From positions 62,001 through 126,000 of the forward strand of contig NZ_BOON01000017.1 in the NCBI RefSeq assembly GCF_016863255.1: a DNA stretch of 64,000 bases, in the 5' to 3' direction. Source of the stretch: Planosporangium mesophilum. Its GTDB lineage: Bacteria > Actinomycetota > Actinomycetes > Mycobacteriales > Micromonosporaceae. Both the position numbers and the translations under genes were made by a program. The notes beneath the pieces are model-generated. The model made no database searches. It saw nothing but the letters and a program-made list of their open reading frames with translations, and was not told where the DNA came from. Below, one piece after another: positions 1 to 64,000 of this stretch (the stretch's first letter is position 1; every line of letters begins with the position of its first letter).

Positions 1-336
1 GCCCTGCAGGTACGCGTTCTCCAGCTTCTCGATGTCGGTGCTGGCGTTGCTGACCGGCTTGACCCCGACGATGTGCGCGTACTGGTCGCCCATCGGGTAC
101 ATCCGCTGGTACTTCAGGTCGTCGTCGGTCTGCCGGCTCTGGGCGAGCACCACCCCGCCGGCGGCCTCGATCGAGCCGCGCTGGCGCTGGTACTCCGAGA
201 TCTGGACCCGGTGCGTGTTGTAGTCGCTGTTGCGGTAGTCGTCGGCCTTGTACGCCTGCACCCAGTTGAGGTTGACGAACAGGAGGCCGAACAGGACCAG
301 GACGACGACGCCTACCCGACGTAACGGGGCATTCAT
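1..336 (-). CDS. pbpA: Penicillin-binding protein A, N-terminal part (cut by window edge)
   Basis: This is the first 112 codons of a class B penicillin-binding protein, a transpeptidase that cross-links peptidoglycan with the RodA polymerase. The translation starts MNAPLRRVGVVVLVLF, giving a short cytoplasmic tail and one membrane anchor at about residues 8-24, followed by the start of the extracytoplasmic domain (QRGSIEAAGGVVLAQS, YPMGDQYAHIVG), which is typical of actinobacterial PbpA. The transpeptidase domain and its SxxK serine lie beyond base 1. The ATG at 336-334 overlaps the rodA stop (ATGA), so the two genes are translationally coupled. Identity rests on the N-terminal pattern and on its position after rodA in the conserved pstP-rodA-pbpA order. 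Confidence 0.93.
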   Translation of the reverse strand, partial: MNAPLRRVGVVVLVLFGLLFVNLNWVQAYKADDYRNSDYNTHRVQISEYQRQRGSIEAAGGVVLAQSRQTDDDLKYQRMYPMGDQYAHIVGVKPVSNASTDIEKLENAYLQG

Positions 337-1874
337 GCCTTATCTCCATTGTGTCGGGTCGTCGTGCCCGCCTTGAGCATCTCCGTCGGCAACTCCTGCA
401 GCTTGACCGGGCCGCCTGCGCTGGGTCCACCCCCGCGGCCGGAAGCGGAGCCGTCGGCCGGACGCCGCGCCGCGTCGGACACCCGCAGCAGCAGGGCGAC
501 GAGCGCCCAGTTGGCGACCAGCGAGGAGCCACCGGCGGACAGGAACGGCGTGGTCTGCCCGGTCAGCGGGATCAGCTTGCTCACCCCGCCCACGATGACG
601 AAGACCTGCAACCCGAGCGTGAACGCGAGGCCGCCGGCGAAGAGCTTGCCGAAGGAGTCCCGTACGCCGATCGCGGCCCGCAGCCCCCGTTGGGCGATGA
701 GCAGGTAGACCACGAGCAGGGCGCTCAGCCCGAACAGGCCGATCTCCTCGCCCATGCCCGCGAAGATGAAGTCGCTCTCCACCAGCGGCACGATCTCCGG
801 GTGGCCCACGCCGGGGCCGGCGCCGAACAGGCCGCCGGTGCCCAGGCCCAGCAGCGACTGCACCAGCTGGTACCCGTTGCCGTCCGGCTCGGCGAACGGG
901 TCGAGCCAGATGCCGACCCGCTGGTGGAAGTTGGCGAACGGACCGCCGATGATGCCACCCAGGACGTACGCGCTGAACGCCCCGCCGCTGAACAGGAGCA
1001 GACCGATGATCAGCCAGCTCACCCGCTCGGTCGCGATGTAGAGCGTCACGACGAACATGCCGAAGTACATGAGCGAGGTGCCGAGGTCCTTCTCGAACAC
1101 CAGGACCAGCAGGCTGAGCAGCCAGACGGTGAGGACCGGCCCGAGGTCGCGGCCGCGTGGGAAGTCGATGCCGAGGAACCGCTTGCTCGCCAGCGACAGC
1201 ACCTCGCGCTTGCGCACGAGGTAGTACGCGAAGAACACGAGCAGCAGGACCTTGGCGAACTCACCCGGCTGGATCGCGAAGAAGCCGAAGTTGATCCACA
1301 GCTTGGCCGGCGCGCCGTTGACGCTCGCGAGCCGGGCGGGCAGGACCGCGGGGATCATCACCAGGACGATGCCGGTGAGCCCGAGCGTGTACGCGTACCG
1401 CGACAGCGAGCGGTGATCGCGCACGATCGCAAGGACCAGCATCGCGCATGCGATGGCCAGCAGGCTCCACATGAGCTGGCGGCCGCCCTGGCCGCCGAAG
1501 ACCGGGATGCTGGTACCGCCGTGCTCCTTGACGTCCGCGATGTCCAGCCGGCGCAGGAACATCACGCCGAATCCGTTGATCAGCGCCACGGCGGGCAGCA
1601 TCACGGGGTCGGAGTGCGGCGCCAACCAGCGGATCATGAGATGCGCGACGAAGAACATCGCGCCCAGGGCGGCCACCGGGCCGAGGAACCAGAGGGTGAC
1701 CCGGCCCATCAGAGCTGCCTCGGCGGCCGCCGCGTACAGCCCGACCACCGCCATCGCGAACACCAGCAACCCGAGTTCGGCGTTGCGGCGGCCGCCCGAT
1801 CGCGAAGGCCGGGTGGGCGTTGCCCCGTCGCCCTGGTTGGTGGGCGGCGGGGCCGGAATGGCGGGGGCGGTCAC
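333..1874 (-). CDS. rodA: RodA/FtsW-family peptidoglycan glycosyltransferase (SEDS)
   Basis: A 513-residue polytopic membrane protein of the SEDS family, which polymerises lipid II into glycan strands together with a class B PBP. After a Pro/Gly-rich cytoplasmic tail of about 32 residues there are around ten to twelve hydrophobic segments. The diagnostic SEDS region VESDFIFAGMGEEIG and the late FLSAGGSSL motif are present. The GTG at 1874 gives a normal length; only a weak AAGGA lies about 13 bases upstream. It sits 28 bases after pstP and overlaps pbpA by four bases, so elongation polymerase, transpeptidase, phosphatase and FHA proteins form one operon. FtsW is the alternative, but the operon context favours RodA. 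Confidence 0.95.
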   Translation of the reverse strand: MTAPAIPAPPPTNQGDGATPTRPSRSGGRRNAELGLLVFAMAVVGLYAAAAEAALMGRVTLWFLGPVAALGAMFFVAHLMIRWLAPHSDPVMLPAVALINGFGVMFLRRLDIADVKEHGGTSIPVFGGQGGRQLMWSLLAIACAMLVLAIVRDHRSLSRYAYTLGLTGIVLVMIPAVLPARLASVNGAPAKLWINFGFFAIQPGEFAKVLLLVFFAYYLVRKREVLSLASKRFLGIDFPRGRDLGPVLTVWLLSLLVLVFEKDLGTSLMYFGMFVVTLYIATERVSWLIIGLLLFSGGAFSAYVLGGIIGGPFANFHQRVGIWLDPFAEPDGNGYQLVQSLLGLGTGGLFGAGPGVGHPEIVPLVESDFIFAGMGEEIGLFGLSALLVVYLLIAQRGLRAAIGVRDSFGKLFAGGLAFTLGLQVFVIVGGVSKLIPLTGQTTPFLSAGGSSLVANWALVALLLRVSDAARRPADGSASGRGGGPSAGGPVKLQELPTEMLKAGTTTRHNGDKA

Positions 1875-1902
1875 GACGGTGGCTAGTCCTTGACAGGTCG
1901 GG

Positions 1903-3276
1903 TCAGCGCTTGCGGCAGCTGATCGTCGGCACGGGGGTCTGGATGGTGTCGGGGCTCGAGCTGGTCTCGACGGTCGGGGTGGCCGATGCGGGAGCGATCG
2001 GCGCCGGACTTGGACCCTGCGAAGCGCCGGACGGTTCCGTCGACGGGTGCGGCTGGCACGGCGGCAGCTTGTTGCTGTTGTTCGGGTCGTCGCTGGTCAG
2101 TTGGCTCAACTTGCGCCGCGCCTCGTCGGCGCTGGTCGCCGGGATGCCCTGCTTGACCGCGTCCTGCGCGCTCTTCGTCAGCTCCTCGAGCGTGGTGGTG
2201 CTGCGCTCCTGCTCCGACGACAGGCGCAAACCCGCCACCTGTCCCGGTACGCCGCGGAACACCGCCACCACCCCGTCGTCGGTCGCGCCGACGTAGTACT
2301 GCGACTGGGTGTACCGCCAGCCGAACCAGACACCGCCGCTGAGCAGGCCGAGCAGGGCTATCAGCAGCAGCGTGGTGAGCACCGGGTGGCGACGCGGCCG
2401 ATCCTCCTCGTCCTCGTCGGCGGCGGTCTCCGGTGCGGCCGGGCGCGGACTGGTCAGCGCGGACGCCCGAGCGGCCGGGGTCGAGCTGTCCGCCGACGTC
2501 GTGTTGCCACGGTCCCGGGCGGCGGCACCCCCGACGATCGGCGCCTCCTCGACGATGTCCTCGTCGGTCACGTCCGCGACGATCACCGTGATGTTGTCCG
2601 GACCGCCACCGCGCAGCGCGAGCTGGACCAGGCGCTCGGCGCACTGGTCCGGGTTGGTGTACTCGCGCAGTGTCGACTCGATCGTCTCGGCGCTGACGAC
2701 GCTGGACAGGCCGTCGCTGCACAGCAGGTATCGATCGCCGGGGATGGCCTGGCGGATCGAGTACTCCGGCTCGGCGTCCCGGCCGTCGAGGGCCCGGAAC
2801 AGCAGGTGCCGCTGCGGGTGGGTGTCGGCCTCCTCCAGGCTGATGCGGCCCTCGTCGACCAGCATCTGGACGTACGTGTCGTCCTTGGTCACCTGGCCGA
2901 ACTCGCCCTCGCGTACCAGGTACGCCCGGGAGTCACCGATGTGGACCATGCCGAACTTGCTGCCGCCGAACAGCATCGCGGTGAGGGTCGTGCCCATGCC
3001 TTCCATGGCCGGGTTGGCCTCGACGGTCTCCCGGATCTGCTGGTTGGCGTTGTCGACGGCACCGCGTAACGCGTCGATCATCGCGTTGCCCGGCACGTCC
3101 TCGTCAAGGGGCGCCATGGCGGCGATGACAATGTTGCTGGCGACGTCACCGGCGGCCATGCCGCCCATTCCGTCGGCGACCGCGAGCAGGCGCGGTCCAG
3201 CGTAGACGGAGTCTTGGTTTCCGCCTCGGATGAGACCGCGGTCGCTGCGGGCCGCGTAGCGCAGGGTGAGGGTCAT
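1903..3276 (-). CDS. pstP: PP2C-type Ser/Thr protein phosphatase, membrane anchored
   Basis: A 457-residue PPM/PP2C phosphatase that dephosphorylates Ser/Thr kinases such as PknA/PknB and their cell-division targets. The catalytic domain spans about residues 1-237 with metal-binding motifs ADGMGG (about 34-39), GDSRAYL, CSDGLSS and GGPDNITVIVADV. A charged Pro/Ala-rich linker leads to a transmembrane helix around residues 298-320 (TTLLLIALLGLLSGGVWFG), followed by an extracytoplasmic tail of about 135 residues ending in a Pro/Ser/Thr-rich stretch. This matches mycobacterial PstP in architecture. Its ATG overlaps the fhaB stop by four bases. The cognate kinases are expected left of the window. 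Confidence 0.95.
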   Translation of the reverse strand: MTLTLRYAARSDRGLIRGGNQDSVYAGPRLLAVADGMGGMAAGDVASNIVIAAMAPLDEDVPGNAMIDALRGAVDNANQQIRETVEANPAMEGMGTTLTAMLFGGSKFGMVHIGDSRAYLVREGEFGQVTKDDTYVQMLVDEGRISLEEADTHPQRHLLFRALDGRDAEPEYSIRQAIPGDRYLLCSDGLSSVVSAETIESTLREYTNPDQCAERLVQLALRGGGPDNITVIVADVTDEDIVEEAPIVGGAAARDRGNTTSADSSTPAARASALTSPRPAAPETAADEDEEDRPRRHPVLTTLLLIALLGLLSGGVWFGWRYTQSQYYVGATDDGVVAVFRGVPGQVAGLRLSSEQERSTTTLEELTKSAQDAVKQGIPATSADEARRKLSQLTSDDPNNSNKLPPCQPHPSTEPSGASQGPSPAPIAPASATPTVETSSSPDTIQTPVPTISCRKR

Positions 3277-3755
3277 GGCCGTAACTCGAATGATGTGCGG
3301 CCGATCCGGATCGGCACGCCGAGGGGTACGGGGGTCGGTGCGCTGACCTTAGCGCGGTCGAGGTAGGTCCCGTTGGTCGAGCCCATGTCCTCGACGTACC
3401 ACTGCCCGTCCCGCGGCACGAGTTTGGCGTGCCGCGAGGAGGAGTAGTCGTCGGTGATGACCAGGGTGCAGTCCTCGGCACGCCCGATGGTGATCGGCGT
3501 TTCCCCGAGGGTGATCCGGGTACCGGCAAGCGCACCGGCGGTCACCACGAGCTGGCGGGCTGCTCGGCCCTTCTTCACCTTGGCCGGCCGGGCGCCACCC
3601 GTCACCGGCCCGATGCCGCGCGGTGCGGCGACGAGACGGCTGGAGCGCGCCCCGGCGAAGAGGTCTCGGCGGATCACGCCGACCACTGTGAACACGAAGA
3701 TCCACAGCAGCACGAGAAACCCGTACCGAGCGACGGTAAGGACGATTTCAGGCAT
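3273..3755 (-). CDS. fhaB: FHA-domain membrane protein FhaB (FipA-like)
   Basis: A 160-residue protein with an N-terminal membrane helix (about residues 7-27) and a C-terminal FHA phosphothreonine-binding domain at about residues 80-158. The FHA core is clear: ITIGRAEDC, SSSRHAKL and GSTNGTYLD carry the Arg, Ser-x-x-His and Asn residues that contact phosphothreonine. In mycobacteria the equivalent protein links PknB-family kinase signalling to division and wall synthesis. It lies between fhaA and pstP and is translationally coupled to pstP (ATGA). The ribosome-binding site before the ATG is weak. Assignment is firm from domain and context. Confidence 0.94.
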   Translation of the reverse strand: MPEIVLTVARYGFLVLLWIFVFTVVGVIRRDLFAGARSSRLVAAPRGIGPVTGGARPAKVKKGRAARQLVVTAGALAGTRITLGETPITIGRAEDCTLVITDDYSSSRHAKLVPRDGQWYVEDMGSTNGTYLDRAKVSAPTPVPLGVPIRIGRTSFELRP

Positions 3756-3806
3756 GCAGTTCTCTACCCGAGCCTGGTGTACTGATGGTCACCTCGCGCA
3801 CGGCTC

Positions 3807-4574
3807 CTAACCGTCGGCTCGGAAGGTCAGCGTGGTCGTACCGAGCTGGATCATGTCGCCCGGGTTGAGCGCGACCGCGGAGACGCGCTGCCCGTTGACC
3901 ATAGTCCCGTTGGTCGAACCCAGATCGGTCAGCACCACCTGCGCGCCGTCGAAGTCCAGCCGGGCGTGGCGCCGGGAGATGCCGACGTCGGGCAGGCGCA
4001 GGTTGGCCTGGTCGCCGCGGCCGATCACGGTCGAGCCGATCGACAGCGGGTAGCTGCGACCGTCGGCCGAAACCAGGCGCGCGCTCCGCGCTGGACCGCC
4101 GCCGCCGTGCGCCGGGGGCGCGCTGTGCGGGGCGTACGGGTTCTGGTCGTAGGGCGGGTAGCCCGGGGGTGCCTCGTACGAGGGGACCGGCGCCACGTCG
4201 CCGCCGGTGTAGACCTCGGCCGTCACCCGGAACATCCCGGTGTCGAGGCCGTCACCCCGCTCGATCTCGACGATGACGTCGCCGTAGACCGTCCAGCCCT
4301 GCTCACCGATGAACTCGGCCTGCGACTGCGCGAGCTCCTGGGCCAGCGCCGCGGCGTACGGCGCCAGTCGGCTGTGGTCGTACGGCGAAAGATCGATCAC
4401 GTAGCGGTTCGGAACGAGAGTCCGGCCGCCGGCCAATATCGCCTTGTGCGCCTCCGCCTCCCGTTGCATGGCGTTGAGGATCTCCACAGGGTGGACCACA
4501 CCCTTGAAGACCTTGGCAAATGCCCCTTCGACAAGGCCCTCCAAGCGCTTCTCGAAGCGCTGCAGCACACTCAC
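3807..4574 (-). CDS. fhaA: FhaA: DUF3662 plus FHA-domain signalling protein
   Basis: A cytosolic phosphothreonine-recognition protein of 255 residues. The N-terminal domain (FhaA_N/DUF3662, about residues 1-125) begins SVLQRFEKRLEGLVEG and is followed by a Pro/Tyr/Gly linker and an FHA domain at about 165-253 (STVIGRGDQANLRLPD, SRRHARL, GSTNGTMVNG). A longer frame with an ATG at 4616 exists, but GAGGAGGAG lies five bases before the GTG at 4574, and starting there gives an N-terminus like streptomycete FhaA, so the shorter start is chosen. It is the first gene of the pstP operon. In mycobacteria FhaA binds phosphorylated MviN; whether that holds here is inference. Confidence 0.93.
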   Translation of the reverse strand: MSVLQRFEKRLEGLVEGAFAKVFKGVVHPVEILNAMQREAEAHKAILAGGRTLVPNRYVIDLSPYDHSRLAPYAAALAQELAQSQAEFIGEQGWTVYGDVIVEIERGDGLDTGMFRVTAEVYTGGDVAPVPSYEAPPGYPPYDQNPYAPHSAPPAHGGGGPARSARLVSADGRSYPLSIGSTVIGRGDQANLRLPDVGISRRHARLDFDGAQVVLTDLGSTNGTMVNGQRVSAVALNPGDMIQLGTTTLTFRADG

Positions 4575-4835
4575 CGGCTCCTCCTCGGGTCCCGAGGTCA
4601 TGATGGTATCTGGCACGCGCTCTCTTGCGCCCGCACCAACCGGCCCAGCTCGTGCTACTCTTCCGGGGCGCCTACGGCAGCCTAGCCTCTACACGTGCGT
4701 TGTGCGCGGTTGGATTAGGCTAACGGATGGAGGAGCCAGATCTTCACCGGTCTGTCTCCCAGCGCGGTCGCCCGAAGCGACGTTGCCAGGGACTGTGGTA
4801 GGGTTCCGCACGCCTCGCTTTGAGCGATGCCACTC

Positions 4836-4921
4836 GGGGAAGTGGCGGAATGGCAGACGCGCACGGTTCAGGTCCGTGTGCCCGAAAGGGCGTGAGGGTT
4901 CAACTCCCTCCTTCCCCACCA
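4836..4921 (+). tRNA. tRNA-Leu (anticodon CAG)
   Basis: An 86-base cloverleaf with a long variable arm. The acceptor stem GGGGAAG pairs with CTTCCCC. The anticodon stem CACGG/CCGTG encloses TTCAGGT, so the anticodon is CAG. The T arm GAGGGTTCAACTCCCTC is present and CCA is encoded at 4919-4921. It is divergent from fhaA and followed directly by a strong hairpin. Confidence 0.96.
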
Positions 4922-4924
4922 CGC

Positions 4925-4950
4925 GACAGGCGGCCTCCGGGCCGCCTGTC
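4925..4950 (+). terminator. Hairpin terminator after tRNA-Leu
   Basis: An 11-bp perfect stem (GACAGGCGGCC against GGCCGCCTGTC) with a TCCG tetraloop, starting four bases after the tRNA 3' end and followed by TTCGTTT. It fits an intrinsic terminator for the tRNA transcript. Confidence 0.8.
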
Positions 4951-5101
4951 TTCGTTTGTGGCCACTATTACTTTCAGCCTTTCGGGCGACCTCGGCCGGA
5001 TCGTCCCGGCTGCCCGTCGGCGGCGGCGCCCACTCTGTCCCGGCGCGGGCCGGCGCTAGACTCACTGGCCGTACTACGCCCCCGAAATCCTGGAGTTGCT
5101 C

Positions 5102-6175
5102 GTGAGCGTCGCCCTGGTGACCGGATCGGCCGGCCTGATCGGATCCGAGGCGGTGCGACACTTCGCCTCCCTCGGGCTCGACGTCGTCGGCATCGACAAC
5201 GACATGCGTCAGCAGTTCTTCGGCTCCGAGGCCTCGACCGCCTGGAACGTGCTGCGGCTGACCAGTGAGCTGGGCGAGCGGTACACCCACCACAACGTCG
5301 ACATCCGCGACCGCGACGCGATGGCGAAGATCTTCCAGCGGTACGGCCGGGACATCGCCGTCGTCATCCACACGGCCGCCCAGCCCAGCCACGACTGGGC
5401 GGTGCGCGACCCGTACACGGACTTCGACGTCAACGCCGGCGGCACGCTCAACGTGCTGCAGAACGTGCGCGAGCACTGCATCGAGGCGCCGGTCATCCAC
5501 TGCTCCACCAACAAGGTCTACGGCGACCGTCCGAACTCGCTGCCGTACACCGAACTGGAGACGCGCTGGGAGCTCGACCCGGGCCACCCGTACTACGGCG
5601 GCATCACCGAGGACATGTCGATCGACCAGTGCCTGCACTCGGTCTTCGGCGCGTCCAAGGTCGCCGCGGACGTGATGGTGCAGGAGTACGGGCGGTACTT
5701 CGACATGAAGACCGCCTGCTTCCGGGGCGGCACCCTGACCGGCCCGGCCCACTCCGCCACCGAGCTGCACGGCTTCCTCGCGTACGTGATGCGCTGCAAC
5801 ATGGAGCGCCGCACGTACCGGATGTTCGGCTACAAGGGCAAGCAGGTGCGCGACGCCATCCACAGCCACGACGTCGTGTCGGCGTTCGAGGCGTTCTTCC
5901 GCAACCCGCGCAGCGCGGCCGTCTACAACCTGGGCGGCGGGCGCCACTCGCACACCTCGATGCTGGAGGCCTTCGCGCTCGCCGAGAAGATCACCGGCAA
6001 CGAGATGATCACCGAGTACGTCGACCAGAACCGGGTCGGCGACCACATCTGGTGGGTCGGCTCCAACGCCGCGTTCCAGGCCGACTACCCGGACTGGAAG
6101 CAGGTGTACGACGTACCGATGATCCTCCAGGAGATCTACGAGGCCAACGTCGACAAGTGGGTACGGACCTCATGA
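5102..6175 (+). CDS. NAD-dependent sugar-nucleotide epimerase (CDP-paratose 2-epimerase-like SDR)
   Basis: A 357-residue extended short-chain dehydrogenase/reductase. The Rossmann motif GSAGLIGSE is at the N-terminus; [22 protein letters not shown] and FRGGTLTG resemble CDP-paratose/tyvelose 2-epimerases. The usual YxxxK active-site pair reads FGASK, so the tyrosine position is Phe; the catalytic route may differ or the family may use another residue. A TTG start at 5096 is open but lies on top of the TGGAG ribosome-binding site, so the GTG at 5102 (seven-base spacing) is chosen. The stop overlaps the next ATG, coupling it to a WecG/TagA glycosyltransferase. A role in a surface glycan is inferred; the substrate is unknown. 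Confidence 0.85.
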
Positions 6176-6978
6176 TCGACGGGGGCAAGCGGAGCGTCCT
6201 CGGCGTCCTCGTCAACGTCATCGACTACGAGGCGGCGGCCGCCAAGGTGCTGGCCGCCGCGCGGGAGCAGCGGCCCTTCGCGCTGACCGCGCTCGCGGTG
6301 CACGGCGTGATGACCGGCGTGCAGGACCCGGCGCACAACGCCCGGCTCAACGCGTTCGACGTCGTCACCCCCGACGGGCAGCCGGTGCGCTGGGCGCTGA
6401 ACGCGCTGCACGGCGCCGGGCTGACCGACCGGGTCTACGGGCCGAACCTGACCCTGGAGGTGCTGGGCGGCTGCGCCGACGAGGGGCTTCCGGTGTACCT
6501 GTACGGCTCCACGGACGCCACCCTCGCCCGGCTGGTGCCGGCGCTGACCAAGCTCTTCCCCGCGCTGAAGATCGCGGGTACCGAGGCGTCGAAGTTCCGG
6601 GCGCTGAACCCCGGCGAGGACGCCGAGATCGCCGAGCGGATCAGGGCCTCCGGCGCTCGCGTGGTGCTCGTCGGGCTGGGCTGCCCGCGGCAGGAGATCT
6701 TCGCGTACGCGATGCGCCCGCTGATCGACGCGCCGCTGCTGGCCGTCGGGGCGGCGTTCGACTACCACGCCGGGGGGCTGCGCAAGCCGCCCGCGTGGAT
6801 GCAGCGGTACGGCCTGGAGTGGCTGTGGCGGCTCGGCCTGGAGCCGGGCCGGCTGTGGAAGCGGTACCTGCTGCTCAACCCGGCGTACACGGCGCGGCTG
6901 GCGGCGCAGAAGTTGAAGCTGTGGCGGGCGACCCCGCCGGCGCCGGCGACCGAGCGACCGCCGACGTTCGCCGTCTGA
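6172..6978 (+). CDS. WecG/TagA/CpsF-family glycosyltransferase
   Basis: A 268-residue GT26-family enzyme that transfers a sugar, ManNAc or a related sugar in known members, from a nucleotide donor to a polyprenyl-diphosphate-linked acceptor at the inner membrane face. Recognisable parts are [12 protein letters not shown] near the N-terminus, the active-site region TPDGQPVRW with its Asp, [10 protein letters not shown], and the signature VGLGCPRQE followed by [10 protein letters not shown]. The tail (about residues 215-268, rich in Trp, Leu, Arg and Lys) matches the membrane-binding appendage of TagA. It is coupled by ATGA to the epimerase upstream, which probably supplies or modifies its donor. 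This pair is separate from the larger glycan locus at 40-57 kb. Confidence 0.9.
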
Positions 6979-6980
6979 CC

Positions 6981-7036
6981 TAGCGATCTTGGACACTTGG
7001 CGGTGCCACGGCACGCCCAAGTGTCCAAGATCGCTA
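6981..7036. repeat. Long palindrome between convergent genes
   Basis: Perfect 20-base arms (6981-7000, starting TAGCGATCTTGGACAC, and 7017-7036) flank a 16-base centre that is itself nearly self-complementary (GTGCC/GGCAC). It begins three bases after the glycosyltransferase stop and ends five bases before the stop of the opposing gene. It could serve as a bidirectional terminator, but its length and symmetry exceed most others here and recall dispersed palindromic elements. Confidence 0.85.
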
Positions 7037-7041
7037 CGTTT

Positions 7042-7347
7042 CTACTTCTCTTCGCCCTTGAGGGTTCTCAGGTGGGCGCGGCGCTGGCGCAGCTCCAGGC
7101 GCATCCGGATCGCCCGGTCGGCCGGCAGCAGCATGAGCGCGAACGGCGCGGCGATCCACCAGCGGCCGTAGAGAACCATGCCGACCACGGTGAGCAGCAC
7201 GCCGAACGCGTACAGGCTGATCAGCCAGTCGACCCGCTTCAGCTGCGGGTGCCGCTTGTGCCACGCGTCGAGGACGCCGAACGCGCCGATGCTAAACATC
7301 AGCATCCCGATACCGCTCAATACCGCAAAACCGGTCTGTTGATCCAT
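7042..7347 (-). CDS. Small conserved membrane protein, function unknown
   Basis: A 101-residue protein starting MDQQTGFAVLSGIG. It has two or three hydrophobic segments (about residues 6-27, 44-63 and 66-80) and a highly basic C-terminal tail (RMRLELRQRRAHLRTLKGEEK region), so the tail should lie in the cytoplasm. The ATG at 7347 has AGGCGG upstream; an in-frame ATG seven codons earlier is possible. No enzymatic motif is visible. It stands alone, convergent with the TagA-like gene and about 95 bases after the adenosine deaminase stop. Confidence 0.75.
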   Translation of the reverse strand: MDQQTGFAVLSGIGMLMFSIGAFGVLDAWHKRHPQLKRVDWLISLYAFGVLLTVVGMVLYGRWWIAAPFALMLLPADRAIRMRLELRQRRAHLRTLKGEEK

Positions 7348-7441
7348 TGAGCCGCCTTTTTCGCCCATACAAAACGAAGCAGAGACTAGCCACGCAAATG
7401 GCTGAGTGACCACCAACTTATGTTGAAGCCCTACCAACCGG

Positions 7442-8446
7442 TCAGCCGATGGACAGGGCGCCCACCTGACGCAGGTGGCTGCGGGTCTGTTCGTCGCAGA
7501 GCGCGCCGGCCACCCCGGCCGCGTACGCGTCCGCGGGCGACACTCCGAGCTGCGCCGCCACCTGGTACTCACGGCCGAGGTCCGTACCGAACATCGCCGG
7601 GTCGTCGGTGTTGATGGTGCAGCGCACCCCGGCCTCCCGCAACAGCGGCAGCGGGTGCTCGGCCAGGCTGGGCACGACCCTGGTACGGAGATTCGACGTC
7701 GGACAGACGTCCAGTACGAGACCCCGGTCCGCGATCTCCTTGACCAGGGCGGGGTCCTCGACGGCGCGGATGCCGTGACGGATGCGGGCCGCGCCCAGGT
7801 CCATGACCTCCCGTACGGACTCCGGCCCGGCGCCCTCGCCGGCGTGCGGTACCAGCGCCAGGCCGCCGTCGCGGGCGATGTCGAAGGCGGTCCGGTACGC
7901 GGACGCCGGCGTGGCGGTCTCCATGCCGCCCAGGCCGAGCCCGACGACGCCCCGGTCGCGGTAGCGCACCGCGGTCCGCGCGCACTCCTCAGCCAGGTCC
8001 AGGTCCAGGCCACGGTACAGGTCCGGGGTGAACCGGATCTCCACGCCGTACCGCTCGCGCGCCTCCACCGCGCCCTCGACGTACCCGGTGAAGATCTCGT
8101 CCCAGCCGACCACGCCGCGCATGACCCGCTCCGCCGGCGAGAAGATCGCTTCCAGGTACACCGCGCCGAAGGAGGCCGCCTCGGCGGCGTAGCCGACCAC
8201 GACCTCCCGGAAATCCTCCGCGGTGCGCAGGCAGTTGGTGGTGAGGACCCAGACCTCGAGGAAGTGCCGGAAGTCGGTGAACTGGTAGAGCTCGGCGAGC
8301 CCTTCGACCGTGTCGGCGGGCAGCGACACGTTGTTGCGCCGCGCGATGTCGAGCAGGGTCGCCGGACGGATCGCGCCCTCGAGGTGTACGTGTAGTTCGA
8401 TCTTCGGCGCCGTCACGGGATCGGGGAGAGTTCGAGTCGTCGTCAC
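7442..8446 (-). CDS. add: Adenosine deaminase
   Basis: A 334-residue metallo-hydrolase that converts adenosine or deoxyadenosine to inosine in purine salvage. Zinc ligands and catalytic residues are visible: HVHLEG (His 19 and 21), PHAGEG (zinc His and catalytic Glu), RIRHGIRAVED (catalytic His), VCPTSN and INTDDPAMF (paired Asp). The frame stays open to a GTG at 8467, but GGGGAGAG sits seven bases before the GTG at 8446, which is chosen. That ribosome-binding site and start lie inside a strong hairpin (8419-8465). The upstream gene is a secreted protease 41 bases away on the same strand. Annotation of function is secure; the start is less so. Confidence 0.94.
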   Translation of the reverse strand: MTTTRTLPDPVTAPKIELHVHLEGAIRPATLLDIARRNNVSLPADTVEGLAELYQFTDFRHFLEVWVLTTNCLRTAEDFREVVVGYAAEAASFGAVYLEAIFSPAERVMRGVVGWDEIFTGYVEGAVEARERYGVEIRFTPDLYRGLDLDLAEECARTAVRYRDRGVVGLGLGGMETATPASAYRTAFDIARDGGLALVPHAGEGAGPESVREVMDLGAARIRHGIRAVEDPALVKEIADRGLVLDVCPTSNLRTRVVPSLAEHPLPLLREAGVRCTINTDDPAMFGTDLGREYQVAAQLGVSPADAYAAGVAGALCDEQTRSHLRQVGALSIG

Positions 8447-8465
8447 GACTGAACTCTCCCCGATC
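8419..8465 (-). promoter_or_regulatory. Hairpin covering the predicted add ribosome-binding site and start
   Basis: On the minus strand GATCGGGGAGAGTTC pairs perfectly with GAACTCTCCCCGATC; the stem continues for six more pairs (AGTCGT/ACGACT) after a single bulged base and closes on a four-base loop. That makes 21 base pairs. The SD-like GGGGAGAG and the GTG start of add fall within it. It may limit translation of add, terminate the upstream protease transcript, or both. No T-run follows. Confidence 0.7.
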
Positions 8466-8486
8466 ACGCAGGGCGTTAACGACCGA

Positions 8487-10121
8487 TCAGACGGTTAGCG
8501 TCCACGTGTCGAGGTACCCGGTGTCGGCCAGGTACCGGTCCTGCACCTGCAGCTTCCAAACGCCGTTCGCGGCCTCTCCCGAGACGTTGACCGTGTACGT
8601 GGTGTCGACGTTGGGTGCGGCGTCGTAGCTCTCCGTCTTCAGCCGGTACGTGCTGCCGTCCGGCGCCACCAGGTCGATGCGCAGGTCGCCGCGGTAGCTG
8701 TGCTTGATGTGCACCTCCACCTTCGTCGACGCCGAGGCGTTGCGCGCGCAGCCCGAGATCGTGATCGAGCTGGTCACCGCGGCGCCGCCGTCCGGGATCT
8801 GCACGTCGGTGCCGTTGGTGCCCGAGCAGCCCGCGGGCGGGGGCGGCGGGGGCGGCGGAGTGCTGCCGTTGCCCACGTAGAGCAGCCGGTTCGGCGAGCC
8901 GGATCCCGGGCTGCCGACGACGTTCGGCGTGGCGTTGTTCACCATCGCGTCGCGTACCTGCTGGGGCGTGTAGCCGGGGTTGGCCGAGGCGATCAGCGCG
9001 GCGGCGCCGACGACGTGGGGCGTCGCCATTGACGTACCGCTGATCGTGTTCGTGGCCGTGTCGTTGGTGTTCCACGACGAGGTGATGTTCACACCGGGCG
9101 CGAAGATGTCCAGGCAACTGCCGTAGTTGGAGAACGACGCCTTCTTGTCGGTGTTGTCGGTCGCGCCGACGGTGATCGCCTCGGATACCCGCGCCGGCGA
9201 GGTGTTGCAGGCGTTCTGGGCGATGCCGAGGGCGTTGCCGTTGCCGGCCGCGATGCCGTAGGTCACGCCGGAGGCGATCGAGCGCTGGACCGCGGCGTCC
9301 AGGGTCGAGTCGACGCCGCCGCCGAGGCTCATGTTGGCCACGGCCGGCTTGATCGCGTGGGCGGTCACCCAGTCGATACCGGCGACGACGCCCGAGGTGC
9401 TGCCGCTGCCGTTGCAGTCGAGCACCCGTACGGCGACCAGCTGCACGCCCTTGGCCACACCGTAGTTGGCGCCGCCGATGGTGCCGGCGACGTGCGTACC
9501 GTGGCCGTTGCAGTCGTTGGCGTTGCCACCACTGGTGACGGCGTCGAAACCGGGGGTCGCCCGGCCGCCGAACTCGCTGTGGCTGGTCCGGATGCCGGTG
9601 TCGATGACGTACGCGTGCACGTTCGACGCCGTTGTCGAGTACGTGTAGTTGCCGTCGAGCGGCAGGTTGCGCTGGTCGATCCGGTCCAGGCCCCAGGTCG
9701 CGCCGGCCTGGGTGTCGAAGGCCTTGACGACGCCGTCCTTCTGCACGTACGCGACGGACTGGTCGGCGGCGAGCCGGCGGGCCTGCGCCTCGCTGAGATT
9801 CCGCACCGCGTAGCCGCGCAGCGTGCTGCGGTACTTGTGCTTGACCTGTCCGCCGTAGCCGCTGGACAGGGTGCTCACCAGCGCGTCGACGCCGTGCGTG
9901 CGGGCCACCGAGTCCTTGAGGACGACGATGTAGCTGTTCGGTACGACGACGGCGCTTCCCGCGTCGCGGATGACGCCCTCGAGCGGCGTCGCCGCCGAGG
10001 CGGCACCCCCCGTCGACAGCGCCGCGGCCGTCGCCGCGACCGTGGCGAGACCGAGCAGCGCTGCTCGGCGCCCCGGGCCGGCCGCACCCGACCCGGGCCT
10101 CGCGTTCCCTGGGAGTCTCAT
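8487..10121 (-). CDS. Secreted subtilisin-like serine protease (S8) with I9 propeptide and P domain
   Basis: A 544-residue exported protease. An N-terminal signal (about residues 1-43, with RR before a hydrophobic Ala-rich core ending ASA) is followed by an I9 inhibitor propeptide (about 60-135), the S8 catalytic domain (about 145-418) with Asp174 (YVIDTG), His207 (NGHGTH) and Ser364 (SGTSMATPH), an eight-proline linker, and a proprotein-convertase P domain at about 434-544 ([16 protein letters not shown]). The ATG at 10121 has GGAGGAG eight bases upstream; an earlier in-frame start at 10169 is less likely. The twin arginine could indicate Tat export, but the motif is incomplete. Likely role is extracellular protein degradation. 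Confidence 0.93.
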
Positions 10122-10455
10122 CTCCCGCTCCTCCCTCTGGTGGACCGGTCCGCGCCGAACGCTTCTCACCTGCGGAGAACAGCGTGGACGATCCGGTTGG
10201 AGAGAGGGTATGGGGCAAGCTCTTACATGCCTAGATATAGCGATTGAATAATTTGATCACGATAGTGAGACGGGTTTCCAGGCGCCGATGCGCTGAGTTA
10301 CCGATCGGTAAGCGCAGCCGCAGGTCCGGCGCGCGGGCCGCCACGGTGCGTCATCTCGTGACGGGCAGCGCCGGACGAGCGGCGCTGGGTAGTCACGGTC
10401 AGGCAACCAATCAGCAAGGGTGCCGTCGAGGGTCCTACGGCGTGTAGGACGGCTC
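10122..10455 (-). promoter_or_regulatory. 334-base intergenic region upstream of the protease
   Basis: No gene seen. An AT-rich island at about 10230-10262 stands out against the G+C-rich background. On the minus strand it contains TTCAAT, a 17-base spacer and TAAGAG, a possible but weak sigma-70-type promoter for the protease about 100 bases ahead of its start. The rest (10263-10455) shows nothing convincing. Confidence 0.35.
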
Positions 10456-10896
10456 TCAGCGCCGACCGGCGTGCTGGGCGTAGAGCAGTTCCAGGATCGA
10501 GCGGGCGGCCTCGAACCAGCGGTCCAGCCACTCCTGGGGAGGCATGCTGCCCTTGGGCGGCAGTTCCAGCAGCAGCCCCCGGAGCAGCGGATGGTCGGCG
10601 AGGGACTCGCTGGTGACGTCGTCGTACCACCTGTCGGAGTCGTCGAGCTCCGGCTCCGCGAGCTGCGGGGCCCGCATCGACGACGCGATCGGGTTGCCCA
10701 TGTCCAACGAGCCGTTGACCCGGTGGATGGTGGGTACCGACCCGTTACGCCGGCCCGGGCCGTCGCCGTCGCGGTCGTTGATCGGCAGCACGGCGCCGCT
10801 GTCCCGGCTCGCCGGACGGTACCCGCTCAGCTGCGCGGCGAACCTGTCGTCGGAGTTCGCCCCGCCGTTGCCGTAGTTTTCCGGGACTGTCGTCAT
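10456..10896 (-). CDS. Hypothetical acidic protein
   Basis: A 146-residue soluble protein starting MTTVPENYGNGG. The first 75 residues are rich in Gly, Asn, Asp and Arg and look disordered; the C-terminal half (LADHPLLRGLLLELPPKG to ELLYAQHAGRR) is likely helical, with a conserved-looking PPQEWLDRWFEAARSILELL segment. No domain was recognised. The ATG at 10896 has a modest AAGGCGAG upstream. It precedes the protease promoter region and follows a DUF397 gene on the same strand, 141 bases away; both could belong to a developmental set in actinomycetes, but this is only positional. Confidence 0.65.
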   Translation of the reverse strand: MTTVPENYGNGGANSDDRFAAQLSGYRPASRDSGAVLPINDRDGDGPGRRNGSVPTIHRVNGSLDMGNPIASSMRAPQLAEPELDDSDRWYDDVTSESLADHPLLRGLLLELPPKGSMPPQEWLDRWFEAARSILELLYAQHAGRR

Positions 10897-11037
10897 CGCG
10901 TCTCGCCTTACTGTCTTGGATCTGCGTCGTCGCCGGTGGACGCACCGGTCCCGGCGGCGGTACGGCCATGGCCGCACCGCCCGGTACAACGACGCACGAG
11001 GGCCGCACGACGCGGGACGCGTCTGCCGGAACCCTGG

Positions 11038-11262
11038 TCAGAGGTCGAACTCCCCATCCCTGGCGCCCCCGACGAAGGCGTCCCACTCGCTCCGGGTGAA
11101 CAGCAGCACCGGACCGGCCGGGTTTCTGGAGTCGCGGACCGCGATGGCGTCGCCCACGAACGCCACCTCGACGCAGCCGTCCGAGTACGGGCCGCTTCGG
11201 TCGCTGCGCCGCCACCGTGCGCCGTCGAGATTGACCCGCAGCCCCTTGGCCTCGATCTCCAC
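11038..11262 (-). CDS. DUF397 domain protein
   Basis: A 74-residue protein of the DUF397 family, abundant in morphologically complex actinomycetes. The typical pattern is present: RWRRSDRSG, then GCVEVAFVGDAIAVRDSRNP, then a LLFTRSEWDAFVGGARDGEFDL end. The frame is open to 11301, but AGAGGAG lies five bases before the GTG at 11262, which gives a normal family length. DUF397 genes usually sit beside an XRE-type regulator of the BldB/AbaA type; none is adjacent here, making this an orphan copy. Biochemical function is not established. Confidence 0.85.
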   Translation of the reverse strand: MEIEAKGLRVNLDGARWRRSDRSGPYSDGCVEVAFVGDAIAVRDSRNPAGPVLLFTRSEWDAFVGGARDGEFDL

Positions 11263-11617
11263 CACAGCTCCTCTGCCAGTCCGGACCACCGGAACCGTCA
11301 CCGTTGAAGCTCATTCCCACGGAAGAGACCCTTACCGCGGCCGAGACGACGACCACCCTCCCGGCTAGTGGCGTCGGTCAACCCGACTCTATTACTCCAG
11401 GTGGGCCGGCCCGGCACCTAACGGACGAACGTGCGTACCGGGCGTGGAATGCGCGACCTGCAACTTGCATTGATCATGTTTGTCGTGCAACCTGTGGGTG
11501 CGGCACGGGTTACTCACCGTTCATCATCGGTCGATCTCTCGGCCAGCGGTCCGGAAAGACCGCCGGTTCGGATGACGCGGTGGCGCCGGCCGGACGACGC
11601 AGAGAACAGGAGTCGGT
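11263..11617. promoter_or_regulatory. 355-base divergent intergenic region
   Basis: It separates the DUF397 gene from the small gene at 11618. The only structure noted is TGCAACTTGCA at 11459-11469, an 11-base palindrome with one central base, plus a half-site TGCAAC at 11486-11491, in a locally AT-richer segment. It may be an operator for one or both genes. No small ORF with a good start was found. Confidence 0.35.
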
Positions 11618-11869
11618 GTGCTACCCAGGGCGGGTGACGTACTGCGCGTGACCAGGGCCGCGAGCGTGCAGTTCATCGAACCGATGCTCTTCCGGGTGAT
11701 CCGCGTACACGACTGGCCGACCTACGACGGCTGGGCATGGCTGGACGGATACCAGCTGAACGCCGCCGGTGACGCGGTCGAGCGCCGGTCCATCTTCGTT
11801 CAGCTCAAAGGTCTTCAGCCCGCGAACGTGACCCCGCTGGGTCTGCGGTCGCGGGCGAACGTCGCCTAG
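11618..11869 (+). CDS. Small conserved actinomycete protein, function unknown
   Basis: An 83-residue protein read from a GTG with AGGAG five bases upstream. The sequence (GDVLRVTRAASVQFIEP, FRVIRVHDWPTYDGWAWLDGYQL, AVERRSIFVQL) suggests a compact all-beta fold with several aromatic residues; no signal peptide or membrane segment is present. I do not recognise a named domain. Its stop codon overlaps that of the convergent PASTA gene by four bases, so there is no room for a separate terminator. Confidence 0.8.
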   Translation: MLPRAGDVLRVTRAASVQFIEPMLFRVIRVHDWPTYDGWAWLDGYQLNAAGDAVERRSIFVQLKGLQPANVTPLGLRSRANVA

Positions 11870-12798
11870 GCGCCCCCGCCAGCCGGCCGCGAGGCCGGCG
11901 GCGTCGGCTGCGTGGTGGGCGGTCGCGTCGGAGTCTGCGTCCGCGTACCGGTCGTCGCGGCCGGGGTTGGAGCCGACGCCACGACCAGGGTCACCCGGCT
12001 ACCCGCGCTGACCATCGTCCCGGCCGCCGGTTCGGTGGCCGCGACCGTACCGGGACTCACGCCGGCCACCGGCCGCCTGGTCACCGTGTACGTCAGCCCG
12101 ACCGCGGTCAACTGCTCCCTGGCCGCCGCCTCGCTCTGGCCCACCACATCCGGTACCGCCACCCGCCCGGTCGCCGTCGCGGACGGCGCCGGCGACTCCG
12201 CCTGCGACTCCGGCTGCGACGCGGTCTCCGTCGGCGCCGGAGCCGCCGACGGCGTCGCGCTCGTCGCGGGCGTCGACACCGACGGCCTGCCGAGGCCACT
12301 GAAGATCAGCCATAACCCGGTGCCCAGCATCGCCAGCAGGATGACAACGATCAGGGCGATCACCGCCGGGCGCGCCCAGAAGCCGGGCGGCTCCGCCTCG
12401 GCGGACTCCTCGCGCCACCCCACCGGTGCCGGAGCCGGTACCGCGTCGGGCACGGGTACCGGCGCACGGGCGGCCCAGATCTGCGGCGTCACCCGACGGG
12501 TCGCGTCGGCGTCGGCCGGTGTCATGGGCCGCGTCTCGTCGGCCAGCGTCATGGGCCGCGTCTCGTCGGCCGGCCCGTTCGACGCCACCGGCCGGGTGGC
12601 ATCGGCGTCGAGCGGCACCGTACGCGACTCGTCCGCGTCGGAATCGTCGTCGGAATCGTCGTCGAACGGGTTGAACGTCGATGTCGGCTCGTCCACCGGC
12701 ATCCGTCGGGTCGCATCGTCCCCCGGGGTCACCTGGGGCGACGGCTGCGTCCCGTCTCCGCGGGGGCCCTCGTCGGCTGGATCGTGCTCATCGGCCAT
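11866..12798 (-). CDS. Single-pass membrane protein with one PASTA domain, no kinase domain
   Basis: A 310-residue protein. Residues 1-140 form an acidic, Pro/Thr-rich cytoplasmic region containing six short motifs of the form (D/E)-x-(T/R)-(T/R)-x-(M/V/P), for example DATRRMP, DATRPVA and two copies of DETRPMT. A transmembrane helix (about 144-168) follows, then a Ser/Pro/Thr stalk and one PASTA domain (about 212-275: VPDVVGQSEAAAREQL, GVSPGTV) and a Pro/Thr tail. PASTA domains bind muropeptides or lipid II in PknB-type kinases and PBPs. The repeated acidic-Thr motifs look like possible phosphoacceptor sites, so it may be a kinase substrate that senses the wall; this is inference. Confidence 0.85.
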   Translation of the reverse strand: MADEHDPADEGPRGDGTQPSPQVTPGDDATRRMPVDEPTSTFNPFDDDSDDDSDADESRTVPLDADATRPVASNGPADETRPMTLADETRPMTPADADATRRVTPQIWAARAPVPVPDAVPAPAPVGWREESAEAEPPGFWARPAVIALIVVILLAMLGTGLWLIFSGLGRPSVSTPATSATPSAAPAPTETASQPESQAESPAPSATATGRVAVPDVVGQSEAAAREQLTAVGLTYTVTRRPVAGVSPGTVAATEPAAGTMVSAGSRVTLVVASAPTPAATTGTRTQTPTRPPTTQPTPPASRPAGGGA

Positions 12799-12913
12799 GG
12801 CTCTATCTCATCAGAAGGCGTCGAACGACAGGCGGCTGGCGGTCGCCGCGGACCGGCCGGGCGTGATCGACGGGGCTCGCACCCTCCGGCCACTCGGCTG
12901 TACTCTGCGCGGC

Positions 12914-14095
12914 ATGGCGGCGCGCGGATGGGCTAAGGCTACGGTGACCGCGATCGGTGTGGCGGCCGGCGCCGGCGCGGCACAGTGGGGCCTGGCGTAC
13001 GGGCTCAGCGTCGTCGCCTGGCAGCCGGTACGCGCCGGGATCGGTGAAGGCCTCTGGTCGTCCGGGCTGGCCTGGGTGCTGTGGATCGGTGCCACCTCGA
13101 CGGTGCTCGGTGCCGTCTGCGCGGCTCGCCTCGGCACCCGCGCCGCGGCGGCCGGCCAGGTGGCCCACGGTCCAGGCTTCGTCCTGCGGACGGTGATGGC
13201 GCTGGCGGCGGCGATCGGCGCGCTGGTGACCGTACCGCTGGTGATGCTCCCGGCTCGCGCGGCGCAGCGGGCCGACACCTTCCAGCCGGAGGTGACCGCC
13301 GGGGCGTACGCGGTCATCGGGGTCGTCGTCGGCCTGGTCGTCGCCGTCGTGGCGGTCAATGTCCGGGTCATCGCGGCCAACATCATGGCGACGACCGCGT
13401 GGGTGTGGGTGCTGGTGGCCGTCTCGGTGGTCGACGCGGTGCGCGCCGGCAGGACGGTCGGCACCGCGCAACTGGCCGCGTGGCAGTTCACCGACCGGGG
13501 GTGGTTCCGCGACACGGTGTACCTTCCCGGCGCGCTGCTGATGCTCGGTGGGGCCCTCCTGATCGGGGTGGTCAGCGCACTGCCCGCCGACCGGCGTACC
13601 GACAACCGGGTGGGCATCGCCATCTCGGGTACCTTCGGCCCGCTGCTGGCGGCCGCGGCGTACTTCCTCACCGCACCGCGCCCGGCCGCCTGGGCGGAGC
13701 AGTTGTCCGCGTACCTGTTCGCCCCCTACGCGGTGATCGGGGGCCTTGCCGGGTCCGTACTCGTCGCGGTGCTGGGGCCGTTGCGGCCGCGCAGGCGCCC
13801 CGCCGTCGATTCGCCCGCGCCCGCCCCGGTGGACGCCACCGCCGACGAGCCGGAGCTGACGGAGTGGACCGCCACGCTCTCCGGCCGTTCGGAGCCGACC
13901 CCGGCGTCGTCGTCCCAGGAGCCCCAGGCTCTCCAGAGGCCGGCAGCGGCACCGGCAGCGGATGAGACGACGGTCGAGATCACCCCGGCTGCGACCGGCC
14001 GGGCCACGGCCACCCGGCCGACGGCGACCGAGCCGACTGCCACCGAGCCGGAGGTGCCCAAGCCGCGGAAGCGGCGCGGATCCGGCGCCCGCTAA
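12914..14095 (+). CDS. Polytopic membrane protein, function unknown
   Basis: A 393-residue protein. About 295 N-terminal residues contain seven or so hydrophobic helices (for example VTAIGVAAGAGAAQWG, LAWVLWIGATSTVLGAV, YAVIGVVVGLVVAVVAV, ISGTFGPLLAAAAYFL). The last 110 residues are a hydrophilic Pro/Thr/Glu-rich tail ending in basic RKRRGSGAR. Similar proteins of unknown function are common in actinobacteria. The ATG at 12914 was chosen because the hydrophobic domain begins there; the much longer open frame upstream is antisense to the PASTA gene. It is divergent from that gene by 115 bases, and its TAA overlaps the stop of the next, convergent gene. Confidence 0.8.
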   Translation: MAARGWAKATVTAIGVAAGAGAAQWGLAYGLSVVAWQPVRAGIGEGLWSSGLAWVLWIGATSTVLGAVCAARLGTRAAAAGQVAHGPGFVLRTVMALAAAIGALVTVPLVMLPARAAQRADTFQPEVTAGAYAVIGVVVGLVVAVVAVNVRVIAANIMATTAWVWVLVAVSVVDAVRAGRTVGTAQLAAWQFTDRGWFRDTVYLPGALLMLGGALLIGVVSALPADRRTDNRVGIAISGTFGPLLAAAAYFLTAPRPAAWAEQLSAYLFAPYAVIGGLAGSVLVAVLGPLRPRRRPAVDSPAPAPVDATADEPELTEWTATLSGRSEPTPASSSQEPQALQRPAAAPAADETTVEITPAATGRATATRPTATEPTATEPEVPKPRKRRGSGAR

Positions 14096-15570
14096 CCGAT
14101 CGGCCAGGTGTGCACGGGCTCGTTGTCCGCCAGGTTCTCGCTGTAGCGGCGCAGCATCTCGCGCAGTGCCGTGGGGCGGTCCAGGTTGCGGTCCCGCTCC
14201 AGTCTGCGGACCGTCTCGGTCTGCCAGACCGCACCGTTGCGCCGGCTCACGCAGCGCCCCTCGATGACGCCGAGCAGGCGGTCGCGGGTCGCCGGGTCGA
14301 CCCCGAAGCGGTCGAGGCCGTCGTACGCCTTGGGTAACAGCTTTTCGAGTACCAGATCGGTCACGCGGGTCTCACCCAGGCGCGGCCACCAGACGCTCGA
14401 GGTGATGCCGCCACGGGCCGCCGTGTGGAAGTTCTGCTCGGCCGCCGAGAAGGTGAGCTGTGTCCAGACCGGACGGTCAGCCTCGGCCAGCTCGCGTACG
14501 AGTCCGAAGTAGAACGCCGCGTTGGCGAGCATGTCAACCACGGTCGGCCCCGACGGCAGTACCCGGTTCTCCACCCTCAGGTGCGGGCGGCCGTTCATGA
14601 TGTCGTACACCGGGCGGTTCCACCGGTAGACGGTGCCGTTGTGCAGCCGCAGCTCACCCAGGCGCGGTACGCCGCCGTCGTTCAGGACCTCGACCGGGTC
14701 CTCCTCCTCGGTGATCGGCAGCAGCGGCGGAAAGTACCGGACGTTCTCCTCGAACAGGTCGAAGATCGAGGTGATCCAGCGCTCGCCGAACCACACCCGC
14801 GGGCGTACCCCCTGGGCCTTCAACTCGTCCGGCCGGGTGTCGGTGGCCTGCTCGAACAGGGCGATCCGGGTCTCCGACCACAGGTCACGGCCGAACAGGT
14901 ACGGCGAGTTGGCGCCGATCGCGACCTGCACGCCGGCGATCGCCTGCGAGGCGTTCCAGTGGCAGGCGAAGTTCTCCGGCGCGACCTGGAGGTGGAACTG
15001 CACGCTGGTACAGGCCGCTTCGGGAAGGATCGAGTCGGTGGAGGACTGCAGTCGCTCGACGCCCCGGATGTCGAGGGCCATGTCCTCACCGCGAGCGGCG
15101 GTGATCTGCTCGTTGAGCACCCGGTACCGGGGGTTGGCCGAGATGTTGTCGAGCACCGTGTGGGCCTGGGTGAGGGTCGGCAGGATGCCGATGAGGACCA
15201 GTTGGGCGTCGTGCTTGCGGGCACGCTCGTCGGCGTGCGCGAGGCTCGCCGAGACGTCCCGCTCGTACTCGTCGAAGCCGTGCCCCGCGATCAGCCGTGG
15301 CCGGACGTTGACCTCCAGATTGAACTGCCCGAGTTCGGTCTGGAACGAGGAGTCGGCCAGGTCGGCGAGGATCTCGGCGTTGCGCATCGCCGGCTGTGCG
15401 TCCCCGTCGATCAGGTTGAGCTCGATCTCCAGACCCGTCGTCGGGCGGTCGGCGTCGAACCGGAAGTCGCTGAGCATCAACGCGAAGACGTCCAGGCAGC
15501 GGCGGACCTTCCGCCGATAGCGCGCTCGATCTTCGCGGCTGAAGGAAGCCTGCGAAACGTCCTTGCCCAT
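14092..15570 (-). CDS. Glutamate-cysteine-ligase-like enzyme (GCS2 family)
   Basis: A 492-residue member of the GCS2/carboxylate-amine ligase group, which activates a glutamate gamma-carboxyl with ATP and joins it to an amine; EgtA in ergothioneine synthesis and YbdK-type ligases are relatives. The N-terminal TTGLEIELNLIDGD segment carries metal-binding Glu residues; QFNLEVNVRPR, TSVQFHLQV and RPHLRVENRVLPSGPT are further family motifs. The ATG at 15570 is preferred to 15642 because the conserved region starts soon after it. No other ergothioneine genes are nearby, so the amine substrate cannot be named. It is convergent with the membrane protein gene and divergent from marR. Confidence 0.83.
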   Translation of the reverse strand: MGKDVSQASFSREDRARYRRKVRRCLDVFALMLSDFRFDADRPTTGLEIELNLIDGDAQPAMRNAEILADLADSSFQTELGQFNLEVNVRPRLIAGHGFDEYERDVSASLAHADERARKHDAQLVLIGILPTLTQAHTVLDNISANPRYRVLNEQITAARGEDMALDIRGVERLQSSTDSILPEAACTSVQFHLQVAPENFACHWNASQAIAGVQVAIGANSPYLFGRDLWSETRIALFEQATDTRPDELKAQGVRPRVWFGERWITSIFDLFEENVRYFPPLLPITEEEDPVEVLNDGGVPRLGELRLHNGTVYRWNRPVYDIMNGRPHLRVENRVLPSGPTVVDMLANAAFYFGLVRELAEADRPVWTQLTFSAAEQNFHTAARGGITSSVWWPRLGETRVTDLVLEKLLPKAYDGLDRFGVDPATRDRLLGVIEGRCVSRRNGAVWQTETVRRLERDRNLDRPTALREMLRRYSENLADNEPVHTWPIG

Positions 15571-15728
15571 CGACGAATCCACCCCTGCCGTGTCCTCGGA
15601 CCTCAACCGTATGAGCGCGTCCACCGGTCCCGCTAGGGGCAAACGGTCCTCGGTTCAGCGCAGGGTGAGCAGTGAGGTGCGGACAGTCGGTGGAATCGGA
15701 GGTCACGAACGAGACTATTTGATTACGC

Positions 15729-15762
15729 AGTTATAACTTTGACAACAATCCCTCCGTCAAGT
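15729..15762 (+). promoter_or_regulatory. Probable promoter/operator of the MarR gene
   Basis: Upstream of the MarR gene a perfect palindrome AGTTATAACT (15729-15738) runs into a TTGACA-like -35 box (15739-15744), and ACTTTGAC/GTCAAGT form a second, imperfect inverted repeat (15736-15743 and 15756-15762). AT-rich palindromes overlapping the -35 are typical MarR autoregulatory sites. A good -10 hexamer is not evident. Confidence 0.5.
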
Positions 15763-15783
15763 ACCCGCTGGTAAGGTGGTCTT

Positions 15784-16320
15784 GTGAACGAACTGTTCGA
15801 TGACCCGCGGATCACCGCCATGGGCCTGCTGACCGAGGCCTTCACCGGACTGACCGCCCGGTTCTCGGAGCAGTTGGCCAGCCACGGCATGTCGATCGTC
15901 GAGTTCGAGGTGCTGATCCGGCTGTCCCGGTCGCCCGAGAGCCAGTTGCGGATGACCGACCTCGCCGCACAGACGCAGTTGACCACGAGTGGGATCACCC
16001 GCGTGGTCGATCGGCTGGAACGGGGCGGCCTGGTTCGCCGCGAGGCCTGCGCGGCCGACCGGCGCAGTTCGTTCGCGGTCATGACCGACGCCGGCCGGGC
16101 CCGGATGGAAGAAGTGCTCCCCGGGCACATCGAGGTCATCAAACACTGGTTCACGAGCCGGCTCACCCCCGAGCAACTGGAGCAGTTGCTCGATTCGCTG
16201 CGGACGGTGCGCGACGCGGTACGGCCGGGGGCCGTCTCGGGCGCGATCCGGAGCACCGGCCCGGCTGACACCGACGATGCCGACAAGACCGGTAACGGTT
16301 CGGTCGCGCCGTCGGCATGA
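15784..16320 (+). CDS. MarR-family transcriptional regulator
   Basis: A 178-residue winged-helix regulator. The DNA-binding core spans about residues 35-105: RMTDLAAQTQLTTSGITRVVDRLERGGLVRREACAADRRSS with the wing Asp-Arg-Arg. Dimerisation helices flank it (MGLLTEAFTGLTARFSEQL at the N-terminus, LTPEQLEQLLDSLRTV near the C-terminus). The GTG start has AAGGTGG six bases upstream. MarR proteins usually repress their own gene and a neighbour in response to small phenolic ligands or oxidants. The only divergent neighbour is the GCS2-like ligase, starting 213 bases away, which is a candidate target. Confidence 0.9.
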   Translation: MNELFDDPRITAMGLLTEAFTGLTARFSEQLASHGMSIVEFEVLIRLSRSPESQLRMTDLAAQTQLTTSGITRVVDRLERGGLVRREACAADRRSSFAVMTDAGRARMEEVLPGHIEVIKHWFTSRLTPEQLEQLLDSLRTVRDAVRPGAVSGAIRSTGPADTDDADKTGNGSVAPSA

Positions 16321-16435
16321 CCGGCAGAAGTACCGGCAGAACTTGATCTAAAAATCGGCCAAACACCTCTATAACGGGCCTGGTTTGTCGACCCGGATCG
16401 GTAGTCTTCGCTCTCGGGAGGCACCACAAAGGGAT

Positions 16436-16484
16436 CGGCACGGACGAAGAGGTGGGGCATTTTGGGGGGCCTTCGTCCGTGCCG
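16436..16484. repeat. 14-bp inverted repeat between convergent genes
   Basis: CGGCACGGACGAAG (16436-16449) is the exact complement of CTTCGTCCGTGCCG (16471-16484), separated by a G-rich 21-base loop. It lies in the 260-base space between the marR stop and the stop of the STAND regulator. It could terminate both transcripts; the rest of the space shows no gene. Confidence 0.65.
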
Positions 16485-16580
16485 GACCCGCCCACGCTGG
16501 ACTGGCTCCCGTCGATGAGTGGTTGGCCCGCGCCCTACCCGCGGACCACCACTTTTCGGCGAATTTCCGAGCAGGACGCG

Positions 16581-19010
16581 TCAGCGCCGCAGCAGGGCCC
16601 GGTCGCGCGGCAGCAGGACCAGGCCACCGCGCTGGCACACCTCGTCGAGCTGGGCCAGCAGCGGCTCCCGGCCGGCCGGATCGTCCGTGCTCGCCGCCAC
16701 CCCGACCAGCGCCTCAACCACGTCGCGGGCGTCGTGGTGGCCGAGCAGGGCGCCGGCCGCCGACTCGAACAGCTTCGCCGCGTGTGCGCGTTCCCCGCGC
16801 GCCAGCGCGAGATATCCACCGATCATCGCGCGGGTACCGTCGGCGGCCTGCCCGGCGTCCGCCAGCGCCGCCCGGATCGCCTCCGCCTCGGCCGCCCCGC
16901 CCGACTCGGCCAGCGCCAGCCCGACCGTGCCCTGTACCCGTACCCGCTGTCCCGGGTCGCCCACCTCTGCCAGTAGCTCCAGTGCCCGCCGTCCGATGTC
17001 GACGGCGGCCGCGTACCGGCCGTCGAGCCGCGCGACCTCCGCCAGTTTGGCCAGTGCCACCGCCCGCAGCCGGGCGTCGTCGGCCTCGCCCGCCAGCCGC
17101 TCCACCGTCTCCAGGCGCTGACGGGCCGTGTCCAGGTCACCGACCCGGATGTCGTGCCACGTCAGGTCGTTGTGCGCGGTCAGGACCTGGCGCCGCCGAC
17201 CGGTACGGGTCGCCAGGAACAGGCCCGCGTCGGCGTGGCGGCGCGCGTCGTCGTACCCGCCGACCGCCTGCCACAGCCGGCTCAGGCAGGTGTGGGCGGC
17301 GATCTGGCCGCCCACGTCGTTCAGCCGGGTGAACGTCTCCAGCGACTGGCGGGCCCCGGCCAGCTCGGCGAGGCCTTCGCCGTGCTCGATGGCGAGCGTC
17401 GCGGCGCCGAGTTGCGCCCAGGCCCGTACCGCGGGGTCCGCGCCGGCGTTGCGCGGATCGTCGAGTAGGCGGCGCAGCCACCCCCGGCCCTCCCGGTCCC
17501 GACCCCGGAACCGCCACCACCGGGTCAACGAGCCGGCCAGCAGCAGCCCCGTCGACGGGTCGGCGCCCGCCGCGTGGTGCAGTGCCGCGTTCAGGTCACT
17601 GAGCAGGTGGTCGAGCATCAGGACGGCCACCGGCATGGCGGGGCCGGCCAGGTCGTCGGCGGTCCTGGCGGCGAGCCGGGCGAAGAGCCGGGCGTGCCGG
17701 GTACGCACCTCCTCCAGGTGGCCGCCCTTCGCGCAGCGCTCGAGGACGAAGTCGTGTACGACGTCGAGCAGCCGGAACCGCAGCGGCCCGGTGGCCCGCA
17801 CGCCGACCAGGCCGAGCCCGACCAGGCGGTCCACGACCGCCTCGACGTCGTGGACCGCGCCGCTGAGCAGCTCTTCGGCCAGGTCTAGTGACCACCGGCC
17901 GGCGAAGGCCGCCAGCCGTTCCAGCGCCAGTTGGTCGGTGTGGCCGAGCAGCCGGTAGCTCGCGGCGACCGCGTCCCGCAACGTCTGGCCCTCCGGCCGT
18001 CGCTCGCCGAGGTCGAGCACCCGGTGCCCGTACCGGTCGAGGATCTCGGTGAGCTCCAGCACCCGCCCGCGCGCGGCGGCCAGCTCGATGGCGAGCGGAA
18101 GCCCGCCCAGCCGGCGCACCAGCTCACCGAGGACCGGCACCTCGGCCGGCTCGACCGGGTGGCGGCGGACCTGCCGCAGCCGCTCCAGAAAGAGCGACAC
18201 CGCGGGGTACGCGGAGAGCTCCCCGAGGCTGGACGCCGCCCCGGGCGGGGGTACGTCGAGCGGCGCGACCGGCCAGGCGACGACGCACGGCAGGTCGACC
18301 GGTTGGCGGCTGGTCACCAGTAACCGAAGTCGCGGGGCGTTGGCGCGCAGCCAGGTGAGCGCGGCGGTGGTGGCCCCGGGCGCCCGGTCGGCGCCGTCGA
18401 CCATCAGCAGGCAGGGCTCCCCCGCGCACCGTTCGCCCAGCTCAGCGGCGCGGGCGACGCCGAACACGGACGCGGTGCCGGCGAGGATGTCGTCGGCCGC
18501 CGAGATGTCGGAGATCGAGATGCCCGCCACCCCGCCGGGGAACAGCCCCGCGACGTGGTGCGCCACGGCCAGGGCGAGGCAGCTCTTGCCCACTCCGGCG
18601 AGGCCGATCAGCAGGACGACGTCGTACGCGGCGAGCAGGCCGGCCACGTCGCGCAGGTCCTCGTCGCGCCCGACGAGCGGCAACGGCGGCGGCAGGGCGA
18701 TCGTACGGTGGAAACGCTCCGCCACCTCGGCGCGGCCGGCCTCGGCACCGGGGTCGTGCAGCCGGCCGCGGGCGGTCTCGATGAACCGGGTACGCGCCGT
18801 CGCGGTCAGCCCGAGCGCCTCGGCCAGCAGGTCGACGGTGCCACGCTGCGGCCGTACCGCCCGGCCGCGCTCCAGCTCGCGAACGGTCCGGACGCCCACC
18901 CCCGCCCGGGCGGCGAGCTCCTGCTGGGTCAGCCCGGCGGCACGACGGTGAGCACGCAGCACGGCGGCGAATCCGACACCCGCGGCGGGACGGTCATGAT
19001 CCGGGCTCAC
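16581..19010 (-). CDS. STAND regulator: XRE helix-turn-helix, NB-ARC ATPase and TPR-like repeats
   Basis: An 809-residue signal-transduction ATPase. Residues 10-66 form a Cro/CI-type helix-turn-helix (LTQQELAARAGVGVRTVREL). The NTPase domain begins near 108 (PLPLVGRDEDL) with Walker A GLAGVGKS at 136-143 and Walker B LLMVDGAD at about 201; LRLLVTSRQPVDLP and GGLPLAIELAAARGR are typical NB-ARC motifs. The rest is alpha-helical repeat sequence like the AfsR/SARP-associated regulators. Such proteins oligomerise on ATP binding and control transcription. The GTG at 19010 has no ribosome-binding site; TTCGCA, a 17-base gap and TAGCGT end seven bases before it, suggesting leaderless expression. No linked target is obvious. 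Confidence 0.9.
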   Translation of the reverse strand: MSPDHDRPAAGVGFAAVLRAHRRAAGLTQQELAARAGVGVRTVRELERGRAVRPQRGTVDLLAEALGLTATARTRFIETARGRLHDPGAEAGRAEVAERFHRTIALPPPLPLVGRDEDLRDVAGLLAAYDVVLLIGLAGVGKSCLALAVAHHVAGLFPGGVAGISISDISAADDILAGTASVFGVARAAELGERCAGEPCLLMVDGADRAPGATTAALTWLRANAPRLRLLVTSRQPVDLPCVVAWPVAPLDVPPPGAASSLGELSAYPAVSLFLERLRQVRRHPVEPAEVPVLGELVRRLGGLPLAIELAAARGRVLELTEILDRYGHRVLDLGERRPEGQTLRDAVAASYRLLGHTDQLALERLAAFAGRWSLDLAEELLSGAVHDVEAVVDRLVGLGLVGVRATGPLRFRLLDVVHDFVLERCAKGGHLEEVRTRHARLFARLAARTADDLAGPAMPVAVLMLDHLLSDLNAALHHAAGADPSTGLLLAGSLTRWWRFRGRDREGRGWLRRLLDDPRNAGADPAVRAWAQLGAATLAIEHGEGLAELAGARQSLETFTRLNDVGGQIAAHTCLSRLWQAVGGYDDARRHADAGLFLATRTGRRRQVLTAHNDLTWHDIRVGDLDTARQRLETVERLAGEADDARLRAVALAKLAEVARLDGRYAAAVDIGRRALELLAEVGDPGQRVRVQGTVGLALAESGGAAEAEAIRAALADAGQAADGTRAMIGGYLALARGERAHAAKLFESAAGALLGHHDARDVVEALVGVAASTDDPAGREPLLAQLDEVCQRGGLVLLPRDRALLRR

Positions 19011-19107
19011 GGTCGGAACGCTACGCAGCCGACCAATCGATGCGAACCACTTCGTCCCTGTTACGACGGCAGGATCGACAAAACACGACAGTTTATGAAC
19101 CCCGCCG

Positions 19108-20265
19108 CTACATGCCCAGCTCGCGCGCGATGATCATCCGCTGTACCTCGGACGTGCCCTCGCCGATCTCCAGGATTTTCGAGTCGCGCCAGAAGCGGCC
19201 GACCGGGAACTCGTTCATGAACCCGTACCCGCCGTGGATCTGGGTCGCCTCCCGGGCGTTGGCGACCGCCGCCTCGCTGGCGTACAGCTTGGTGATGGCG
19301 GCCGCCCGCTTGACGTTCTCCCCCGCCACCAGGCGTGACGCGGCGTCGTAGTAGGCCAGCCGGGCCGTGTGCGCCCGCATCTCCATGTCAGCGATCTTGA
19401 ACTGGATCGCTTGGAAGTCGCCGATCGGGTGGCCGAAGGCGTGCCGCTGCTTCGCGTACTTCACCGACTCGTCGACGCAGCCCTGGGCCAGCCCGACCGA
19501 GAGCGCGGCGATGGCGACCCGGCCCTCGTCCAGGGTGCGCAGGAACTGCGCGAAGCCGCGACCGCGCTGGCCGAGCAGGTTGCCGGCGGGTACGCGTACG
19601 TCGTCGAAGGTGAGTTCGTGGGTGTCCGAGGCGCACCAGCCGACCTTCGAGTACCCGGGCGCGACGGTGAAGCCCGGCGTGCCCGACGGGACGATGATGG
19701 CCGAGATCTCCTTGCGCCCGTCCGGCGTCTCGCCGGTCACCGCGGTGACCGTGACCAGCGCCGTGATGTCGGTACCCGAGTTGGTGATGAACGCCTTCGA
19801 GCCGTTGATGACCCACTCGTTCGTCGACTCGTCCAGGTACGCCCGCGTCGCGGTGCCGCCGGCGTCGGAGCCGAAGCCCGGCTCGGTCAGCCCGAACGCG
19901 GCGAGGTTCTCGCCGCTGGTGAGCTTCGGCAGCCACTCGCGCTTCTGCTCTTCGGTGCCGAACCGGTAGATCGGCATCGCGCCCAGCGAGATCGCCGCTT
20001 CGAGGGTGATCGCCACGCTGGAGTCGACCCGGGCCAGCTCCTCCAGGGTCAGGCAGAGGGCGAGGTAGTCGCCGCCCATCCCGCCGTACTCCTCTGCGAA
20101 GGGCAGGCCGAACAGGCCCATCTTGCCCATCTGCCGGACGATCTCGTACGGGAAGGCGTGCCGCTCGTAGTAGTCACCGATCACCGGTGCGACCACGTCG
20201 ACGGCGAACTCGCGCACGGTCTGCCGCAGCGCCTCGTGCTCGTCGTTGAGCCGGAAGTCGGGCAT
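19108..20265 (-). CDS. Acyl-CoA dehydrogenase (probably isovaleryl-CoA type)
   Basis: A 385-residue FAD flavoenzyme that introduces the alpha-beta double bond into an acyl-CoA. Family signatures are complete: LTEPGFGSDAGGTATRA, YSKVGWCASDTHELTFDDVRVP, QIHGGYGFMNEFPVGRFWRD and EIGEGTSEVQRMIIARELG. A GTG at 20274 is in frame, but AGG lies eight bases before the ATG at 20265, which is chosen. It follows the carboxyltransferase gene by 125 bases on the same strand; with carboxylase and HMG-CoA lyase genes close by, leucine catabolism at the isovaleryl-CoA step is the best reading. Substrate specificity is inferred from the cluster. Confidence 0.9.
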   Translation of the reverse strand: MPDFRLNDEHEALRQTVREFAVDVVAPVIGDYYERHAFPYEIVRQMGKMGLFGLPFAEEYGGMGGDYLALCLTLEELARVDSSVAITLEAAISLGAMPIYRFGTEEQKREWLPKLTSGENLAAFGLTEPGFGSDAGGTATRAYLDESTNEWVINGSKAFITNSGTDITALVTVTAVTGETPDGRKEISAIIVPSGTPGFTVAPGYSKVGWCASDTHELTFDDVRVPAGNLLGQRGRGFAQFLRTLDEGRVAIAALSVGLAQGCVDESVKYAKQRHAFGHPIGDFQAIQFKIADMEMRAHTARLAYYDAASRLVAGENVKRAAAITKLYASEAAVANAREATQIHGGYGFMNEFPVGRFWRDSKILEIGEGTSEVQRMIIARELGM

Positions 20266-20390
20266 GGCGTCCACCTGTCTCTCGTCGATCTAGGAGTAGT
20301 GGTTGTTCTGCCTTCCCTTTTGTCCCGCCATTTCTCCTGGATCGGCGGGAGGTCGGCGGCGGACCTACGGGGGGTGGCGGGACGGCGGGG

Positions 20391-21923
20391 TCAGACCGGG
20401 GTGACGCCGTGGCGGCGCCGGGAGAAGTGCCGGTCCTTGCCGGCTGCCGCCGCGAACCGGCGGACCAGTTCGCCGCGCAGGTCGTGCGGCTCGACGATCG
20501 TGTCGACGACGAGTTCGCTGGCCAGCCGGACGATGTCGATGTCGCGCTCGTACTCCTCGCGCTTCGCCGCGACGAACGCCGCCCGCTGCGCCTCGTCGGA
20601 GATCGCGGCGATCTTGTTGGCGTATACCGCGTTCACGGCGGCCTCGGCCCCCATCACGGCGATCTTCGCGGTGGGCAGCGCGATCGTGGCGTCCGGTTCG
20701 AAGCCGGGGCCGGCCATCGCGTACAGCCCGGCCCCGTAGGCCTTGCGCACCACGACACAGATCTTCGGTACCGTAGCCTCGCTGATCGCGGTGATCATCT
20801 TCGCGCCGTGCCGGATGATCCCCTGCTTCTCCACGACCGTACCGACCATGAAGCCGGGTACGTCGGACAGGAACAGCAGCGGCACGTTGAACGCGTCGCA
20901 GAGCTGCACGAAGCGGGTCGCCTTGTCGGCCGAGTCGACGAAGAGCACGCCGCCCTTGAACATCGAGTTGTTGCCGACGACGCCGACCACCTCGCCATTG
21001 AGGCGGCCGAAGCCGACTGTGAGTTCCTTGGCCCACAAGGGTTGGATCTCGAAGAAGCTGTCGGAGTCGAGCAGGCCCTTGATGTACCGGCGCATGTCGA
21101 ACGCACGCCGTTCGCTGGCCGGCACCAGGGCAGCCAGGTCCACGTTGGACGGAGCGTCCGCCGCTTCGGTCTTCGGGGGCTGCTGCGTCCAGTTCGAGGG
21201 CAGGTACGACAGGTACCGCTTGATCGTGTCGATCGCGTCGACCTCGGTCTTGCACAGGAAGTGCCCGACGCCCGACTCGGTGCAGTGCACCTTCGCGCCA
21301 CCCATCGCCTCCAGGGTGGTCTTCTCGCCGGTGACCATCTCGACCATGCGGTCGGAGCCCAGGTACATGCTGGCGTTGCCCTCGACCATCGCGACGACGT
21401 CGCAGAACGCCGGGATGTACGCCCCGCCGGCCGCGCTCGGGCCGAAGAGCGCGCAGGCCTGCGGAATGCTGCCGGACGCGCGCACCTGGTTGTAGAAGAT
21501 CTTTCCGGCCCCACGCCGGCCGGGGAACAGCTCGACCTGGTCGGTGATGCGGGCACCGGCGGAGTCGACCAGGTAGACCATGGGCACGCCGGTGGTGTAC
21601 GCGCGCTCGATGATCCGGATGATCTTCTCGACGGTACGCGCGCCCCACGAGCCGGCCTTGACCGTCGAGTCGTTGGCCATCAGGCAGATCGGCCGTCCGT
21701 CGACCGTGGCGGTGCCGGTGACCACACCGTCCGCGGGCAGCCCGTCGGCGAGGACGTTGGCGTACATCCCGTCCTCGACGAACGAGCCCTCGTCGACCAG
21801 CAGCGCGACCCGCTCACGCGCGAACAGCTTGCCCTTGGCCGCGTTGGCGGCGTGGTACCGCTCGGCGCCGCCGGCACGTACCCGCTTGCGCAGCTGCTCC
21901 AGCGCTTCACCGTCGAGCGTCAC
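20391..21923 (-). CDS. Acyl-CoA carboxylase beta subunit (methylcrotonyl-CoA carboxylase type)
   Basis: A 510-residue biotin-dependent carboxyltransferase that moves the carboxyl group from carboxybiotin to an acyl-CoA. Crotonase-fold motifs are clear: YLVDSAGARITDQVELFPG, FGPSAAGGAYIPAFCDVV, FLSDVPGFMVGTVVEKQG and VVRKAYGAGLYAMAGPGFEP; the last two form the oxyanion holes. It resembles AccD1/MCC-beta more than propionyl-CoA carboxylase. A GTG at 21929 overlaps the GGGAGG ribosome-binding site, so the GTG at 21923 with five-base spacing is used. A TetR-type operator lies just upstream (21941-21966). Its biotin carboxylase partner is encoded about 3 kb away. Confidence 0.92.
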   Translation of the reverse strand: MTLDGEALEQLRKRVRAGGAERYHAANAAKGKLFARERVALLVDEGSFVEDGMYANVLADGLPADGVVTGTATVDGRPICLMANDSTVKAGSWGARTVEKIIRIIERAYTTGVPMVYLVDSAGARITDQVELFPGRRGAGKIFYNQVRASGSIPQACALFGPSAAGGAYIPAFCDVVAMVEGNASMYLGSDRMVEMVTGEKTTLEAMGGAKVHCTESGVGHFLCKTEVDAIDTIKRYLSYLPSNWTQQPPKTEAADAPSNVDLAALVPASERRAFDMRRYIKGLLDSDSFFEIQPLWAKELTVGFGRLNGEVVGVVGNNSMFKGGVLFVDSADKATRFVQLCDAFNVPLLFLSDVPGFMVGTVVEKQGIIRHGAKMITAISEATVPKICVVVRKAYGAGLYAMAGPGFEPDATIALPTAKIAVMGAEAAVNAVYANKIAAISDEAQRAAFVAAKREEYERDIDIVRLASELVVDTIVEPHDLRGELVRRFAAAAGKDRHFSRRRHGVTPV

Positions 21924-21940
21924 GGACACCTCCCGAGACC

Positions 21941-21966
21941 GTTACCTGAACGATCGTTAGGGTAAC
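21941..21966 (-). promoter_or_regulatory. TetR-type operator before the carboxyltransferase gene
   Basis: A 26-base imperfect palindrome centred on CGATCG, with outer arms GTTACC and GGTAAC; 11 of 13 base pairs match. Its CTGAACGATCGTTAGG core (16 bases) is identical to a site ahead of the TetR gene at 27041. It begins 18 bases upstream of the GTG, so repressor binding would block transcription. Confidence 0.75.
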
Positions 21967-22013
21967 GCATCCGCGGGTGGTTGGCGAGGCGGCGGGCCGC
22001 TGTCCGGATACGG

Positions 22014-22049
22014 CAGGGGGCCGGCGTCCCGATGGACGTCGGCCCCCTG
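22014..22049 (-). terminator. Hairpin terminator after the chaplin-like gene
   Basis: A 16-bp stem with one G-U pair (CAGGGGGCCGGCGTCC against GGACGTCGGCCCCCTG) and a CGAT loop, 49 bases past the stop codon on the minus strand. It separates this gene from the downstream TetR-controlled carboxyltransferase. Confidence 0.7.
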
Positions 22050-22097
22050 GCGAGGGTGCGGGTCAGTGCCCTACGGACACCGGCCCCGCGGTACGGG

Positions 22098-23498
22098 TCA
22101 GGCGCTCGTGGCCGAGCCCAGGATGCTGACCGCGTTGCCGCTCACGTTGATCGGCGCCTGCACCGACGTCACGATCTGGTTGCCGGTGAGGGCACCGCCG
22201 TTGCCACCGGTGGTCATCGCACCCCCGGCGCCGTTGGCCGACGCGCCGCCGGCCGAAGCACCGGTCGACGAGGCGCCGCCCGCCGAGGCGATCCCCAGGA
22301 TGCTGACCGCGTTGCCGGTCGCGTTGATCGGCGCCTGCACCGACGTCGCAACCTGGTTGCCGGTACCGAGGCCGTTGTTGCCACCGGTGGTCATGTCGCC
22401 CCCGGCAGAACCGTTGGCCGAGGCACCGCCGCGGGCGCTGCTGGCGTGCAGCCCGGCCGCCTCGTTGGTCTTCTTGGCGAAGGCGGCCTTCTTGACGTTG
22501 TGCGTCTTGGCGAGGTGAGCGGACTGCGTCACGTGCTGCACCGCGTTCATGGTGTTGACCGTGCCGGCGCCGGCGCCGTAGGCCGAGCCGCCGGCGCCGC
22601 CACCGGTGTAGCCGCCACCCGCGCTGCCACCCGCGCCACCACCGGTGTAGCCGCCACCCGCGCCGCCGCCGGTGTAGCCACCGCTACCGCCACCGTTGTA
22701 GCCGCCACCGCCGCCACCGTTGCCACCGCCGTCACCGGCGCCGGCGCCACCGGCGCAACTGGCCGAGGCGTCGCCGAGGACCGCGATCGCGTTGCCGCAC
22801 AGGTTGATCGGCGCCTGGATCAGGTTGCCGATCTGGTTCCCCGTGACCGCGCCGCTGTTGGTGCCGGTCGTCATGCCACCGTTGCCGGCCGCCGAACCGC
22901 CGGCCGCCGCGCCACCGGCGCAGGAGGCGTCGGAGACGCCGAGCACGGCGATCGAGTTACCGCAGGCGTTGACCGGGACCTGCACCAGCGAGGACGCCTG
23001 GTTCCCGGTGAGCAGGCCGCCGTTGTTGCCGGTGGCCATCTCGCCGCCGTTGGCCTTCGCCCGGGCGCCGTTGGCCTTCGCGGAAGCCGCGTTGGTGCCG
23101 GCCTTGGCGGCCGAACCACCGGCGGAGGCGGCCGACGAGGACCCGAGCACGCTGACGGCGTTGCCGCTGACGTTGACCGGCGCCTGGATGTTCGTCGCCA
23201 CCTGGTTGCCGTTGCCCAGGCCGCTGTTGTTGGCGGTGGTCATGGCCTCGGTGGCGGCACCGGTCGCGGTCGCGCCGGCCGAACCGCCGCCGCCCTTGGC
23301 CTCACTGAGACCGAGGAAGCCGACGCTGTTGCCGTCCACGGTGACCGGCGCCTGGCCGTTGGTCCCGAGCTGGTTGCCGTCGCCGGCCCCGGTGTTGTTA
23401 CCGGTGACCGTGTCGGCCTGCGCCGCACCGCTGGCGACGAGCAGGAAGCCGGCGGAGAGCACACCGACGTTGAGCGACTTACGAACCCACGTCTTCAT
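22098..23498 (-). CDS. Secreted chaplin-like protein with six chaplin-type repeats
   Basis: A 466-residue exported protein. A signal peptide (residues 1-28, MKTWVRKSLNVGVLSAG then a hydrophobic core ending AAQA) precedes six 23-residue repeats of the form GNQ-x5-QAPVN-x2-GN-x2-x-V/A-LG at 41-63, 97-119, 165-187, 220-242, 380-402 and 439-461. Repeats 3 and 4 carry a Cys within the repeat and another just after it (Cys179/193 and 234/248), as in chaplins. Between repeats 4 and 5 lies a Gly/Tyr-rich stretch (YTGGGAGG units) and a Lys-containing segment. There is no sortase signal. Chaplins assemble into amyloid-like surface layers in Streptomyces; a similar role is inferred. The ATG at 23498 has only a distant AAAGG. 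Confidence 0.82.
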   Translation of the reverse strand: MKTWVRKSLNVGVLSAGFLLVASGAAQADTVTGNNTGAGDGNQLGTNGQAPVTVDGNSVGFLGLSEAKGGGGSAGATATGAATEAMTTANNSGLGNGNQVATNIQAPVNVSGNAVSVLGSSSAASAGGSAAKAGTNAASAKANGARAKANGGEMATGNNGGLLTGNQASSLVQVPVNACGNSIAVLGVSDASCAGGAAAGGSAAGNGGMTTGTNSGAVTGNQIGNLIQAPINLCGNAIAVLGDASASCAGGAGAGDGGGNGGGGGGYNGGGSGGYTGGGAGGGYTGGGAGGSAGGGYTGGGAGGSAYGAGAGTVNTMNAVQHVTQSAHLAKTHNVKKAAFAKKTNEAAGLHASSARGGASANGSAGGDMTTGGNNGLGTGNQVATSVQAPINATGNAVSILGIASAGGASSTGASAGGASANGAGGAMTTGGNGGALTGNQIVTSVQAPINVSGNAVSILGSATSA

Positions 23499-23999
23499 GT
23501 TAAGAATGGCCTTTCGGTGATTGTCGTGTCTGTTCGATCCGGATCCACGGAGTGACACCGGCAAACTCCGTACGGGCGCGGAGCATCGCCCGACGACACG
23601 CCGGTTGTGGACGTGCGCCCCGATGTTGTTCGAGTTGTGTCAGCGAGGCTGATCCGGACGACCCGACCAGCGGGCCTCCCGGTATCCCGTGATCCCGCCG
23701 GCACCGTTCCCGCCGAGGCCGCTGACGTGGTTCGTCACGGCGTCGGTCGAGTCGGACCCGGCGAGCCGGCGACAGGTACGGGCATGCGGCGACGCCGTCT
23801 GACGCTCGTCGCGCCCGACAATCGACCCAGTCATTTCCGCCCCCCGTCCGGTCACGTGCGATATGTGGCCGATGCGGGATCCGTCCCGCGTCCAGCAACT
23901 ATCACCGTATTTACGAACGAACTATCATCCATTCGGACACGCCGGACAATACGAATTGTCCCCAGGACGGGTGGATCAGCGTGCTGGCGGTCGATGGGA
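23499..23999 (-). promoter_or_regulatory. 501-base region upstream of the chaplin-like gene
   Basis: No gene seen. Two inverted repeats stand out: GGACAAT-ACGA-ATTGTCC (23944-23961), a perfect seven-base-arm operator-like site in an AT-rich patch, and ACGGAGT/ACTCCGT (23547-23553 and 23565-23571), which would form a hairpin in the 5' leader. The long leader is compatible with developmental control. A confident -35/-10 pair was not found. Confidence 0.5.
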
Positions 24000-24911
24000 T
24001 CAGCGCGCGAGCGGCAACCTGGGTCCGGCCCGCAGCACGCCGGAGGGCAGCTCCCGGCCCACGATCTCCTGGGCCATGCGGGCGACGTCCAGCAGCGCGC
24101 TCAGGTCGATACCGGTGTCGATGCCCATGTCGTGCAGCATGTGCACGACCTCCTCGGTCGCGACGTTGCCGCTGGCCCCGGGGGCGTACGGGCAGCCGCC
24201 GAGCCCGCCCACGCTCGCGTCGAACTCGGTCACGCCGAGTTGGAGCGCCGTGTAGACGTTGGCCAGCGCGGTGCCGCGCGTGTTGTGGAAATGCAGCAGC
24301 ATCGGCAGGTCGGGGTGCTTCTCGCGGACCCGGGAGACGACAGCGGCCACCCGCGGCGGCGTCGCCATGCCGGTGGTGTCGCCGAAGGCGATCCGGTCGG
24401 CGCCGTCGGCTACGACCCGGTCGACGATCGCTGCCACCCGGGCCGGCTCCACGTCACCCTCGTACGGGCAGCCGAAGCTGGTGGCGATGATGACCTCGAC
24501 GCGCGCGCCCGCCGCGTGCAGCGAATCGATCAGCACCGCGATGTCGTCCAGGGAGTCCGCGGTGGACCGGTTGAGGTTGCGCCGGTTGTGGGTGTCGGAG
24601 GCGGAGACCACGACCTCGATCTCGGTGAAGCCGGCGTCGAGGGCGCGCTGCGCACCGCGGCTGTTGGGGATGAGCGCGGAGTAGCGCACGCCGTCTTCCT
24701 TGGTGGCCGACTTCCACACCTCGTCGGCGTCGGCCATCTGCGGGATCGCCTTGGGGTGCACGAAGCTGACCGCCTCGATGCGCCCGACGCCCGTCCGGGA
24801 CAGCGCGTCCAGCAGCCGTACCTTGGCCTCGGTCGGCACGGGCGCCTCGTTCTGCAGCCCGTCCCGCGGCCCGACCTCACGGATCGACACGGCGCTCGGC
24901 ATGGCGGACAT
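24000..24911 (-). CDS. Hydroxymethylglutaryl-CoA lyase
   Basis: A 303-residue TIM-barrel enzyme that splits HMG-CoA to acetoacetate and acetyl-CoA, the last step of leucine degradation. Motifs are complete: REVGPRDGLQNE at the N-terminus (metal-binding Asp and catalytic Arg), DTTGMATPPRV, LHFHNTRGTALANV (metal His pair) and the catalytic-Cys signature GGLGGCPYAPGASGNVATEE. The ATG at 24911 has GGAGGAG six bases upstream; a second Met three codons later is possible. It follows the biotin carboxylase gene by 71 bases on the same strand and is probably co-transcribed with it. Confidence 0.94.
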   Translation of the reverse strand: MSAMPSAVSIREVGPRDGLQNEAPVPTEAKVRLLDALSRTGVGRIEAVSFVHPKAIPQMADADEVWKSATKEDGVRYSALIPNSRGAQRALDAGFTEIEVVVSASDTHNRRNLNRSTADSLDDIAVLIDSLHAAGARVEVIIATSFGCPYEGDVEPARVAAIVDRVVADGADRIAFGDTTGMATPPRVAAVVSRVREKHPDLPMLLHFHNTRGTALANVYTALQLGVTEFDASVGGLGGCPYAPGASGNVATEEVVHMLHDMGIDTGIDLSALLDVARMAQEIVGRELPSGVLRAGPRLPLAR

Positions 24912-24982
24912 CTGGCTCCTCCTCATCTCCAGTCGATGCTGCCGCCTGCCGGCGGGGCAAGCCTCCGGGGGCCGGCAGACGC

Positions 24983-26317
24983 CTACGAACGCATCCGGGC
25001 GATGATGCCGGTGTCGTAGTCGCCGCCGGTGAACTCCGGGTTGTCCAGCAGTTCGGCGAAGAAGGGCAGGTTGCACTTCGGGCCGGCGATCTCGAACCCG
25101 GCGACGGCGGCGCGAGCGCGGGCGAGCGCCGACGGACGGTCCGGCCCCCACACGACCAGCTTCGCCATCAGCGAGTCGTAGAACGGCGTGACGGTCGTGC
25201 CGGCCGCGTACCCGCTGTCGACACGTACCCCCTCGCCGGTCGGCTCGTTCCACACGGTGATCGCCCCCGGACCGGGCAGGAACCGCTTCGGGTCCTCCGC
25301 GTTGATCCGCAGTTCGATCGCGTGCCCGTTGGGGGCCAGGTCGCCGAATGTCGGGGGCAGGCCGGACGCGACCCGCAACTGCTCCTCCACCAGGTCGACG
25401 CCGTAGACGAGCTCGGTAATCGGGTGCTCGACCTGCAGCCGCGTGTTCATCTCCAGGAAGAAGAACTCACCGGTCGACGGGTCCAGCAGGCACTCGACGG
25501 TACCGGCGTTGCGGTAGCCGACCGCCTCACCTGCGCGTACCGCCGCGGCGAGCAGGCGGTCCCGCAGCGAGGGCGACACCGCCGGCGACGGGGTCTCCTC
25601 CGCCACCTTCTGGTTGCGGCGCTGCACCGAGCACTCCCGCTCGCCGAGCGCGACGACCCGGCCGTCGGCCAGGCCCAGGATCTGCACCTCGACGTGGCGT
25701 ACCCGGGGGAAGTACCGCTCCAGCAGCACCGACCCGTCGCCGAACATCCGCTCGGCGAAGGCGCGCACCTTCTCGTACTCGGTGCGCAGCGCCGCCTCGT
25801 CGTTCGCCACCCCCATGCCCATGCCGCCACCACCGGCGGCGGCCTTGACCATGATCGGGTATCCGATCCGAGCGGCGGCCGCGGCCGCCTCCTCGACGCT
25901 GGCCGCGGGGTCGGTGGTCCCCGGCGCGACCGGCACCCCCGCCGCCGCCATCAGATTCCGGGCATTGATCTTGTCGCCCATCGCCGTGATCGCGTCGGCG
26001 CCGGGTCCGACCCACACCAGTCCGTTGGATTCGACGGTACGGGCGAAGTCGGCGTTCTCGGACAGGAAGCCGTAGCCGGGGTGGATCGCCTCGGCCCCGG
26101 TCGCCTTGGCAGCGGCGAGGACGGCCTCGACACTGCGGTAGGACTGCAACGGGTTGGCCGGGCCGAGCAGCACCGCCTCGTCGGCCTCGGCGACGAACGG
26201 CAGGTCCGCGTCGGCCTCGGAGTACACCGCGATCGTGCGGACGCCCAACCGCTTCGCCGTACGGATGACGCGGCGGGCTATCTCACCCCGGTTGGCGACG
26301 AGAAGCGACCCGATCAC
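24983..26317 (-). CDS. Biotin carboxylase subunit without biotin-carrier domain
   Basis: A 444-residue ATP-grasp enzyme that carboxylates biotin using ATP and bicarbonate. The three biotin carboxylase domains are intact: LLVANRGEIARRVIRTAKRL, GYGFLSENADFA, AAAGGGGMGMGVAND (ATP loop), EMNTRLQVEHPITE and HAIELRINAEDP. In most actinobacterial methylcrotonyl-CoA carboxylases the alpha subunit is about 600-670 residues and carries a C-terminal BCCP domain with a biotinylated Lys; this protein stops right after the carboxylase core, and no biotinyl motif occurs nearby. The GTG start has GGAGG six bases upstream. It must use a carrier encoded elsewhere, if it works with the linked carboxyltransferase. 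Confidence 0.9.
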   Translation of the reverse strand: MIGSLLVANRGEIARRVIRTAKRLGVRTIAVYSEADADLPFVAEADEAVLLGPANPLQSYRSVEAVLAAAKATGAEAIHPGYGFLSENADFARTVESNGLVWVGPGADAITAMGDKINARNLMAAAGVPVAPGTTDPAASVEEAAAAAARIGYPIMVKAAAGGGGMGMGVANDEAALRTEYEKVRAFAERMFGDGSVLLERYFPRVRHVEVQILGLADGRVVALGERECSVQRRNQKVAEETPSPAVSPSLRDRLLAAAVRAGEAVGYRNAGTVECLLDPSTGEFFFLEMNTRLQVEHPITELVYGVDLVEEQLRVASGLPPTFGDLAPNGHAIELRINAEDPKRFLPGPGAITVWNEPTGEGVRVDSGYAAGTTVTPFYDSLMAKLVVWGPDRPSALARARAAVAGFEIAGPKCNLPFFAELLDNPEFTGGDYDTGIIARMRS

Positions 26318-26355
26318 TTGTGGCCTCCTGTGTACTCAACTCACCCACAGCCGCC

Positions 26356-26397
26356 TGTGGACAAACCTGTGGATCAACGCCGCCCGCCTGTGGACAG
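26356..26397 (-). other. Cluster of three DnaA-box-like sites
   Basis: Between the TetR and biotin carboxylase genes three related 9-mers occur in 42 bases: TGTGGACAA (26356-26364, a perfect TTGTCCACA box on the minus strand), TGTGGATCA (26368-26376) and TGTGGACAG (26389-26397). The first and third are part of a 12-base direct repeat CGCCTGTGGACA. They could bind DnaA; the origin itself is expected elsewhere. Confidence 0.5.
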
Positions 26398-26411
26398 CGC
26401 TGGTCGGTCGT

Positions 26412-27041
26412 TCACCGGTAAGCCTTGCCCACCTCGGCCGACCTGTCACCCTGGAGCGCGGCCAACGTCGCGGCCCGCAACAGGTCCGCCCGGCGCTGCC
26501 GGTCGACCTCGCCGCCGAGGAACGGCGTGGAGTTCATCAGGCCGAAGGCGGCGTGGGCGAGGACCCGCGCCTCGTTCGGCGACAACTCGGGGCGCAGCCC
26601 CGTCAGGGTGCTCACCCACTCCTCGACGTAGAGGCGCTGCAGCCGCCGGATCTGGCGGCGCGACTCGTCCGGCAGCCGGTCCAGTTCGTGCAACTGGAGC
26701 GCGATGACGGCCGGGTTGGCCAGGGCGAAGTCGACGTGGAACTCGACCAGGGCGGCGAGGGCGTCCCCCGGACTGGCCCCGTGCGCACCGGTACGCTCGC
26801 GCCCGCCGGCCAGCAGTTTCTCGCTCACCGGGATCAGTGCCGCGACCAGCATCGCTTCCTTGCCGGCGAAGTGGTGGTAGAGCGCCGGGCCGGTGACACC
26901 GGCGGCCGCGCCGATGTCGTCCATGGAGACGCCGTGGTAGCCGCGGGTGGCGAAGAGCCCGACGGCAATCTCCAGGATCTCGTCCCGGCGTGAGCGGCGC
27001 CGCGCCGGCGTCGCGGGAGCTACCTGCTGATCGGCGGTCAT
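26412..27041 (-). CDS. TetR-family regulator of the leucine catabolic cluster
   Basis: A 209-residue repressor. The TetR helix-turn-helix lies at about residues 18-64 (RDEILEIAVGLFATRGYHGVSMDDIGAAAGVTGPALYHHFAGKEAML region); the C-terminal half is a helical ligand-binding and dimer domain. The ATG at 27041 lacks a ribosome-binding site; TAGGCT ends six bases before it, so the transcript is probably leaderless. An operator (27067-27087) overlaps the expected -35, and the same 16-base core precedes the carboxyltransferase gene. Autoregulation plus control of the cluster is therefore likely; acyl-CoA ligands are usual for such regulators. Confidence 0.9.
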   Translation of the reverse strand: MTADQQVAPATPARRRSRRDEILEIAVGLFATRGYHGVSMDDIGAAAGVTGPALYHHFAGKEAMLVAALIPVSEKLLAGGRERTGAHGASPGDALAALVEFHVDFALANPAVIALQLHELDRLPDESRRQIRRLQRLYVEEWVSTLTGLRPELSPNEARVLAHAAFGLMNSTPFLGGEVDRQRRADLLRAATLAALQGDRSAEVGKAYR

Positions 27042-27066
27042 GCGTGAAGCCTAACGGTTGTCGCAA

Positions 27067-27087
27067 CCTAACTGAACGATCGTTAGG
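27067..27087 (-). promoter_or_regulatory. TetR-type operator before the TetR gene
   Basis: CCTAAC and GTTAGG arms flank TGAACGATC. CTGAACGATCGTTAGG (27072-27087) is identical to the core of the site at 21941-21966. It also overlaps the stop codon of the TPR gene at 27083-27085. Confidence 0.75.
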
Positions 27088-29947
27088 CCTCGTCCAGGCC
27101 GTACTCCTCGCGCAGCGCCGCCGCCTCGGCACCGCGGTCGAGCGCCTCGAGTACCCCGGCCAGCAGCCACGCGGCGTTCTGCCGCACCGGCCAGTCCCGG
27201 GGCGCGGTGCCGAGGACCGCGCGCAGCACAGGCTCCGCCTCGGCCGGCCGGTCACAGCGGAATAGCAGCTCGGCGTGGAGAACGTCGGCCTGCAGCGCCT
27301 CACCGAACGCCCCGATCGACCGGAACCCCGTACCGGAGGCGGCCGCCCGGTCCAGCGCCGCGTCGAACCGCTCGGCGGCGATGAGTACGCGCGCGCCGTC
27401 GAAGGCGAGCATCGCCCGCTCCCAGGTGGCGGCCGGCTCGTCGGTCGGCAACCCCTCCGCCCTGGTTTCGGCGGACTCCAGCGCCGCCACCGCCTCGTCC
27501 AACCGGTCGGCCCAGCGCAGCGCGAGCGCCGCCCAGCGGCGGGCCCGTACCTCGTCCAGGGTCAGGCCGGCGTCCCGGTACCCGTCGGCGGCCGTGCCGA
27601 AGCGGACGGCCGCGGCGGCATCCCGGTCCCGGTGGTACAGGATGTGCCCGGCCTCCTCGTGCATCTGCGACCGGCCGGCCAGGTTGTCGTACCCGTCGAG
27701 GTTCGTCACGAGCTGATCGAGCTGCGCCAAGGCCTCGTCGGGCTGGTCGAGGTCGCGGTAGACGGCCGCCAACAGGTACCGGCACCTGTCGGCGGCGTCC
27801 CGGGCGCCGAGCCGCTCCAGTACGGGCAGCGCCTCCTCGGCGGCCTCCGCCGCGTCCAGCGCCTGGCCACAGCCCTGGTACGCGGCCGCGAGGTCGTACC
27901 GGGCGAACGCCGCGGTGGCCTCGTCACCGGCCGCCGCGAACCCGGCCACCGTCTCGACCAGCGGCTCGACCGCGCGGCGGGGATCGCCGGCGGCCAGCAG
28001 TGCCCGCCCCCGACCGTGCTGGCCGGCCAGGATCACCTCGTCGTCGGTCGAGCGCCCCACCACCGTGCCGAACGTCTCCGCCGCCGCGGCGTACTCGCCG
28101 AGTTCGGCCTGCGCGTGCGCGCGCAGCAGCCAGGCGATCGCGGCGACCGGCGGATCACCGGCCGCGCCGAAGCACTCCAGCGCGGTGGTGGCCGACTCGG
28201 CCGCCTCCGGTACCCGCCCGAGGGTGAGCAGGAACTGGGCCCGGCGCATCGCCACCTCGGCGGCGAGCAGTGCGTCACCGGCGATCGTGGGCGCCTGCCC
28301 GGCGGCCCGCTCCACCGCCGCCAGCCCCTCGGCCGGCCGGTCGCCCAGGCCGAGCACGTACGCCAGGCGCAGCTCGGCGCCGACCCGGCGCTCGACATCA
28401 CCCAGCTCCATCAGCCGGCGGTTGGCCTCCTCGACCATGGCGAGGCCCTCGTCGTACCGGTCGGAGCCGCAGAGCAGCGCGCCCAGGCGGCTCATCGTCA
28501 CCTGCCGGCGGACCTCGTCGCCGACCTGCGCGTACCCGTCCGCCGCCTCCCACCAGGCGCGCTCGGCCTCGGCGTGCCGGTCGGCGGACGCGGCCAGCAT
28601 CCCCCGCCCGTCGGCCCGCCGCGCGGCGACCAGCGGCGACAGCGCGTCGGCCGGGTACCGCTGGTCGAAGTGGCGCCAGACCGCCCCCGCCGCCGCGGTG
28701 CGGTGCTCGCGGAAGAACCGCTCGGCGAGGTCGAGCAGGCCGGCCGGGTCGTCGGGGTAGTCGGCCGGGTCCACCGCCGGAGCGTCCGGCTGGGGCGCCG
28801 GTACCGGCGTCATCCGCCGGCGGCGGCCGTCGACGTCCGACAGCGGCAGGTACTCCACCAGCGGCTCGGCGGCCAGCATCTCCGCCACCCGCTGACCCTG
28901 CCAGCCGGTGCCATTGCGGGCGTCGAAGCGGGCGGCGAGCTCACGGGCCTGGTCCGCCAGCTCGCCGGCGAGCCTGAGTACGGGCACGTCGGCGGCCTCG
29001 CGGCCGGCGGTGGCGGGGCGGTGCACGGTCAGGCCGCCGCGGCCGGATGCCGCGAGCCCGTCGAGGACGCGGGCCGCCGCGGCACTGAACCGCATCGTGG
29101 CCCAGGGCGACGGCGAGCGGTCCAGCCAGCCCAGGTGCCGCTGGACGATCTCCAGCCCGCGCGCGACGTTGCCGGTCCACGCGCAGAACATGAGGTGCTC
29201 GGCGATATATCCCAGGTCCGCCAGGTTGCCCCGCATCAGGCGGTATCCCCGGCGGTGCGCGTCGGCCGCCTCGGCCAGCCGGCCGGTGCGCAGGTAGGGC
29301 AGCAACAGGTCGGTCAGGATGCTCTGCGGCTGCTCGTGGCAGGACAGCTGCCCGGTCAGGAGCGGCGCGGCCAGCGCGACGGCCTCCTCGTCGGTGCCGT
29401 ACTGGATCAGGTGCAGGGCCTTCGCGCCCGGGTCGCAACCGGGGCAGTCGGAGTTCTCGTCCCGGGGCGCGGCGTTCCAGCGCTCGTACCACTCGCGGGC
29501 GCCGTCCGCGTCGCCGACGTGGTACGCGAGCCCCCAGCGCTGCCGGTACACCGCGTGCAGGCTGTGCCCGCCGGCCTGGTAGCGCCGCTGCATGTCGTCG
29601 ACGACCGCGTACGTCCGCTCCAGCGGCACCTCGGGGAACTTCGTCAGCGCGTTGATCACGTACTTGAAGTGCCACAGCAGCAGGCGCTCGTCCTCGCGGC
29701 TGCGGCTGGCCGGGTCCCGGTCGTACTCGGCCAGGCACCAGGAGAACGTCACGAACGCCTTCGCCGGCTCCCCGCCGTAGGTGTAGGCGTTCGTGGCCAT
29801 CATGCGCGCGGCGAATCGCAGCCGGTCGGAGCCGGCGGCGTCGGCGTGCTGGACGACCTGCTCGACCAGGGCGATCTGGCCCGCGCCGTACGGCACGCCA
29901 CGGGCCTCGACCAGCAGGTGCCACAGGTCGTCCTCGGTGTAACCCAT
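27083..29947 (-). CDS. Large TPR-repeat protein paired with an HSP90-family ATPase
   Basis: A 954-residue soluble, almost wholly alpha-helical protein starting MGYTEDDLWHLLVEARG. A first helical part (about 1-390) contains a CPGC pair at 168-171. After a linker containing PVPAPQPDAPAVDPADYPDDP, about 14 TPR-like helical pairs run from about 410 to the end (for example GRVPEAAESATTALECFGAAGD, LDAAEAAEEALPVLERLGA, LAQLDQLVTNLDGYDNLAG). No enzymatic motif or signal peptide was seen. The ATG overlaps the HSP90-family stop by one base (TGATG), so the two are co-translated. TPR proteins are classic HSP90 co-chaperones in eukaryotes; here the C-terminal EEVD anchor is absent from the partner, so the contact would differ. 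Confidence 0.85.
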   Translation of the reverse strand: MGYTEDDLWHLLVEARGVPYGAGQIALVEQVVQHADAAGSDRLRFAARMMATNAYTYGGEPAKAFVTFSWCLAEYDRDPASRSREDERLLLWHFKYVINALTKFPEVPLERTYAVVDDMQRRYQAGGHSLHAVYRQRWGLAYHVGDADGAREWYERWNAAPRDENSDCPGCDPGAKALHLIQYGTDEEAVALAAPLLTGQLSCHEQPQSILTDLLLPYLRTGRLAEAADAHRRGYRLMRGNLADLGYIAEHLMFCAWTGNVARGLEIVQRHLGWLDRSPSPWATMRFSAAAARVLDGLAASGRGGLTVHRPATAGREAADVPVLRLAGELADQARELAARFDARNGTGWQGQRVAEMLAAEPLVEYLPLSDVDGRRRRMTPVPAPQPDAPAVDPADYPDDPAGLLDLAERFFREHRTAAAGAVWRHFDQRYPADALSPLVAARRADGRGMLAASADRHAEAERAWWEAADGYAQVGDEVRRQVTMSRLGALLCGSDRYDEGLAMVEEANRRLMELGDVERRVGAELRLAYVLGLGDRPAEGLAAVERAAGQAPTIAGDALLAAEVAMRRAQFLLTLGRVPEAAESATTALECFGAAGDPPVAAIAWLLRAHAQAELGEYAAAAETFGTVVGRSTDDEVILAGQHGRGRALLAAGDPRRAVEPLVETVAGFAAAGDEATAAFARYDLAAAYQGCGQALDAAEAAEEALPVLERLGARDAADRCRYLLAAVYRDLDQPDEALAQLDQLVTNLDGYDNLAGRSQMHEEAGHILYHRDRDAAAAVRFGTAADGYRDAGLTLDEVRARRWAALALRWADRLDEAVAALESAETRAEGLPTDEPAATWERAMLAFDGARVLIAAERFDAALDRAAASGTGFRSIGAFGEALQADVLHAELLFRCDRPAEAEPVLRAVLGTAPRDWPVRQNAAWLLAGVLEALDRGAEAAALREEYGLDEA

Positions 29948-31722
29948 CAGCGGTCCTTGTCCGGAACGGCCTGGTTGAGCAGGCCGAGGAGCGAACTGTT
30001 CAGCAGCGCCGCGTCGACGGGCCGGATCGGGTGGTACCCGAGCAGCAGCGCCTGCCCGTACAGCGCCTCGACCGCGAGCCTGATCAGCGCGGGGTCGTCG
30101 AGGGCGGTCACCCGGCGCACGATCGGGTTGCGGTAGTTGAGGACGAGCTGCGGCCGGTCGTCGGTGGTCGTGCGCGCCAGCGCGTCGAGCACCCCGGCCC
30201 ACACCTCGTCGACCTGTTCCCGGGTGCTGCGAAGCTGCTCGTTGAAGGCGGCGGCCCGGTTGACCAGGTAGAGGGCGGGCAGGGCGATCGGCTCGTACGC
30301 CCGCAGCACGACCTCGCACCCCAGCCGGTCGACCGCCCGCTGCGCCTCGGTGAGCACCGGCCGCAGTGCCAGCTCGACGTCCCCGTCGAGGACGTCGAAG
30401 CGGGTGGTCAGGTCGCTGGGTTCGAGGCGCTCGATCAGCGCCGAGCGTTCGATGCCCGGCAGCCGTTCGATGATCTCGGTCTCGTACACGTACCCGCCGT
30501 TGACCAGGGGCAGGTCCTGCGCCGCGGCCACCGACGCGAGCTGCCGGAACTCCTCGACCTTGACGGTGTACCGGACCAGGCCGTACCGCTCGCGGAACTC
30601 CGCGAGCGTCATCCGGCCGACGTTGGTCTCCATCGGCCACCACGCGTCGACCAGGCGAAGCATCTCGTCGTCGTGCAGGGCGAGGGCCTTGACCCCGACG
30701 TGGTGGATGGCGAGGAACTCGGCGAGCCGGCCCGGGTGGGTGGCGGCCAGTCCGACCAGCCATCCGCGCAACCGCTCCCCCAGCGCCTCGCGGGTCGCCT
30801 CCAGCAGGCTGTCGGAGTACAGGGCCTCCCGGCTCGCGGTCGGCTTGAGCTCGCTCGTGTCGACCACGCACCGGGCGAAGAACGCCCAGTCGGGCAGCAG
30901 CCCCTCCGCCCCCTCGGAGAGCAGCATCCGCTTGAGGTAGACCCGGTGGCCGGCCCGTGCGGTCGGGTTGGCCGGCTGGGGCAGCACGAACGCGACGCCG
31001 GTCAGACCGGCCTCGGGCACGCTCAGGTCGATCACGTCGAACGGTGTGAAACCGAAGACGCTCCGCGCGTACTCGAAAAGGGCTTCCCGGCGCTCGGGGC
31101 CGGAGGAAGCCCAGGGCAGCCGGTCCTCGGCGGTCCGGACCGGCCCGCTCGGGGTGGCCACGGTGACGTCGATCGGCAGCAGCGAACCGTACAGGCGGGC
31201 CAACTCGACGACGGTCGGGGCGGCGAGCAACGGCTCGGCACCGCGGCGGGGCAGCAGCGTGACCGTGGTGCCGGTCTCCGCCCGGTCCGCCGGCTCGACC
31301 GAGTACCGCCCGTCGGCGTACCCGGTCCAGCGCACCGCGGACGCGCCGGCGGCGCGGGTCTCCACCCGGATCTCGTCGGCGACGAGGAAGCAGGAGAGCA
31401 GGCCGATGCCGAACTGGCCGAGGAACTCGTGGCGGGCGAAGCCGAGATCGTCGCGCTTGGAGCTGCGACCGATCGTGGCGAGCAGCTCGTGGACCTGCGC
31501 CTCGGTCAGCCCGATCCCGGTGTCACTGACCCGCAGCGTCCCGTCGCCGGTGACCTCGGGTGGCTCGATGAGGACGCGGCCGGGCTCACGTGAGTGCCGG
31601 GCCGTGATCGCGTCCGCCGCGTTCTGCAGCAGTTCCCGTACGTACACCCGCGGGCTGCCGTACAGGTGATGGCTGAGCAGGTCGACCACGCCCCGAAGGT
31701 CGACCTGGAAGGTCCGGTCCAC
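29947..31722 (-). CDS. HSP90-family ATPase (HtpG-like, divergent)
   Basis: A 591-residue chaperone ATPase. The GHKL nucleotide pocket is intact: Glu30 and Asn34 in YVRELLQNAADAI, DTGIGL at 67-72 and GQFGIG at 102-107. The middle domain has TASREALYSD, matching the catalytic-Arg loop of HtpG, and a C-terminal dimerisation region follows. It is shorter than canonical HtpG (about 620-640) and diverges strongly outside the motifs, so it belongs to an actinobacterial side branch rather than true htpG. GTG start with GGGAG nine bases upstream. It is the first gene of a two-gene operon with the TPR protein. Clients are unknown. Confidence 0.88.
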   Translation of the reverse strand: MDRTFQVDLRGVVDLLSHHLYGSPRVYVRELLQNAADAITARHSREPGRVLIEPPEVTGDGTLRVSDTGIGLTEAQVHELLATIGRSSKRDDLGFARHEFLGQFGIGLLSCFLVADEIRVETRAAGASAVRWTGYADGRYSVEPADRAETGTTVTLLPRRGAEPLLAAPTVVELARLYGSLLPIDVTVATPSGPVRTAEDRLPWASSGPERREALFEYARSVFGFTPFDVIDLSVPEAGLTGVAFVLPQPANPTARAGHRVYLKRMLLSEGAEGLLPDWAFFARCVVDTSELKPTASREALYSDSLLEATREALGERLRGWLVGLAATHPGRLAEFLAIHHVGVKALALHDDEMLRLVDAWWPMETNVGRMTLAEFRERYGLVRYTVKVEEFRQLASVAAAQDLPLVNGGYVYETEIIERLPGIERSALIERLEPSDLTTRFDVLDGDVELALRPVLTEAQRAVDRLGCEVVLRAYEPIALPALYLVNRAAAFNEQLRSTREQVDEVWAGVLDALARTTTDDRPQLVLNYRNPIVRRVTALDDPALIRLAVEALYGQALLLGYHPIRPVDAALLNSSLLGLLNQAVPDKDR

Positions 31723-31793
31723 GTCTGGCTGCTCCCGATCACACTTGTCGAGCGCTCACCGTACCGGTGCCGGCCCACCGTCGAGGTCCCTTG

Positions 31794-31869
31794 GATCGTG
31801 ACAACTTCGCCGAAGTCGTGGCCTCAGTACCGTGCCGAGGCCACGACTTCGGTGTCAGTTGTGTCGATC
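31794..31869. repeat. 76-base imperfect palindrome
   Basis: Inner arms CCGAAGTCGTGGCCTC (31810-31825) and GAGGCCACGACTTCGG (31837-31852) are perfect complements over 16 bases with an 11-base loop. The outer arms (GATCG and ACAACT blocks, 31794-31806 and 31856-31869) match imperfectly. It sits just past the sulfurtransferase stop and may terminate that gene. Confidence 0.8.
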
Positions 31870-31879
31870 AGGAACGCGA

Positions 31880-32782
31880 TCAGGAACCGAGCTTGCCCGG
31901 CTCGGCGCCCCTGGCGATCGGCGCCCGGACCAGGTTGCCCCACTCCGTCCACGAGCCGTCGTAGTTGCGCACCCGCGGGTACCCGAGCAGGTGCGTCAGC
32001 ACGAACCAGGTGTGCGAGGAGCGCTCACCGATCCTGCAGTACGCGACGATGTCGTCGTCGCTGTTCAGGCCCAGCTCGTCGGCGTAGATGCGCTGCAGCG
32101 CGTCGGCCGGCTTGAACGACCCGTCGTCGTTGGCCGCCTGCTTCCACGGCTTGCTCACCGCGCCCGGGATGTGGCCGCCGCGCAGCGCACCCTCCTGCGG
32201 GTAGTCCGGCATGTGCAGCAGCTCGCCGGTGTACTCGCCGGGTGAGCGCACGTCGACCAGCGGACGACCGGCCGTGACGTGGGTCAGCACCTCGTCGCGG
32301 AACGCCCGGATCGGGGTGTCGTCGCGCTGCACCACCGGGTAGTCGGTGGGGGTGCGCCGCGGCACGTCCCGGACCAGCTGCCGCCCCTCGGCGACCCACT
32401 TCTGCCGGCCGCCGTCGAGGATCCGCACGTCGGCGTGGCCGAACAGGGTGAACACCCACAGCGCGTACGTGGCCCACCAGTTGAAGTTGTCGCCGTAGAA
32501 CACGATCGTGTCGTCGCGGCTGATGCCCTTGGCCCGGCACAGCTCCGCGAACCCCTCGGCGTCGAGGTAGTCGCGGGTGACCTGGTCATTGAGTTCGGTG
32601 TGCCAGTCGACCTTGACAGCGCCCGGGATGTGCCCGGTGTCGTAGAGCAGGACGTCCTCGTCGCTCTCCACCACCACCAGACCCTCGTCATCGAGGTGGT
32701 GCGCCAGCCAGGACGTGGTAACCAGTCGCTCCGGATGCGCGTACGCCTGCAGCTCTGGTGCGGAATCGTTAGGTACGGCCAT
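31880..32782 (-). CDS. Thiosulfate sulfurtransferase (two-domain rhodanese)
   Basis: A 300-residue tandem rhodanese. Domain 1 (about 20-140) is the inactive copy; domain 2 (about 165-290) has [12 protein letters not shown], then the active-site loop [12 protein letters not shown], whose Cys carries the persulfide. The CRxGER loop fits thiosulfate rather than mercaptopyruvate specificity and resembles mycobacterial CysA/SseA proteins. The ATG at 32782 gives the family's usual length. It may supply sulfane sulfur for cofactor synthesis; a SufE protein is encoded 6 kb away, not adjacent. Confidence 0.92.
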
Positions 32783-32822
32783 GGCACTTAGTCTCTCATC
32801 GGCCCGTCCGGCACCGAGCGGG

Positions 32823-33053
32823 CTACCGCTCGACGACGAACGTTCCGCGCGCATGGATCGTGACGACCAGTCCGCGATTGCGCAGCTCCGCCACCGCGGC
32901 GCGGGCCGTGCCGCGAGCCACGCCGTACTCCCCACGGATCTGGGACTCACTCGGGATCGGCTTGCCGGCCCGAAGCTCTCCGCTCTCGATCCGCGCAGCC
33001 AGCAGATCAGCGACCTGCATGTACAGCGGTGTGGGCGAGAGCGGATCAACCAT
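32823..33053 (-). CDS. Short GntR-family DNA-binding protein
   Basis: A 76-residue protein consisting of only the GntR winged helix: [56 protein letters not shown], then the wing [10 protein letters not shown]. It lacks any ligand-binding domain, as in small GntR regulators of actinomycete plasmids and development. The ATG at 33053 has no convincing ribosome-binding site. The upstream region (33070-33135) is rich in inverted motifs such as CTAGACGTTCTA and GTACG/CGTAC pairs, possibly its own operator. Confidence 0.88.
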
Positions 33054-33237
33054 GAGCTGGACGGTAAGCACGTGCTGGACGTTGTCGTCGTGCGGTACGT
33101 CCTAGACGTTCTACACGTTCAAGCGTACGGTCGGTCATAGGACGCCAGCGGCCAGTGATCTACCAGCTACCCAAGGGGTGGGGCCCGCCAGCGCTGCGCA
33201 CGTTGACCGGCATCTTGATCGGAGGGAGCCCCGACCC

Positions 33238-33561
33238 ATGAGCCAACCTATGCGGGCACGCCATTTCACTCCCATAGCGCCACTGCACGACGCACCTTTG
33301 GGGCCGTCCGTCAACCGGTCCGATATCGAGGACGCGATCTCCGACGCGCTACGCGGCGTCGTGCTCGGTGGATACGACGAGATCGTGTGCGGGCGACTTG
33401 TGCGCCAGCTCGACGTGACCTCGCTCCGGACGCTGGTAAGCATGACCGAGCGCGTACGCACGGCCGGCATGGTCGAGGCGCTCGACCTCGAGAACGCCAT
33501 CCACGCGCGCACCGACCGCGCCCGGCAGGAGATCCGCGAACTCGAGCATCCCGGCCACTGA
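33238..33561 (+). CDS. Conserved hypothetical protein
   Basis: A 107-residue soluble protein beginning MSQPMRARHFTPIAPL, with GGAGGGAG nine bases before the ATG. Residues 28-100 appear helical (SDIEDAISDALRGVVLGGYDEIV, TSLRTLVSMTERVRTAGMVEA, NAIHARTDRARQEIRELEH). No known domain was recognised. It is divergent from the GntR gene by 184 bases and convergent with the SGNH hydrolase gene. Confidence 0.75.
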   Translation: MSQPMRARHFTPIAPLHDAPLGPSVNRSDIEDAISDALRGVVLGGYDEIVCGRLVRQLDVTSLRTLVSMTERVRTAGMVEALDLENAIHARTDRARQEIRELEHPGH

Positions 33562-33619
33562 CCTCACTCGCCCAGAGAGACGGACACCAAGCGAACGGTC
33601 CGGCGCGTGTCGCTGACGA

Positions 33620-34438
33620 TCAGGCGTTCCGCTGTCCGTCCTCGGTCGGTGAACCGAGCGGCAGGACCGGCGCCAGTTCCGGGCGCTTGGCCACCACGAG
33701 GTCGCCCGACGAGCGCCCCTGCAGCCGGCGCTTGATCCAGGGCGCCAGGTACCGCGCGGCCCAGCGGGCGTCGGCCGCGCGCGCCATCGGCCAGGGCCGG
33801 CGCGCCGGCGCCGGCACGTTGTCCAGCCAGGTCGGGTCCGGTACCAGCCCGAGCGCGGTGAGGACGTGGCCGGCGACCCGGCGGTGCCCGACCGTCGACA
33901 GGTGCAGGCGGTCCTCGCTCCACATCGCGGTGTTCGCCGCCAGCTCCTCGTCTGCCCACATATCCACGAGGTAGGCGCCCTGCCGCGTGGCGACCTCGAT
34001 GACCGCGTCGTTGAGGAACGACGTGCGGGGCAGGATGATCCGCTTGCCGGGCAGCCGGCGGGACATGTCCGCGAAGCGGAACAGGATCACGTCGGCCCCG
34101 TTGCCGCGCAGCGACGCGACGATCTCCTCGAAGCGGGTGATCAGCGTCGGGCCGTCGAAGTTGCGGCGCAGCGCGTCGTTACCGCCGGCCGCGAAGCTCA
34201 CCAGGTCGGGCTTCATCGCGAGGGTCGGCGGCAACTGCTCCGAGACCACGCCGTGGAACAGCCGGCCGCGGATGGCCAGGTTGGCGTAGTGGAACTCCTC
34301 GCCGCGCGCCACCGCCTCGGCCGCCAGGTGGGCCGCGACCAGGTCGGCCCAGCCCCGGTACCCGTCCCCATTCGGATCCGGGTCGTCCATGCCCTCGGTG
34401 AAGCTGTCACCGAGGGCCACGTAACTGCGCCAGGCCAT
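33620..34438 (-). CDS. SGNH/GDSL hydrolase
   Basis: A 272-residue esterase/lipase-type enzyme with block motifs VALGDSFTEGMDD (catalytic Ser), NLAIRGRL (block II Gly position), AAGGNDALR (Asn) and WSEDRLHLSTVGHRR (Asp-x-x-His). There is no signal peptide, so it should act in the cytoplasm. The C-terminal 60 residues are basic and Pro/Arg-rich. The ATG at 34438 is preceded by GGAGGG at seven bases, and the protein begins right before the GDSF motif, as usual for the family. Substrate unknown; members deacylate a wide range of esters. Confidence 0.88.
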   Translation of the reverse strand: MAWRSYVALGDSFTEGMDDPDPNGDGYRGWADLVAAHLAAEAVARGEEFHYANLAIRGRLFHGVVSEQLPPTLAMKPDLVSFAAGGNDALRRNFDGPTLITRFEEIVASLRGNGADVILFRFADMSRRLPGKRIILPRTSFLNDAVIEVATRQGAYLVDMWADEELAANTAMWSEDRLHLSTVGHRRVAGHVLTALGLVPDPTWLDNVPAPARRPWPMARAADARWAARYLAPWIKRRLQGRSSGDLVVAKRPELAPVLPLGSPTEDGQRNA

Positions 34439-34541
34439 TTCGCATCCCTCCAGTGAGGAATCTTGACAAAAGCTAAGCATCGACGGGAGTGGCCCGGCCG
34501 CGGGTGCGATCTACGACACGGCGCGAGGCGACCCGTGACAC

Positions 34542-34578
34542 GGCGCGGGGGCTGGCCGATGCGGCCAGCCCCCGCGCC
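34542..34578 (-). terminator. Strong hairpin terminator
   Basis: A perfect 16-bp stem, GGCGCGGGGGCTGGCC against GGCCAGCCCCCGCGCC, with a five-base loop, 12 bases past the stop of the membrane sensor gene on the minus strand. There is no T-run. Confidence 0.75.
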
Positions 34579-34589
34579 ACGATCACCCG

Positions 34590-35762
34590 TCACCTGGTCA
34601 GCAGCGTCAGGTTCTTCAGTCCGGCTGGCTCGTCGCGCCGGTCCAGCTCGGTGCCGTCCGCGGCGACCAGTAGCAGCTGGTTGTGCTGGTCGCCCTTGAC
34701 CCGCAGCAGCATGCCTCCGTCGGGCCGGAAGACCACCTGGAGCAGCCCGGTCGTGACCGGCAGCTTCACCTTCTGACCGGTCCGGGTGTCGATCACCGCG
34801 TTGCTGTACAGATTCCGGGCCGCGTCACCGGCCGGCATCGAGCCGTCGTTCCATCGCAGAGCGATCCGGCGGCCCTGCCCGGAGACGCTCTCGAGATCGA
34901 AGCCGTACGGCGGCTTCCCGTCACCGAGCCCCGGTACCGCGCGCCGGCCGGAGCCGTCCGCGTTCGCCACGAAGATTTTGCCGGCTCCGTCGGCGTACGC
35001 GATCGCGGTGTCGTCCGACGACCACGCGAAATGGCAACCGGTGACCTGCTCGGGGAACGGCGTGAACGTGTCGGTGTACACGTCCAGGACGCCCGGGCGG
35101 CTGCTCGGCCCGTTGGCGGGCCGGTTCGACGTGTCGCCGATGATCAGGCGGCGATTGTCGGGAGCCCAGACCGGCTCGTTGCACAACCCGTCGACATTGC
35201 CCCGGATCATTCTGTCCCGCCCGGTACGCAGGTCGACCAGGTGCAGCCCGCCGTCCTGCGTCACGTAGCTCAGTTGACGCCCGTCGGGCGAGACGTTGGC
35301 GTTGAGGTAGGCGGTCTCGGCCGGGAGCGTGGCGAACGCGCTTTCCGGCAGGGCCACGCCGACCAGCCACGACGTCACCGGGGAGGGGTTCGTAGAGTCC
35401 GGGCGGTCCACGTAGTACAGCCGGCCGAACGACGTCGCCTGCGATGTCGACGCCCCCGTCGGCGCGGACGAGGTGTCCGGCGTAGGCGTCACCGACGGGG
35501 TCGTCGACGGTTCCGGCGACGGGGTGGCGGAGGAACTGGTCGCCGGCTGCTGTGGCAGGCCGGTGTGCTTGGGCAACACCTGGCTGACGCCGGCGGCACT
35601 GACCCCGATCAGCGCCACGACCGCCGCTGCCACGGTCACCGCCCGCCGGATCGCGAGCCGCCGCGAGGCGCGCAGGGCACGGTCACGCAGGTCGACGGGG
35701 CGTACCGTCTCGGCGAGATCTGCGAGGGCGTCGTGCAACGGCTCTGGAGCGAAGTCGTTCAT
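34590..35762 (-). CDS. Membrane protein with beta-propeller-like domain, paired with a sigma factor
   Basis: A 390-residue protein. A cytoplasmic segment (1-38), a transmembrane helix (about 39-62, AVTVAAAVVALIGVSAAGVSQV), a Ser/Thr/Pro stalk, and an exported domain (about 110-390) with PD40/WD40-like repeats (ANVSPDGRQLSYVTQDG, EPVWAPDNRRLIIGD, FAWSSDDTAIAYADGAGKIFVANADG). The ATG overlaps the sigma factor stop (ATGA). Partners of SigE-type sigma factors often look like this and may act as anti-sigma sensors, though no zinc-type anti-sigma motif is seen in the short cytoplasmic part. Confidence 0.85.
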   Translation of the reverse strand: MNDFAPEPLHDALADLAETVRPVDLRDRALRASRRLAIRRAVTVAAAVVALIGVSAAGVSQVLPKHTGLPQQPATSSSATPSPEPSTTPSVTPTPDTSSAPTGASTSQATSFGRLYYVDRPDSTNPSPVTSWLVGVALPESAFATLPAETAYLNANVSPDGRQLSYVTQDGGLHLVDLRTGRDRMIRGNVDGLCNEPVWAPDNRRLIIGDTSNRPANGPSSRPGVLDVYTDTFTPFPEQVTGCHFAWSSDDTAIAYADGAGKIFVANADGSGRRAVPGLGDGKPPYGFDLESVSGQGRRIALRWNDGSMPAGDAARNLYSNAVIDTRTGQKVKLPVTTGLLQVVFRPDGGMLLRVKGDQHNQLLLVAADGTELDRRDEPAGLKNLTLLTR

Positions 35763-36361
35763 CGGACGCTCCCCTTCCGGAAGTAGAGGTCGGCGAGGTC
35801 CGGGGCGACGGTGCGCAGCCGGGCCAGCGCCTTGGCGGTCTGGGACTTCACGGTGCCGACGGTGACGCCGAGCAGTTCGGCGGCCTCCGCTTCGGTGCGG
35901 TCCTCGAAGTAGCGCAGGACCAGTACCGCGCGTTGCTTGTTCGACAGCTTCAACAGCGCCGCGCGCAACGTCAGCCGCAGGTCACTGCGGTCGTGCGGGT
36001 CCCGGTCACCGGTCCGCGGCTCCGGTACGTCGCCCGGGAACGCCTCCGCCACGCGCCCGCGCCGCCACCACGAAACCTGCAGGTGGTACATGACCTTCCG
36101 GGTGTACGCCTCGGCGTTCCCGGTGGCGTGCAGCCGGCTCCAGGCCCGGTGGGTGCGGGCGAGCGCCGACTGCACAAGATCTTCGGCGAGGTGCTGGTCG
36201 CCGGTGAGCAGGTACGCCGAGCGCAGCAGTGCCGCGCTTCGCCCGCGTACGAAGGCGTCGAAATCATCGACGAGGACGTCCATGCTTGCCAGCCTCTGTG
36301 GGTGGTCGACGGGGTCGGGTGGCGCCTGCGGACCCTCGGCGATGAGCCGTGGTGTCGTCAT
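35759..36361 (-). CDS. SigE-family (ECF) RNA polymerase sigma factor
   Basis: A 200-residue group 4 sigma factor. Region 2 (about 35-100: [55 protein letters not shown]) and region 4 (about 135-190: [41 protein letters not shown]) are complete; this is the actinobacterial SigE/ECF41-unlike subgroup with short linkers. GGAG lies six bases before the ATG at 36361; an internal ATG at 36283 would remove 26 residues that are not conserved. It is coupled to the membrane protein downstream. No promoter for autoregulation was identified. Confidence 0.9.
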
Positions 36362-36527
36362 AGTTGTCTCCGGGGTGCTTCAGGGGATCCGGGCGCCGGC
36401 GAGCCGAGGATCGGTCGGGTTATGTCATCCGAGACGCGCTCCTGCCCCCGCATGGTTGTCGATGGATCTGTCAACCGTCCGACAAACCCGCGCGTGCGGC
36501 CCGGACGGGAGGACGTACGCTGCGCGA

Positions 36528-38261
36528 ATGCTGATGCGCATGTCGAGCCTGTTCGTCCGTACCCTCCGCGAGGACCCGGCCGAGGCCGAGGTCCCGAGCC
36601 ACAAGCTGCTGGTACGCGCCGGCTATGTCCGCCGGTTCGCGCCGGGCGGGTACGCCTGGCTGCCGCTCGGCCAGCGGGTACTCGACCGCGTCGCCGCGGT
36701 GGTACGCGAGGAGATGGCCGCGATCGGCGCGCAGGAGGTGTCGTTCCCGTCGCTACTGCCGCAGGAGAACTACGAGACGAGCGGTCGCCTGAGCGCCTTC
36801 GGCGACGACGTGTTCCGGCTGCGCGACCGGCGCGGCGCCGGGTACGTGCTCGGCCCGACCCACGAGGAGCTGTTCACGCTGCTCGTACGCGACCTCTACG
36901 GCTCGTACCGCGACTACCCGGTGACGCTCTACCAGATCGGCACCAAGTTCCGGGACGAGGCGCGGCCCCGGGGCGGGCTGCTGCGCGGCCGGGAGTTCCT
37001 GATGAAGGACGCGTACTCGTTCGACCTCGACGACGAGGGGCTGCGCCGCTCGTACCAGGCGCAGCGGGACGCGTACATCCGGATCTTCAACCGGCTCGGT
37101 CTGGACTACACGATCGTGGCGGCGATGTCCGGCTCGATGGGCGGCTCGGTCTCCGAGGAGTTCCTGGCACCGGCCCCCGTCGGTGAGGACACCTTCGTGG
37201 GCTGCACCGCCTGCGACTACGCCGCCAACACCGAGGCGGTGACGACGCCGGCGCCGGCGGTCAACGGCGAGCTCACCCACCCGGCGGCGGAGGTCATCGA
37301 CACGCCGGGTACCCCCACCATCGCGTCGCTTGTGGAGTACGCGAACTCGGTCGGGGCGGGTGGCCGTACCGACTGGACCGCCGCGGACACCCTGAAGAAC
37401 GTCGTGCTCCGGGTCGGCGACTCGATCCTGGTCGTCGGCGTACCGGGCGACCGCGAGGTGGACCTCAAGCGGGTGTCGGCGGCGCTGCACCCCGCGACGG
37501 TGGAGATGTTCGACGACTTCGCCGCGCAGCCCGACCTGGTGCGCGGGTACATCGGCCCGCAGGTGCTGGCCAAGCTCGGCATCCGGTACCTGGTCGACCC
37601 GCGGGTGGTACCCGGTACCGCCTGGCTGACCGGCGCGAACGAGGCCGACCGGCACGCGGTGAACGTCGTCTGCGGCCGCGACTTCGTCCCCGACGGCACG
37701 ATCGAGGCGGCCGACGTACGGGAGGGCGACGCGTGCCCGGCGTGCGGCGACGGCTCACTCACCCTGCGACGCGGTATCGAGATCGGCCACATCTTCCAGC
37801 TCGGACGCCGGTTCGCCGACGCGTTCGGCCTGGACGCGTTGGGCCCGGACGGCCAGCCGGTACGGATCACCATGGGCTCGTACGGGGTAGGCGTGTCGCG
37901 CGTGGTCGCCGCCATCGCCGAGCAGCACCACGACGAGCGTGGCCTGGCCTGGCCGGAATCGGTCGCGCCGGCCTTCGCGCACGTCGTCGCGACCGGCAAG
38001 GGCGAGCAGGGCGAGACGGCGGAGCGGTTGGCGTCGGAGTTGACGGCACGCGGCATCGACGTGCTGCTGGACGACCGGCCTGGGCTGTCCGCGGGCGTAC
38101 GGTTCGCCGACGCCGAACTGCTCGGCATGCCGGTCGTCGTCGTGGTCGGTCGACGCCTGGCCGACGGTTACGTCGAGGTCCGCTCGCGCATCGACGGTTC
38201 CCGCACCGACGTACCCGTCGACGACGTGGTCGAACTGATTGATCGACGACGGCGTGGGTAA
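36528..38261 (+). CDS. proS: Prolyl-tRNA synthetase (bacterial type with insertion editing domain)
   Basis: A 577-residue class II synthetase that charges tRNA-Pro. Motif 2 region GPTHEELFT and [17 protein letters not shown], motif 3 GSYGVGVSR, the INS editing domain at about 230-400 (TLKNVVLRV with its conserved Lys, [12 protein letters not shown]) and the anticodon-binding domain (about 470-577) are all present. GGGAGG is 11-12 bases before the first of three in-frame ATGs (36528, 36534, 36540), so the exact start is uncertain by up to four codons. It is divergent from the sigma factor. A YbaK-type deacylase gene lies 1 kb downstream. Confidence 0.95.
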
Positions 38262-38300
38262 ATCTCCTCCGAAGACGCCGATCCCCTTCCGGAGGCCTCC

Positions 38301-38726
38301 ATGCCGATGCAGACCGTCGCGGACGTGATGACCGCACGCGTGGTCACCCTGCCCCGCGACACGACCCTGGCCGAAGCCGCCCGCACCATGCGCGAGGAGG
38401 ACATCGGCGACATCGTGGTGGCCGGCGGTGACGGTACCGCCGGCCTGGTGACCGATCGCGACATCGTGGTACGGGCGGTCGCGGAGGGACGCGACCCGGC
38501 CAGCACCACGATCGGCGAGATCCTCACGCAGGATCTCGTGACCGTACGACCGGAAGACACCGTGCAGTCGGCGGCGCTACTGATGCGTGACTACGCGGTC
38601 CGGCGGGTGCTGGTATGTGACGAGGAGCAGAACCTGGTGGGCATCGTCTCCATCGGCGACCTGGCCGAGGAGATCGATCCCGAGTCGGTACTCGGCGGCA
38701 TCAGCCGGGCCGAGCCCAACAACTGA
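38301..38726 (+). CDS. CBS-domain-pair protein
   Basis: A 141-residue protein made of two CBS domains (about 6-62 and 72-130): TVADVMTARVVTLPRDTTLAEAARTM with GLVTDRDIVVRAVAEG, and TIGEILTQDLVTVRPEDTV with LVGIVSIGDLAEEID. Such pairs bind adenine nucleotides and act as energy or stress sensors. GGAGG lies five bases before the ATG. It follows proS by 39 bases and ends at a strong terminator, so it may be co-transcribed with proS. Similar small CBS proteins are induced in actinobacterial dormancy or stress regulons; not shown here. Confidence 0.9.
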   Translation: MPMQTVADVMTARVVTLPRDTTLAEAARTMREEDIGDIVVAGGDGTAGLVTDRDIVVRAVAEGRDPASTTIGEILTQDLVTVRPEDTVQSAALLMRDYAVRRVLVCDEEQNLVGIVSIGDLAEEIDPESVLGGISRAEPNN

Positions 38727-38734
38727 GCCGTGCC

Positions 38735-38765
38735 AGCCGCCCCGGAGTATTCCTCCGGGGCGGCT
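38735..38765 (+). terminator. Hairpin terminator after the CBS gene
   Basis: A 13-bp perfect stem, AGCCGCCCCGGAG against CTCCGGGGCGGCT, with loop TATTC, nine bases past the stop codon. Confidence 0.85.
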
Positions 38766-38830
38766 GCGTTGACCGCCTGCGGGGTGGTCGTGATCGGAAC
38801 CCGGCGCTCAGCGCGGATAAGCTTGACGTA

Positions 38831-39253
38831 ATGAACATGCCTACCCGACTCACCGAGATCATCGACGAGTTCGCCTCCGCACCGCGCGACGTGGTGCTGG
38901 AGATGCTGCTCGAGTACGTCGACGCCCTGCCCCCACTGCCGCCGGACATGGTCGGCCACGACGGCATGGAGCAGGTGCCCGAGTGTCAGACCGCGTTCTT
39001 CCTGCGCGCCGAGGTGAAGTCCGACCGCCGCGTCGAGATGTGGTTCGACTGCCCGCCCGAGGCGCCGACGACCCGCGCCTTCGCCGGCATCCTGGCCGAG
39101 GGCCTGGCCGGCGCCAGCGCCGACGAGGTACTGGCGGTCCCCGGCGATCTCTACCAGCGGATGGGCCTGGCCGCCGCGATCAGCCCGCTGCGGGTACGTG
39201 GTGGCAGCGCGATCCTGGGCCGGCTCCAGCGACAGGTGCGCGAGCAGTCCTGA
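38831..39253 (+). CDS. SufE-family sulfur acceptor protein
   Basis: A 140-residue SufE protein, which takes persulfide sulfur from a cysteine desulfurase or sulfurtransferase and passes it to the Fe-S scaffold. The catalytic Cys52 sits in EQVPECQTAFFLRAEV, and the family fold continues through FDCPPEAPTTRAFAGIL and LYQRMGLAAAISPLR. No ribosome-binding site is visible before the ATG; a second ATG two codons on is possible, and a leaderless transcript may be used. It stands apart from other suf genes. Confidence 0.9.
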   Translation: MNMPTRLTEIIDEFASAPRDVVLEMLLEYVDALPPLPPDMVGHDGMEQVPECQTAFFLRAEVKSDRRVEMWFDCPPEAPTTRAFAGILAEGLAGASADEVLAVPGDLYQRMGLAAAISPLRVRGGSAILGRLQRQVREQS

Positions 39254-39287
39254 CGCGTGGTTTCACGTGCAACGGTATTGATCTACC

Positions 39288-39812
39288 TCACCGCGCGAGA
39301 TCCTCGATCACCTCGGCCCCGGGTAGCCTGACCAGCGCCGTACCGGGCAGAGCGATCTTGCTGTGCCGCACCCCGCTCCCGATGATCACGTAAGGGGTGG
39401 CCGCGACGCGGGCGTCGATCAGGATCGGCCAGTCCGCCGGCAGCCCGATCGGCGTGATCCCGCCGTACTCCATACCCGTCTCCGCCACCGCCACGTCCAT
39501 CGGCGCGAAGCTCGCCTTACGCACGTCGAGGCGCCGGCGCGCGACGCCGTTCACGTCGGCGCGAGTGGTCGCAAGCACCAGGCACGCGGCGTAGCGCGTC
39601 TCGCCCTCCCGCTTGCCCGCCACCACGACACAGTTGGCCGACTCGGCCAGGCCCACCCCGTACGCCTCGCAGAACTCGGCGGTGTCGGCGAGCGCCGGGT
39701 CGATCGGCGCGACGAGCACCTCCGGCTCGGTCCAGGTCTCCAGGGCGGCCAGCACCGGGGGCGCCAACAGGTCGGGGCGTTCCCGGGCAGGCTCGGTCTT
39801 CAGCGTTCCCAT
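39288..39812 (-). CDS. YbaK/EbsC-family aminoacyl-tRNA deacylase
   Basis: A 174-residue trans-editing protein of the prolyl-tRNA deacylase group (YbaK, ProX, INS-like), which hydrolyses mischarged tRNAs such as Cys- or Ala-tRNA-Pro. Visible family features are ANCVVVAGKREGETRYAACLVLATTRADVNGVARRRLD and GGITPIGLPADWPILID with the conserved GxxxP loop. The ATG at 39812 is used; GTG one codon earlier is also possible. It is convergent with sufE and close to proS, which has its own INS editing domain. Confidence 0.87.
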   Translation of the reverse strand: MGTLKTEPARERPDLLAPPVLAALETWTEPEVLVAPIDPALADTAEFCEAYGVGLAESANCVVVAGKREGETRYAACLVLATTRADVNGVARRRLDVRKASFAPMDVAVAETGMEYGGITPIGLPADWPILIDARVAATPYVIIGSGVRHSKIALPGTALVRLPGAEVIEDLAR

Positions 39813-39889
39813 CACCAGCCCATCCTGTCCGCGCCGGTGGCGATGGTCAAAAGCGTGTGCCACGAAAGCGCACGGGGTACGACGTCGCC

Positions 39890-40096
39890 ATGACCGAACC
39901 GACAGACGAACGCGTCGAGAGCCGGGCCGCCGATCTGCTCCCCGAGGAGCTGGCGGCCGGTAGTGACGACCCGCGGGCCCAGGCGGCCGCGATCCTCCAG
40001 GACTCCGACCGTCGCGAGAACGATCTCGAGGCCGCGCCCGACTCGTTCCTGGAGCACCGCACGTCCGAACAGACCGTCACACCGCCGCTGCCCTGA
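39890..40096 (+). CDS. Small acidic hypothetical protein
   Basis: A 68-residue protein, MTEPTDERVESRAADLLPEEL to TSEQTVTPPLP. It is strongly acidic and probably mostly helical (AADLLPEELAAGSDDPRAQAAAILQDSDRRENDLE). No known domain; the length and start (ATG, weak upstream GGGG) are consistent with a real conserved actinobacterial gene but support is limited to coding bias. Confidence 0.65.
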   Translation: MTEPTDERVESRAADLLPEELAAGSDDPRAQAAAILQDSDRRENDLEAAPDSFLEHRTSEQTVTPPLP

Positions 40097-40179
40097 TCGA
40101 TCGATCGCCCCCAACGCCCCTCCCGATTTCGGTACCGTGACAGGCCGGAGAATTCGTACTGGGGGGGTTGATAGCGGTT

Positions 40180-40578
40180 ATGGCAATGCCATTCAGTACC
40201 GCGGGGGACGATGCGGACGCCTGGGTGGACTCCTGGGCGGCGGGCATCTCGGCCCACGCCCGCGCTGCCCAGGAGCTTTCCGAGCGGGTGTCGATGCTGT
40301 CGGTGTCGGCGTCCGGCCGGGACGGCGCCGTACGGGTGACGGTCGCCGGCTCCGGGGTGATGACCGACCTGACGCTCGACGACCGGGTGCTGCGCTGGTC
40401 GGCCGACGAGATCGCGGCCCAGGTCATGTCGGTGATGCGACGCGCGCAGGGATCGCTGGCGGCGCGGGTGGCGGAGGTCGCCGATGAGACCGTCGGCGCC
40501 GACTCCGAGACCGGTCGGGCCGTCGTGGACGGCTTCGCTCGGCGGTTCCCGGCGCTCCAGGAGGGCGAGGACGGCTGA
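40180..40578 (+). CDS. YbaB/EbfC-family protein
   Basis: A 132-residue protein with the YbaB fold: a helix (AHARAAQELSERVSMLSVSAS), a beta hairpin (DGAVRVTVAGSGVMTDLTLDD) and a second helix (WSADEIAAQVMSVMRRAQGSLAARVAEV). True EbfC binds DNA and is encoded beside dnaX-recR; this copy is elsewhere and belongs to the divergent actinobacterial paralogues. A run of seven G precedes a TTG at 40168, while the ATG at 40180 gives a cleaner N-terminus; the start is uncertain by four codons. Confidence 0.8.
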   Translation: MAMPFSTAGDDADAWVDSWAAGISAHARAAQELSERVSMLSVSASGRDGAVRVTVAGSGVMTDLTLDDRVLRWSADEIAAQVMSVMRRAQGSLAARVAEVADETVGADSETGRAVVDGFARRFPALQEGEDG

Positions 40579-40580
40579 CG

Positions 40581-40617
40581 GGTGCCTGAGCGTCACCGGA
40601 GGTGGCGCTCAGGCACC
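40581..40617. terminator. Bidirectional hairpin terminator
   Basis: GGTGCCTGAGCG pairs with CGCTCAGGCACC (12 bp), and CACC/GGTG extend it inside the loop. It starts right after the YbaB-like gene stop and overlaps the last codons of the opposing membrane protein gene, so it can serve both. Confidence 0.8.
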
Positions 40618-42624
40618 GAGTACGAGGATCCCCACCTTGGAGGGGTACCGGCCGGCGAGGGTCCGGGCGACCTCCACATTGGTCGGCGCCGCCGAGCTGC
40701 TGCCCGGCTCCGCCGCGAAGAACCGGGCGTCCGGATCCCGTACCACGAACCGCACGGGTACCGGACTGTCGCGCACCCTCGCCTCCAGGTCGGCCAGGGT
40801 CGGCCGGTGCGGCGCGCTCGGCGACAGGAAGACGTACCACGCCTCGCCCACCCGGTAGTTGCGCTGCATCACCGCGGTGAACAGGGTGGCGTAGAAGTTG
40901 GCGTACGGCGTCGCGGTCAGCACGACGTCGACCGTGCCGTTCGCGTCCGGGTAATCCCGGACCAGGTTGACGGCCTGGCGGCCACCGGCCGGGGACCCCT
41001 TCTCCAACCCGAGCCCGTACCGCAGGCCGGCGCCGGCCAGCGGCTTGGCGTGCCAGGGGCCGCCGAACGCCGCGAGCGCGAACGCGACGACGAGTACGCC
41101 GGCCAGCGCGGTGGCGTACCGCCCCGCGCTCGGACGCGCCACGCGCGACCACGGCAGCAGGCGCGCGGTCGTGCCGAGCGCGACCAGGCCCACCACCAGC
41201 AGCATGTGCAGCAACTTCTCGAAGTAGTAGACCGAGTGCCCGACCATCGCGTACTGGTACGCCCACAGCGCCACGACCATCCCGGCTGCGACGGCGAGCT
41301 CGACGGCGAGGACGCGGCGAGCCGGCGAACGCCACCCGTACCGGGCCGAGATCCCGGCCAGGGCCGCGATCAGGACCAAACACAGGACCGGCCGGTCGAC
41401 CGGCAGCGCGGTACCCGGGATCAGCAGCTGGTTGCCGGAGCCGGACGGCCGGTTCGCCAGTGGGGTGATCACCACCAGGGGGGCCAGCACGACGGCGACG
41501 GCCAGCGTGAAGCGCCAGGGCAGCGCGCGGCGGCGGCGCCAGGCCCACACGGCAGCGACCACCAGCGCGTACGGGAGGTACAGGTGGTACGTGAACGAGA
41601 CGCCGATCAGCAGCGACGCCACGGTGACCACCTGGTCGCGTACACCGGCCAGCGGGCGCGCCACCACCGCGGTCAGCATCGCGACCAGCGCCAGGCCGAG
41701 CAGCTCGTTCGGGAAGCCCCGCAGGAACACGGTGATCAGGTCGCCGAAGTAGAGCACGCCGGCGACGCCGCCCAGCACCGCGAGCAGGGCGGCCGGGGCG
41801 GGAGCCGGACCGGCCACCCGGCGCACCGCCCACAGCAGGGCCAGCGCGAGGAAGACGTAGCTGCCGAGGTGGCACCACAGCGCCACGTCCATGGCCGTCA
41901 CCGCGTCGGCGTTGCGGTCCGACGACCGGACGAACCGGTCCAGCACGGCGTAGAGCAGGTGGGTGCCCTGCGGGTACCCGAAGCCGTAGTCGTCGGGGGC
42001 GAAGACCCCGGCGGCGGGGCGGTGCAGGAACGCGTACCCGCCGACCTTGCCGATCATGTCGTAGAGCATGAAGTGCCGGGCGAAGTCCTCGCCGGGCGCG
42101 ACGATGCCCATCCGGCCGCCGAGGTCGCGCAGGGCGAAGGGCCCGAACGCCAGTACGGCCACCGCGAGCCCGGCCAGCCAGGTGACCACGTCCGCGGCCG
42201 GCGGCCGGCGCGGGAGCCGGGGACGGCGGCCGGTCACCAGGGCCAGGACGACCAGCCCGGTGAACGCACAGCCGGCGATCGGCACGGGGTGCAGGTGCCA
42301 GGGCCAGACCGAGATCACCAGCCCGGCCGCGCAGAGCGCCCCGAAGAGCTGGGCCGCCGCGAGGACGAACCGGTCGAGGAGGGTACGTCCGGGACGCTGG
42401 AGCGACATCAGCCCGACGAGCAGGATCGGCGGCAGCAGCCAGTCGGCGCCGAGCAGATGTGTACCGGCCGGGAGCAGCCAGGAAGCCGCGAACGCGGCGG
42501 CCCATCGCCACAGCGGGGTCGACGTCGACGGCCCGACGGGAGGCGGCGTCGTGACCGGACTCTGACTGGTTGTGGTAGACAAGCGCGACCTCGAAACGGT
42601 CTCGGCGGGTTTTGCCCTGTGCAT
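40609..42624 (-). CDS. Large polytopic membrane protein, probable GT-C glycosyltransferase
   Basis: A 671-residue protein with about 13 hydrophobic segments and hydrophilic loops; the C-terminal 150 residues are mostly extracytoplasmic (NYRVGEAWYVFLSPSAPHRPTL, VRFVVRDPDARFF). An early extracytoplasmic loop contains APGEDFARHFMLYDMIGK, where paired acidic residues could act as in GT-C enzymes that use polyprenyl-phosphate sugars. No named family was confirmed. An in-frame TTG at 42579 has a better ribosome-binding site (GAGG) than the ATG at 42624. It follows a second such gene by 88 bases, and both likely belong to the surface-glycan locus. Confidence 0.75.
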   Translation of the reverse strand: MHRAKPAETVSRSRLSTTTSQSPVTTPPPVGPSTSTPLWRWAAAFAASWLLPAGTHLLGADWLLPPILLVGLMSLQRPGRTLLDRFVLAAAQLFGALCAAGLVISVWPWHLHPVPIAGCAFTGLVVLALVTGRRPRLPRRPPAADVVTWLAGLAVAVLAFGPFALRDLGGRMGIVAPGEDFARHFMLYDMIGKVGGYAFLHRPAAGVFAPDDYGFGYPQGTHLLYAVLDRFVRSSDRNADAVTAMDVALWCHLGSYVFLALALLWAVRRVAGPAPAPAALLAVLGGVAGVLYFGDLITVFLRGFPNELLGLALVAMLTAVVARPLAGVRDQVVTVASLLIGVSFTYHLYLPYALVVAAVWAWRRRRALPWRFTLAVAVVLAPLVVITPLANRPSGSGNQLLIPGTALPVDRPVLCLVLIAALAGISARYGWRSPARRVLAVELAVAAGMVVALWAYQYAMVGHSVYYFEKLLHMLLVVGLVALGTTARLLPWSRVARPSAGRYATALAGVLVVAFALAAFGGPWHAKPLAGAGLRYGLGLEKGSPAGGRQAVNLVRDYPDANGTVDVVLTATPYANFYATLFTAVMQRNYRVGEAWYVFLSPSAPHRPTLADLEARVRDSPVPVRFVVRDPDARFFAAEPGSSSAAPTNVEVARTLAGRYPSKVGILVLGA

Positions 42625-42712
42625 GATACGGCCGCCGGGCGCGGGGTCCGAACGGCTGCGTGGCCGGCCACCGACGACAGCCGGACGCGGTACGACGCGG
42701 GAGACCAGCGCG

Positions 42713-44638
42713 CTACGGCGTGGCCGGCAGCGCCACGGCGACGTTCCCGTGGTGGTGGAGCTGCCACCCCGGCGGTACGTGGGCGGCGCAGTCCGGCGGT
42801 GGCGGCGCGAAGCAGACGATCGCGTTCACGCTGGTCGACGGCGGGGCTGGCTGGCCGGGTACGGTCGAGGAGAGGTTGACCAGGCGCAGTCCGCGCAGCA
42901 GCACCCACATCGGGTACTCGAACCTGGTCCCCGTGGCGGTGTCGTTGTTCACCAGGCCGACCCGCTCCGCGCCGGCGGCCCGTACCGTGCCGGCGGCCCA
43001 CCGGTAGTCAGCGAGGTACTCCGGCATGCGCGAGAACCGGCTCTGCCACGCTCCGGCATACAGCACCGAGTGTGTTCCGTAGAGCGGGCGGGGCGAGCCG
43101 AAGAGGATGGCGTGGACCCCGGTGTACCCGGCGACGACCACGACGAACGCCAGCCCGGCAGCAGCGATGGCTCGTACCCGCCGGGCCAGAGCGTCCGCGG
43201 CCAGCCCGGCCAGCGGCGCGGCGACGACCAGCCCGGGCAGCAGCAGCCGGGTCACGTACCACTGCCATCTGATGGTGGCGGCGAACGCGATCGCGACCAC
43301 GAGGCAGGTGAGCGCATACGGCAACGCCCGGCGACGCACCAGGCAGAAGAGGAGCCCGGCGCCGACGGCGACGGCCTGTACGGGTAGGCCGGAGATGTCC
43401 TCGTCGTCGCCCACGTAGGGCGCCGGGTACCCCGCCGCCCGGGTCGTCAGCGGGTCGGTCACGTCCTCGCCCAGGCTGCTGGCGAAACGCCGCACCGCCT
43501 GGGCAGCGACGCCGTTCAGGTCCTTGTCTGGGACCATCGTCGCGGTCTGCAGCAGCCGGGCCGCGTTGACCGCGACGGCGGGCGGGTCCTGTCGCCCCAT
43601 CGCGTGCGCCGCCACCTCGGGCGGCCCGAGCGGGTTCGCGTACGTGACCGCCATCCGGGCCAGGAACGGTCCGGTGATCGCCAGCGCGGCCACGGTGACG
43701 GCCAGCCCCGACCCCGCCAGCCTCGCCGCCGCCCGGGACGACCGCACCCGGGCGGCGCGGACCGCGAACCACAGCGCCACCATCAGGCCCGCGACCACCA
43801 TCCCGGTGGACTTCGTCAGCGTCGCCAGGCCCAGGGCCGCACCGAGCAGCAGCGTGTCCGACGCGCCGGACCGGCTCCAGGCGACGCCGACCGCGAGCGT
43901 CGCCGCGCAGGCGCACCAGGCGGCCGCGAGCAGGTCGGTCTGGGTACTCGTGGCCTCCAGCACGACGGCGGGTGCGGTCGCGACAACGAAGGCGGCGGCC
44001 AGTTGCCCGAGGCGCCCGGCGCCCAACTGCGCGGCCACCCGCGAAGCGGCCAGGGCGCACAGCAGCCCACCGCCCCACTGGACCAGGTTGTACAGGAGGT
44101 CCCCGCCGGTGAGCAGCCGAAGGTGCAGCAGCAGGTACTCGGCGCCCGGCGCGAGCGCCGACTGGAGGAAGAAGTTCGTCGGGTACATGCCGACCGAGCC
44201 GTTCGCGGCCCACTGCTCCACCTTGGGCAGGTGGTACGCCTGGGAGTCCCAGTTGTTCGGCTCGGCGGCGAGCGCCACCACCAGGGTTCCGGCGGCGATC
44301 AGCGCCAGGCCGGCGACGACGAGCCACTCGACCGTCCCGAGCCGCGCCCACCTGCGCCGCTCCGAGCGGGGCGGGTCGGTCCGGTGCCGGAAAGCGGCCC
44401 CGGCGCCCGCGACGGCGAGCCCGGCCAGCCACGCGACGCAGAGCCCGGTACGGGCCAGCGCGCCGACGGCCGACAGCAGTTCGACGGTCATCACGGCGTA
44501 CGCCCCGACGACCACCCCGGCCCTGACCGCGGCCAGCCGCCAGGCTCCGACGGCCGGCCCTGCCGGGCGGAGCGCGTACCACGCGGCGGCGAGGGTGGCG
44601 GCGGGGAGCGCGGCGAGCAGCAGGGCGAGGTGCCGCAT
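42713..44638 (-). CDS. Family 39-like membrane glycosyltransferase
   Basis: A 641-residue protein with about 12 membrane segments. The first extracytoplasmic loop reads AAEPNNWDSQAYHLPKVEQW, the Asp-containing pattern of GT39/ArnT-like enzymes that transfer sugars from polyprenyl phosphates on the outer face of the membrane. The C-terminal 150 residues are soluble and extracytoplasmic. The ATG at 44638 is chosen because it precedes the first helix; the preceding open frame is Arg-rich and non-coding in appearance. The gene lies in the same orientation as 40609-42624. Donor and acceptor are unknown. Confidence 0.82.
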   Translation of the reverse strand: MRHLALLLAALPAATLAAAWYALRPAGPAVGAWRLAAVRAGVVVGAYAVMTVELLSAVGALARTGLCVAWLAGLAVAGAGAAFRHRTDPPRSERRRWARLGTVEWLVVAGLALIAAGTLVVALAAEPNNWDSQAYHLPKVEQWAANGSVGMYPTNFFLQSALAPGAEYLLLHLRLLTGGDLLYNLVQWGGGLLCALAASRVAAQLGAGRLGQLAAAFVVATAPAVVLEATSTQTDLLAAAWCACAATLAVGVAWSRSGASDTLLLGAALGLATLTKSTGMVVAGLMVALWFAVRAARVRSSRAAARLAGSGLAVTVAALAITGPFLARMAVTYANPLGPPEVAAHAMGRQDPPAVAVNAARLLQTATMVPDKDLNGVAAQAVRRFASSLGEDVTDPLTTRAAGYPAPYVGDDEDISGLPVQAVAVGAGLLFCLVRRRALPYALTCLVVAIAFAATIRWQWYVTRLLLPGLVVAAPLAGLAADALARRVRAIAAAGLAFVVVVAGYTGVHAILFGSPRPLYGTHSVLYAGAWQSRFSRMPEYLADYRWAAGTVRAAGAERVGLVNNDTATGTRFEYPMWVLLRGLRLVNLSSTVPGQPAPPSTSVNAIVCFAPPPPDCAAHVPPGWQLHHHGNVAVALPATP

Positions 44639-44870
44639 GCGATTTCCACTTCCGTCGACAACACCTGACCGGAAGGGATGGGTTGGCGCGCGTGGGATCC
44701 TCGACAGGTTGACGCCCCGGCGGACCGGCGCCCTCGCTAGGACCTGGCCCACCCGTTCCGGACAGGGCCCCTTTCCAGCGATGGCCGTCTTCACGCGCCC
44801 GGACCAGTTTTTTGCCCGAGAAGCCAATCGTTGCGAATCGGCTACGGCGTGCGCGGTCCGGCACCGACAC

Positions 44871-44907
44871 GAGAGGGGGCCGGGCTCATCGAGCCCGGCC
44901 CCCTCTC
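44871..44907 (-). terminator. Very strong hairpin terminator
   Basis: A perfect 17-bp stem, GAGAGGGGGCCGGGCTC against GAGCCCGGCCCCCTCTC, with loop ATC, 17 bases past the acyltransferase stop on the minus strand. It closes the three-gene operon at 44924-48058. The remaining 230 bases up to 44638 show nothing recognisable. Confidence 0.85.
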
Positions 44908-44923
44908 AGTGCGACCGTGGTCG

Positions 44924-46174
44924 CTAGGCCTTCGTGCCGGCCGGCAACAGCGCGGGATCCTCGGCGCTCGACTCGGTCGAGTCGGCCTTCTCGGCCGACC
45001 GGCCGGCCGGCCCACCCCGGCGCAGCCGCGGCGTCCAGCCCTTGAGCGACAGGGCGTGGCGCTCGACCAGGTGCCAGGACAGGTACGCGGCCACGAACGC
45101 GGCGATAACCGAGATCGTCGCGAACGGGATGTAACCCCAGCGGTTCCAGCCGAGACTGGCGAAGACCTGCTGCCCGACGAAGCCGTAGATGTAGATCCCG
45201 TACGAGTAGTCGTTCTTGCGGCCGACCCAGTGCAGTTTGCGCGGCATCCGTACCGACAGCCAGACCAGCAGGTACGCGAAGGCCGGCAGGCCGAGTACGA
45301 AGAAGCCGCCGGTGACCAGCGTGCCGACGAAGGCGATCGCCGAGGCGATCCCGAGGCCGTCGTGGACCGGGATCCGCTCCCGGTACAGGTCCATGACCCC
45401 ACCGAGCAGGAACAGGAATCCGAGGTAGACGATCCACTGGAAGGACAGCCCGCCGAGCAGGGGCGCCACCGAGGTGCTGTAGCTCCCGGTCACCGGCCCG
45501 GTCCAGCTCGAGGACTCCCAGTAGTCCATGACGATGATGGCGTAGGTCCCGACGGTGAGGACCACGACGAACCGTCGCGCGTTCTGCAGGACGCATGTCA
45601 CGGCGAGCATGCCGATGACGATGTAGCAGAGCATCTCGTACGCCAGCGACCACAGTGCGCCGTCGAAGACGCTCGTGTTCGTGTGGCGGCCCCAGGGCGT
45701 CGTCGAGGCCAGCAGGTCGTGGATGCCGAACTGGCGCAGCCCCGTCCACATGTTGGCCCAGATGTAGTTGAACGGACCGCTGGGGCCGTGCCAGAAGCCG
45801 TTCAGGTTGCCGTGCTCACGCAGGGCGACCAGCGGTGCGACGACCAGCGCCGTGACCGCCAGGCAGACCCAGAGGGCGGGCAGGATCCGCAGCGCCCGGT
45901 GCCAGGCGTACCGGCCGATCGAGGTCCGGCGCGCGCTCCGCGTGATCAGCATTCCGGACAGGACGAAGAACCCGTACACCGATAGGGTGCCGACGTTCGT
46001 CTGCCGGTTGAACAGGTAGTAGCCCAGATCGTGCGCGCCGAAACCGAGCGGCTTGGAGTGCGAGAGCACGACACCGATGGCGAGCAGCAGGCGGACCAGG
46101 CCGATGCCGTTGTCCCGCCCCGAGTACAGCTCCGCGAGGGTGCCGCGTGACTTCGTCAACGTGAGGCCGCCCAT
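44924..46174 (-). CDS. Membrane acyltransferase (OafA/acyltransferase-3 family)
   Basis: A 416-residue protein with about ten transmembrane helices that O-acylates sugars or lipids on the outer membrane face. Family marks are LVRLLLAIGVVLSHSKPLG (catalytic His), FFVLSGMLITRSARRTSIGRYAWHRALRILPALW (the SGxL and RxxRI blocks) and WSLAYEMLCY. The tail is hydrophilic. The ATG at 46174 overlaps the stop of the epimerase gene (TGATG); an upstream ATG at 46207 lies within that gene. With the co-transcribed glycosyltransferase it probably decorates a cell-surface glycan. Confidence 0.9.
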   Translation of the reverse strand: MGGLTLTKSRGTLAELYSGRDNGIGLVRLLLAIGVVLSHSKPLGFGAHDLGYYLFNRQTNVGTLSVYGFFVLSGMLITRSARRTSIGRYAWHRALRILPALWVCLAVTALVVAPLVALREHGNLNGFWHGPSGPFNYIWANMWTGLRQFGIHDLLASTTPWGRHTNTSVFDGALWSLAYEMLCYIVIGMLAVTCVLQNARRFVVVLTVGTYAIIVMDYWESSSWTGPVTGSYSTSVAPLLGGLSFQWIVYLGFLFLLGGVMDLYRERIPVHDGLGIASAIAFVGTLVTGGFFVLGLPAFAYLLVWLSVRMPRKLHWVGRKNDYSYGIYIYGFVGQQVFASLGWNRWGYIPFATISVIAAFVAAYLSWHLVERHALSLKGWTPRLRRGGPAGRSAEKADSTESSAEDPALLPAGTKA

Positions 46175-47142
46175 CAGCTGCGGGCGTTCTCGGCGTGGTG
46201 CTCCCACAGCTCCTTCATCCCATCACTGAGGTCGCCTACGGGCGACCATCCGAGCAGTTGGCGGGCCCTGTCGATGCGCATCTGCTGCCACGTCGACTCG
46301 GTCGGGGCCGTCGGCGGCGCCTCGACCAGTTCGGTCGGTACGCCGCTGACCTCGATCAGCAGCCGTACCATGTCACGCGCGCTGGTCGCCCTACCCGTTC
46401 CGATGTTGAACACCCGGGCCGGCAGCTCGGGAAGGGCCGCCACCGTCGTGATCGCACGGACGACGTCGGAGAGGTTGACGAAGTCGCGCAGAGACCCGAG
46501 CGGCCCCATCTTCAGTACTGCCGGCCGGCCCTCCTGGTGGGCCTGCCAGAGCTGCTCCAGCACCACTCCGAGCAGGCTCACCCGGGGCTGGCCCGCGCCG
46601 GTGACGTTTCCGATGCGCAGCGAGACGCCGTCGACGATGCCGCGCCCGGCCGCCTCGATCACCGCCTCGGTGCAGCGCAGCTTCAGCTCGGCGTACGTGT
46701 TGACCGGCTGGGCCGGCGTGTCCTCGTCCATCGAGACGCCGACGGGGACCAGGCCGTACTCGTGGACACTGCCGAGCTGCACCAGCCGCGGCGGCTCCGG
46801 CAGGGCGGCCGCGGCCTCGATGACCCGCTCCACGAGGGTGAGGTTCGCGGCGACCATCTGCTCGTCGGTCAGGCCCCACATGCCGCCGGCGGCGTTCACC
46901 ACGACCCGGACGTTCTCCTCGCGGAAGACCCGCGCCACGTCGTCGACCTCGGCGTACGCCAGGTCGAGCGGCCGGACCCGGTACCGGTCGTCCGGCCTGG
47001 GCGCGCGTCGCGCGATGACGACGACCTCGTAACCGAGGTTGTCCAGCGCCCGGCACACCGGACGGCCGACGAACCCCGTGCCGCCTAGTACGGCGACCCG
47101 CCGCCCGTTACCGACCTTGAGTACGGAATCCACCGAGTCCAT
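46174..47142 (-). CDS. NAD(P)-dependent sugar epimerase/reductase (extended SDR)
   Basis: A 322-residue extended SDR. Rossmann motif LGGTGFVGRP (19-28), VVNAAGGMWGLTDEQ in place of the usual D-A-A-x pattern, SVHEYG as the Ser/Thr site, and YAELK as the YxxxK pair are present; NIGTGRATSARDMVRLLIE marks the substrate domain. It resembles dTDP-4-keto-6-deoxyhexose reductases and epimerases. Since no typical rmlD is visible although rmlA, B and C lie within 7 kb, it may complete a dTDP-deoxysugar pathway. It is 16 bases after the GT2 gene and coupled to the acyltransferase. Confidence 0.85.
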   Translation of the reverse strand: MDSVDSVLKVGNGRRVAVLGGTGFVGRPVCRALDNLGYEVVVIARRAPRPDDRYRVRPLDLAYAEVDDVARVFREENVRVVVNAAGGMWGLTDEQMVAANLTLVERVIEAAAALPEPPRLVQLGSVHEYGLVPVGVSMDEDTPAQPVNTYAELKLRCTEAVIEAAGRGIVDGVSLRIGNVTGAGQPRVSLLGVVLEQLWQAHQEGRPAVLKMGPLGSLRDFVNLSDVVRAITTVAALPELPARVFNIGTGRATSARDMVRLLIEVSGVPTELVEAPPTAPTESTWQQMRIDRARQLLGWSPVGDLSDGMKELWEHHAENARS

Positions 47143-47158
47143 GCGGTCTTTCCCCGTC

Positions 47159-48058
47159 TCAGTTCGACCGGCTGCTGGGGCCGAACGCGTGCCGGGTGAG
47201 CTTGCGGACGCCGTCCATGTGCCCGGCGCGGACGGCCGCCGGCAACAGGGTGGCAGCGTGCAAGCGCGACGCCACGTACCAGTGCGCGGCGCGGGCCGCG
47301 CGCGGCCAGCCCTGCGCCGTCATCTGCTCGTTGGCGTCGAGGAAGTAGTTGCGCGCCTCGGTGAACCGGCTACCCGACAACGCGGCGGCGGCGGAGACGC
47401 TCACCGTGTGCCGCCGGTACTGGAAGCAGACGGTCGAGTCGACGACCATCTGCTCGCCCTCCTTGATGAGATCGATGACCAGGGCCAGGTCCTGGATGAT
47501 CTTCAGGTCCTCCCGGAGCTCGACCTTCCGGAGGGCGTCGGTACGCCAGCAGATGGACGGCCAGTAGAACCAGCAACCGCGCAGCAGGCTGGTGGCGAGC
47601 TCCTCGCCGCCCATCAGCCGCCGGGTCTGCACCTTGGGCGCGTACAGCCGCCGCTTCACCTGGTCGGCGAGGGTATTGATCACGTGGCCGTCACCGTCGA
47701 TGATCTCGACCCCGGGCTGGATCATGCCGACGCCCGGGTACTCCGCCAGCGCGGAGCGCACCACGGACAGATAGTTCGGAAGCATGATGTCGTCGGTGCC
47801 CATCATGACCAGGTACTCGTGCTCGGCGAGCCCGATGCACTTCTGGTAGTTCCTGGTGACACCGAGGTTGTGCTCGTTGCGCTGGTACCGCACCCGGTCG
47901 TCGCCCAACGTGGCGAACCACTCGGGCACCCCGGGCTCCTGCCCGTCGTCGACGACGGTGAGCCGCCAGTCCGGGTCCGACTGCGCCAGCACACTACGGA
48001 CCGCCGCCTGCATCAGGGCGACGTCGCCGTAGTACGGCAGCATGATGTCGAACGTCAT
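47159..48058 (-). CDS. Family 2 glycosyltransferase
   Basis: A 299-residue GT-A enzyme transferring a sugar from a nucleotide donor. Hallmarks are FDIMLPYYGD at the N-terminus, LTVVDDGQEPG, NLGVTRNYQKCIGLA and MMGTDDIMLPNY, which holds the metal-binding Asp pair; EDLKIIQDLALVIDL may supply the catalytic acidic residue. No membrane helix is apparent. It is the first gene of a three-gene operon with a good promoter about 60 bases upstream (48117-48146). It probably adds one residue to a lipid-linked glycan. Confidence 0.9.
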   Translation of the reverse strand: MTFDIMLPYYGDVALMQAAVRSVLAQSDPDWRLTVVDDGQEPGVPEWFATLGDDRVRYQRNEHNLGVTRNYQKCIGLAEHEYLVMMGTDDIMLPNYLSVVRSALAEYPGVGMIQPGVEIIDGDGHVINTLADQVKRRLYAPKVQTRRLMGGEELATSLLRGCWFYWPSICWRTDALRKVELREDLKIIQDLALVIDLIKEGEQMVVDSTVCFQYRRHTVSVSAAAALSGSRFTEARNYFLDANEQMTAQGWPRAARAAHWYVASRLHAATLLPAAVRAGHMDGVRKLTRHAFGPSSRSN

Positions 48059-48116
48059 GACGACTGGCCAGACCTATCCGCTTGGAGAGCCGCTACGGGC
48101 AGACGATAACCCGGCG

Positions 48117-48146
48117 ACCCTAGCAAGGTCCCGAGATGCGTTGCAA
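48117..48146 (-). promoter_or_regulatory. Promoter of the GT2-epimerase-acyltransferase operon
   Basis: On the minus strand TTGCAA, an 18-base spacer and TAGGGT fit a housekeeping-type promoter, 59 bases from the start codon. Inverted repeat GCAAGGTC/GACCTTGC (48123-48130, 48166-48173) and the palindrome ATACCGGTAT (48156-48165) overlap or precede it and may be operators. A TTGACA (48239-48244) with TAGCTT (48264-48269) could drive the divergent gene. Confidence 0.6.
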
Positions 48147-48324
48147 CGCCGACGTATACCGGTATGACCTTGCTGTCCGGACTTGCACGACCCCGTTCGA
48201 GGCTGCGCGGCGGTGATGACGATCCGGTCCCCGGCGAGTTGACACAACGGCTCAGGGAACACCTAGCTTCCGCTGCCGCACTATCCTAGGCTTCCCGCAG
48301 CCTAACCCGATAGATCGGACCGCA

Positions 48325-49887
48325 TTGTCAGACGACGCCGTCACAGTCGTCTCGGACCCTCCCGGCTCCGAGTCGGACCGTGAGCCGCCCCCGCCGCGCG
48401 AGCAGCCACTGGTGATCCGGACGCTCCGCGGTGTCTGGCTGTGGCCGTCGCTGTTCATGGCGGGGATCGCGCTGTGGCGCATCCGGTACGCGGAGATGTG
48501 GCAGGACGAACTCGTCACCATCAGCGTCATCTCCCGGTCGACCCGGCAGATCCTCTCGCTGCTGGCGCACGTCGACGCCGTGCACGGCACGTACTACCTG
48601 TTCATGCACTACTGGGTGCAGGTCTTCGGCGACGGGCCGCTCGCCGTCCGGTTGCCGTCGGTGCTGGCCATGGTCGGCGCCGTGGCGTGCGTCGCCCTGA
48701 TCGGGCAGCGACTGTTCGGCCCGATCGCCGGCATGGCCGGCGGGTTCGTGCTCGCGATCGTCCCCTCCGTCACCAGGTTCGCGCAGGAGGCCAGGTCGTA
48801 CGCCCTCGTGGTGCTGCTGGTCTCGCTGGCGACGTTGCTTCTCCTCCGGGCGCTGGGACGGACGACCGTCACGGGCTGGGTGGGGTACGGGGTGTGCCTG
48901 GCCCTGATCGGCTGCCTCAACCCGGTCGCGCTGTCGGTGGTGGCCGGCCACCTGATCGGCATCCTGGCGACGACAGGCCGGGGCGCCCGCCTGCGGACCG
49001 TCGGGAAGTTCAGCCTGGCCGCGGTGCTGGGAGTCCTGGTCGCCGGCCCCGTCATCTACCAGGGGACGCAGCAGGCCACCCGGCAGATCAACTGGATCAA
49101 CCTCGAAGCGCGCGAGGTCTGGGTGGTGTGGCCGCGGACCTTCGCCTCCGCCTGGGTGGCGTGGGCGGTCACGGTGCTGCTGGTCGTCGCCCTGATCGCC
49201 TACCGGCGGCGGGCGGCCTTCGCGGCCGCGGCGGCCCTGGTGCCGCTGCTGGTGATCTGGCTCGTCTCGCTCGGCGACCTCAACTACTTCTTCTCCAAGT
49301 ACCTGCTCTTCGTCGTCCCGCTGTGGGCGGTGCTGGCGGGCGCGGGACTGGCCGCGGTGCCCTGGAATTCTCCGGCGCTGCGTGCCGCCGTACCCGCCGT
49401 CGGTCTGCTCGTCCTGACGGCGATGGCGATCCCCGGCCAGAAGGCCATGCGCGGCGCCCTGTCGCACTCGTACTACACGTATCCCGACCCTCGCGTGTCG
49501 GAGCCCTACGCATACCGGGAAGCGGCGTCAATCATCGCCAAGAAGTACCAGCCGGGTGACGCCATCGGCTTCCCTCTACTGCCGAAGGTCTGGTGGTTCA
49601 TGCATGACAAGGGCGTCTTCTACTACCTGCCGCAGAATGTCTTGCCGCACGCCATCTTCCTGGAGAAGTCGGCGGCCCAGAACGACGAGCTGTACGCGAC
49701 CGAGTGCCCCGTACCGGAGGAGTGCTTCGGGAACGAGCAACGGATCTGGGTGGTCATCCCGTACCACACGGGCAACGCCGTCGGACAGTTCCCCGACGAG
49801 CAGCGGAAACTTCTCGTGCCCGGCTACACCCAGGTGTACGCGGAGTTCCCGCCCGGTCTGACTGTCGCGCTGCTGCAACGCCAATGA
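48325..49887 (+). CDS. Family 39-like membrane glycosyltransferase
   Basis: A 520-residue protein with a Pro-rich cytoplasmic start, about ten membrane helices and a C-terminal extracytoplasmic domain of about 130 residues (YPDPRVSEPYAYREAASIIAKK to PGYTQVYAEFPPGL). The first extracytoplasmic loop, RYAEMWQDELVTISV, has the Asp-Glu pair seen in GT39/GT83 enzymes, and HGTYYLFMHYWVQVFGDGPLAVRLPSVL is typical of this group. The start is a TTG with only GGA upstream; a later start would remove part of the cytoplasmic tail. It is divergent from the GT2 operon and is a further candidate for adding sugars from polyprenyl-phosphate donors. Confidence 0.85.
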   Translation: MSDDAVTVVSDPPGSESDREPPPPREQPLVIRTLRGVWLWPSLFMAGIALWRIRYAEMWQDELVTISVISRSTRQILSLLAHVDAVHGTYYLFMHYWVQVFGDGPLAVRLPSVLAMVGAVACVALIGQRLFGPIAGMAGGFVLAIVPSVTRFAQEARSYALVVLLVSLATLLLLRALGRTTVTGWVGYGVCLALIGCLNPVALSVVAGHLIGILATTGRGARLRTVGKFSLAAVLGVLVAGPVIYQGTQQATRQINWINLEAREVWVVWPRTFASAWVAWAVTVLLVVALIAYRRRAAFAAAAALVPLLVIWLVSLGDLNYFFSKYLLFVVPLWAVLAGAGLAAVPWNSPALRAAVPAVGLLVLTAMAIPGQKAMRGALSHSYYTYPDPRVSEPYAYREAASIIAKKYQPGDAIGFPLLPKVWWFMHDKGVFYYLPQNVLPHAIFLEKSAAQNDELYATECPVPEECFGNEQRIWVVIPYHTGNAVGQFPDEQRKLLVPGYTQVYAEFPPGLTVALLQRQ

Positions 49888-49921
49888 CCGCTCCGCGGGC
49901 AGCCTCGGACAGCCGTCACAC

Positions 49922-49972
49922 CCGCTCCGGATCGTGGTGCGGGGCCACGAAACCGCGGCGGCGCCGGAGCGG
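49922..49972 (+). terminator. Branched hairpin after the GT39-like gene
   Basis: CCGCTCCGG (49922-49930) pairs with CCGGAGCGG (49964-49972), and CGTGG/CCACG form an inner stem. It lies 35 bases past the stop codon and may terminate transcription. The rest of the 252-base gap to 50140 holds no gene. Confidence 0.5.
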
Positions 49973-50139
49973 TCGATCGCGGCGAAACCCGCGCGGTGCG
50001 TGACCGTCGTGGTGGTCCCGGTGAGGTCATGCCGCCAAGCGTCTGACGCGCGCCGGGATGACCGCCCAGCGTAGTATCTGCCGGGATCGCCTAGCGCTGG
50101 CAGGACCGTCAGTGCGTATCGACAGGGGCTGGTAGCACT

Positions 50140-51804
50140 GTGAGTAAGGGATTGCAGACTTCCCGGTTGAAACCAGCCGGGGGTCGCAAGCAGTGGATCC
50201 TCGTGTTCCTCGGCTTCTTCCTGGTCTTTAGCGCATGGTCGGTGGCCGCACCGTACGACGCTCCCCCGGACGAGGTGCAGCACGGAATCCGCGCCGTCGG
50301 TGTCCTGTCCGGTGAGATCGTGCCGAAGCCCGCGCAGATCATCTGGGGCGTCAACAACGCCGGCGCCGGCGCCTACCAGCGCGTTCCCGAGGGCCTGTTC
50401 CACCCCGCGAGATGCTGGGGCTTCTACCCGGACCAGCCCGCCTCGTGCCAGGAGCCGCTCAGCGGCGGAAAGCTCATCGACGCGCCCACCAGCGCGGGCC
50501 GCTACAACCCCCTGTACTACGCCGCGGTCGGACTGCCGCTGAAGCTGTGGCCGAGCTGGGGCGGCCTCGTGCTGTCCCGCCTGATCAGCTCCGCGCTCTC
50601 GGCCGCGCTGCTGGCCTGGGCGTTCATCTCGCTGCTCCGCTGGTCGCGGTACGGCCTCATGCTCGCCGGCCTGCTGGCGTCGGCGACGCCGATGCTGGCG
50701 CACCTGGCAGGCGCGGTCAATCCCAACGGCCTGGAGATCACGGCCGGCATCGCGCTCTTCTGCGGCGGCATCCCGCTGCTGCTGGGCGCGCCCGGCAGCC
50801 GATCGAAGTCTTCCCTGGTATGGCTGGCCGGGACGGGCGCCGTGTTGTTGGCACCGCTGCGCTCACTGGGCCCGCTGTGGCTCGGGTGCGCGCTGGTCGC
50901 CCTGCTCATCCCGCAGAGCCGCACCCACCTGCAGCACCTGTGGAGCCAGCGGCTGGTACGGCGGTGGACGTACGGGATCGCCGCGTCGCTCGCCTTCGCG
51001 GTCGCGTGGGTCTTCATCTCCAAGGCCGGTGAGCTCGTGCCGCCCGCCGACGGCCGGTTCCACTACGGCCTCGCGCAGGCAGCCCTGATCTACTTCGCCA
51101 GCTGGGAGATCTTCCTCCAGGGCATGGTCGGCGTCGCGGGCTGGTTCGACATCTTCATGCCGTTGCCGTTCTACTGGATGTGGGTCTGTCCGGTCGCCGC
51201 GCTGGTCATCTTCGCGCTGACGGTCGGCACCTGGAAGGACCGTTGGCGGTTCTTCGTGCTCTTCCTCGGCGGCTTCGTCGCCCCCGGCATCCTGCAGGTC
51301 TCGCAGGCGAACGTCACCGGCTTCATCATCGGCGGCCGGTACATGCTGCCGTTGCTCGTCGGCATGCCGCTGCTGGGCGCGTACATCGTGGAGCGGCGGA
51401 TCCTGAACGCCAAGCAGTCGCACTCCATGACGAAGCTGTTCTGCCTGCTGCTCGTCCCGTCCCACCTGGTCCTGCTGATCTACGCCATGGTGCGGTGGCA
51501 GCGCGGGGCCTACCGGGGGGCGCACCCGCAGCCGGGCCTGGGCCGGCTGAACCCGTTCGTCGGCAGCTGGCACCCCCCGACCGGATCCGTCCTGCCGCTG
51601 GTGGCGATGGTGATCGGGCTGGCGGTGCTGACGGTCATGTTCTGGCGGGGGCCCGCGCTCGCGGCCGCCCTGGGCGACCCCGAGGTCGAGGCCGGTCAGG
51701 AGGGCGCTCCCGCGCCCGAGGCGACGGCCGAGCGCCGCGCCGACTCCACGGACGGCGTCTCGTCCGAGGACCCGCGGGTACCGCTTCCGGACCGCGTCTC
51801 CTGA
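50140..51804 (+). CDS. DUF2142-family polytopic membrane protein
   Basis: A 554-residue membrane protein with about ten to twelve helices. DUF2142 marks are APYDAPPDEVQHGIRAV in the first extracytoplasmic loop, LFHPARCWGF, AGRYNPLYYAAVGLP, and a C-terminal VGGRYMLPL-like FIIGGRYMLPLLVGM block. The family is thought to be GT-C-like and is common in surface-polysaccharide loci; its reaction is not established. The GTG at 50140 has GGGGCTGG upstream. The hydrophilic C-terminal tail is rich in Glu, Ala and Pro. It is convergent with rmlC across a strong terminator. Confidence 0.87.
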   Translation: MSKGLQTSRLKPAGGRKQWILVFLGFFLVFSAWSVAAPYDAPPDEVQHGIRAVGVLSGEIVPKPAQIIWGVNNAGAGAYQRVPEGLFHPARCWGFYPDQPASCQEPLSGGKLIDAPTSAGRYNPLYYAAVGLPLKLWPSWGGLVLSRLISSALSAALLAWAFISLLRWSRYGLMLAGLLASATPMLAHLAGAVNPNGLEITAGIALFCGGIPLLLGAPGSRSKSSLVWLAGTGAVLLAPLRSLGPLWLGCALVALLIPQSRTHLQHLWSQRLVRRWTYGIAASLAFAVAWVFISKAGELVPPADGRFHYGLAQAALIYFASWEIFLQGMVGVAGWFDIFMPLPFYWMWVCPVAALVIFALTVGTWKDRWRFFVLFLGGFVAPGILQVSQANVTGFIIGGRYMLPLLVGMPLLGAYIVERRILNAKQSHSMTKLFCLLLVPSHLVLLIYAMVRWQRGAYRGAHPQPGLGRLNPFVGSWHPPTGSVLPLVAMVIGLAVLTVMFWRGPALAAALGDPEVEAGQEGAPAPEATAERRADSTDGVSSEDPRVPLPDRVS

Positions 51805-51821
51805 GGTCTGACGGCAAAGAG

Positions 51822-51855
51822 TAAGCCGCCCGGAGGTTCGCCTCCGGGCGGCTTA
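51822..51855. terminator. Bidirectional terminator between the DUF2142 gene and rmlC
   Basis: A 15-bp perfect stem, TAAGCCGCCCGGAGG against CCTCCGGGCGGCTTA, with a TTCG tetraloop and TGTTT downstream on the plus strand. Confidence 0.9.
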
Positions 51856-51874
51856 TGTTTATGCCACGTCTTAC

Positions 51875-52483
51875 TTATTGCTGCTCGGTCACCCGCAGCG
51901 AGGCGTAGAAGTCGACGCAGTCGCGGTAGTTCGGCAACAGCCCGCTGTCGATCGCCTCGGCCAGGCTCGGCGCCGCCGCGTCCCGCGCCGACAGTTGCGG
52001 CACGTCGGCCGGCCACTCGATGCCCAGGTCGGGGTCGAGCGGGTGTACCGCGTGCTCGCGGGTCGGCGAGTACGTCTCCGAGCACAGGTACGCCAGGGTG
52101 GCGTCGTCGGTCAGCGCGCAGAACCCGTGGCCGAGGCCCTCGGCGATGTACACGGCGTGCCGGTCGACGTCGTCGAGGCGCACCCCCTCCCAGCGCCCGA
52201 AGGTGGGCGAGCCGACGCGCAGGTCCACGATGACGTCGAGGACCGCACCGCGTACGCACTGGACGTACTTGGCCTGGCTCGGCGGTACGTCGGCGAAGTG
52301 GATGCCGCGCACCACGCCACGGGCCGACACCGACAGGTTGCCCTGTGCCAGCCGCAGCGGGTGCCCGACCGCCTCGGTCAGCTTGTCGTGCCGGTAGAAC
52401 TCGCCGAACAGGCCGCGCGGATCACCGTGCAGCACCGGGATCACCTGGTAGGCGCCGTCGATCGACAGGGGAAGAATCTTCAT
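51875..52483 (-). CDS. rmlC: dTDP-4-dehydrorhamnose 3,5-epimerase
   Basis: A 202-residue cupin enzyme that epimerises dTDP-4-keto-6-deoxyglucose at C3 and C5 on the way to dTDP-L-rhamnose. Motifs are RGVVRGIHF with catalytic His62, QAKYVQCVRGAVLDVIVDLRVGSPTFG, GLGHGFCALTDDATLAYLCSETYSP. The length is slightly above the usual 180-200. It follows rmlA by 15 bases and shares its transcript. Related enzymes with 3-epimerase-only activity exist, so the product cannot be fixed from sequence alone. Confidence 0.93.
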   Translation of the reverse strand: MKILPLSIDGAYQVIPVLHGDPRGLFGEFYRHDKLTEAVGHPLRLAQGNLSVSARGVVRGIHFADVPPSQAKYVQCVRGAVLDVIVDLRVGSPTFGRWEGVRLDDVDRHAVYIAEGLGHGFCALTDDATLAYLCSETYSPTREHAVHPLDPDLGIEWPADVPQLSARDAAAPSLAEAIDSGLLPNYRDCVDFYASLRVTEQQ

Positions 52484-52498
52484 GCCCGGATCTCTTCG

Positions 52499-53368
52499 CT
52501 AGTACGGCTTGTCGAGAAGGTCGAGGAGGTACGTACCGTAGCCGCTCTTGACCAGCGGCCCGGCCAACTCGCGCAGGTGGGCGGAGTCGATGAGACCGGT
52601 CCGCCAGGCGACCTCTTCGATGCAGCCGACCTTCAGGTTCTGCCGTTCCTCGATGACCCGGACGAACTCGGCGGCCTGTACCAGCGAGCCGAACGTGCCC
52701 GTGTCCAACCACGCGGTACCGCGGTCGAGAACCGTCACCCGAAGTTCGTTCGCGCGTAGATAAGCGTCGTTCACCGCGGTGATCTCGAGTTCGCCCCGGG
52801 CGCTCGGTCGCAGCCCACGCGCGATGTCGACGACCCGGTTGTCGTAGAAGTAGAGCCCCGGCACCGCGTACGGCGACTTGGGCTTCTCCGGCTTCTCCTC
52901 GATGGAGATGACCTTGCCGGCCTCGTCGAACTCGACGACCCCGTACTCCTGCGGGTTGGAGACGGCGTACGCGAAGACCCGGCCTCCGCTGATCGCGGTG
53001 TTCTCACTGAGCTGACGGCCGAGGCCGACGCCGTGGAAGATGTTGTCACCGAGGATCAGCGCCACGGCCTCGTCCCCGATGAAGTCCGCCGCGATCACGA
53101 ACGCCTGCGCGATGCCCTCCGGACGCTCCTGGGCCGCGTACGTCAGCGTCAGCCCGACCTGCGAACCGTCGCCCAGCAACCGCTGGAACTGCGGCTGGTC
53201 CTCAGGAGTCGTAATGATCAGAATCTCGGAGATACCGGCCATCATCAGGGTAGACAGCGGGTAATAGATCATTGGTTTATCGAAAACCGGCATGAGCTGC
53301 TTGGACACGGCCTTGGTGATGGGCCATAGTCGGGAGCCGGTACCGCCCGCGAGCACTATTCCACGCAC
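52499..53368 (-). CDS. rmlA: Glucose-1-phosphate thymidylyltransferase
   Basis: A 289-residue nucleotidyltransferase that makes dTDP-glucose from dTTP and glucose-1-phosphate. The signature [20 protein letters not shown] is at residues 6-25, with [44 protein letters not shown] and [13 protein letters not shown]. Length is normal. It is divergent from rmlB with 103 bases between them, and its start lacks a strong ribosome-binding site. Confidence 0.96.
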
Positions 53369-53456
53369 CGCGCCAGCTTAGACGGCGCCCGACACACCGG
53401 GAAAACGGCGGGTTCGCACGCGTCGGACGCACAGCGCACGGGTCGAAGTGGGGCGC

Positions 53457-53462
53457 TATAGT
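53457..53462 (+). promoter_or_regulatory. -10 box of a probable leaderless rmlB promoter
   Basis: TATAGT ends nine bases before the rmlB ATG, so transcription would begin within a few bases of the start codon. No ribosome-binding site is present. The -35 region is poor. Confidence 0.55.
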
Positions 53463-53471
53463 CCGGTACTC

Positions 53472-54455
53472 ATGAGAATCCTCGTCACCGGTGGCGCCGG
53501 CTTCATCGGGTCTCACTTCGTGCGGACCGTCCTGGCTGGAGAGCGCGCCGGAATCACCGACGCCACGGTGACCGTTCTCGACAAGCTGACCTACTCCGGC
53601 AACCGGGCCAACCTGGACCCGGTCGCGGACCACCCCGGCCTTACCTTCGTCGAGGGTGACATCTGTGACGAGGGTCTCGTCGACGACCTGGTCGCCGGTC
53701 ACGACGCCATCGTCCACTTCGCCGCGGAGTCGCACGTCGACCGCTCGATCCACGGCGCCAAGCCGTTCGTGGTGACCAACGTGCTCGGTACCCAGACGCT
53801 GCTGGACGCGGCCGTCCGCCACGGCACCGGCCGGTTCCTGCACGTGTCGACCGACGAGGTGTACGGCTCCATCGAGACCGGTTCCTGGCCCGAGGACTGG
53901 CCACTGGCGCCCAACTCGCCGTACTCGGCGTCCAAGGCCTCGTCCGACCTGCTCGCGCTGGCCTACAGCCGCACCCACAAGCTGGACGTCGTCGTCACCC
54001 GCTGCTCGAACAACTACGGGCCGTACCAGTTCCCCGAGAAGGTCATCCCGCTGTTCGTCACCAACCTGATCGACGGCCGCAACGTCCCGCTGTACGGCGA
54101 CGGCGGCAACGTCCGGGACTGGCTGCACGTGGACGACCACTGCCACGGCATCGCCCTGGCGCTGACCGGCGGTCGCGCCGGCGAGGTGTACAACATCGGG
54201 GGCGGTACCGAGCTCACCAACAAGGAGCTGACCGGCCTGCTGCTGGAGGCCTGCGGCGTCGGTTGGGACCGGGTCGACTACGTGGCGGACCGCAAGGCCC
54301 ACGACCGGCGGTACTCCGTGGACATCACCAAGAGCGCCAACGAGCTGGGGTACCAGCCGCGGGTTCCCTTCGACACCGGCCTGGCCGACACGGTCCGCTG
54401 GTACACCGAGAACCGGAACTGGTGGGAACCGTTGCGGGCGAAGGCCGGGTTGTGA
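53472..54455 (+). CDS. rmlB: dTDP-glucose 4,6-dehydratase
   Basis: A 327-residue extended SDR that turns dTDP-glucose into dTDP-4-keto-6-deoxyglucose. It has the Rossmann motif VTGGAGFIGSHFV, HFAAESHVDRSI, the catalytic triad in HVSTDEVYG and PYSASKASSD, TRCSNNYGPYQFPEKVIPLF and RDWLHVDDHCHGI. The ATG at 53472 follows a TATAGT box by nine bases, suggesting a leaderless message. It is the first gene of a plus-strand set that continues with a DUF2304 protein, a GT2 enzyme and a flippase. The product can feed rhamnose or other deoxysugars. Confidence 0.96.
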   Translation: MRILVTGGAGFIGSHFVRTVLAGERAGITDATVTVLDKLTYSGNRANLDPVADHPGLTFVEGDICDEGLVDDLVAGHDAIVHFAAESHVDRSIHGAKPFVVTNVLGTQTLLDAAVRHGTGRFLHVSTDEVYGSIETGSWPEDWPLAPNSPYSASKASSDLLALAYSRTHKLDVVVTRCSNNYGPYQFPEKVIPLFVTNLIDGRNVPLYGDGGNVRDWLHVDDHCHGIALALTGGRAGEVYNIGGGTELTNKELTGLLLEACGVGWDRVDYVADRKAHDRRYSVDITKSANELGYQPRVPFDTGLADTVRWYTENRNWWEPLRAKAGL

Positions 54456-54601
54456 ACGGCCCGGTTCTGGTCAACCCGTCCGCCACGGTCGGTACGGACC
54501 TGACGGGAGACGGGCCGCGGGCCATGGCACCATGTGACGAGACGCTCATCGATGCTCCGGCACCGCCGGGATCCCTCAGCTCGCGGAAGGCATCCGCATG
54601 A
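54452..54601 (+). CDS. Possible 49-residue coupled ORF, doubtful
   Basis: A GTG overlapping the rmlB stop (GTGA) opens a frame that ends in TGA overlapping the ATG of the DUF2304 gene (ATGA), exactly bridging the 142-base gap. The peptide (VNGPVLVNPSATVGTDL to GSLSSRKASA) has no recognised domain. The tight fit may be chance; it could also be a leader that couples translation. Confidence 0.25.
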   Translation: MNGPVLVNPSATVGTDLTGDGPRAMAPCDETLIDAPAPPGSLSSRKASA

Positions 54602-54963
54602 AGCTCAACGTCCTGACCGCGATAGTCGGTCTCGCGCTGCTGCTTGTGATCTTCGAACTGCTGCGCCGCCGCCAACTGCGCGAGAAGTACGCCGTGCTGT
54701 GGATCGTCGTCGGTCTCGGCGTGGTCCCGCTCGCGGTGTTCCCCCGGGGTCTTGACACCTTTGCCAAACTGATCGGGGTCGCGTCCGGAGCCAGCCTCGT
54801 GCTGTTCCTCGGCGTGCTTCTCCTCCTGGTCATCTGCACCCACCTGAGCTGGGAGACGAGCCGGCTCGAAGAGGAGACCCGCACCCTCGCCGAGGAAGTG
54901 GCACTCATCCGCACCCAGCTCGCCGAGCTGGACTCCAGGGAGCTCAGCAATGACGAGCGATAA
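54598..54963 (+). CDS. DUF2304-family small membrane protein
   Basis: A 121-residue protein with an N-terminal helix (about 6-21), two more hydrophobic segments (about 32-48 and 60-81) and a charged coiled-coil-like tail (SRLEEETRTLAEEVALIRTQLAELD). The pattern RRRQLREKYAVLWIVVGLGVV is typical of DUF2304. These proteins are often encoded next to a dolichol-phosphate-mannose-synthase-like GT2, as here, where the genes overlap by 14 bases, and may help anchor or modulate that enzyme. Function is not proven. Confidence 0.87.
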   Translation: MKLNVLTAIVGLALLLVIFELLRRRQLREKYAVLWIVVGLGVVPLAVFPRGLDTFAKLIGVASGASLVLFLGVLLLLVICTHLSWETSRLEEETRTLAEEVALIRTQLAELDSRELSNDER

Positions 54964-55651
54964 GCGCGTCCTGATCGTCATTCCGGCGTACAACGAGGGC
55001 GAGTCGATCGCCAAGGTCATCGCCGAGGTCCACGCCGAACTCCCGGGCTACGACGTGCTGGTGGTCGACGACGGCTCCACCGACGACACTGCCGCTGTCG
55101 CCCGTGCGGCGGGCGCGAAGGTGACGGTCCTCCCGTACAACCTCGGGGTCGGCGGGGCGAGGCGCCTCGGCTACCTGTACGCCCTGCGCAACAACTACGA
55201 CGTCGCGGTCCAACTGGACGCGGACGGCCAGCACGACCCGCGCAACGTTCCGCTGCTGATCGACGCGCTGGAGACCTCCGACCTCGTCATCGGCGCCCGG
55301 TTCGCCGGCGAGGGCGAGTACCACGCCCGCGGCCCCCGCTGGTGGGCGATGAGGCTGCTGTCGTTCGTACTCAGCAAGATGGCGGGCACGAGGCTGACCG
55401 ACACCACCTCGGGCTTCCGGGTGTGCAGCCGGCCGCTGATCGAGGGGTACGCCCGCTGGCTGCCGGTGGAGTACCTGGGCGACACCGTCGACACCGCCGT
55501 GTGGGCCATCCGCCACGGCTACACGGTGAGGCAGGTACCGGTGGCGATGCGGGCCCGGATGGCCGGTACCCCGAGCGCAAACCCGCTCAAGTCGACGGTG
55601 TACCTGCTTCGCTCGATGATCACCCTCTTGCTGGCCCTCGTCCGCAAGTGA
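54950..55651 (+). CDS. Polyprenyl-phosphate glycosyltransferase, DPM1-like (GT2)
   Basis: A 233-residue enzyme resembling dolichol-phosphate mannose synthase, which loads a sugar onto polyprenyl phosphate for later use by outer-face GT-C enzymes. Motifs are VIPAYNEGESIAKVI, LVVDDGSTDDTAAVA, LDADGQHDPRNVP (metal-binding DxD), RLTDTTSGFRVCSRPLI. The C-terminus has a basic then hydrophobic stretch (STVYLLRSMITLLLALVRK). It overlaps both neighbours, so DUF2304, GT2 and flippase are made together. It is the natural donor-maker for the GT39-like proteins in this locus. Confidence 0.92.
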   Translation: MTSDKRVLIVIPAYNEGESIAKVIAEVHAELPGYDVLVVDDGSTDDTAAVARAAGAKVTVLPYNLGVGGARRLGYLYALRNNYDVAVQLDADGQHDPRNVPLLIDALETSDLVIGARFAGEGEYHARGPRWWAMRLLSFVLSKMAGTRLTDTTSGFRVCSRPLIEGYARWLPVEYLGDTVDTAVWAIRHGYTVRQVPVAMRARMAGTPSANPLKSTVYLLRSMITLLLALVRK

Positions 55652-56949
55652 AGCGTCTGCTGCGGGCGGTACCCGCCGGCACGATTCTGGTCGGCGGTGG
55701 ACTGGCCGTCCTCGGGCTGGCGTCGTACGTCCACCTCGCAGTGGCCGGTCACGCCCTGAAGGACGCTCCGGCCGCCTACTCGTCGGTGTCGGTGCTGTGG
55801 GCGCTGGTCTTCTCGGTCGGCATCGGTCTGTTCCTGCCGGTCGAGCAGGAGGTCTCGCGGCTGGTCGCGGCCCGCGCGGTCGCCGGCGAGGGCGTCGCGC
55901 CGGTACTGCGTACCGCCTGCCTGTTCGCCGGCGGCATGTTCGCGCTGCTCGTGGTCGTGCTCGGACTGGCCGCGGGCCCGCTGTCCCGGCTGCTCTTCGA
56001 GGGCGACCGGCTGATGGTGGTGGCGCTCTGCGGCGCCCTGGCCGGGTTGGCCTGCGAACACACGTCCCGGGGCGTCATGTCCGGGCTCGGTCGCTTCGGC
56101 TGGTACAGCGCCCAGCTCGGCGTCGACGGCGGCCTGCGGATGGCGATGGCCGCCGGGCTCGGTCTGGCGGGCGTCCGCTCGCCGGTGGCGTACGCGCTGA
56201 TCCTGGCAGTGGCGCCGCTGGCCTCGGTGGTGCTGACCCTTCCCGGCGCGCTACGCGGCCTCGGCTCCGGCGCGCCCGTGACGCTGCGCGCGCTGTGCCA
56301 GGGTCTGGGCCTGCTGCTCGCCTCGAACCTGCTGATGCAGGTCATCGTCAACATCGGCGTCATCAACGTCAAGCTGCTCTCCCCAGGCGACACCGCGTTC
56401 GCGGGCTCCCTGCTGAACGCGCTCCAGCTGGCCCGGATGCCGCTGTTCGTCTTCGCCGCGCTTCAGGCGTCGCTACTGCCGGCGCTGACACGCGCGCTCG
56501 CGAGCGGGGACATCCAGGGGTACCGCCGGGTCCTGATCCGGTCGGTCGGGGTGGTCGTGCTGCTCGGCGTGGCCGGCGGGGCCTTCGCCATCGCGGTCGG
56601 CCCGGACCTGGTCCCGCTCCTGTTCTCGCAGCCCGACGTGCTGGGCCGGGCGGGCTTCGCCTGGCTGACGGCCGGCACGCTCGCGTACATGGTCGCCAGC
56701 GTGGTCGGTCCGGCCGTCGTGGCGCGTGGCCGCCACGCGGCGCAGACCCTCGGCTGGCTGGTGGGCACCGCGGTGCTCGTGGCGATCACGCTCGGCCCCG
56801 GGGATGTCCGCCTGCGGGTCGAGCTGGCGTTCGCGATCGGTTCGCTCGTGGTGATCCCGGTACTGGCCCCGTTCGCCTGGTCGCGCCACGCGGCGCCGTC
56901 GCCGTCCGGTACGCAGCCGGTCGTGGCGGCCGGCGCCAAGGCCGACTGA
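55648..56949 (+). CDS. MOP-superfamily flippase, probable Wzx-type
   Basis: A 433-residue membrane protein with about 12 to 14 helices, of the Wzx/MurJ/MATE superfamily that moves lipid-linked oligosaccharides across the membrane. Characteristic parts are FSVGIGLFLPVEQEVSRLVAARA, GRFGWYSAQLGVDGGLR, LLASNLLMQVIVNIGVINVKLLSPGD and LARMPLFVFAALQASLLPALTRAL. The GTG at 55648 overlaps the preceding stop; the longer frame before it is out of register with the GT2 gene. It closes the rmlB-led gene set and is the likely exporter of the locus product. Confidence 0.88.
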   Translation: MKRLLRAVPAGTILVGGGLAVLGLASYVHLAVAGHALKDAPAAYSSVSVLWALVFSVGIGLFLPVEQEVSRLVAARAVAGEGVAPVLRTACLFAGGMFALLVVVLGLAAGPLSRLLFEGDRLMVVALCGALAGLACEHTSRGVMSGLGRFGWYSAQLGVDGGLRMAMAAGLGLAGVRSPVAYALILAVAPLASVVLTLPGALRGLGSGAPVTLRALCQGLGLLLASNLLMQVIVNIGVINVKLLSPGDTAFAGSLLNALQLARMPLFVFAALQASLLPALTRALASGDIQGYRRVLIRSVGVVVLLGVAGGAFAIAVGPDLVPLLFSQPDVLGRAGFAWLTAGTLAYMVASVVGPAVVARGRHAAQTLGWLVGTAVLVAITLGPGDVRLRVELAFAIGSLVVIPVLAPFAWSRHAAPSPSGTQPVVAAGAKAD

Positions 56950-56954
56950 CGCGG

Positions 56955-57437
56955 TCAGCTTCCCCCGGACGGGCTGTTGGCGGGCTCCGGTGACGAGCCG
57001 GTCGGGCTGGCTACCGGCGCCGGAGCCACCGGACCGGACGTATCCGACGGCTGGGTCGCGGGTACGGGTGCCGGCGCGACGGTGGTCGGCTTGGGCGCGC
57101 GCCGTGGCGCCGCCGGAGCGGGAGCCGTAGGCCGCCGGGTCGTTGCCGGCTGCGGCGCGACCTTGGGCAGGCTCGCCGGAGCACTGGTACTGGCGACCTG
57201 CGTGAGACTGGGCGACGGAGCGTCCGAGGCGATCGCCGGAGCCGACGGCGCGGGATCGGCCGGGAGAGCGTCACCGGGCGGGGCGCTCTGCAGGCCGGCC
57301 CTCGCCGGCGGTTCGGACATCGCCATCGCGTCGGGTACGAGCCGCGTGACGCCGGCGCCGCCCAGCAGGAGGCCGGTAGCCAGGTACCCGACGACGAACC
57401 AGCGAGATCGCGGCCTGCGGTGTCGGCCTACCGGCAT
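56955..57437 (-). CDS. Pro/Ala-rich exported or membrane-anchored protein
   Basis: A 160-residue protein with a basic N-terminus (GRHRRPRSRW), one hydrophobic helix (about 14-33, FVVGYLATGLLLGGAGV) and a low-complexity Pro/Ala/Ser/Thr tail of about 120 residues. It may be a signal-anchored wall-spanning stalk. No domain was recognised. It is convergent with the flippase gene with a five-base gap. Confidence 0.65.
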   Translation of the reverse strand: MPVGRHRRPRSRWFVVGYLATGLLLGGAGVTRLVPDAMAMSEPPARAGLQSAPPGDALPADPAPSAPAIASDAPSPSLTQVASTSAPASLPKVAPQPATTRRPTAPAPAAPRRAPKPTTVAPAPVPATQPSDTSGPVAPAPVASPTGSSPEPANSPSGGS

Positions 57438-57657
57438 CCGTACTCCTACCCAGACGTCTTCATCGCGCGGTGAATGTCATGATCATCCACCTTTGTACGC
57501 GACGTCCGCGTCCGAGCCGGGCCTGACGGTCAATATCGGTACAAAAGTCCAAGTGGCCGTCGTCGTTCTGCCGGCGCAGGACGACGTTCGGCCGCGTCGC
57601 CCCCGGAAACCGGCGTCCGGTTGTGTCCGGAACAGTCCGACAGCGTCCGATGGCGGT

Positions 57658-57978
57658 TCAGGCGCCGGGCGCGCGGTACTCCACGTTCTGCTTGGCCGCC
57701 TGGTCGACCTCTGCCGGGGTCAGCAGCACCGCGGTCTGGGTGGTGGCCCCGCCGGACGCGCCGATCACGAGAGCGACGGCCGCGGCGGCCTTGTTGTCGG
57801 GCAGCTCGCAGATCACGTACGTATCGGGCTTGCCGAAGCCGAAGTCGAACGACTCGAGGCGCCCGCCGACACTCTCGGCCATCCTCCGGACCGCCTCGAC
57901 CCGCCCGCTGCCACCGTCCTTGAGCAGCCCGCGGAGGCCCTCGTTCGTGTAGGTCGCCTGGATGAGGAACCTGGGCAT
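57658..57978 (-). CDS. GYD-domain protein
   Basis: A 106-residue protein of the GYD family (alpha-beta ferredoxin-like fold of unknown function). The pattern is PRFLIQATYTNEGLRGLLKDGGSGRVEAV, then GRLESFDFGFGKPDTYVICELPDN, which carries the F/Y-D-G-type motif, then LTPAEVDQAAKQ. The ATG at 57978 has AGGGGGTGA upstream. The 220-base gap on its left to 57438 holds an imperfect hairpin that could act as its terminator. Confidence 0.88.
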   Translation of the reverse strand: MPRFLIQATYTNEGLRGLLKDGGSGRVEAVRRMAESVGGRLESFDFGFGKPDTYVICELPDNKAAAAVALVIGASGGATTQTAVLLTPAEVDQAAKQNVEYRAPGA

Positions 57979-58160
57979 CGAGATCACCCCCTTCAACCCA
58001 ACCTAGGTTCCCGGGGCGTACCGGCCGAAACGGCCGCTGGGGCAGTCGACCGAAATTCCTCAGAAGGCCGGCTCGCCAGGTCCGCCCTCGTCGGAGTGGA
58101 CGGCCGTACGGAAACCGCTCCACCTCGGTCCGAGGCCGGCGATCGGACCGGAGCCCCTGC

Positions 58161-58685
58161 CTAGCGGAGTTCGCCCCTGAGCAGACCCATCGTGAACATG
58201 TCGTACCACCGGCCGTCGCGTCGGAAGACCTGACGCAGCCGGCCCTCCTCGACGAAGCCGACCTTCCGGTAGAGGTGGTGGGCACCGTGGTTCTCGGTCA
58301 CGACGGTCAGCGTGATCTTGTGCAGGCGCATCTTCTCGAACCCGTACCGGCAGATGGCCCGCATCGCATCGGTGCCGTAGCCGCGTCCCCAGTACTCCTT
58401 CTCGCCCAGATAGATGTCCAGCTCGGCGCATCCGGTCTCCGGTTCGGCGTCGCGTAGGCGAACCAAGCCGATGAGCGTTCCGTCGGCGCGGACCTCGACC
58501 CCGTAGAGCACGTCACCGTACGCGTTGCGCGGCTGCTCCTCCATCCGCTTCCTGACCTGGGCCAGTGACTGGGCATAGCCGTCGCTCATCCAGCGCATCA
58601 CGTCGGGGTCGTGGTTCCACCGCCATAGCGCGTCGGCGTCCGATGGCTCCATCGGCCGTAGCGTGACCAGGTCTCCGGGCACCAT
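58161..58685 (-). CDS. GNAT-family N-acetyltransferase (RimJ/RimL-like)
   Basis: A 174-residue acetyl-CoA-dependent acyltransferase. It has the motif-A region LDIYLGEKEYWGRGYGTDAMRAI (R/Q-x-x-G-x-G/A type) and VTENHGAHHLYRKVGFVEEGRLRQ, which is typical of RimJ/RimL-type enzymes acting on amino groups of proteins or small molecules. The ATG at 58685 is chosen; an upstream ATG at 58742 would add 19 unconserved residues. It stands alone and its substrate is unknown. Confidence 0.88.
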   Translation of the reverse strand: MVPGDLVTLRPMEPSDADALWRWNHDPDVMRWMSDGYAQSLAQVRKRMEEQPRNAYGDVLYGVEVRADGTLIGLVRLRDAEPETGCAELDIYLGEKEYWGRGYGTDAMRAICRYGFEKMRLHKITLTVVTENHGAHHLYRKVGFVEEGRLRQVFRRDGRWYDMFTMGLLRGELR

Positions 58686-59047
58686 GTCGGGCTGCCTCTC
58701 CAGTGCGTCGTGATCGCGTACAGGACTCGGCAGTGGTAGCACAGGCTCAACGTCGCGCTCAACCGATTAGCTGCCCGCTTACGTTTCTACTGGTGGTGGA
58801 CACGGTGGCTGGACGAAGATGCGCCGCGGCTGGAACAACTGTCAGCGTGGTTTATCCACAGACGCACAGTGGCGGCACAGCGCGAGTCTGGCCGCCATTT
58901 ACGTCGGTAAGCAGACCTACACGAGCCGCCCGAAATAGCGGCTGTACGTGACGACCTGGGGGCACGAGACGACCGACACAGGCGACCCCGGAGTGGATCG
59001 CAGCGGCCATTGTCTGTAGTTGACGCAAGATCAAAGGATGTTCTTGC
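58686..59047. other. 362-base intergenic region with a DnaA-box match
   Basis: No gene with a credible start was found on either strand. The only notable site is TTATCCACA at 58852-58860, a perfect match to the classical strong DnaA box, standing alone in a somewhat AT-richer stretch. It separates the GNAT gene from tRNA-Ala. Confidence 0.45.
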
Positions 59048-59123
59048 TGGTGGAGACGAGGGGACTCGAACCCCTAACCCCCGCCTTGCAAAGGCGGTGC
59101 TCTGCCAGTTGAGCTACGCCCCC
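59048..59123 (-). tRNA. tRNA-Ala (anticodon TGC)
   Basis: A 76-base cloverleaf including encoded CCA (59048-59050). The acceptor stem is GGGGGCG with CGTCTCC (two G-U pairs), the anticodon loop is CTTTGCAAG around TGC, and the T arm is GGGGTTCGAGTCCCC. It lies next to tRNA-Ile and DLW-39 in the usual actinobacterial order after gyrA. Confidence 0.97.
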
Positions 59124-59194
59124 GGGTACTCCCGCGGCACCGGGTCAATTATCACGGCGTCGCCACGCCGAGGATAGCCGGGGACGGCCGGAAG

Positions 59195-59323
59195 CTATCG
59201 CAGATCAGGTGCGGTGGTGGCCTCGTGCCACAGGGCCCGCTCCTCGTTGGCGGAACGGACCTTCTTCGCGATGACTGCGGCGACGCCGAGAACACCAGCG
59301 AGGATGATCAGCTTCTTCACCAT
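59195..59323 (-). CDS. DLW-39 family small protein between tRNA-Ile and tRNA-Ala
   Basis: A 42-residue protein: a start MVKKLIILAGVLGVAAVIAK, which forms one hydrophobic helix, then a charged segment ending ALWHEATTAPDLR. This matches the DLW-39 family, conserved at exactly this place in actinobacteria; its function is unknown. It has no ribosome-binding site: the ATG lies one base after the last base of tRNA-Ile (59325), so tRNA 3' processing would leave a nearly leaderless message. It is likely a small membrane protein. Confidence 0.88.
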   Translation of the reverse strand: MVKKLIILAGVLGVAAVIAKKVRSANEERALWHEATTAPDLR

Positions 59324-59324
59324 G

Positions 59325-59398
59325 TGGGGCTAGCTGGAATCGAACCAGCGACCTCAGAGTTATCAGCTCTGCGCTCTAACCGACTGAGCTATAGCCCC
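59325..59398 (-). tRNA. tRNA-Ile (anticodon GAT)
   Basis: A 74-base cloverleaf without encoded CCA. The acceptor stem GGGGCTA pairs with TAGCCCC, the anticodon loop contains CTGATAA (GAT), and the T arm is GCTGGTTCGATTCCAGC. The ATG of the DLW-39 gene follows after one base. Confidence 0.97.
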
Positions 59399-59471
59399 TC
59401 ATCCTCCGCTGCGGTCTCCCGCAGCGGTGCGACGAGCAAGGTTACCGCACCCGTCTCGCGGATCCCAAACC

Positions 59472-59514
59472 GGGTACGCCGCACCTGACTTGAGCCTGGC
59501 GGCGCGGCGTACCC
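59472..59514 (-). terminator. Hairpin after the DUF3566 gene
   Basis: GGGTACGCCGC (59472-59482) pairs with GCGGCGTACCC (59504-59514), with a 21-base loop, eight bases past the DUF3566 stop. It probably ends the gyrB-gyrA transcript before the tRNAs. Confidence 0.65.
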
Positions 59515-59521
59515 AAGGAAA

Positions 59522-60403
59522 TCACTCCTTCTCGGCCAGCGTCAGTTCAATTCCACCGACGAGGTCCGAGCACACGTTGTAGATGAACGCACTGAGCGTC
59601 GCGAGGGCCGTGAAGAGCACGACGTTGACCAGGCCGAGCAGGCCCGAGCCGACGATGATGCCCTTGGCCGTGATCTTGAAGGTGTTCTTGCTGTCGCCGC
59701 CGGTGGCACCCACCATCTCGCTGAGCGCCTTGTTGACGCTGCCGACCACGCCCATGGCGTCGAGCGCCATGTAGAGCACCGCGGTCGCGACCACGCCAAC
59801 GATGAACAGTACGAACGACACCGCGAACGAGAACTTCATGACCGACCACGGGTCGACCCGCTTCAGGTACAGGCGGGCACGGCGAGGACCGCGGCTGGCG
59901 GCCGCGGCCACGGTGGTACGGGCACTGCGGATCGCGGCGCCGACCCGGCCGCCGGGGCCACTAGACCCCGGACCGCCGACCCGGCCACCGGTCTTGATCG
60001 GCTGCGTCGCGAGCCCGGGGCGAGTGACCGAGGCAGCGCCCCGGACGGTCGCGCGGGCCACGGCAGGGGCGCCGGCTGCGACCAAGGTCGAGTCGGCCCC
60101 CTCCCCCTCCTCTGACGCGTCGTCTTCGTCGTCCGAGGACGGCTGGATGGCATCGGGCGGTGGTGCCATGCCCGGTGCCCGGGTGAACTTGGGTACTGAG
60201 GCGGAGCCGGTCGCGGTCGGCTTGGTCGAGCCCTGAGAGTCCGAGTCACCCTCGGACTTCTCACCTGGCACGGTCGCGCGGCCGACCACAACGCCGGTGG
60301 CTTCGTCTTCGCCGGTGCTGTCGTGATCAGGGGACTCGGAGTCAGCCTCGGCCGGCTTGGTGGCCGGTCCAGCCTTTCCCGACTTCGCCTGGGTCTCTGG
60401 CAT
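59522..60403 (-). CDS. DUF3566 membrane protein downstream of gyrA
   Basis: A 293-residue protein. The first 170 residues are an acidic, Ser/Thr/Pro/Gly-rich and probably disordered cytoplasmic region. The C-terminal 120 residues are DUF3566: YLKRVDPWSVMKFSFAVSFVLFIV, a first helix, then VGSVNKALSEMVG and a second helix (GIIVGSGLLGLVNVVLFTALATLSAFIYN). It is conserved directly after gyrA in actinobacteria; AGGAA lies seven bases before the ATG and the gyrA stop is three bases away. Mycobacterial CwsA-like roles have been proposed for such genes, but I cannot support one here. Confidence 0.92.
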   Translation of the reverse strand: MPETQAKSGKAGPATKPAEADSESPDHDSTGEDEATGVVVGRATVPGEKSEGDSDSQGSTKPTATGSASVPKFTRAPGMAPPPDAIQPSSDDEDDASEEGEGADSTLVAAGAPAVARATVRGAASVTRPGLATQPIKTGGRVGGPGSSGPGGRVGAAIRSARTTVAAAASRGPRRARLYLKRVDPWSVMKFSFAVSFVLFIVGVVATAVLYMALDAMGVVGSVNKALSEMVGATGGDSKNTFKITAKGIIVGSGLLGLVNVVLFTALATLSAFIYNVCSDLVGGIELTLAEKE

Positions 60404-60406
60404 TAA

Positions 60407-62932
<2,526 letters not shown>

Positions 62933-62962
62933 GCGTCATTCCTTACTAGTCATTGCGTCCGA

Positions 62963-62979
62963 TTGTCCGCTGTGGACAA
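62963..62979. other. DnaA-box palindrome between gyrB and gyrA
   Basis: TTGTCC (62963-62968) and GGACAA (62974-62979) form an inverted repeat, and the right part is a perfect TGTGGACAA (TTGTCCACA on the minus strand). DnaA may bind here in the gyrB-gyrA spacer. Confidence 0.5.
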
Positions 62980-63052
62980 CCGGCTGTGCTGTGGAAAGTC
63001 TCAACGGCGCGGGCCGACGGACGGCGGCCACGCCGCCCGTCGGCACGGACAC

Positions 63053-64000
<948 letters not shown>

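Follow-up and report, generated by a model that had tools for sequence, protein, structure and literature searches.

The DNA analysed here (the window; 64 kb of a Planosporangium mesophilum contig) carries on its minus strand a two-gene unit in which an HSP90 gene (29947–31722) lies upstream of a gene for a TPR protein (27083–29947), both of them strong coding calls. The HSP90 gene starts with GTG and encodes 591 amino acids (aa). Its stop codon TGA (29949–29947) shares an A with the ATG (29947–29945) of the TPR gene, a one-base overlap that bears out the TGATG junction described in an initial annotation of this locus. Within the 157 bases 5' of the HSP90 gene, between it and a gene for a rhodanese-family sulfurtransferase, lies an unusually stable and long hairpin (31790–31880, minus strand; −50.5 kcal/mol, z = −7.1) with 18 perfect pairs plus an outer stem and no T-tract, which probably ends transcription of the upstream rhodanese gene or insulates it. 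On the other side a TetR regulator gene (26412–27041, minus strand) follows as a neighbour, 41 nt after the TPR stop codon. Given the hairpin and this spacing, the HSP90 and TPR genes seem to form a separate unit, which the TetR gene possibly trails. Scans for sigma-70 promoters and intrinsic terminators returned none. No HAIR (HspR) or CIRCE (HrcA) element with up to three mismatches occurs anywhere in the 64-kb window, so heat control by HspR or HrcA is not supported and was dropped. The order TetR, pair, biotin carboxylase and HMG-CoA lyase is common to about a dozen loci; we also considered the pair as a component of this downstream TetR/leucine-catabolism cluster and rejected the idea, as the synteny is confined to the window's lineage and the pair has other neighbours elsewhere. 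Elsewhere in the window, positions 22098–23498 (minus strand) encode a 466-aa protein with several chaplin-like (ChpA-C) repeats in a single chain; a typical chaplin is short and has one or two domains.

The AlphaFold2 model of the upstream protein displays a complete HSP90 fold with N-, M- and C-domains (pLDDT 87.9), and its best structure matches are TRAP1 and HtpG, with Z about 30 over the full length. HSP90 ATPases use a Glu for hydrolysis, an Asp for ATP binding, and an Arg and a Gln of the middle domain. The GHKL motifs and the loop named in the initial annotation are all present: E30 and N34, DTGIGL (67–72, with D67, G69 and G71), GQFGIG (102–107) and TASREAL (295–301), the catalytic loop that holds R298. 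In an alignment of 29 relatives from many phyla, E30, N34, D67, R298 and the nucleotide-site glycines are invariant. In the window HSP90, however, a Tyr replaces the Gln that follows the catalytic Arg (Q404 of the human protein), so that the set of ATPase residues is not complete. Canonical HtpG shares the three-domain fold and the nucleotide motifs, but profile scores place the two proteins in different families. The window protein is a member of NF010683 (803.6 bits over residues 2–589, curated cut-off 455) and not of the HtpG family NF003555 (151 bits over the first 378 residues only, cut-off 371). A separate HtpG-type gene lies on another contig of the same genome (C70 of G000). In a tree, the pair-type HSP90s fall apart from this HtpG, whose branch is long and whose exact place is unsure. 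The term 'divergent' thus suits the window protein relative to HtpG, but within its own, already named family the protein is ordinary. This family, an NCBIfam equivalog (NF010683/PRK14083) whose model name carries neither a linked TPR partner nor a function, is a second bacterial HSP90 family. Chen et al. 2006 (PMC1525184) sorted HTPG proteins into three groups (A, B and C) and described a second HTPG, from another group, in both S. coelicolor and B. fragilis; the consulted passages name no linked TPR partner, and no function is assigned. NF010683 probably corresponds to Group C because lengths fit: a Bacteroides copy (L158) has 588 aa, the length stated for B. fragilis HTPG2.

The downstream protein is, as first described, a helical-repeat TPR protein of 954 residues. 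Pfam TPR_12 (PF13424) exceeds its cut-off in this protein and PF13181 does so in a Listeria homologue, and AlphaFold2 yields a confident all-helical model (pLDDT 93.2) with superhelices at residues 1–360 and 395–954 and a disordered linker (361–393) between them. Only the first superhelix, a core of ~350 aa (residues ~8–359; 28871–29926, minus strand), is common to partners from other phyla. Across phyla, W92, K95, C168, C171, C203, R344 and N345 are invariant in a 35-sequence alignment; the core also has an FDxRN motif (FDARNG, 341–346, in the window), and 94% of the 116 HSP90-linked modules have its cysteines (CxxC...C). In the model, C168, C171 and C203 are carried by two superhelix loops, an arrangement consistent with a putative metal or redox site. 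Neither Pfam nor NCBIfam holds a family for the core module beyond generic TPR models. Partners have a median length of 979 aa in Actinomycetota vs. 353 aa in other phyla; the giant size of 954 aa is an actinomycete (lineage-specific) extension of the ~350-aa core. The extension itself (residues 395–954; 27086–28765, minus strand) forms a superhelix similar to those of peptide-binding TPR proteins, LGN/Pins among them (Z 25, rmsd 3.3, 328 residues aligned). The TPR sensors Rap and NprR and LGN share its arrangement (Z 17–25), but identity is 10–18%, the partner has no catalytic or HTH domain, and a common fold is no proof of function. A sister lineage was also observed in which the core module continues into a YbjN domain at the C-terminus and a further, separate gene for YbjN stands before the HSP90 gene (L062:6579-10470; similar L042, L047, L060; L069, L074, L075, L076). 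Several genera of this lineage are without the HSP90 and have the YbjN genes alone left, which suggests that HSP90 was lost repeatedly there.

The two genes are adjacent far beyond the actinobacteria. An HSP90 alignment headed by a Listeria sequence, when scanned against genome contigs, gave 80 loci in nine phyla (assigned from record titles): Bacillota, Planctomycetota, Myxococcota, Acidobacteriota, Desulfobacterota, Bacteroidota, Pseudomonadota, Deinococcota and Actinomycetota, with genera such as Listeria, Paenibacillus, Corallococcus, Bacteroides and Streptomyces. With a core-module profile, the partner was detected directly downstream of HSP90 in 76 of these 80 loci, and one of the four exceptions lies at a contig end. 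The two genes overlap in 50 of the 76 (median gap −1 nt). Within the window's order (a 299-genome sample), the partner lies directly 3' of 53 of 57 HSP90 genes. The remaining four comprise one with a weak homologue adjacent that was found on closer look (G493, L178), one that adjoins another TPR protein (G382), an HSP90-TIR fusion with a helical neighbour (G453) and one with a core-module relative 4 kb away (G007). At the last of these (L066:5598-13709) the divergent HSP90 is flanked by genes for an SRA-HNH nuclease and a BTAD/NB-ARC/TPR regulator. Where the neighbour of an HSP90 escapes the core profile it is still a TPR or helical protein (Pfam TPR at L179, helical by inspection at L180, and the E. 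coli/Salmonella/Pseudomonas branch). A case against linkage is G035 of the first sample, where HSP90 and partner genes are both present but apart, on different contigs. As a control, the core module was sought within about 5 kb of canonical HtpG genes in the same genomes and found at 0 of 20 loci. On this result, together with the profile scores and the separate genomic HtpG, we reject a canonical HtpG with a chance neighbour. The expectation that bacterial HtpG lacks a dedicated TPR partner stands for HtpG proper but fails for the second HSP90 family. In Listeria the genes are, by their order beside fri, lmo0942, lmo0941 and lmo0940, with the partner duplicated; lmo0942 is known to adjoin fri (PMC3534079). 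In Bacteroides and Pedobacter (L158:3601-5967, L166:3507-5993) the gene of a large Sel1-repeat protein lies 2–10 bp upstream of HSP90, a possible third component in these genera.

Coupling extends from gene order to evolution. Trees of 104 pairs are congruent (r = 0.84 vs. a permuted maximum of 0.15), a signal that in part reflects shared species history and includes genomes with two pairs, and 51 strongly supported HSP90 splits show one conflict with the partner tree. Genomes with two copies (G013, G019, G020, G022) hold two pairs, and the co-occurrence odds ratio, not corrected for phylogeny, is 104. Both by gene order and by descent, the NF010683 HSP90 family is therefore coupled to a TPR protein built on the ~350-aa core, and the check on adjacency and co-inheritance that accompanied the initial annotation is passed well outside its intended range. 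That the genes are mere neighbours, co-transcribed for historical reasons and with products that do no joint work, is highly improbable given adjacency across nine phyla despite different surroundings, re-duplication as pairs and the agreement of the trees. No gene fusing HSP90 to the partner was found in 171 HSP90 loci.

Separation of the genes, proposed at the outset as evidence against a pair, turned out to be asymmetric. Nearly every HSP90 gene of this kind has a TPR-like neighbour, but of the 79 genomes of the order that bear the partner, 27 lack this HSP90, so that the partner family has at least one HSP90-independent use. This asymmetry is what one would expect if HSP90 serves the partner, i.e., if the TPR protein is the substrate of a dedicated HSP90 and is itself the adaptor or sensor that does the real work. 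The partner is also the more variable of the two genes. However, its core module is strongly constrained across phyla (invariant cysteines, FDxRN), a better fit to an interface than to a mere substrate, and orphan partners retain the same core motifs in genomes without the HSP90. We regard this explanation as the main rival and as unlikely overall.

We favor, with a probability of slightly under 0.6, the reading that the window genes encode a dedicated bacterial HSP90/TPR co-chaperone pair. Operon conservation across phyla is strong circumstantial evidence for a complex, short of proof; of the self-contained chaperone/co-chaperone pair first put forward, the pairing is backed by adjacency, trees and the HtpG control, and physical binding is a prediction from the genomes. 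In such a pair, the ATPase would operate as a normal HSP90 dimer. Eukaryotic HSP90 and its TPR co-chaperones (Hop, FKBP51/52, CHIP, AIP/AIPL1, and SGT1 in plant immunity) offer the obvious likeness of an HSP90 ATPase paired with a TPR protein, which we take as an analogy in working that need not imply kinship of the partners. In contrast to the eukaryotic system, the bacterial partner is encoded in the same operon and belongs to a TPR family with its own cysteine cluster, and the HSP90 has no EEVD-like tail. A listing of C-terminal tails confirmed the initial observation that EEVD is lacking, in the window protein and in all related HSP90s listed, with no other conserved tail in its place; the eukaryotic docking rule is therefore inapplicable. 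The core module may dock on a surface of HSP90 other than a C-terminal EEVD peptide and, once docked, could tune the HSP90 cycle or present a client, and the invariant CxxC...C cysteines would coordinate a metal, zinc being the likeliest, or act as a redox sensor. Choice of the client or adaptor might fall to the variable C-terminal part of the partner: in the window this is a second TPR superhelix of the peptide-binding type, in the sister lineage a YbjN domain, and outside actinomycetes it is missing.

Because the genes are adjacent in at least nine phyla, our data suggest that bacteria possess an HSP90/TPR-partner machine of their own. To our knowledge, TPR co-chaperones of HSP90 have been considered an innovation of eukaryotes, and bacterial HSP90 has been taken to act without any dedicated to it; a pair kept in so many phyla makes this view directly testable. 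If the co-chaperone reading is true, it would extend the HSP90/TPR co-chaperone kind to bacteria. The pair also offers an entry point to the second, widespread HSP90 of bacteria and a route to bacterial HSP90 clients, with tractable laboratory hosts among its carriers. The HSP90 itself is a known, named family, and the pairing and the core module appear to be undescribed: searches of the open-access PMC literature returned no description of the pair.

Another possibility raised initially was an ATPase-sensor conflict module, in which an invader would be sensed by the TPR protein and HSP90, as a switch of the NLR kind, would set off an effector. Circumstantial support for it comes from a side branch in which the HSP90 continues at its C-terminal end into a TIR-type (CAP12/PCTIR-like) domain (L082:5932-8565, plus strand; L180:4942-7626, minus strand). 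The two fusions, from a cyanobacterial (Pseudanabaena) plasmid and an actinomycete, are 30% identical over their full length, each has a helical or TPR partner nearby, and the fusion matches a TIR effector model of PADLOC at E = 3e-7. Distribution of the pair is moreover patchy outside Streptomyces and the window's family. The window pair, however, has no effector domain, and in PADLOC 2.0 its partner matches nothing and its HSP90 gives partial matches to the GHKL region alone (TmtA and REase_II models), i.e., no defence model was matched beyond the shared ATPase region. Sacsin, with its HSP90-like repeats, and the paraMORC/GHKL conflict proteins share a GHKL/HSP90-like ATPase and weak N-domain profile similarity, but the window HSP90 is full-length and the pair lacks HEPN, nuclease or other effector domains. 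The window genes further sit in conserved chromosomal synteny beside leucine-catabolism genes, and the E. coli side branch (see below) keeps to a single fixed site (fdhD-yiiG) in the two genomes inspected. With its conserved order alongside biotin carboxylase and HMG-CoA lyase and no defence system match, an immune function at the window locus is unlikely, and we consider the conflict-module explanation quite improbable as a whole. A broader scenario, in which an ancient EEVD-independent bacterial HSP90/TPR partnership was armed in some lineages as an immune-type device (HSP90-TIR plus TPR sensor), seems to us only marginally less doubtful; if true, it would be a bacterial parallel to the plant HSP90-SGT1-NLR link, with HSP90 itself as the switch. 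The Pseudanabaena plasmid locus also carries a separate TIR gene, a VWA gene and an AAA gene. A search of 396 genomes from the phylum for further HSP90-TIR fusions (E 1e-60) returned none and, having had no positive control, is uninformative. Phage records yielded no convincing phage-borne pair-type HSP90, the best matches being small unannotated or bacterial-looking records.

A second side branch consists of a separate HSP90-like gene and a gene for a partner of ~770 aa (L187:6001-10144, L184:4980-9127, L185:5881-10122, L186:6971-11194), with hosts that include E. coli, Salmonella Infantis, P. aeruginosa, Xanthomonas and actinomycetes. It occurs in 245 of 5,426 complete E. coli genomes, with both genes present every time. 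The 770-aa partner has invariant cysteines of its own (CPQSxC...CxxC), and kinship to the core module was rejected as not significant (probability 4%), though both proteins carry CxxC motifs. At least two branches thus combine a divergent HSP90 with a helical protein that bears cysteines.
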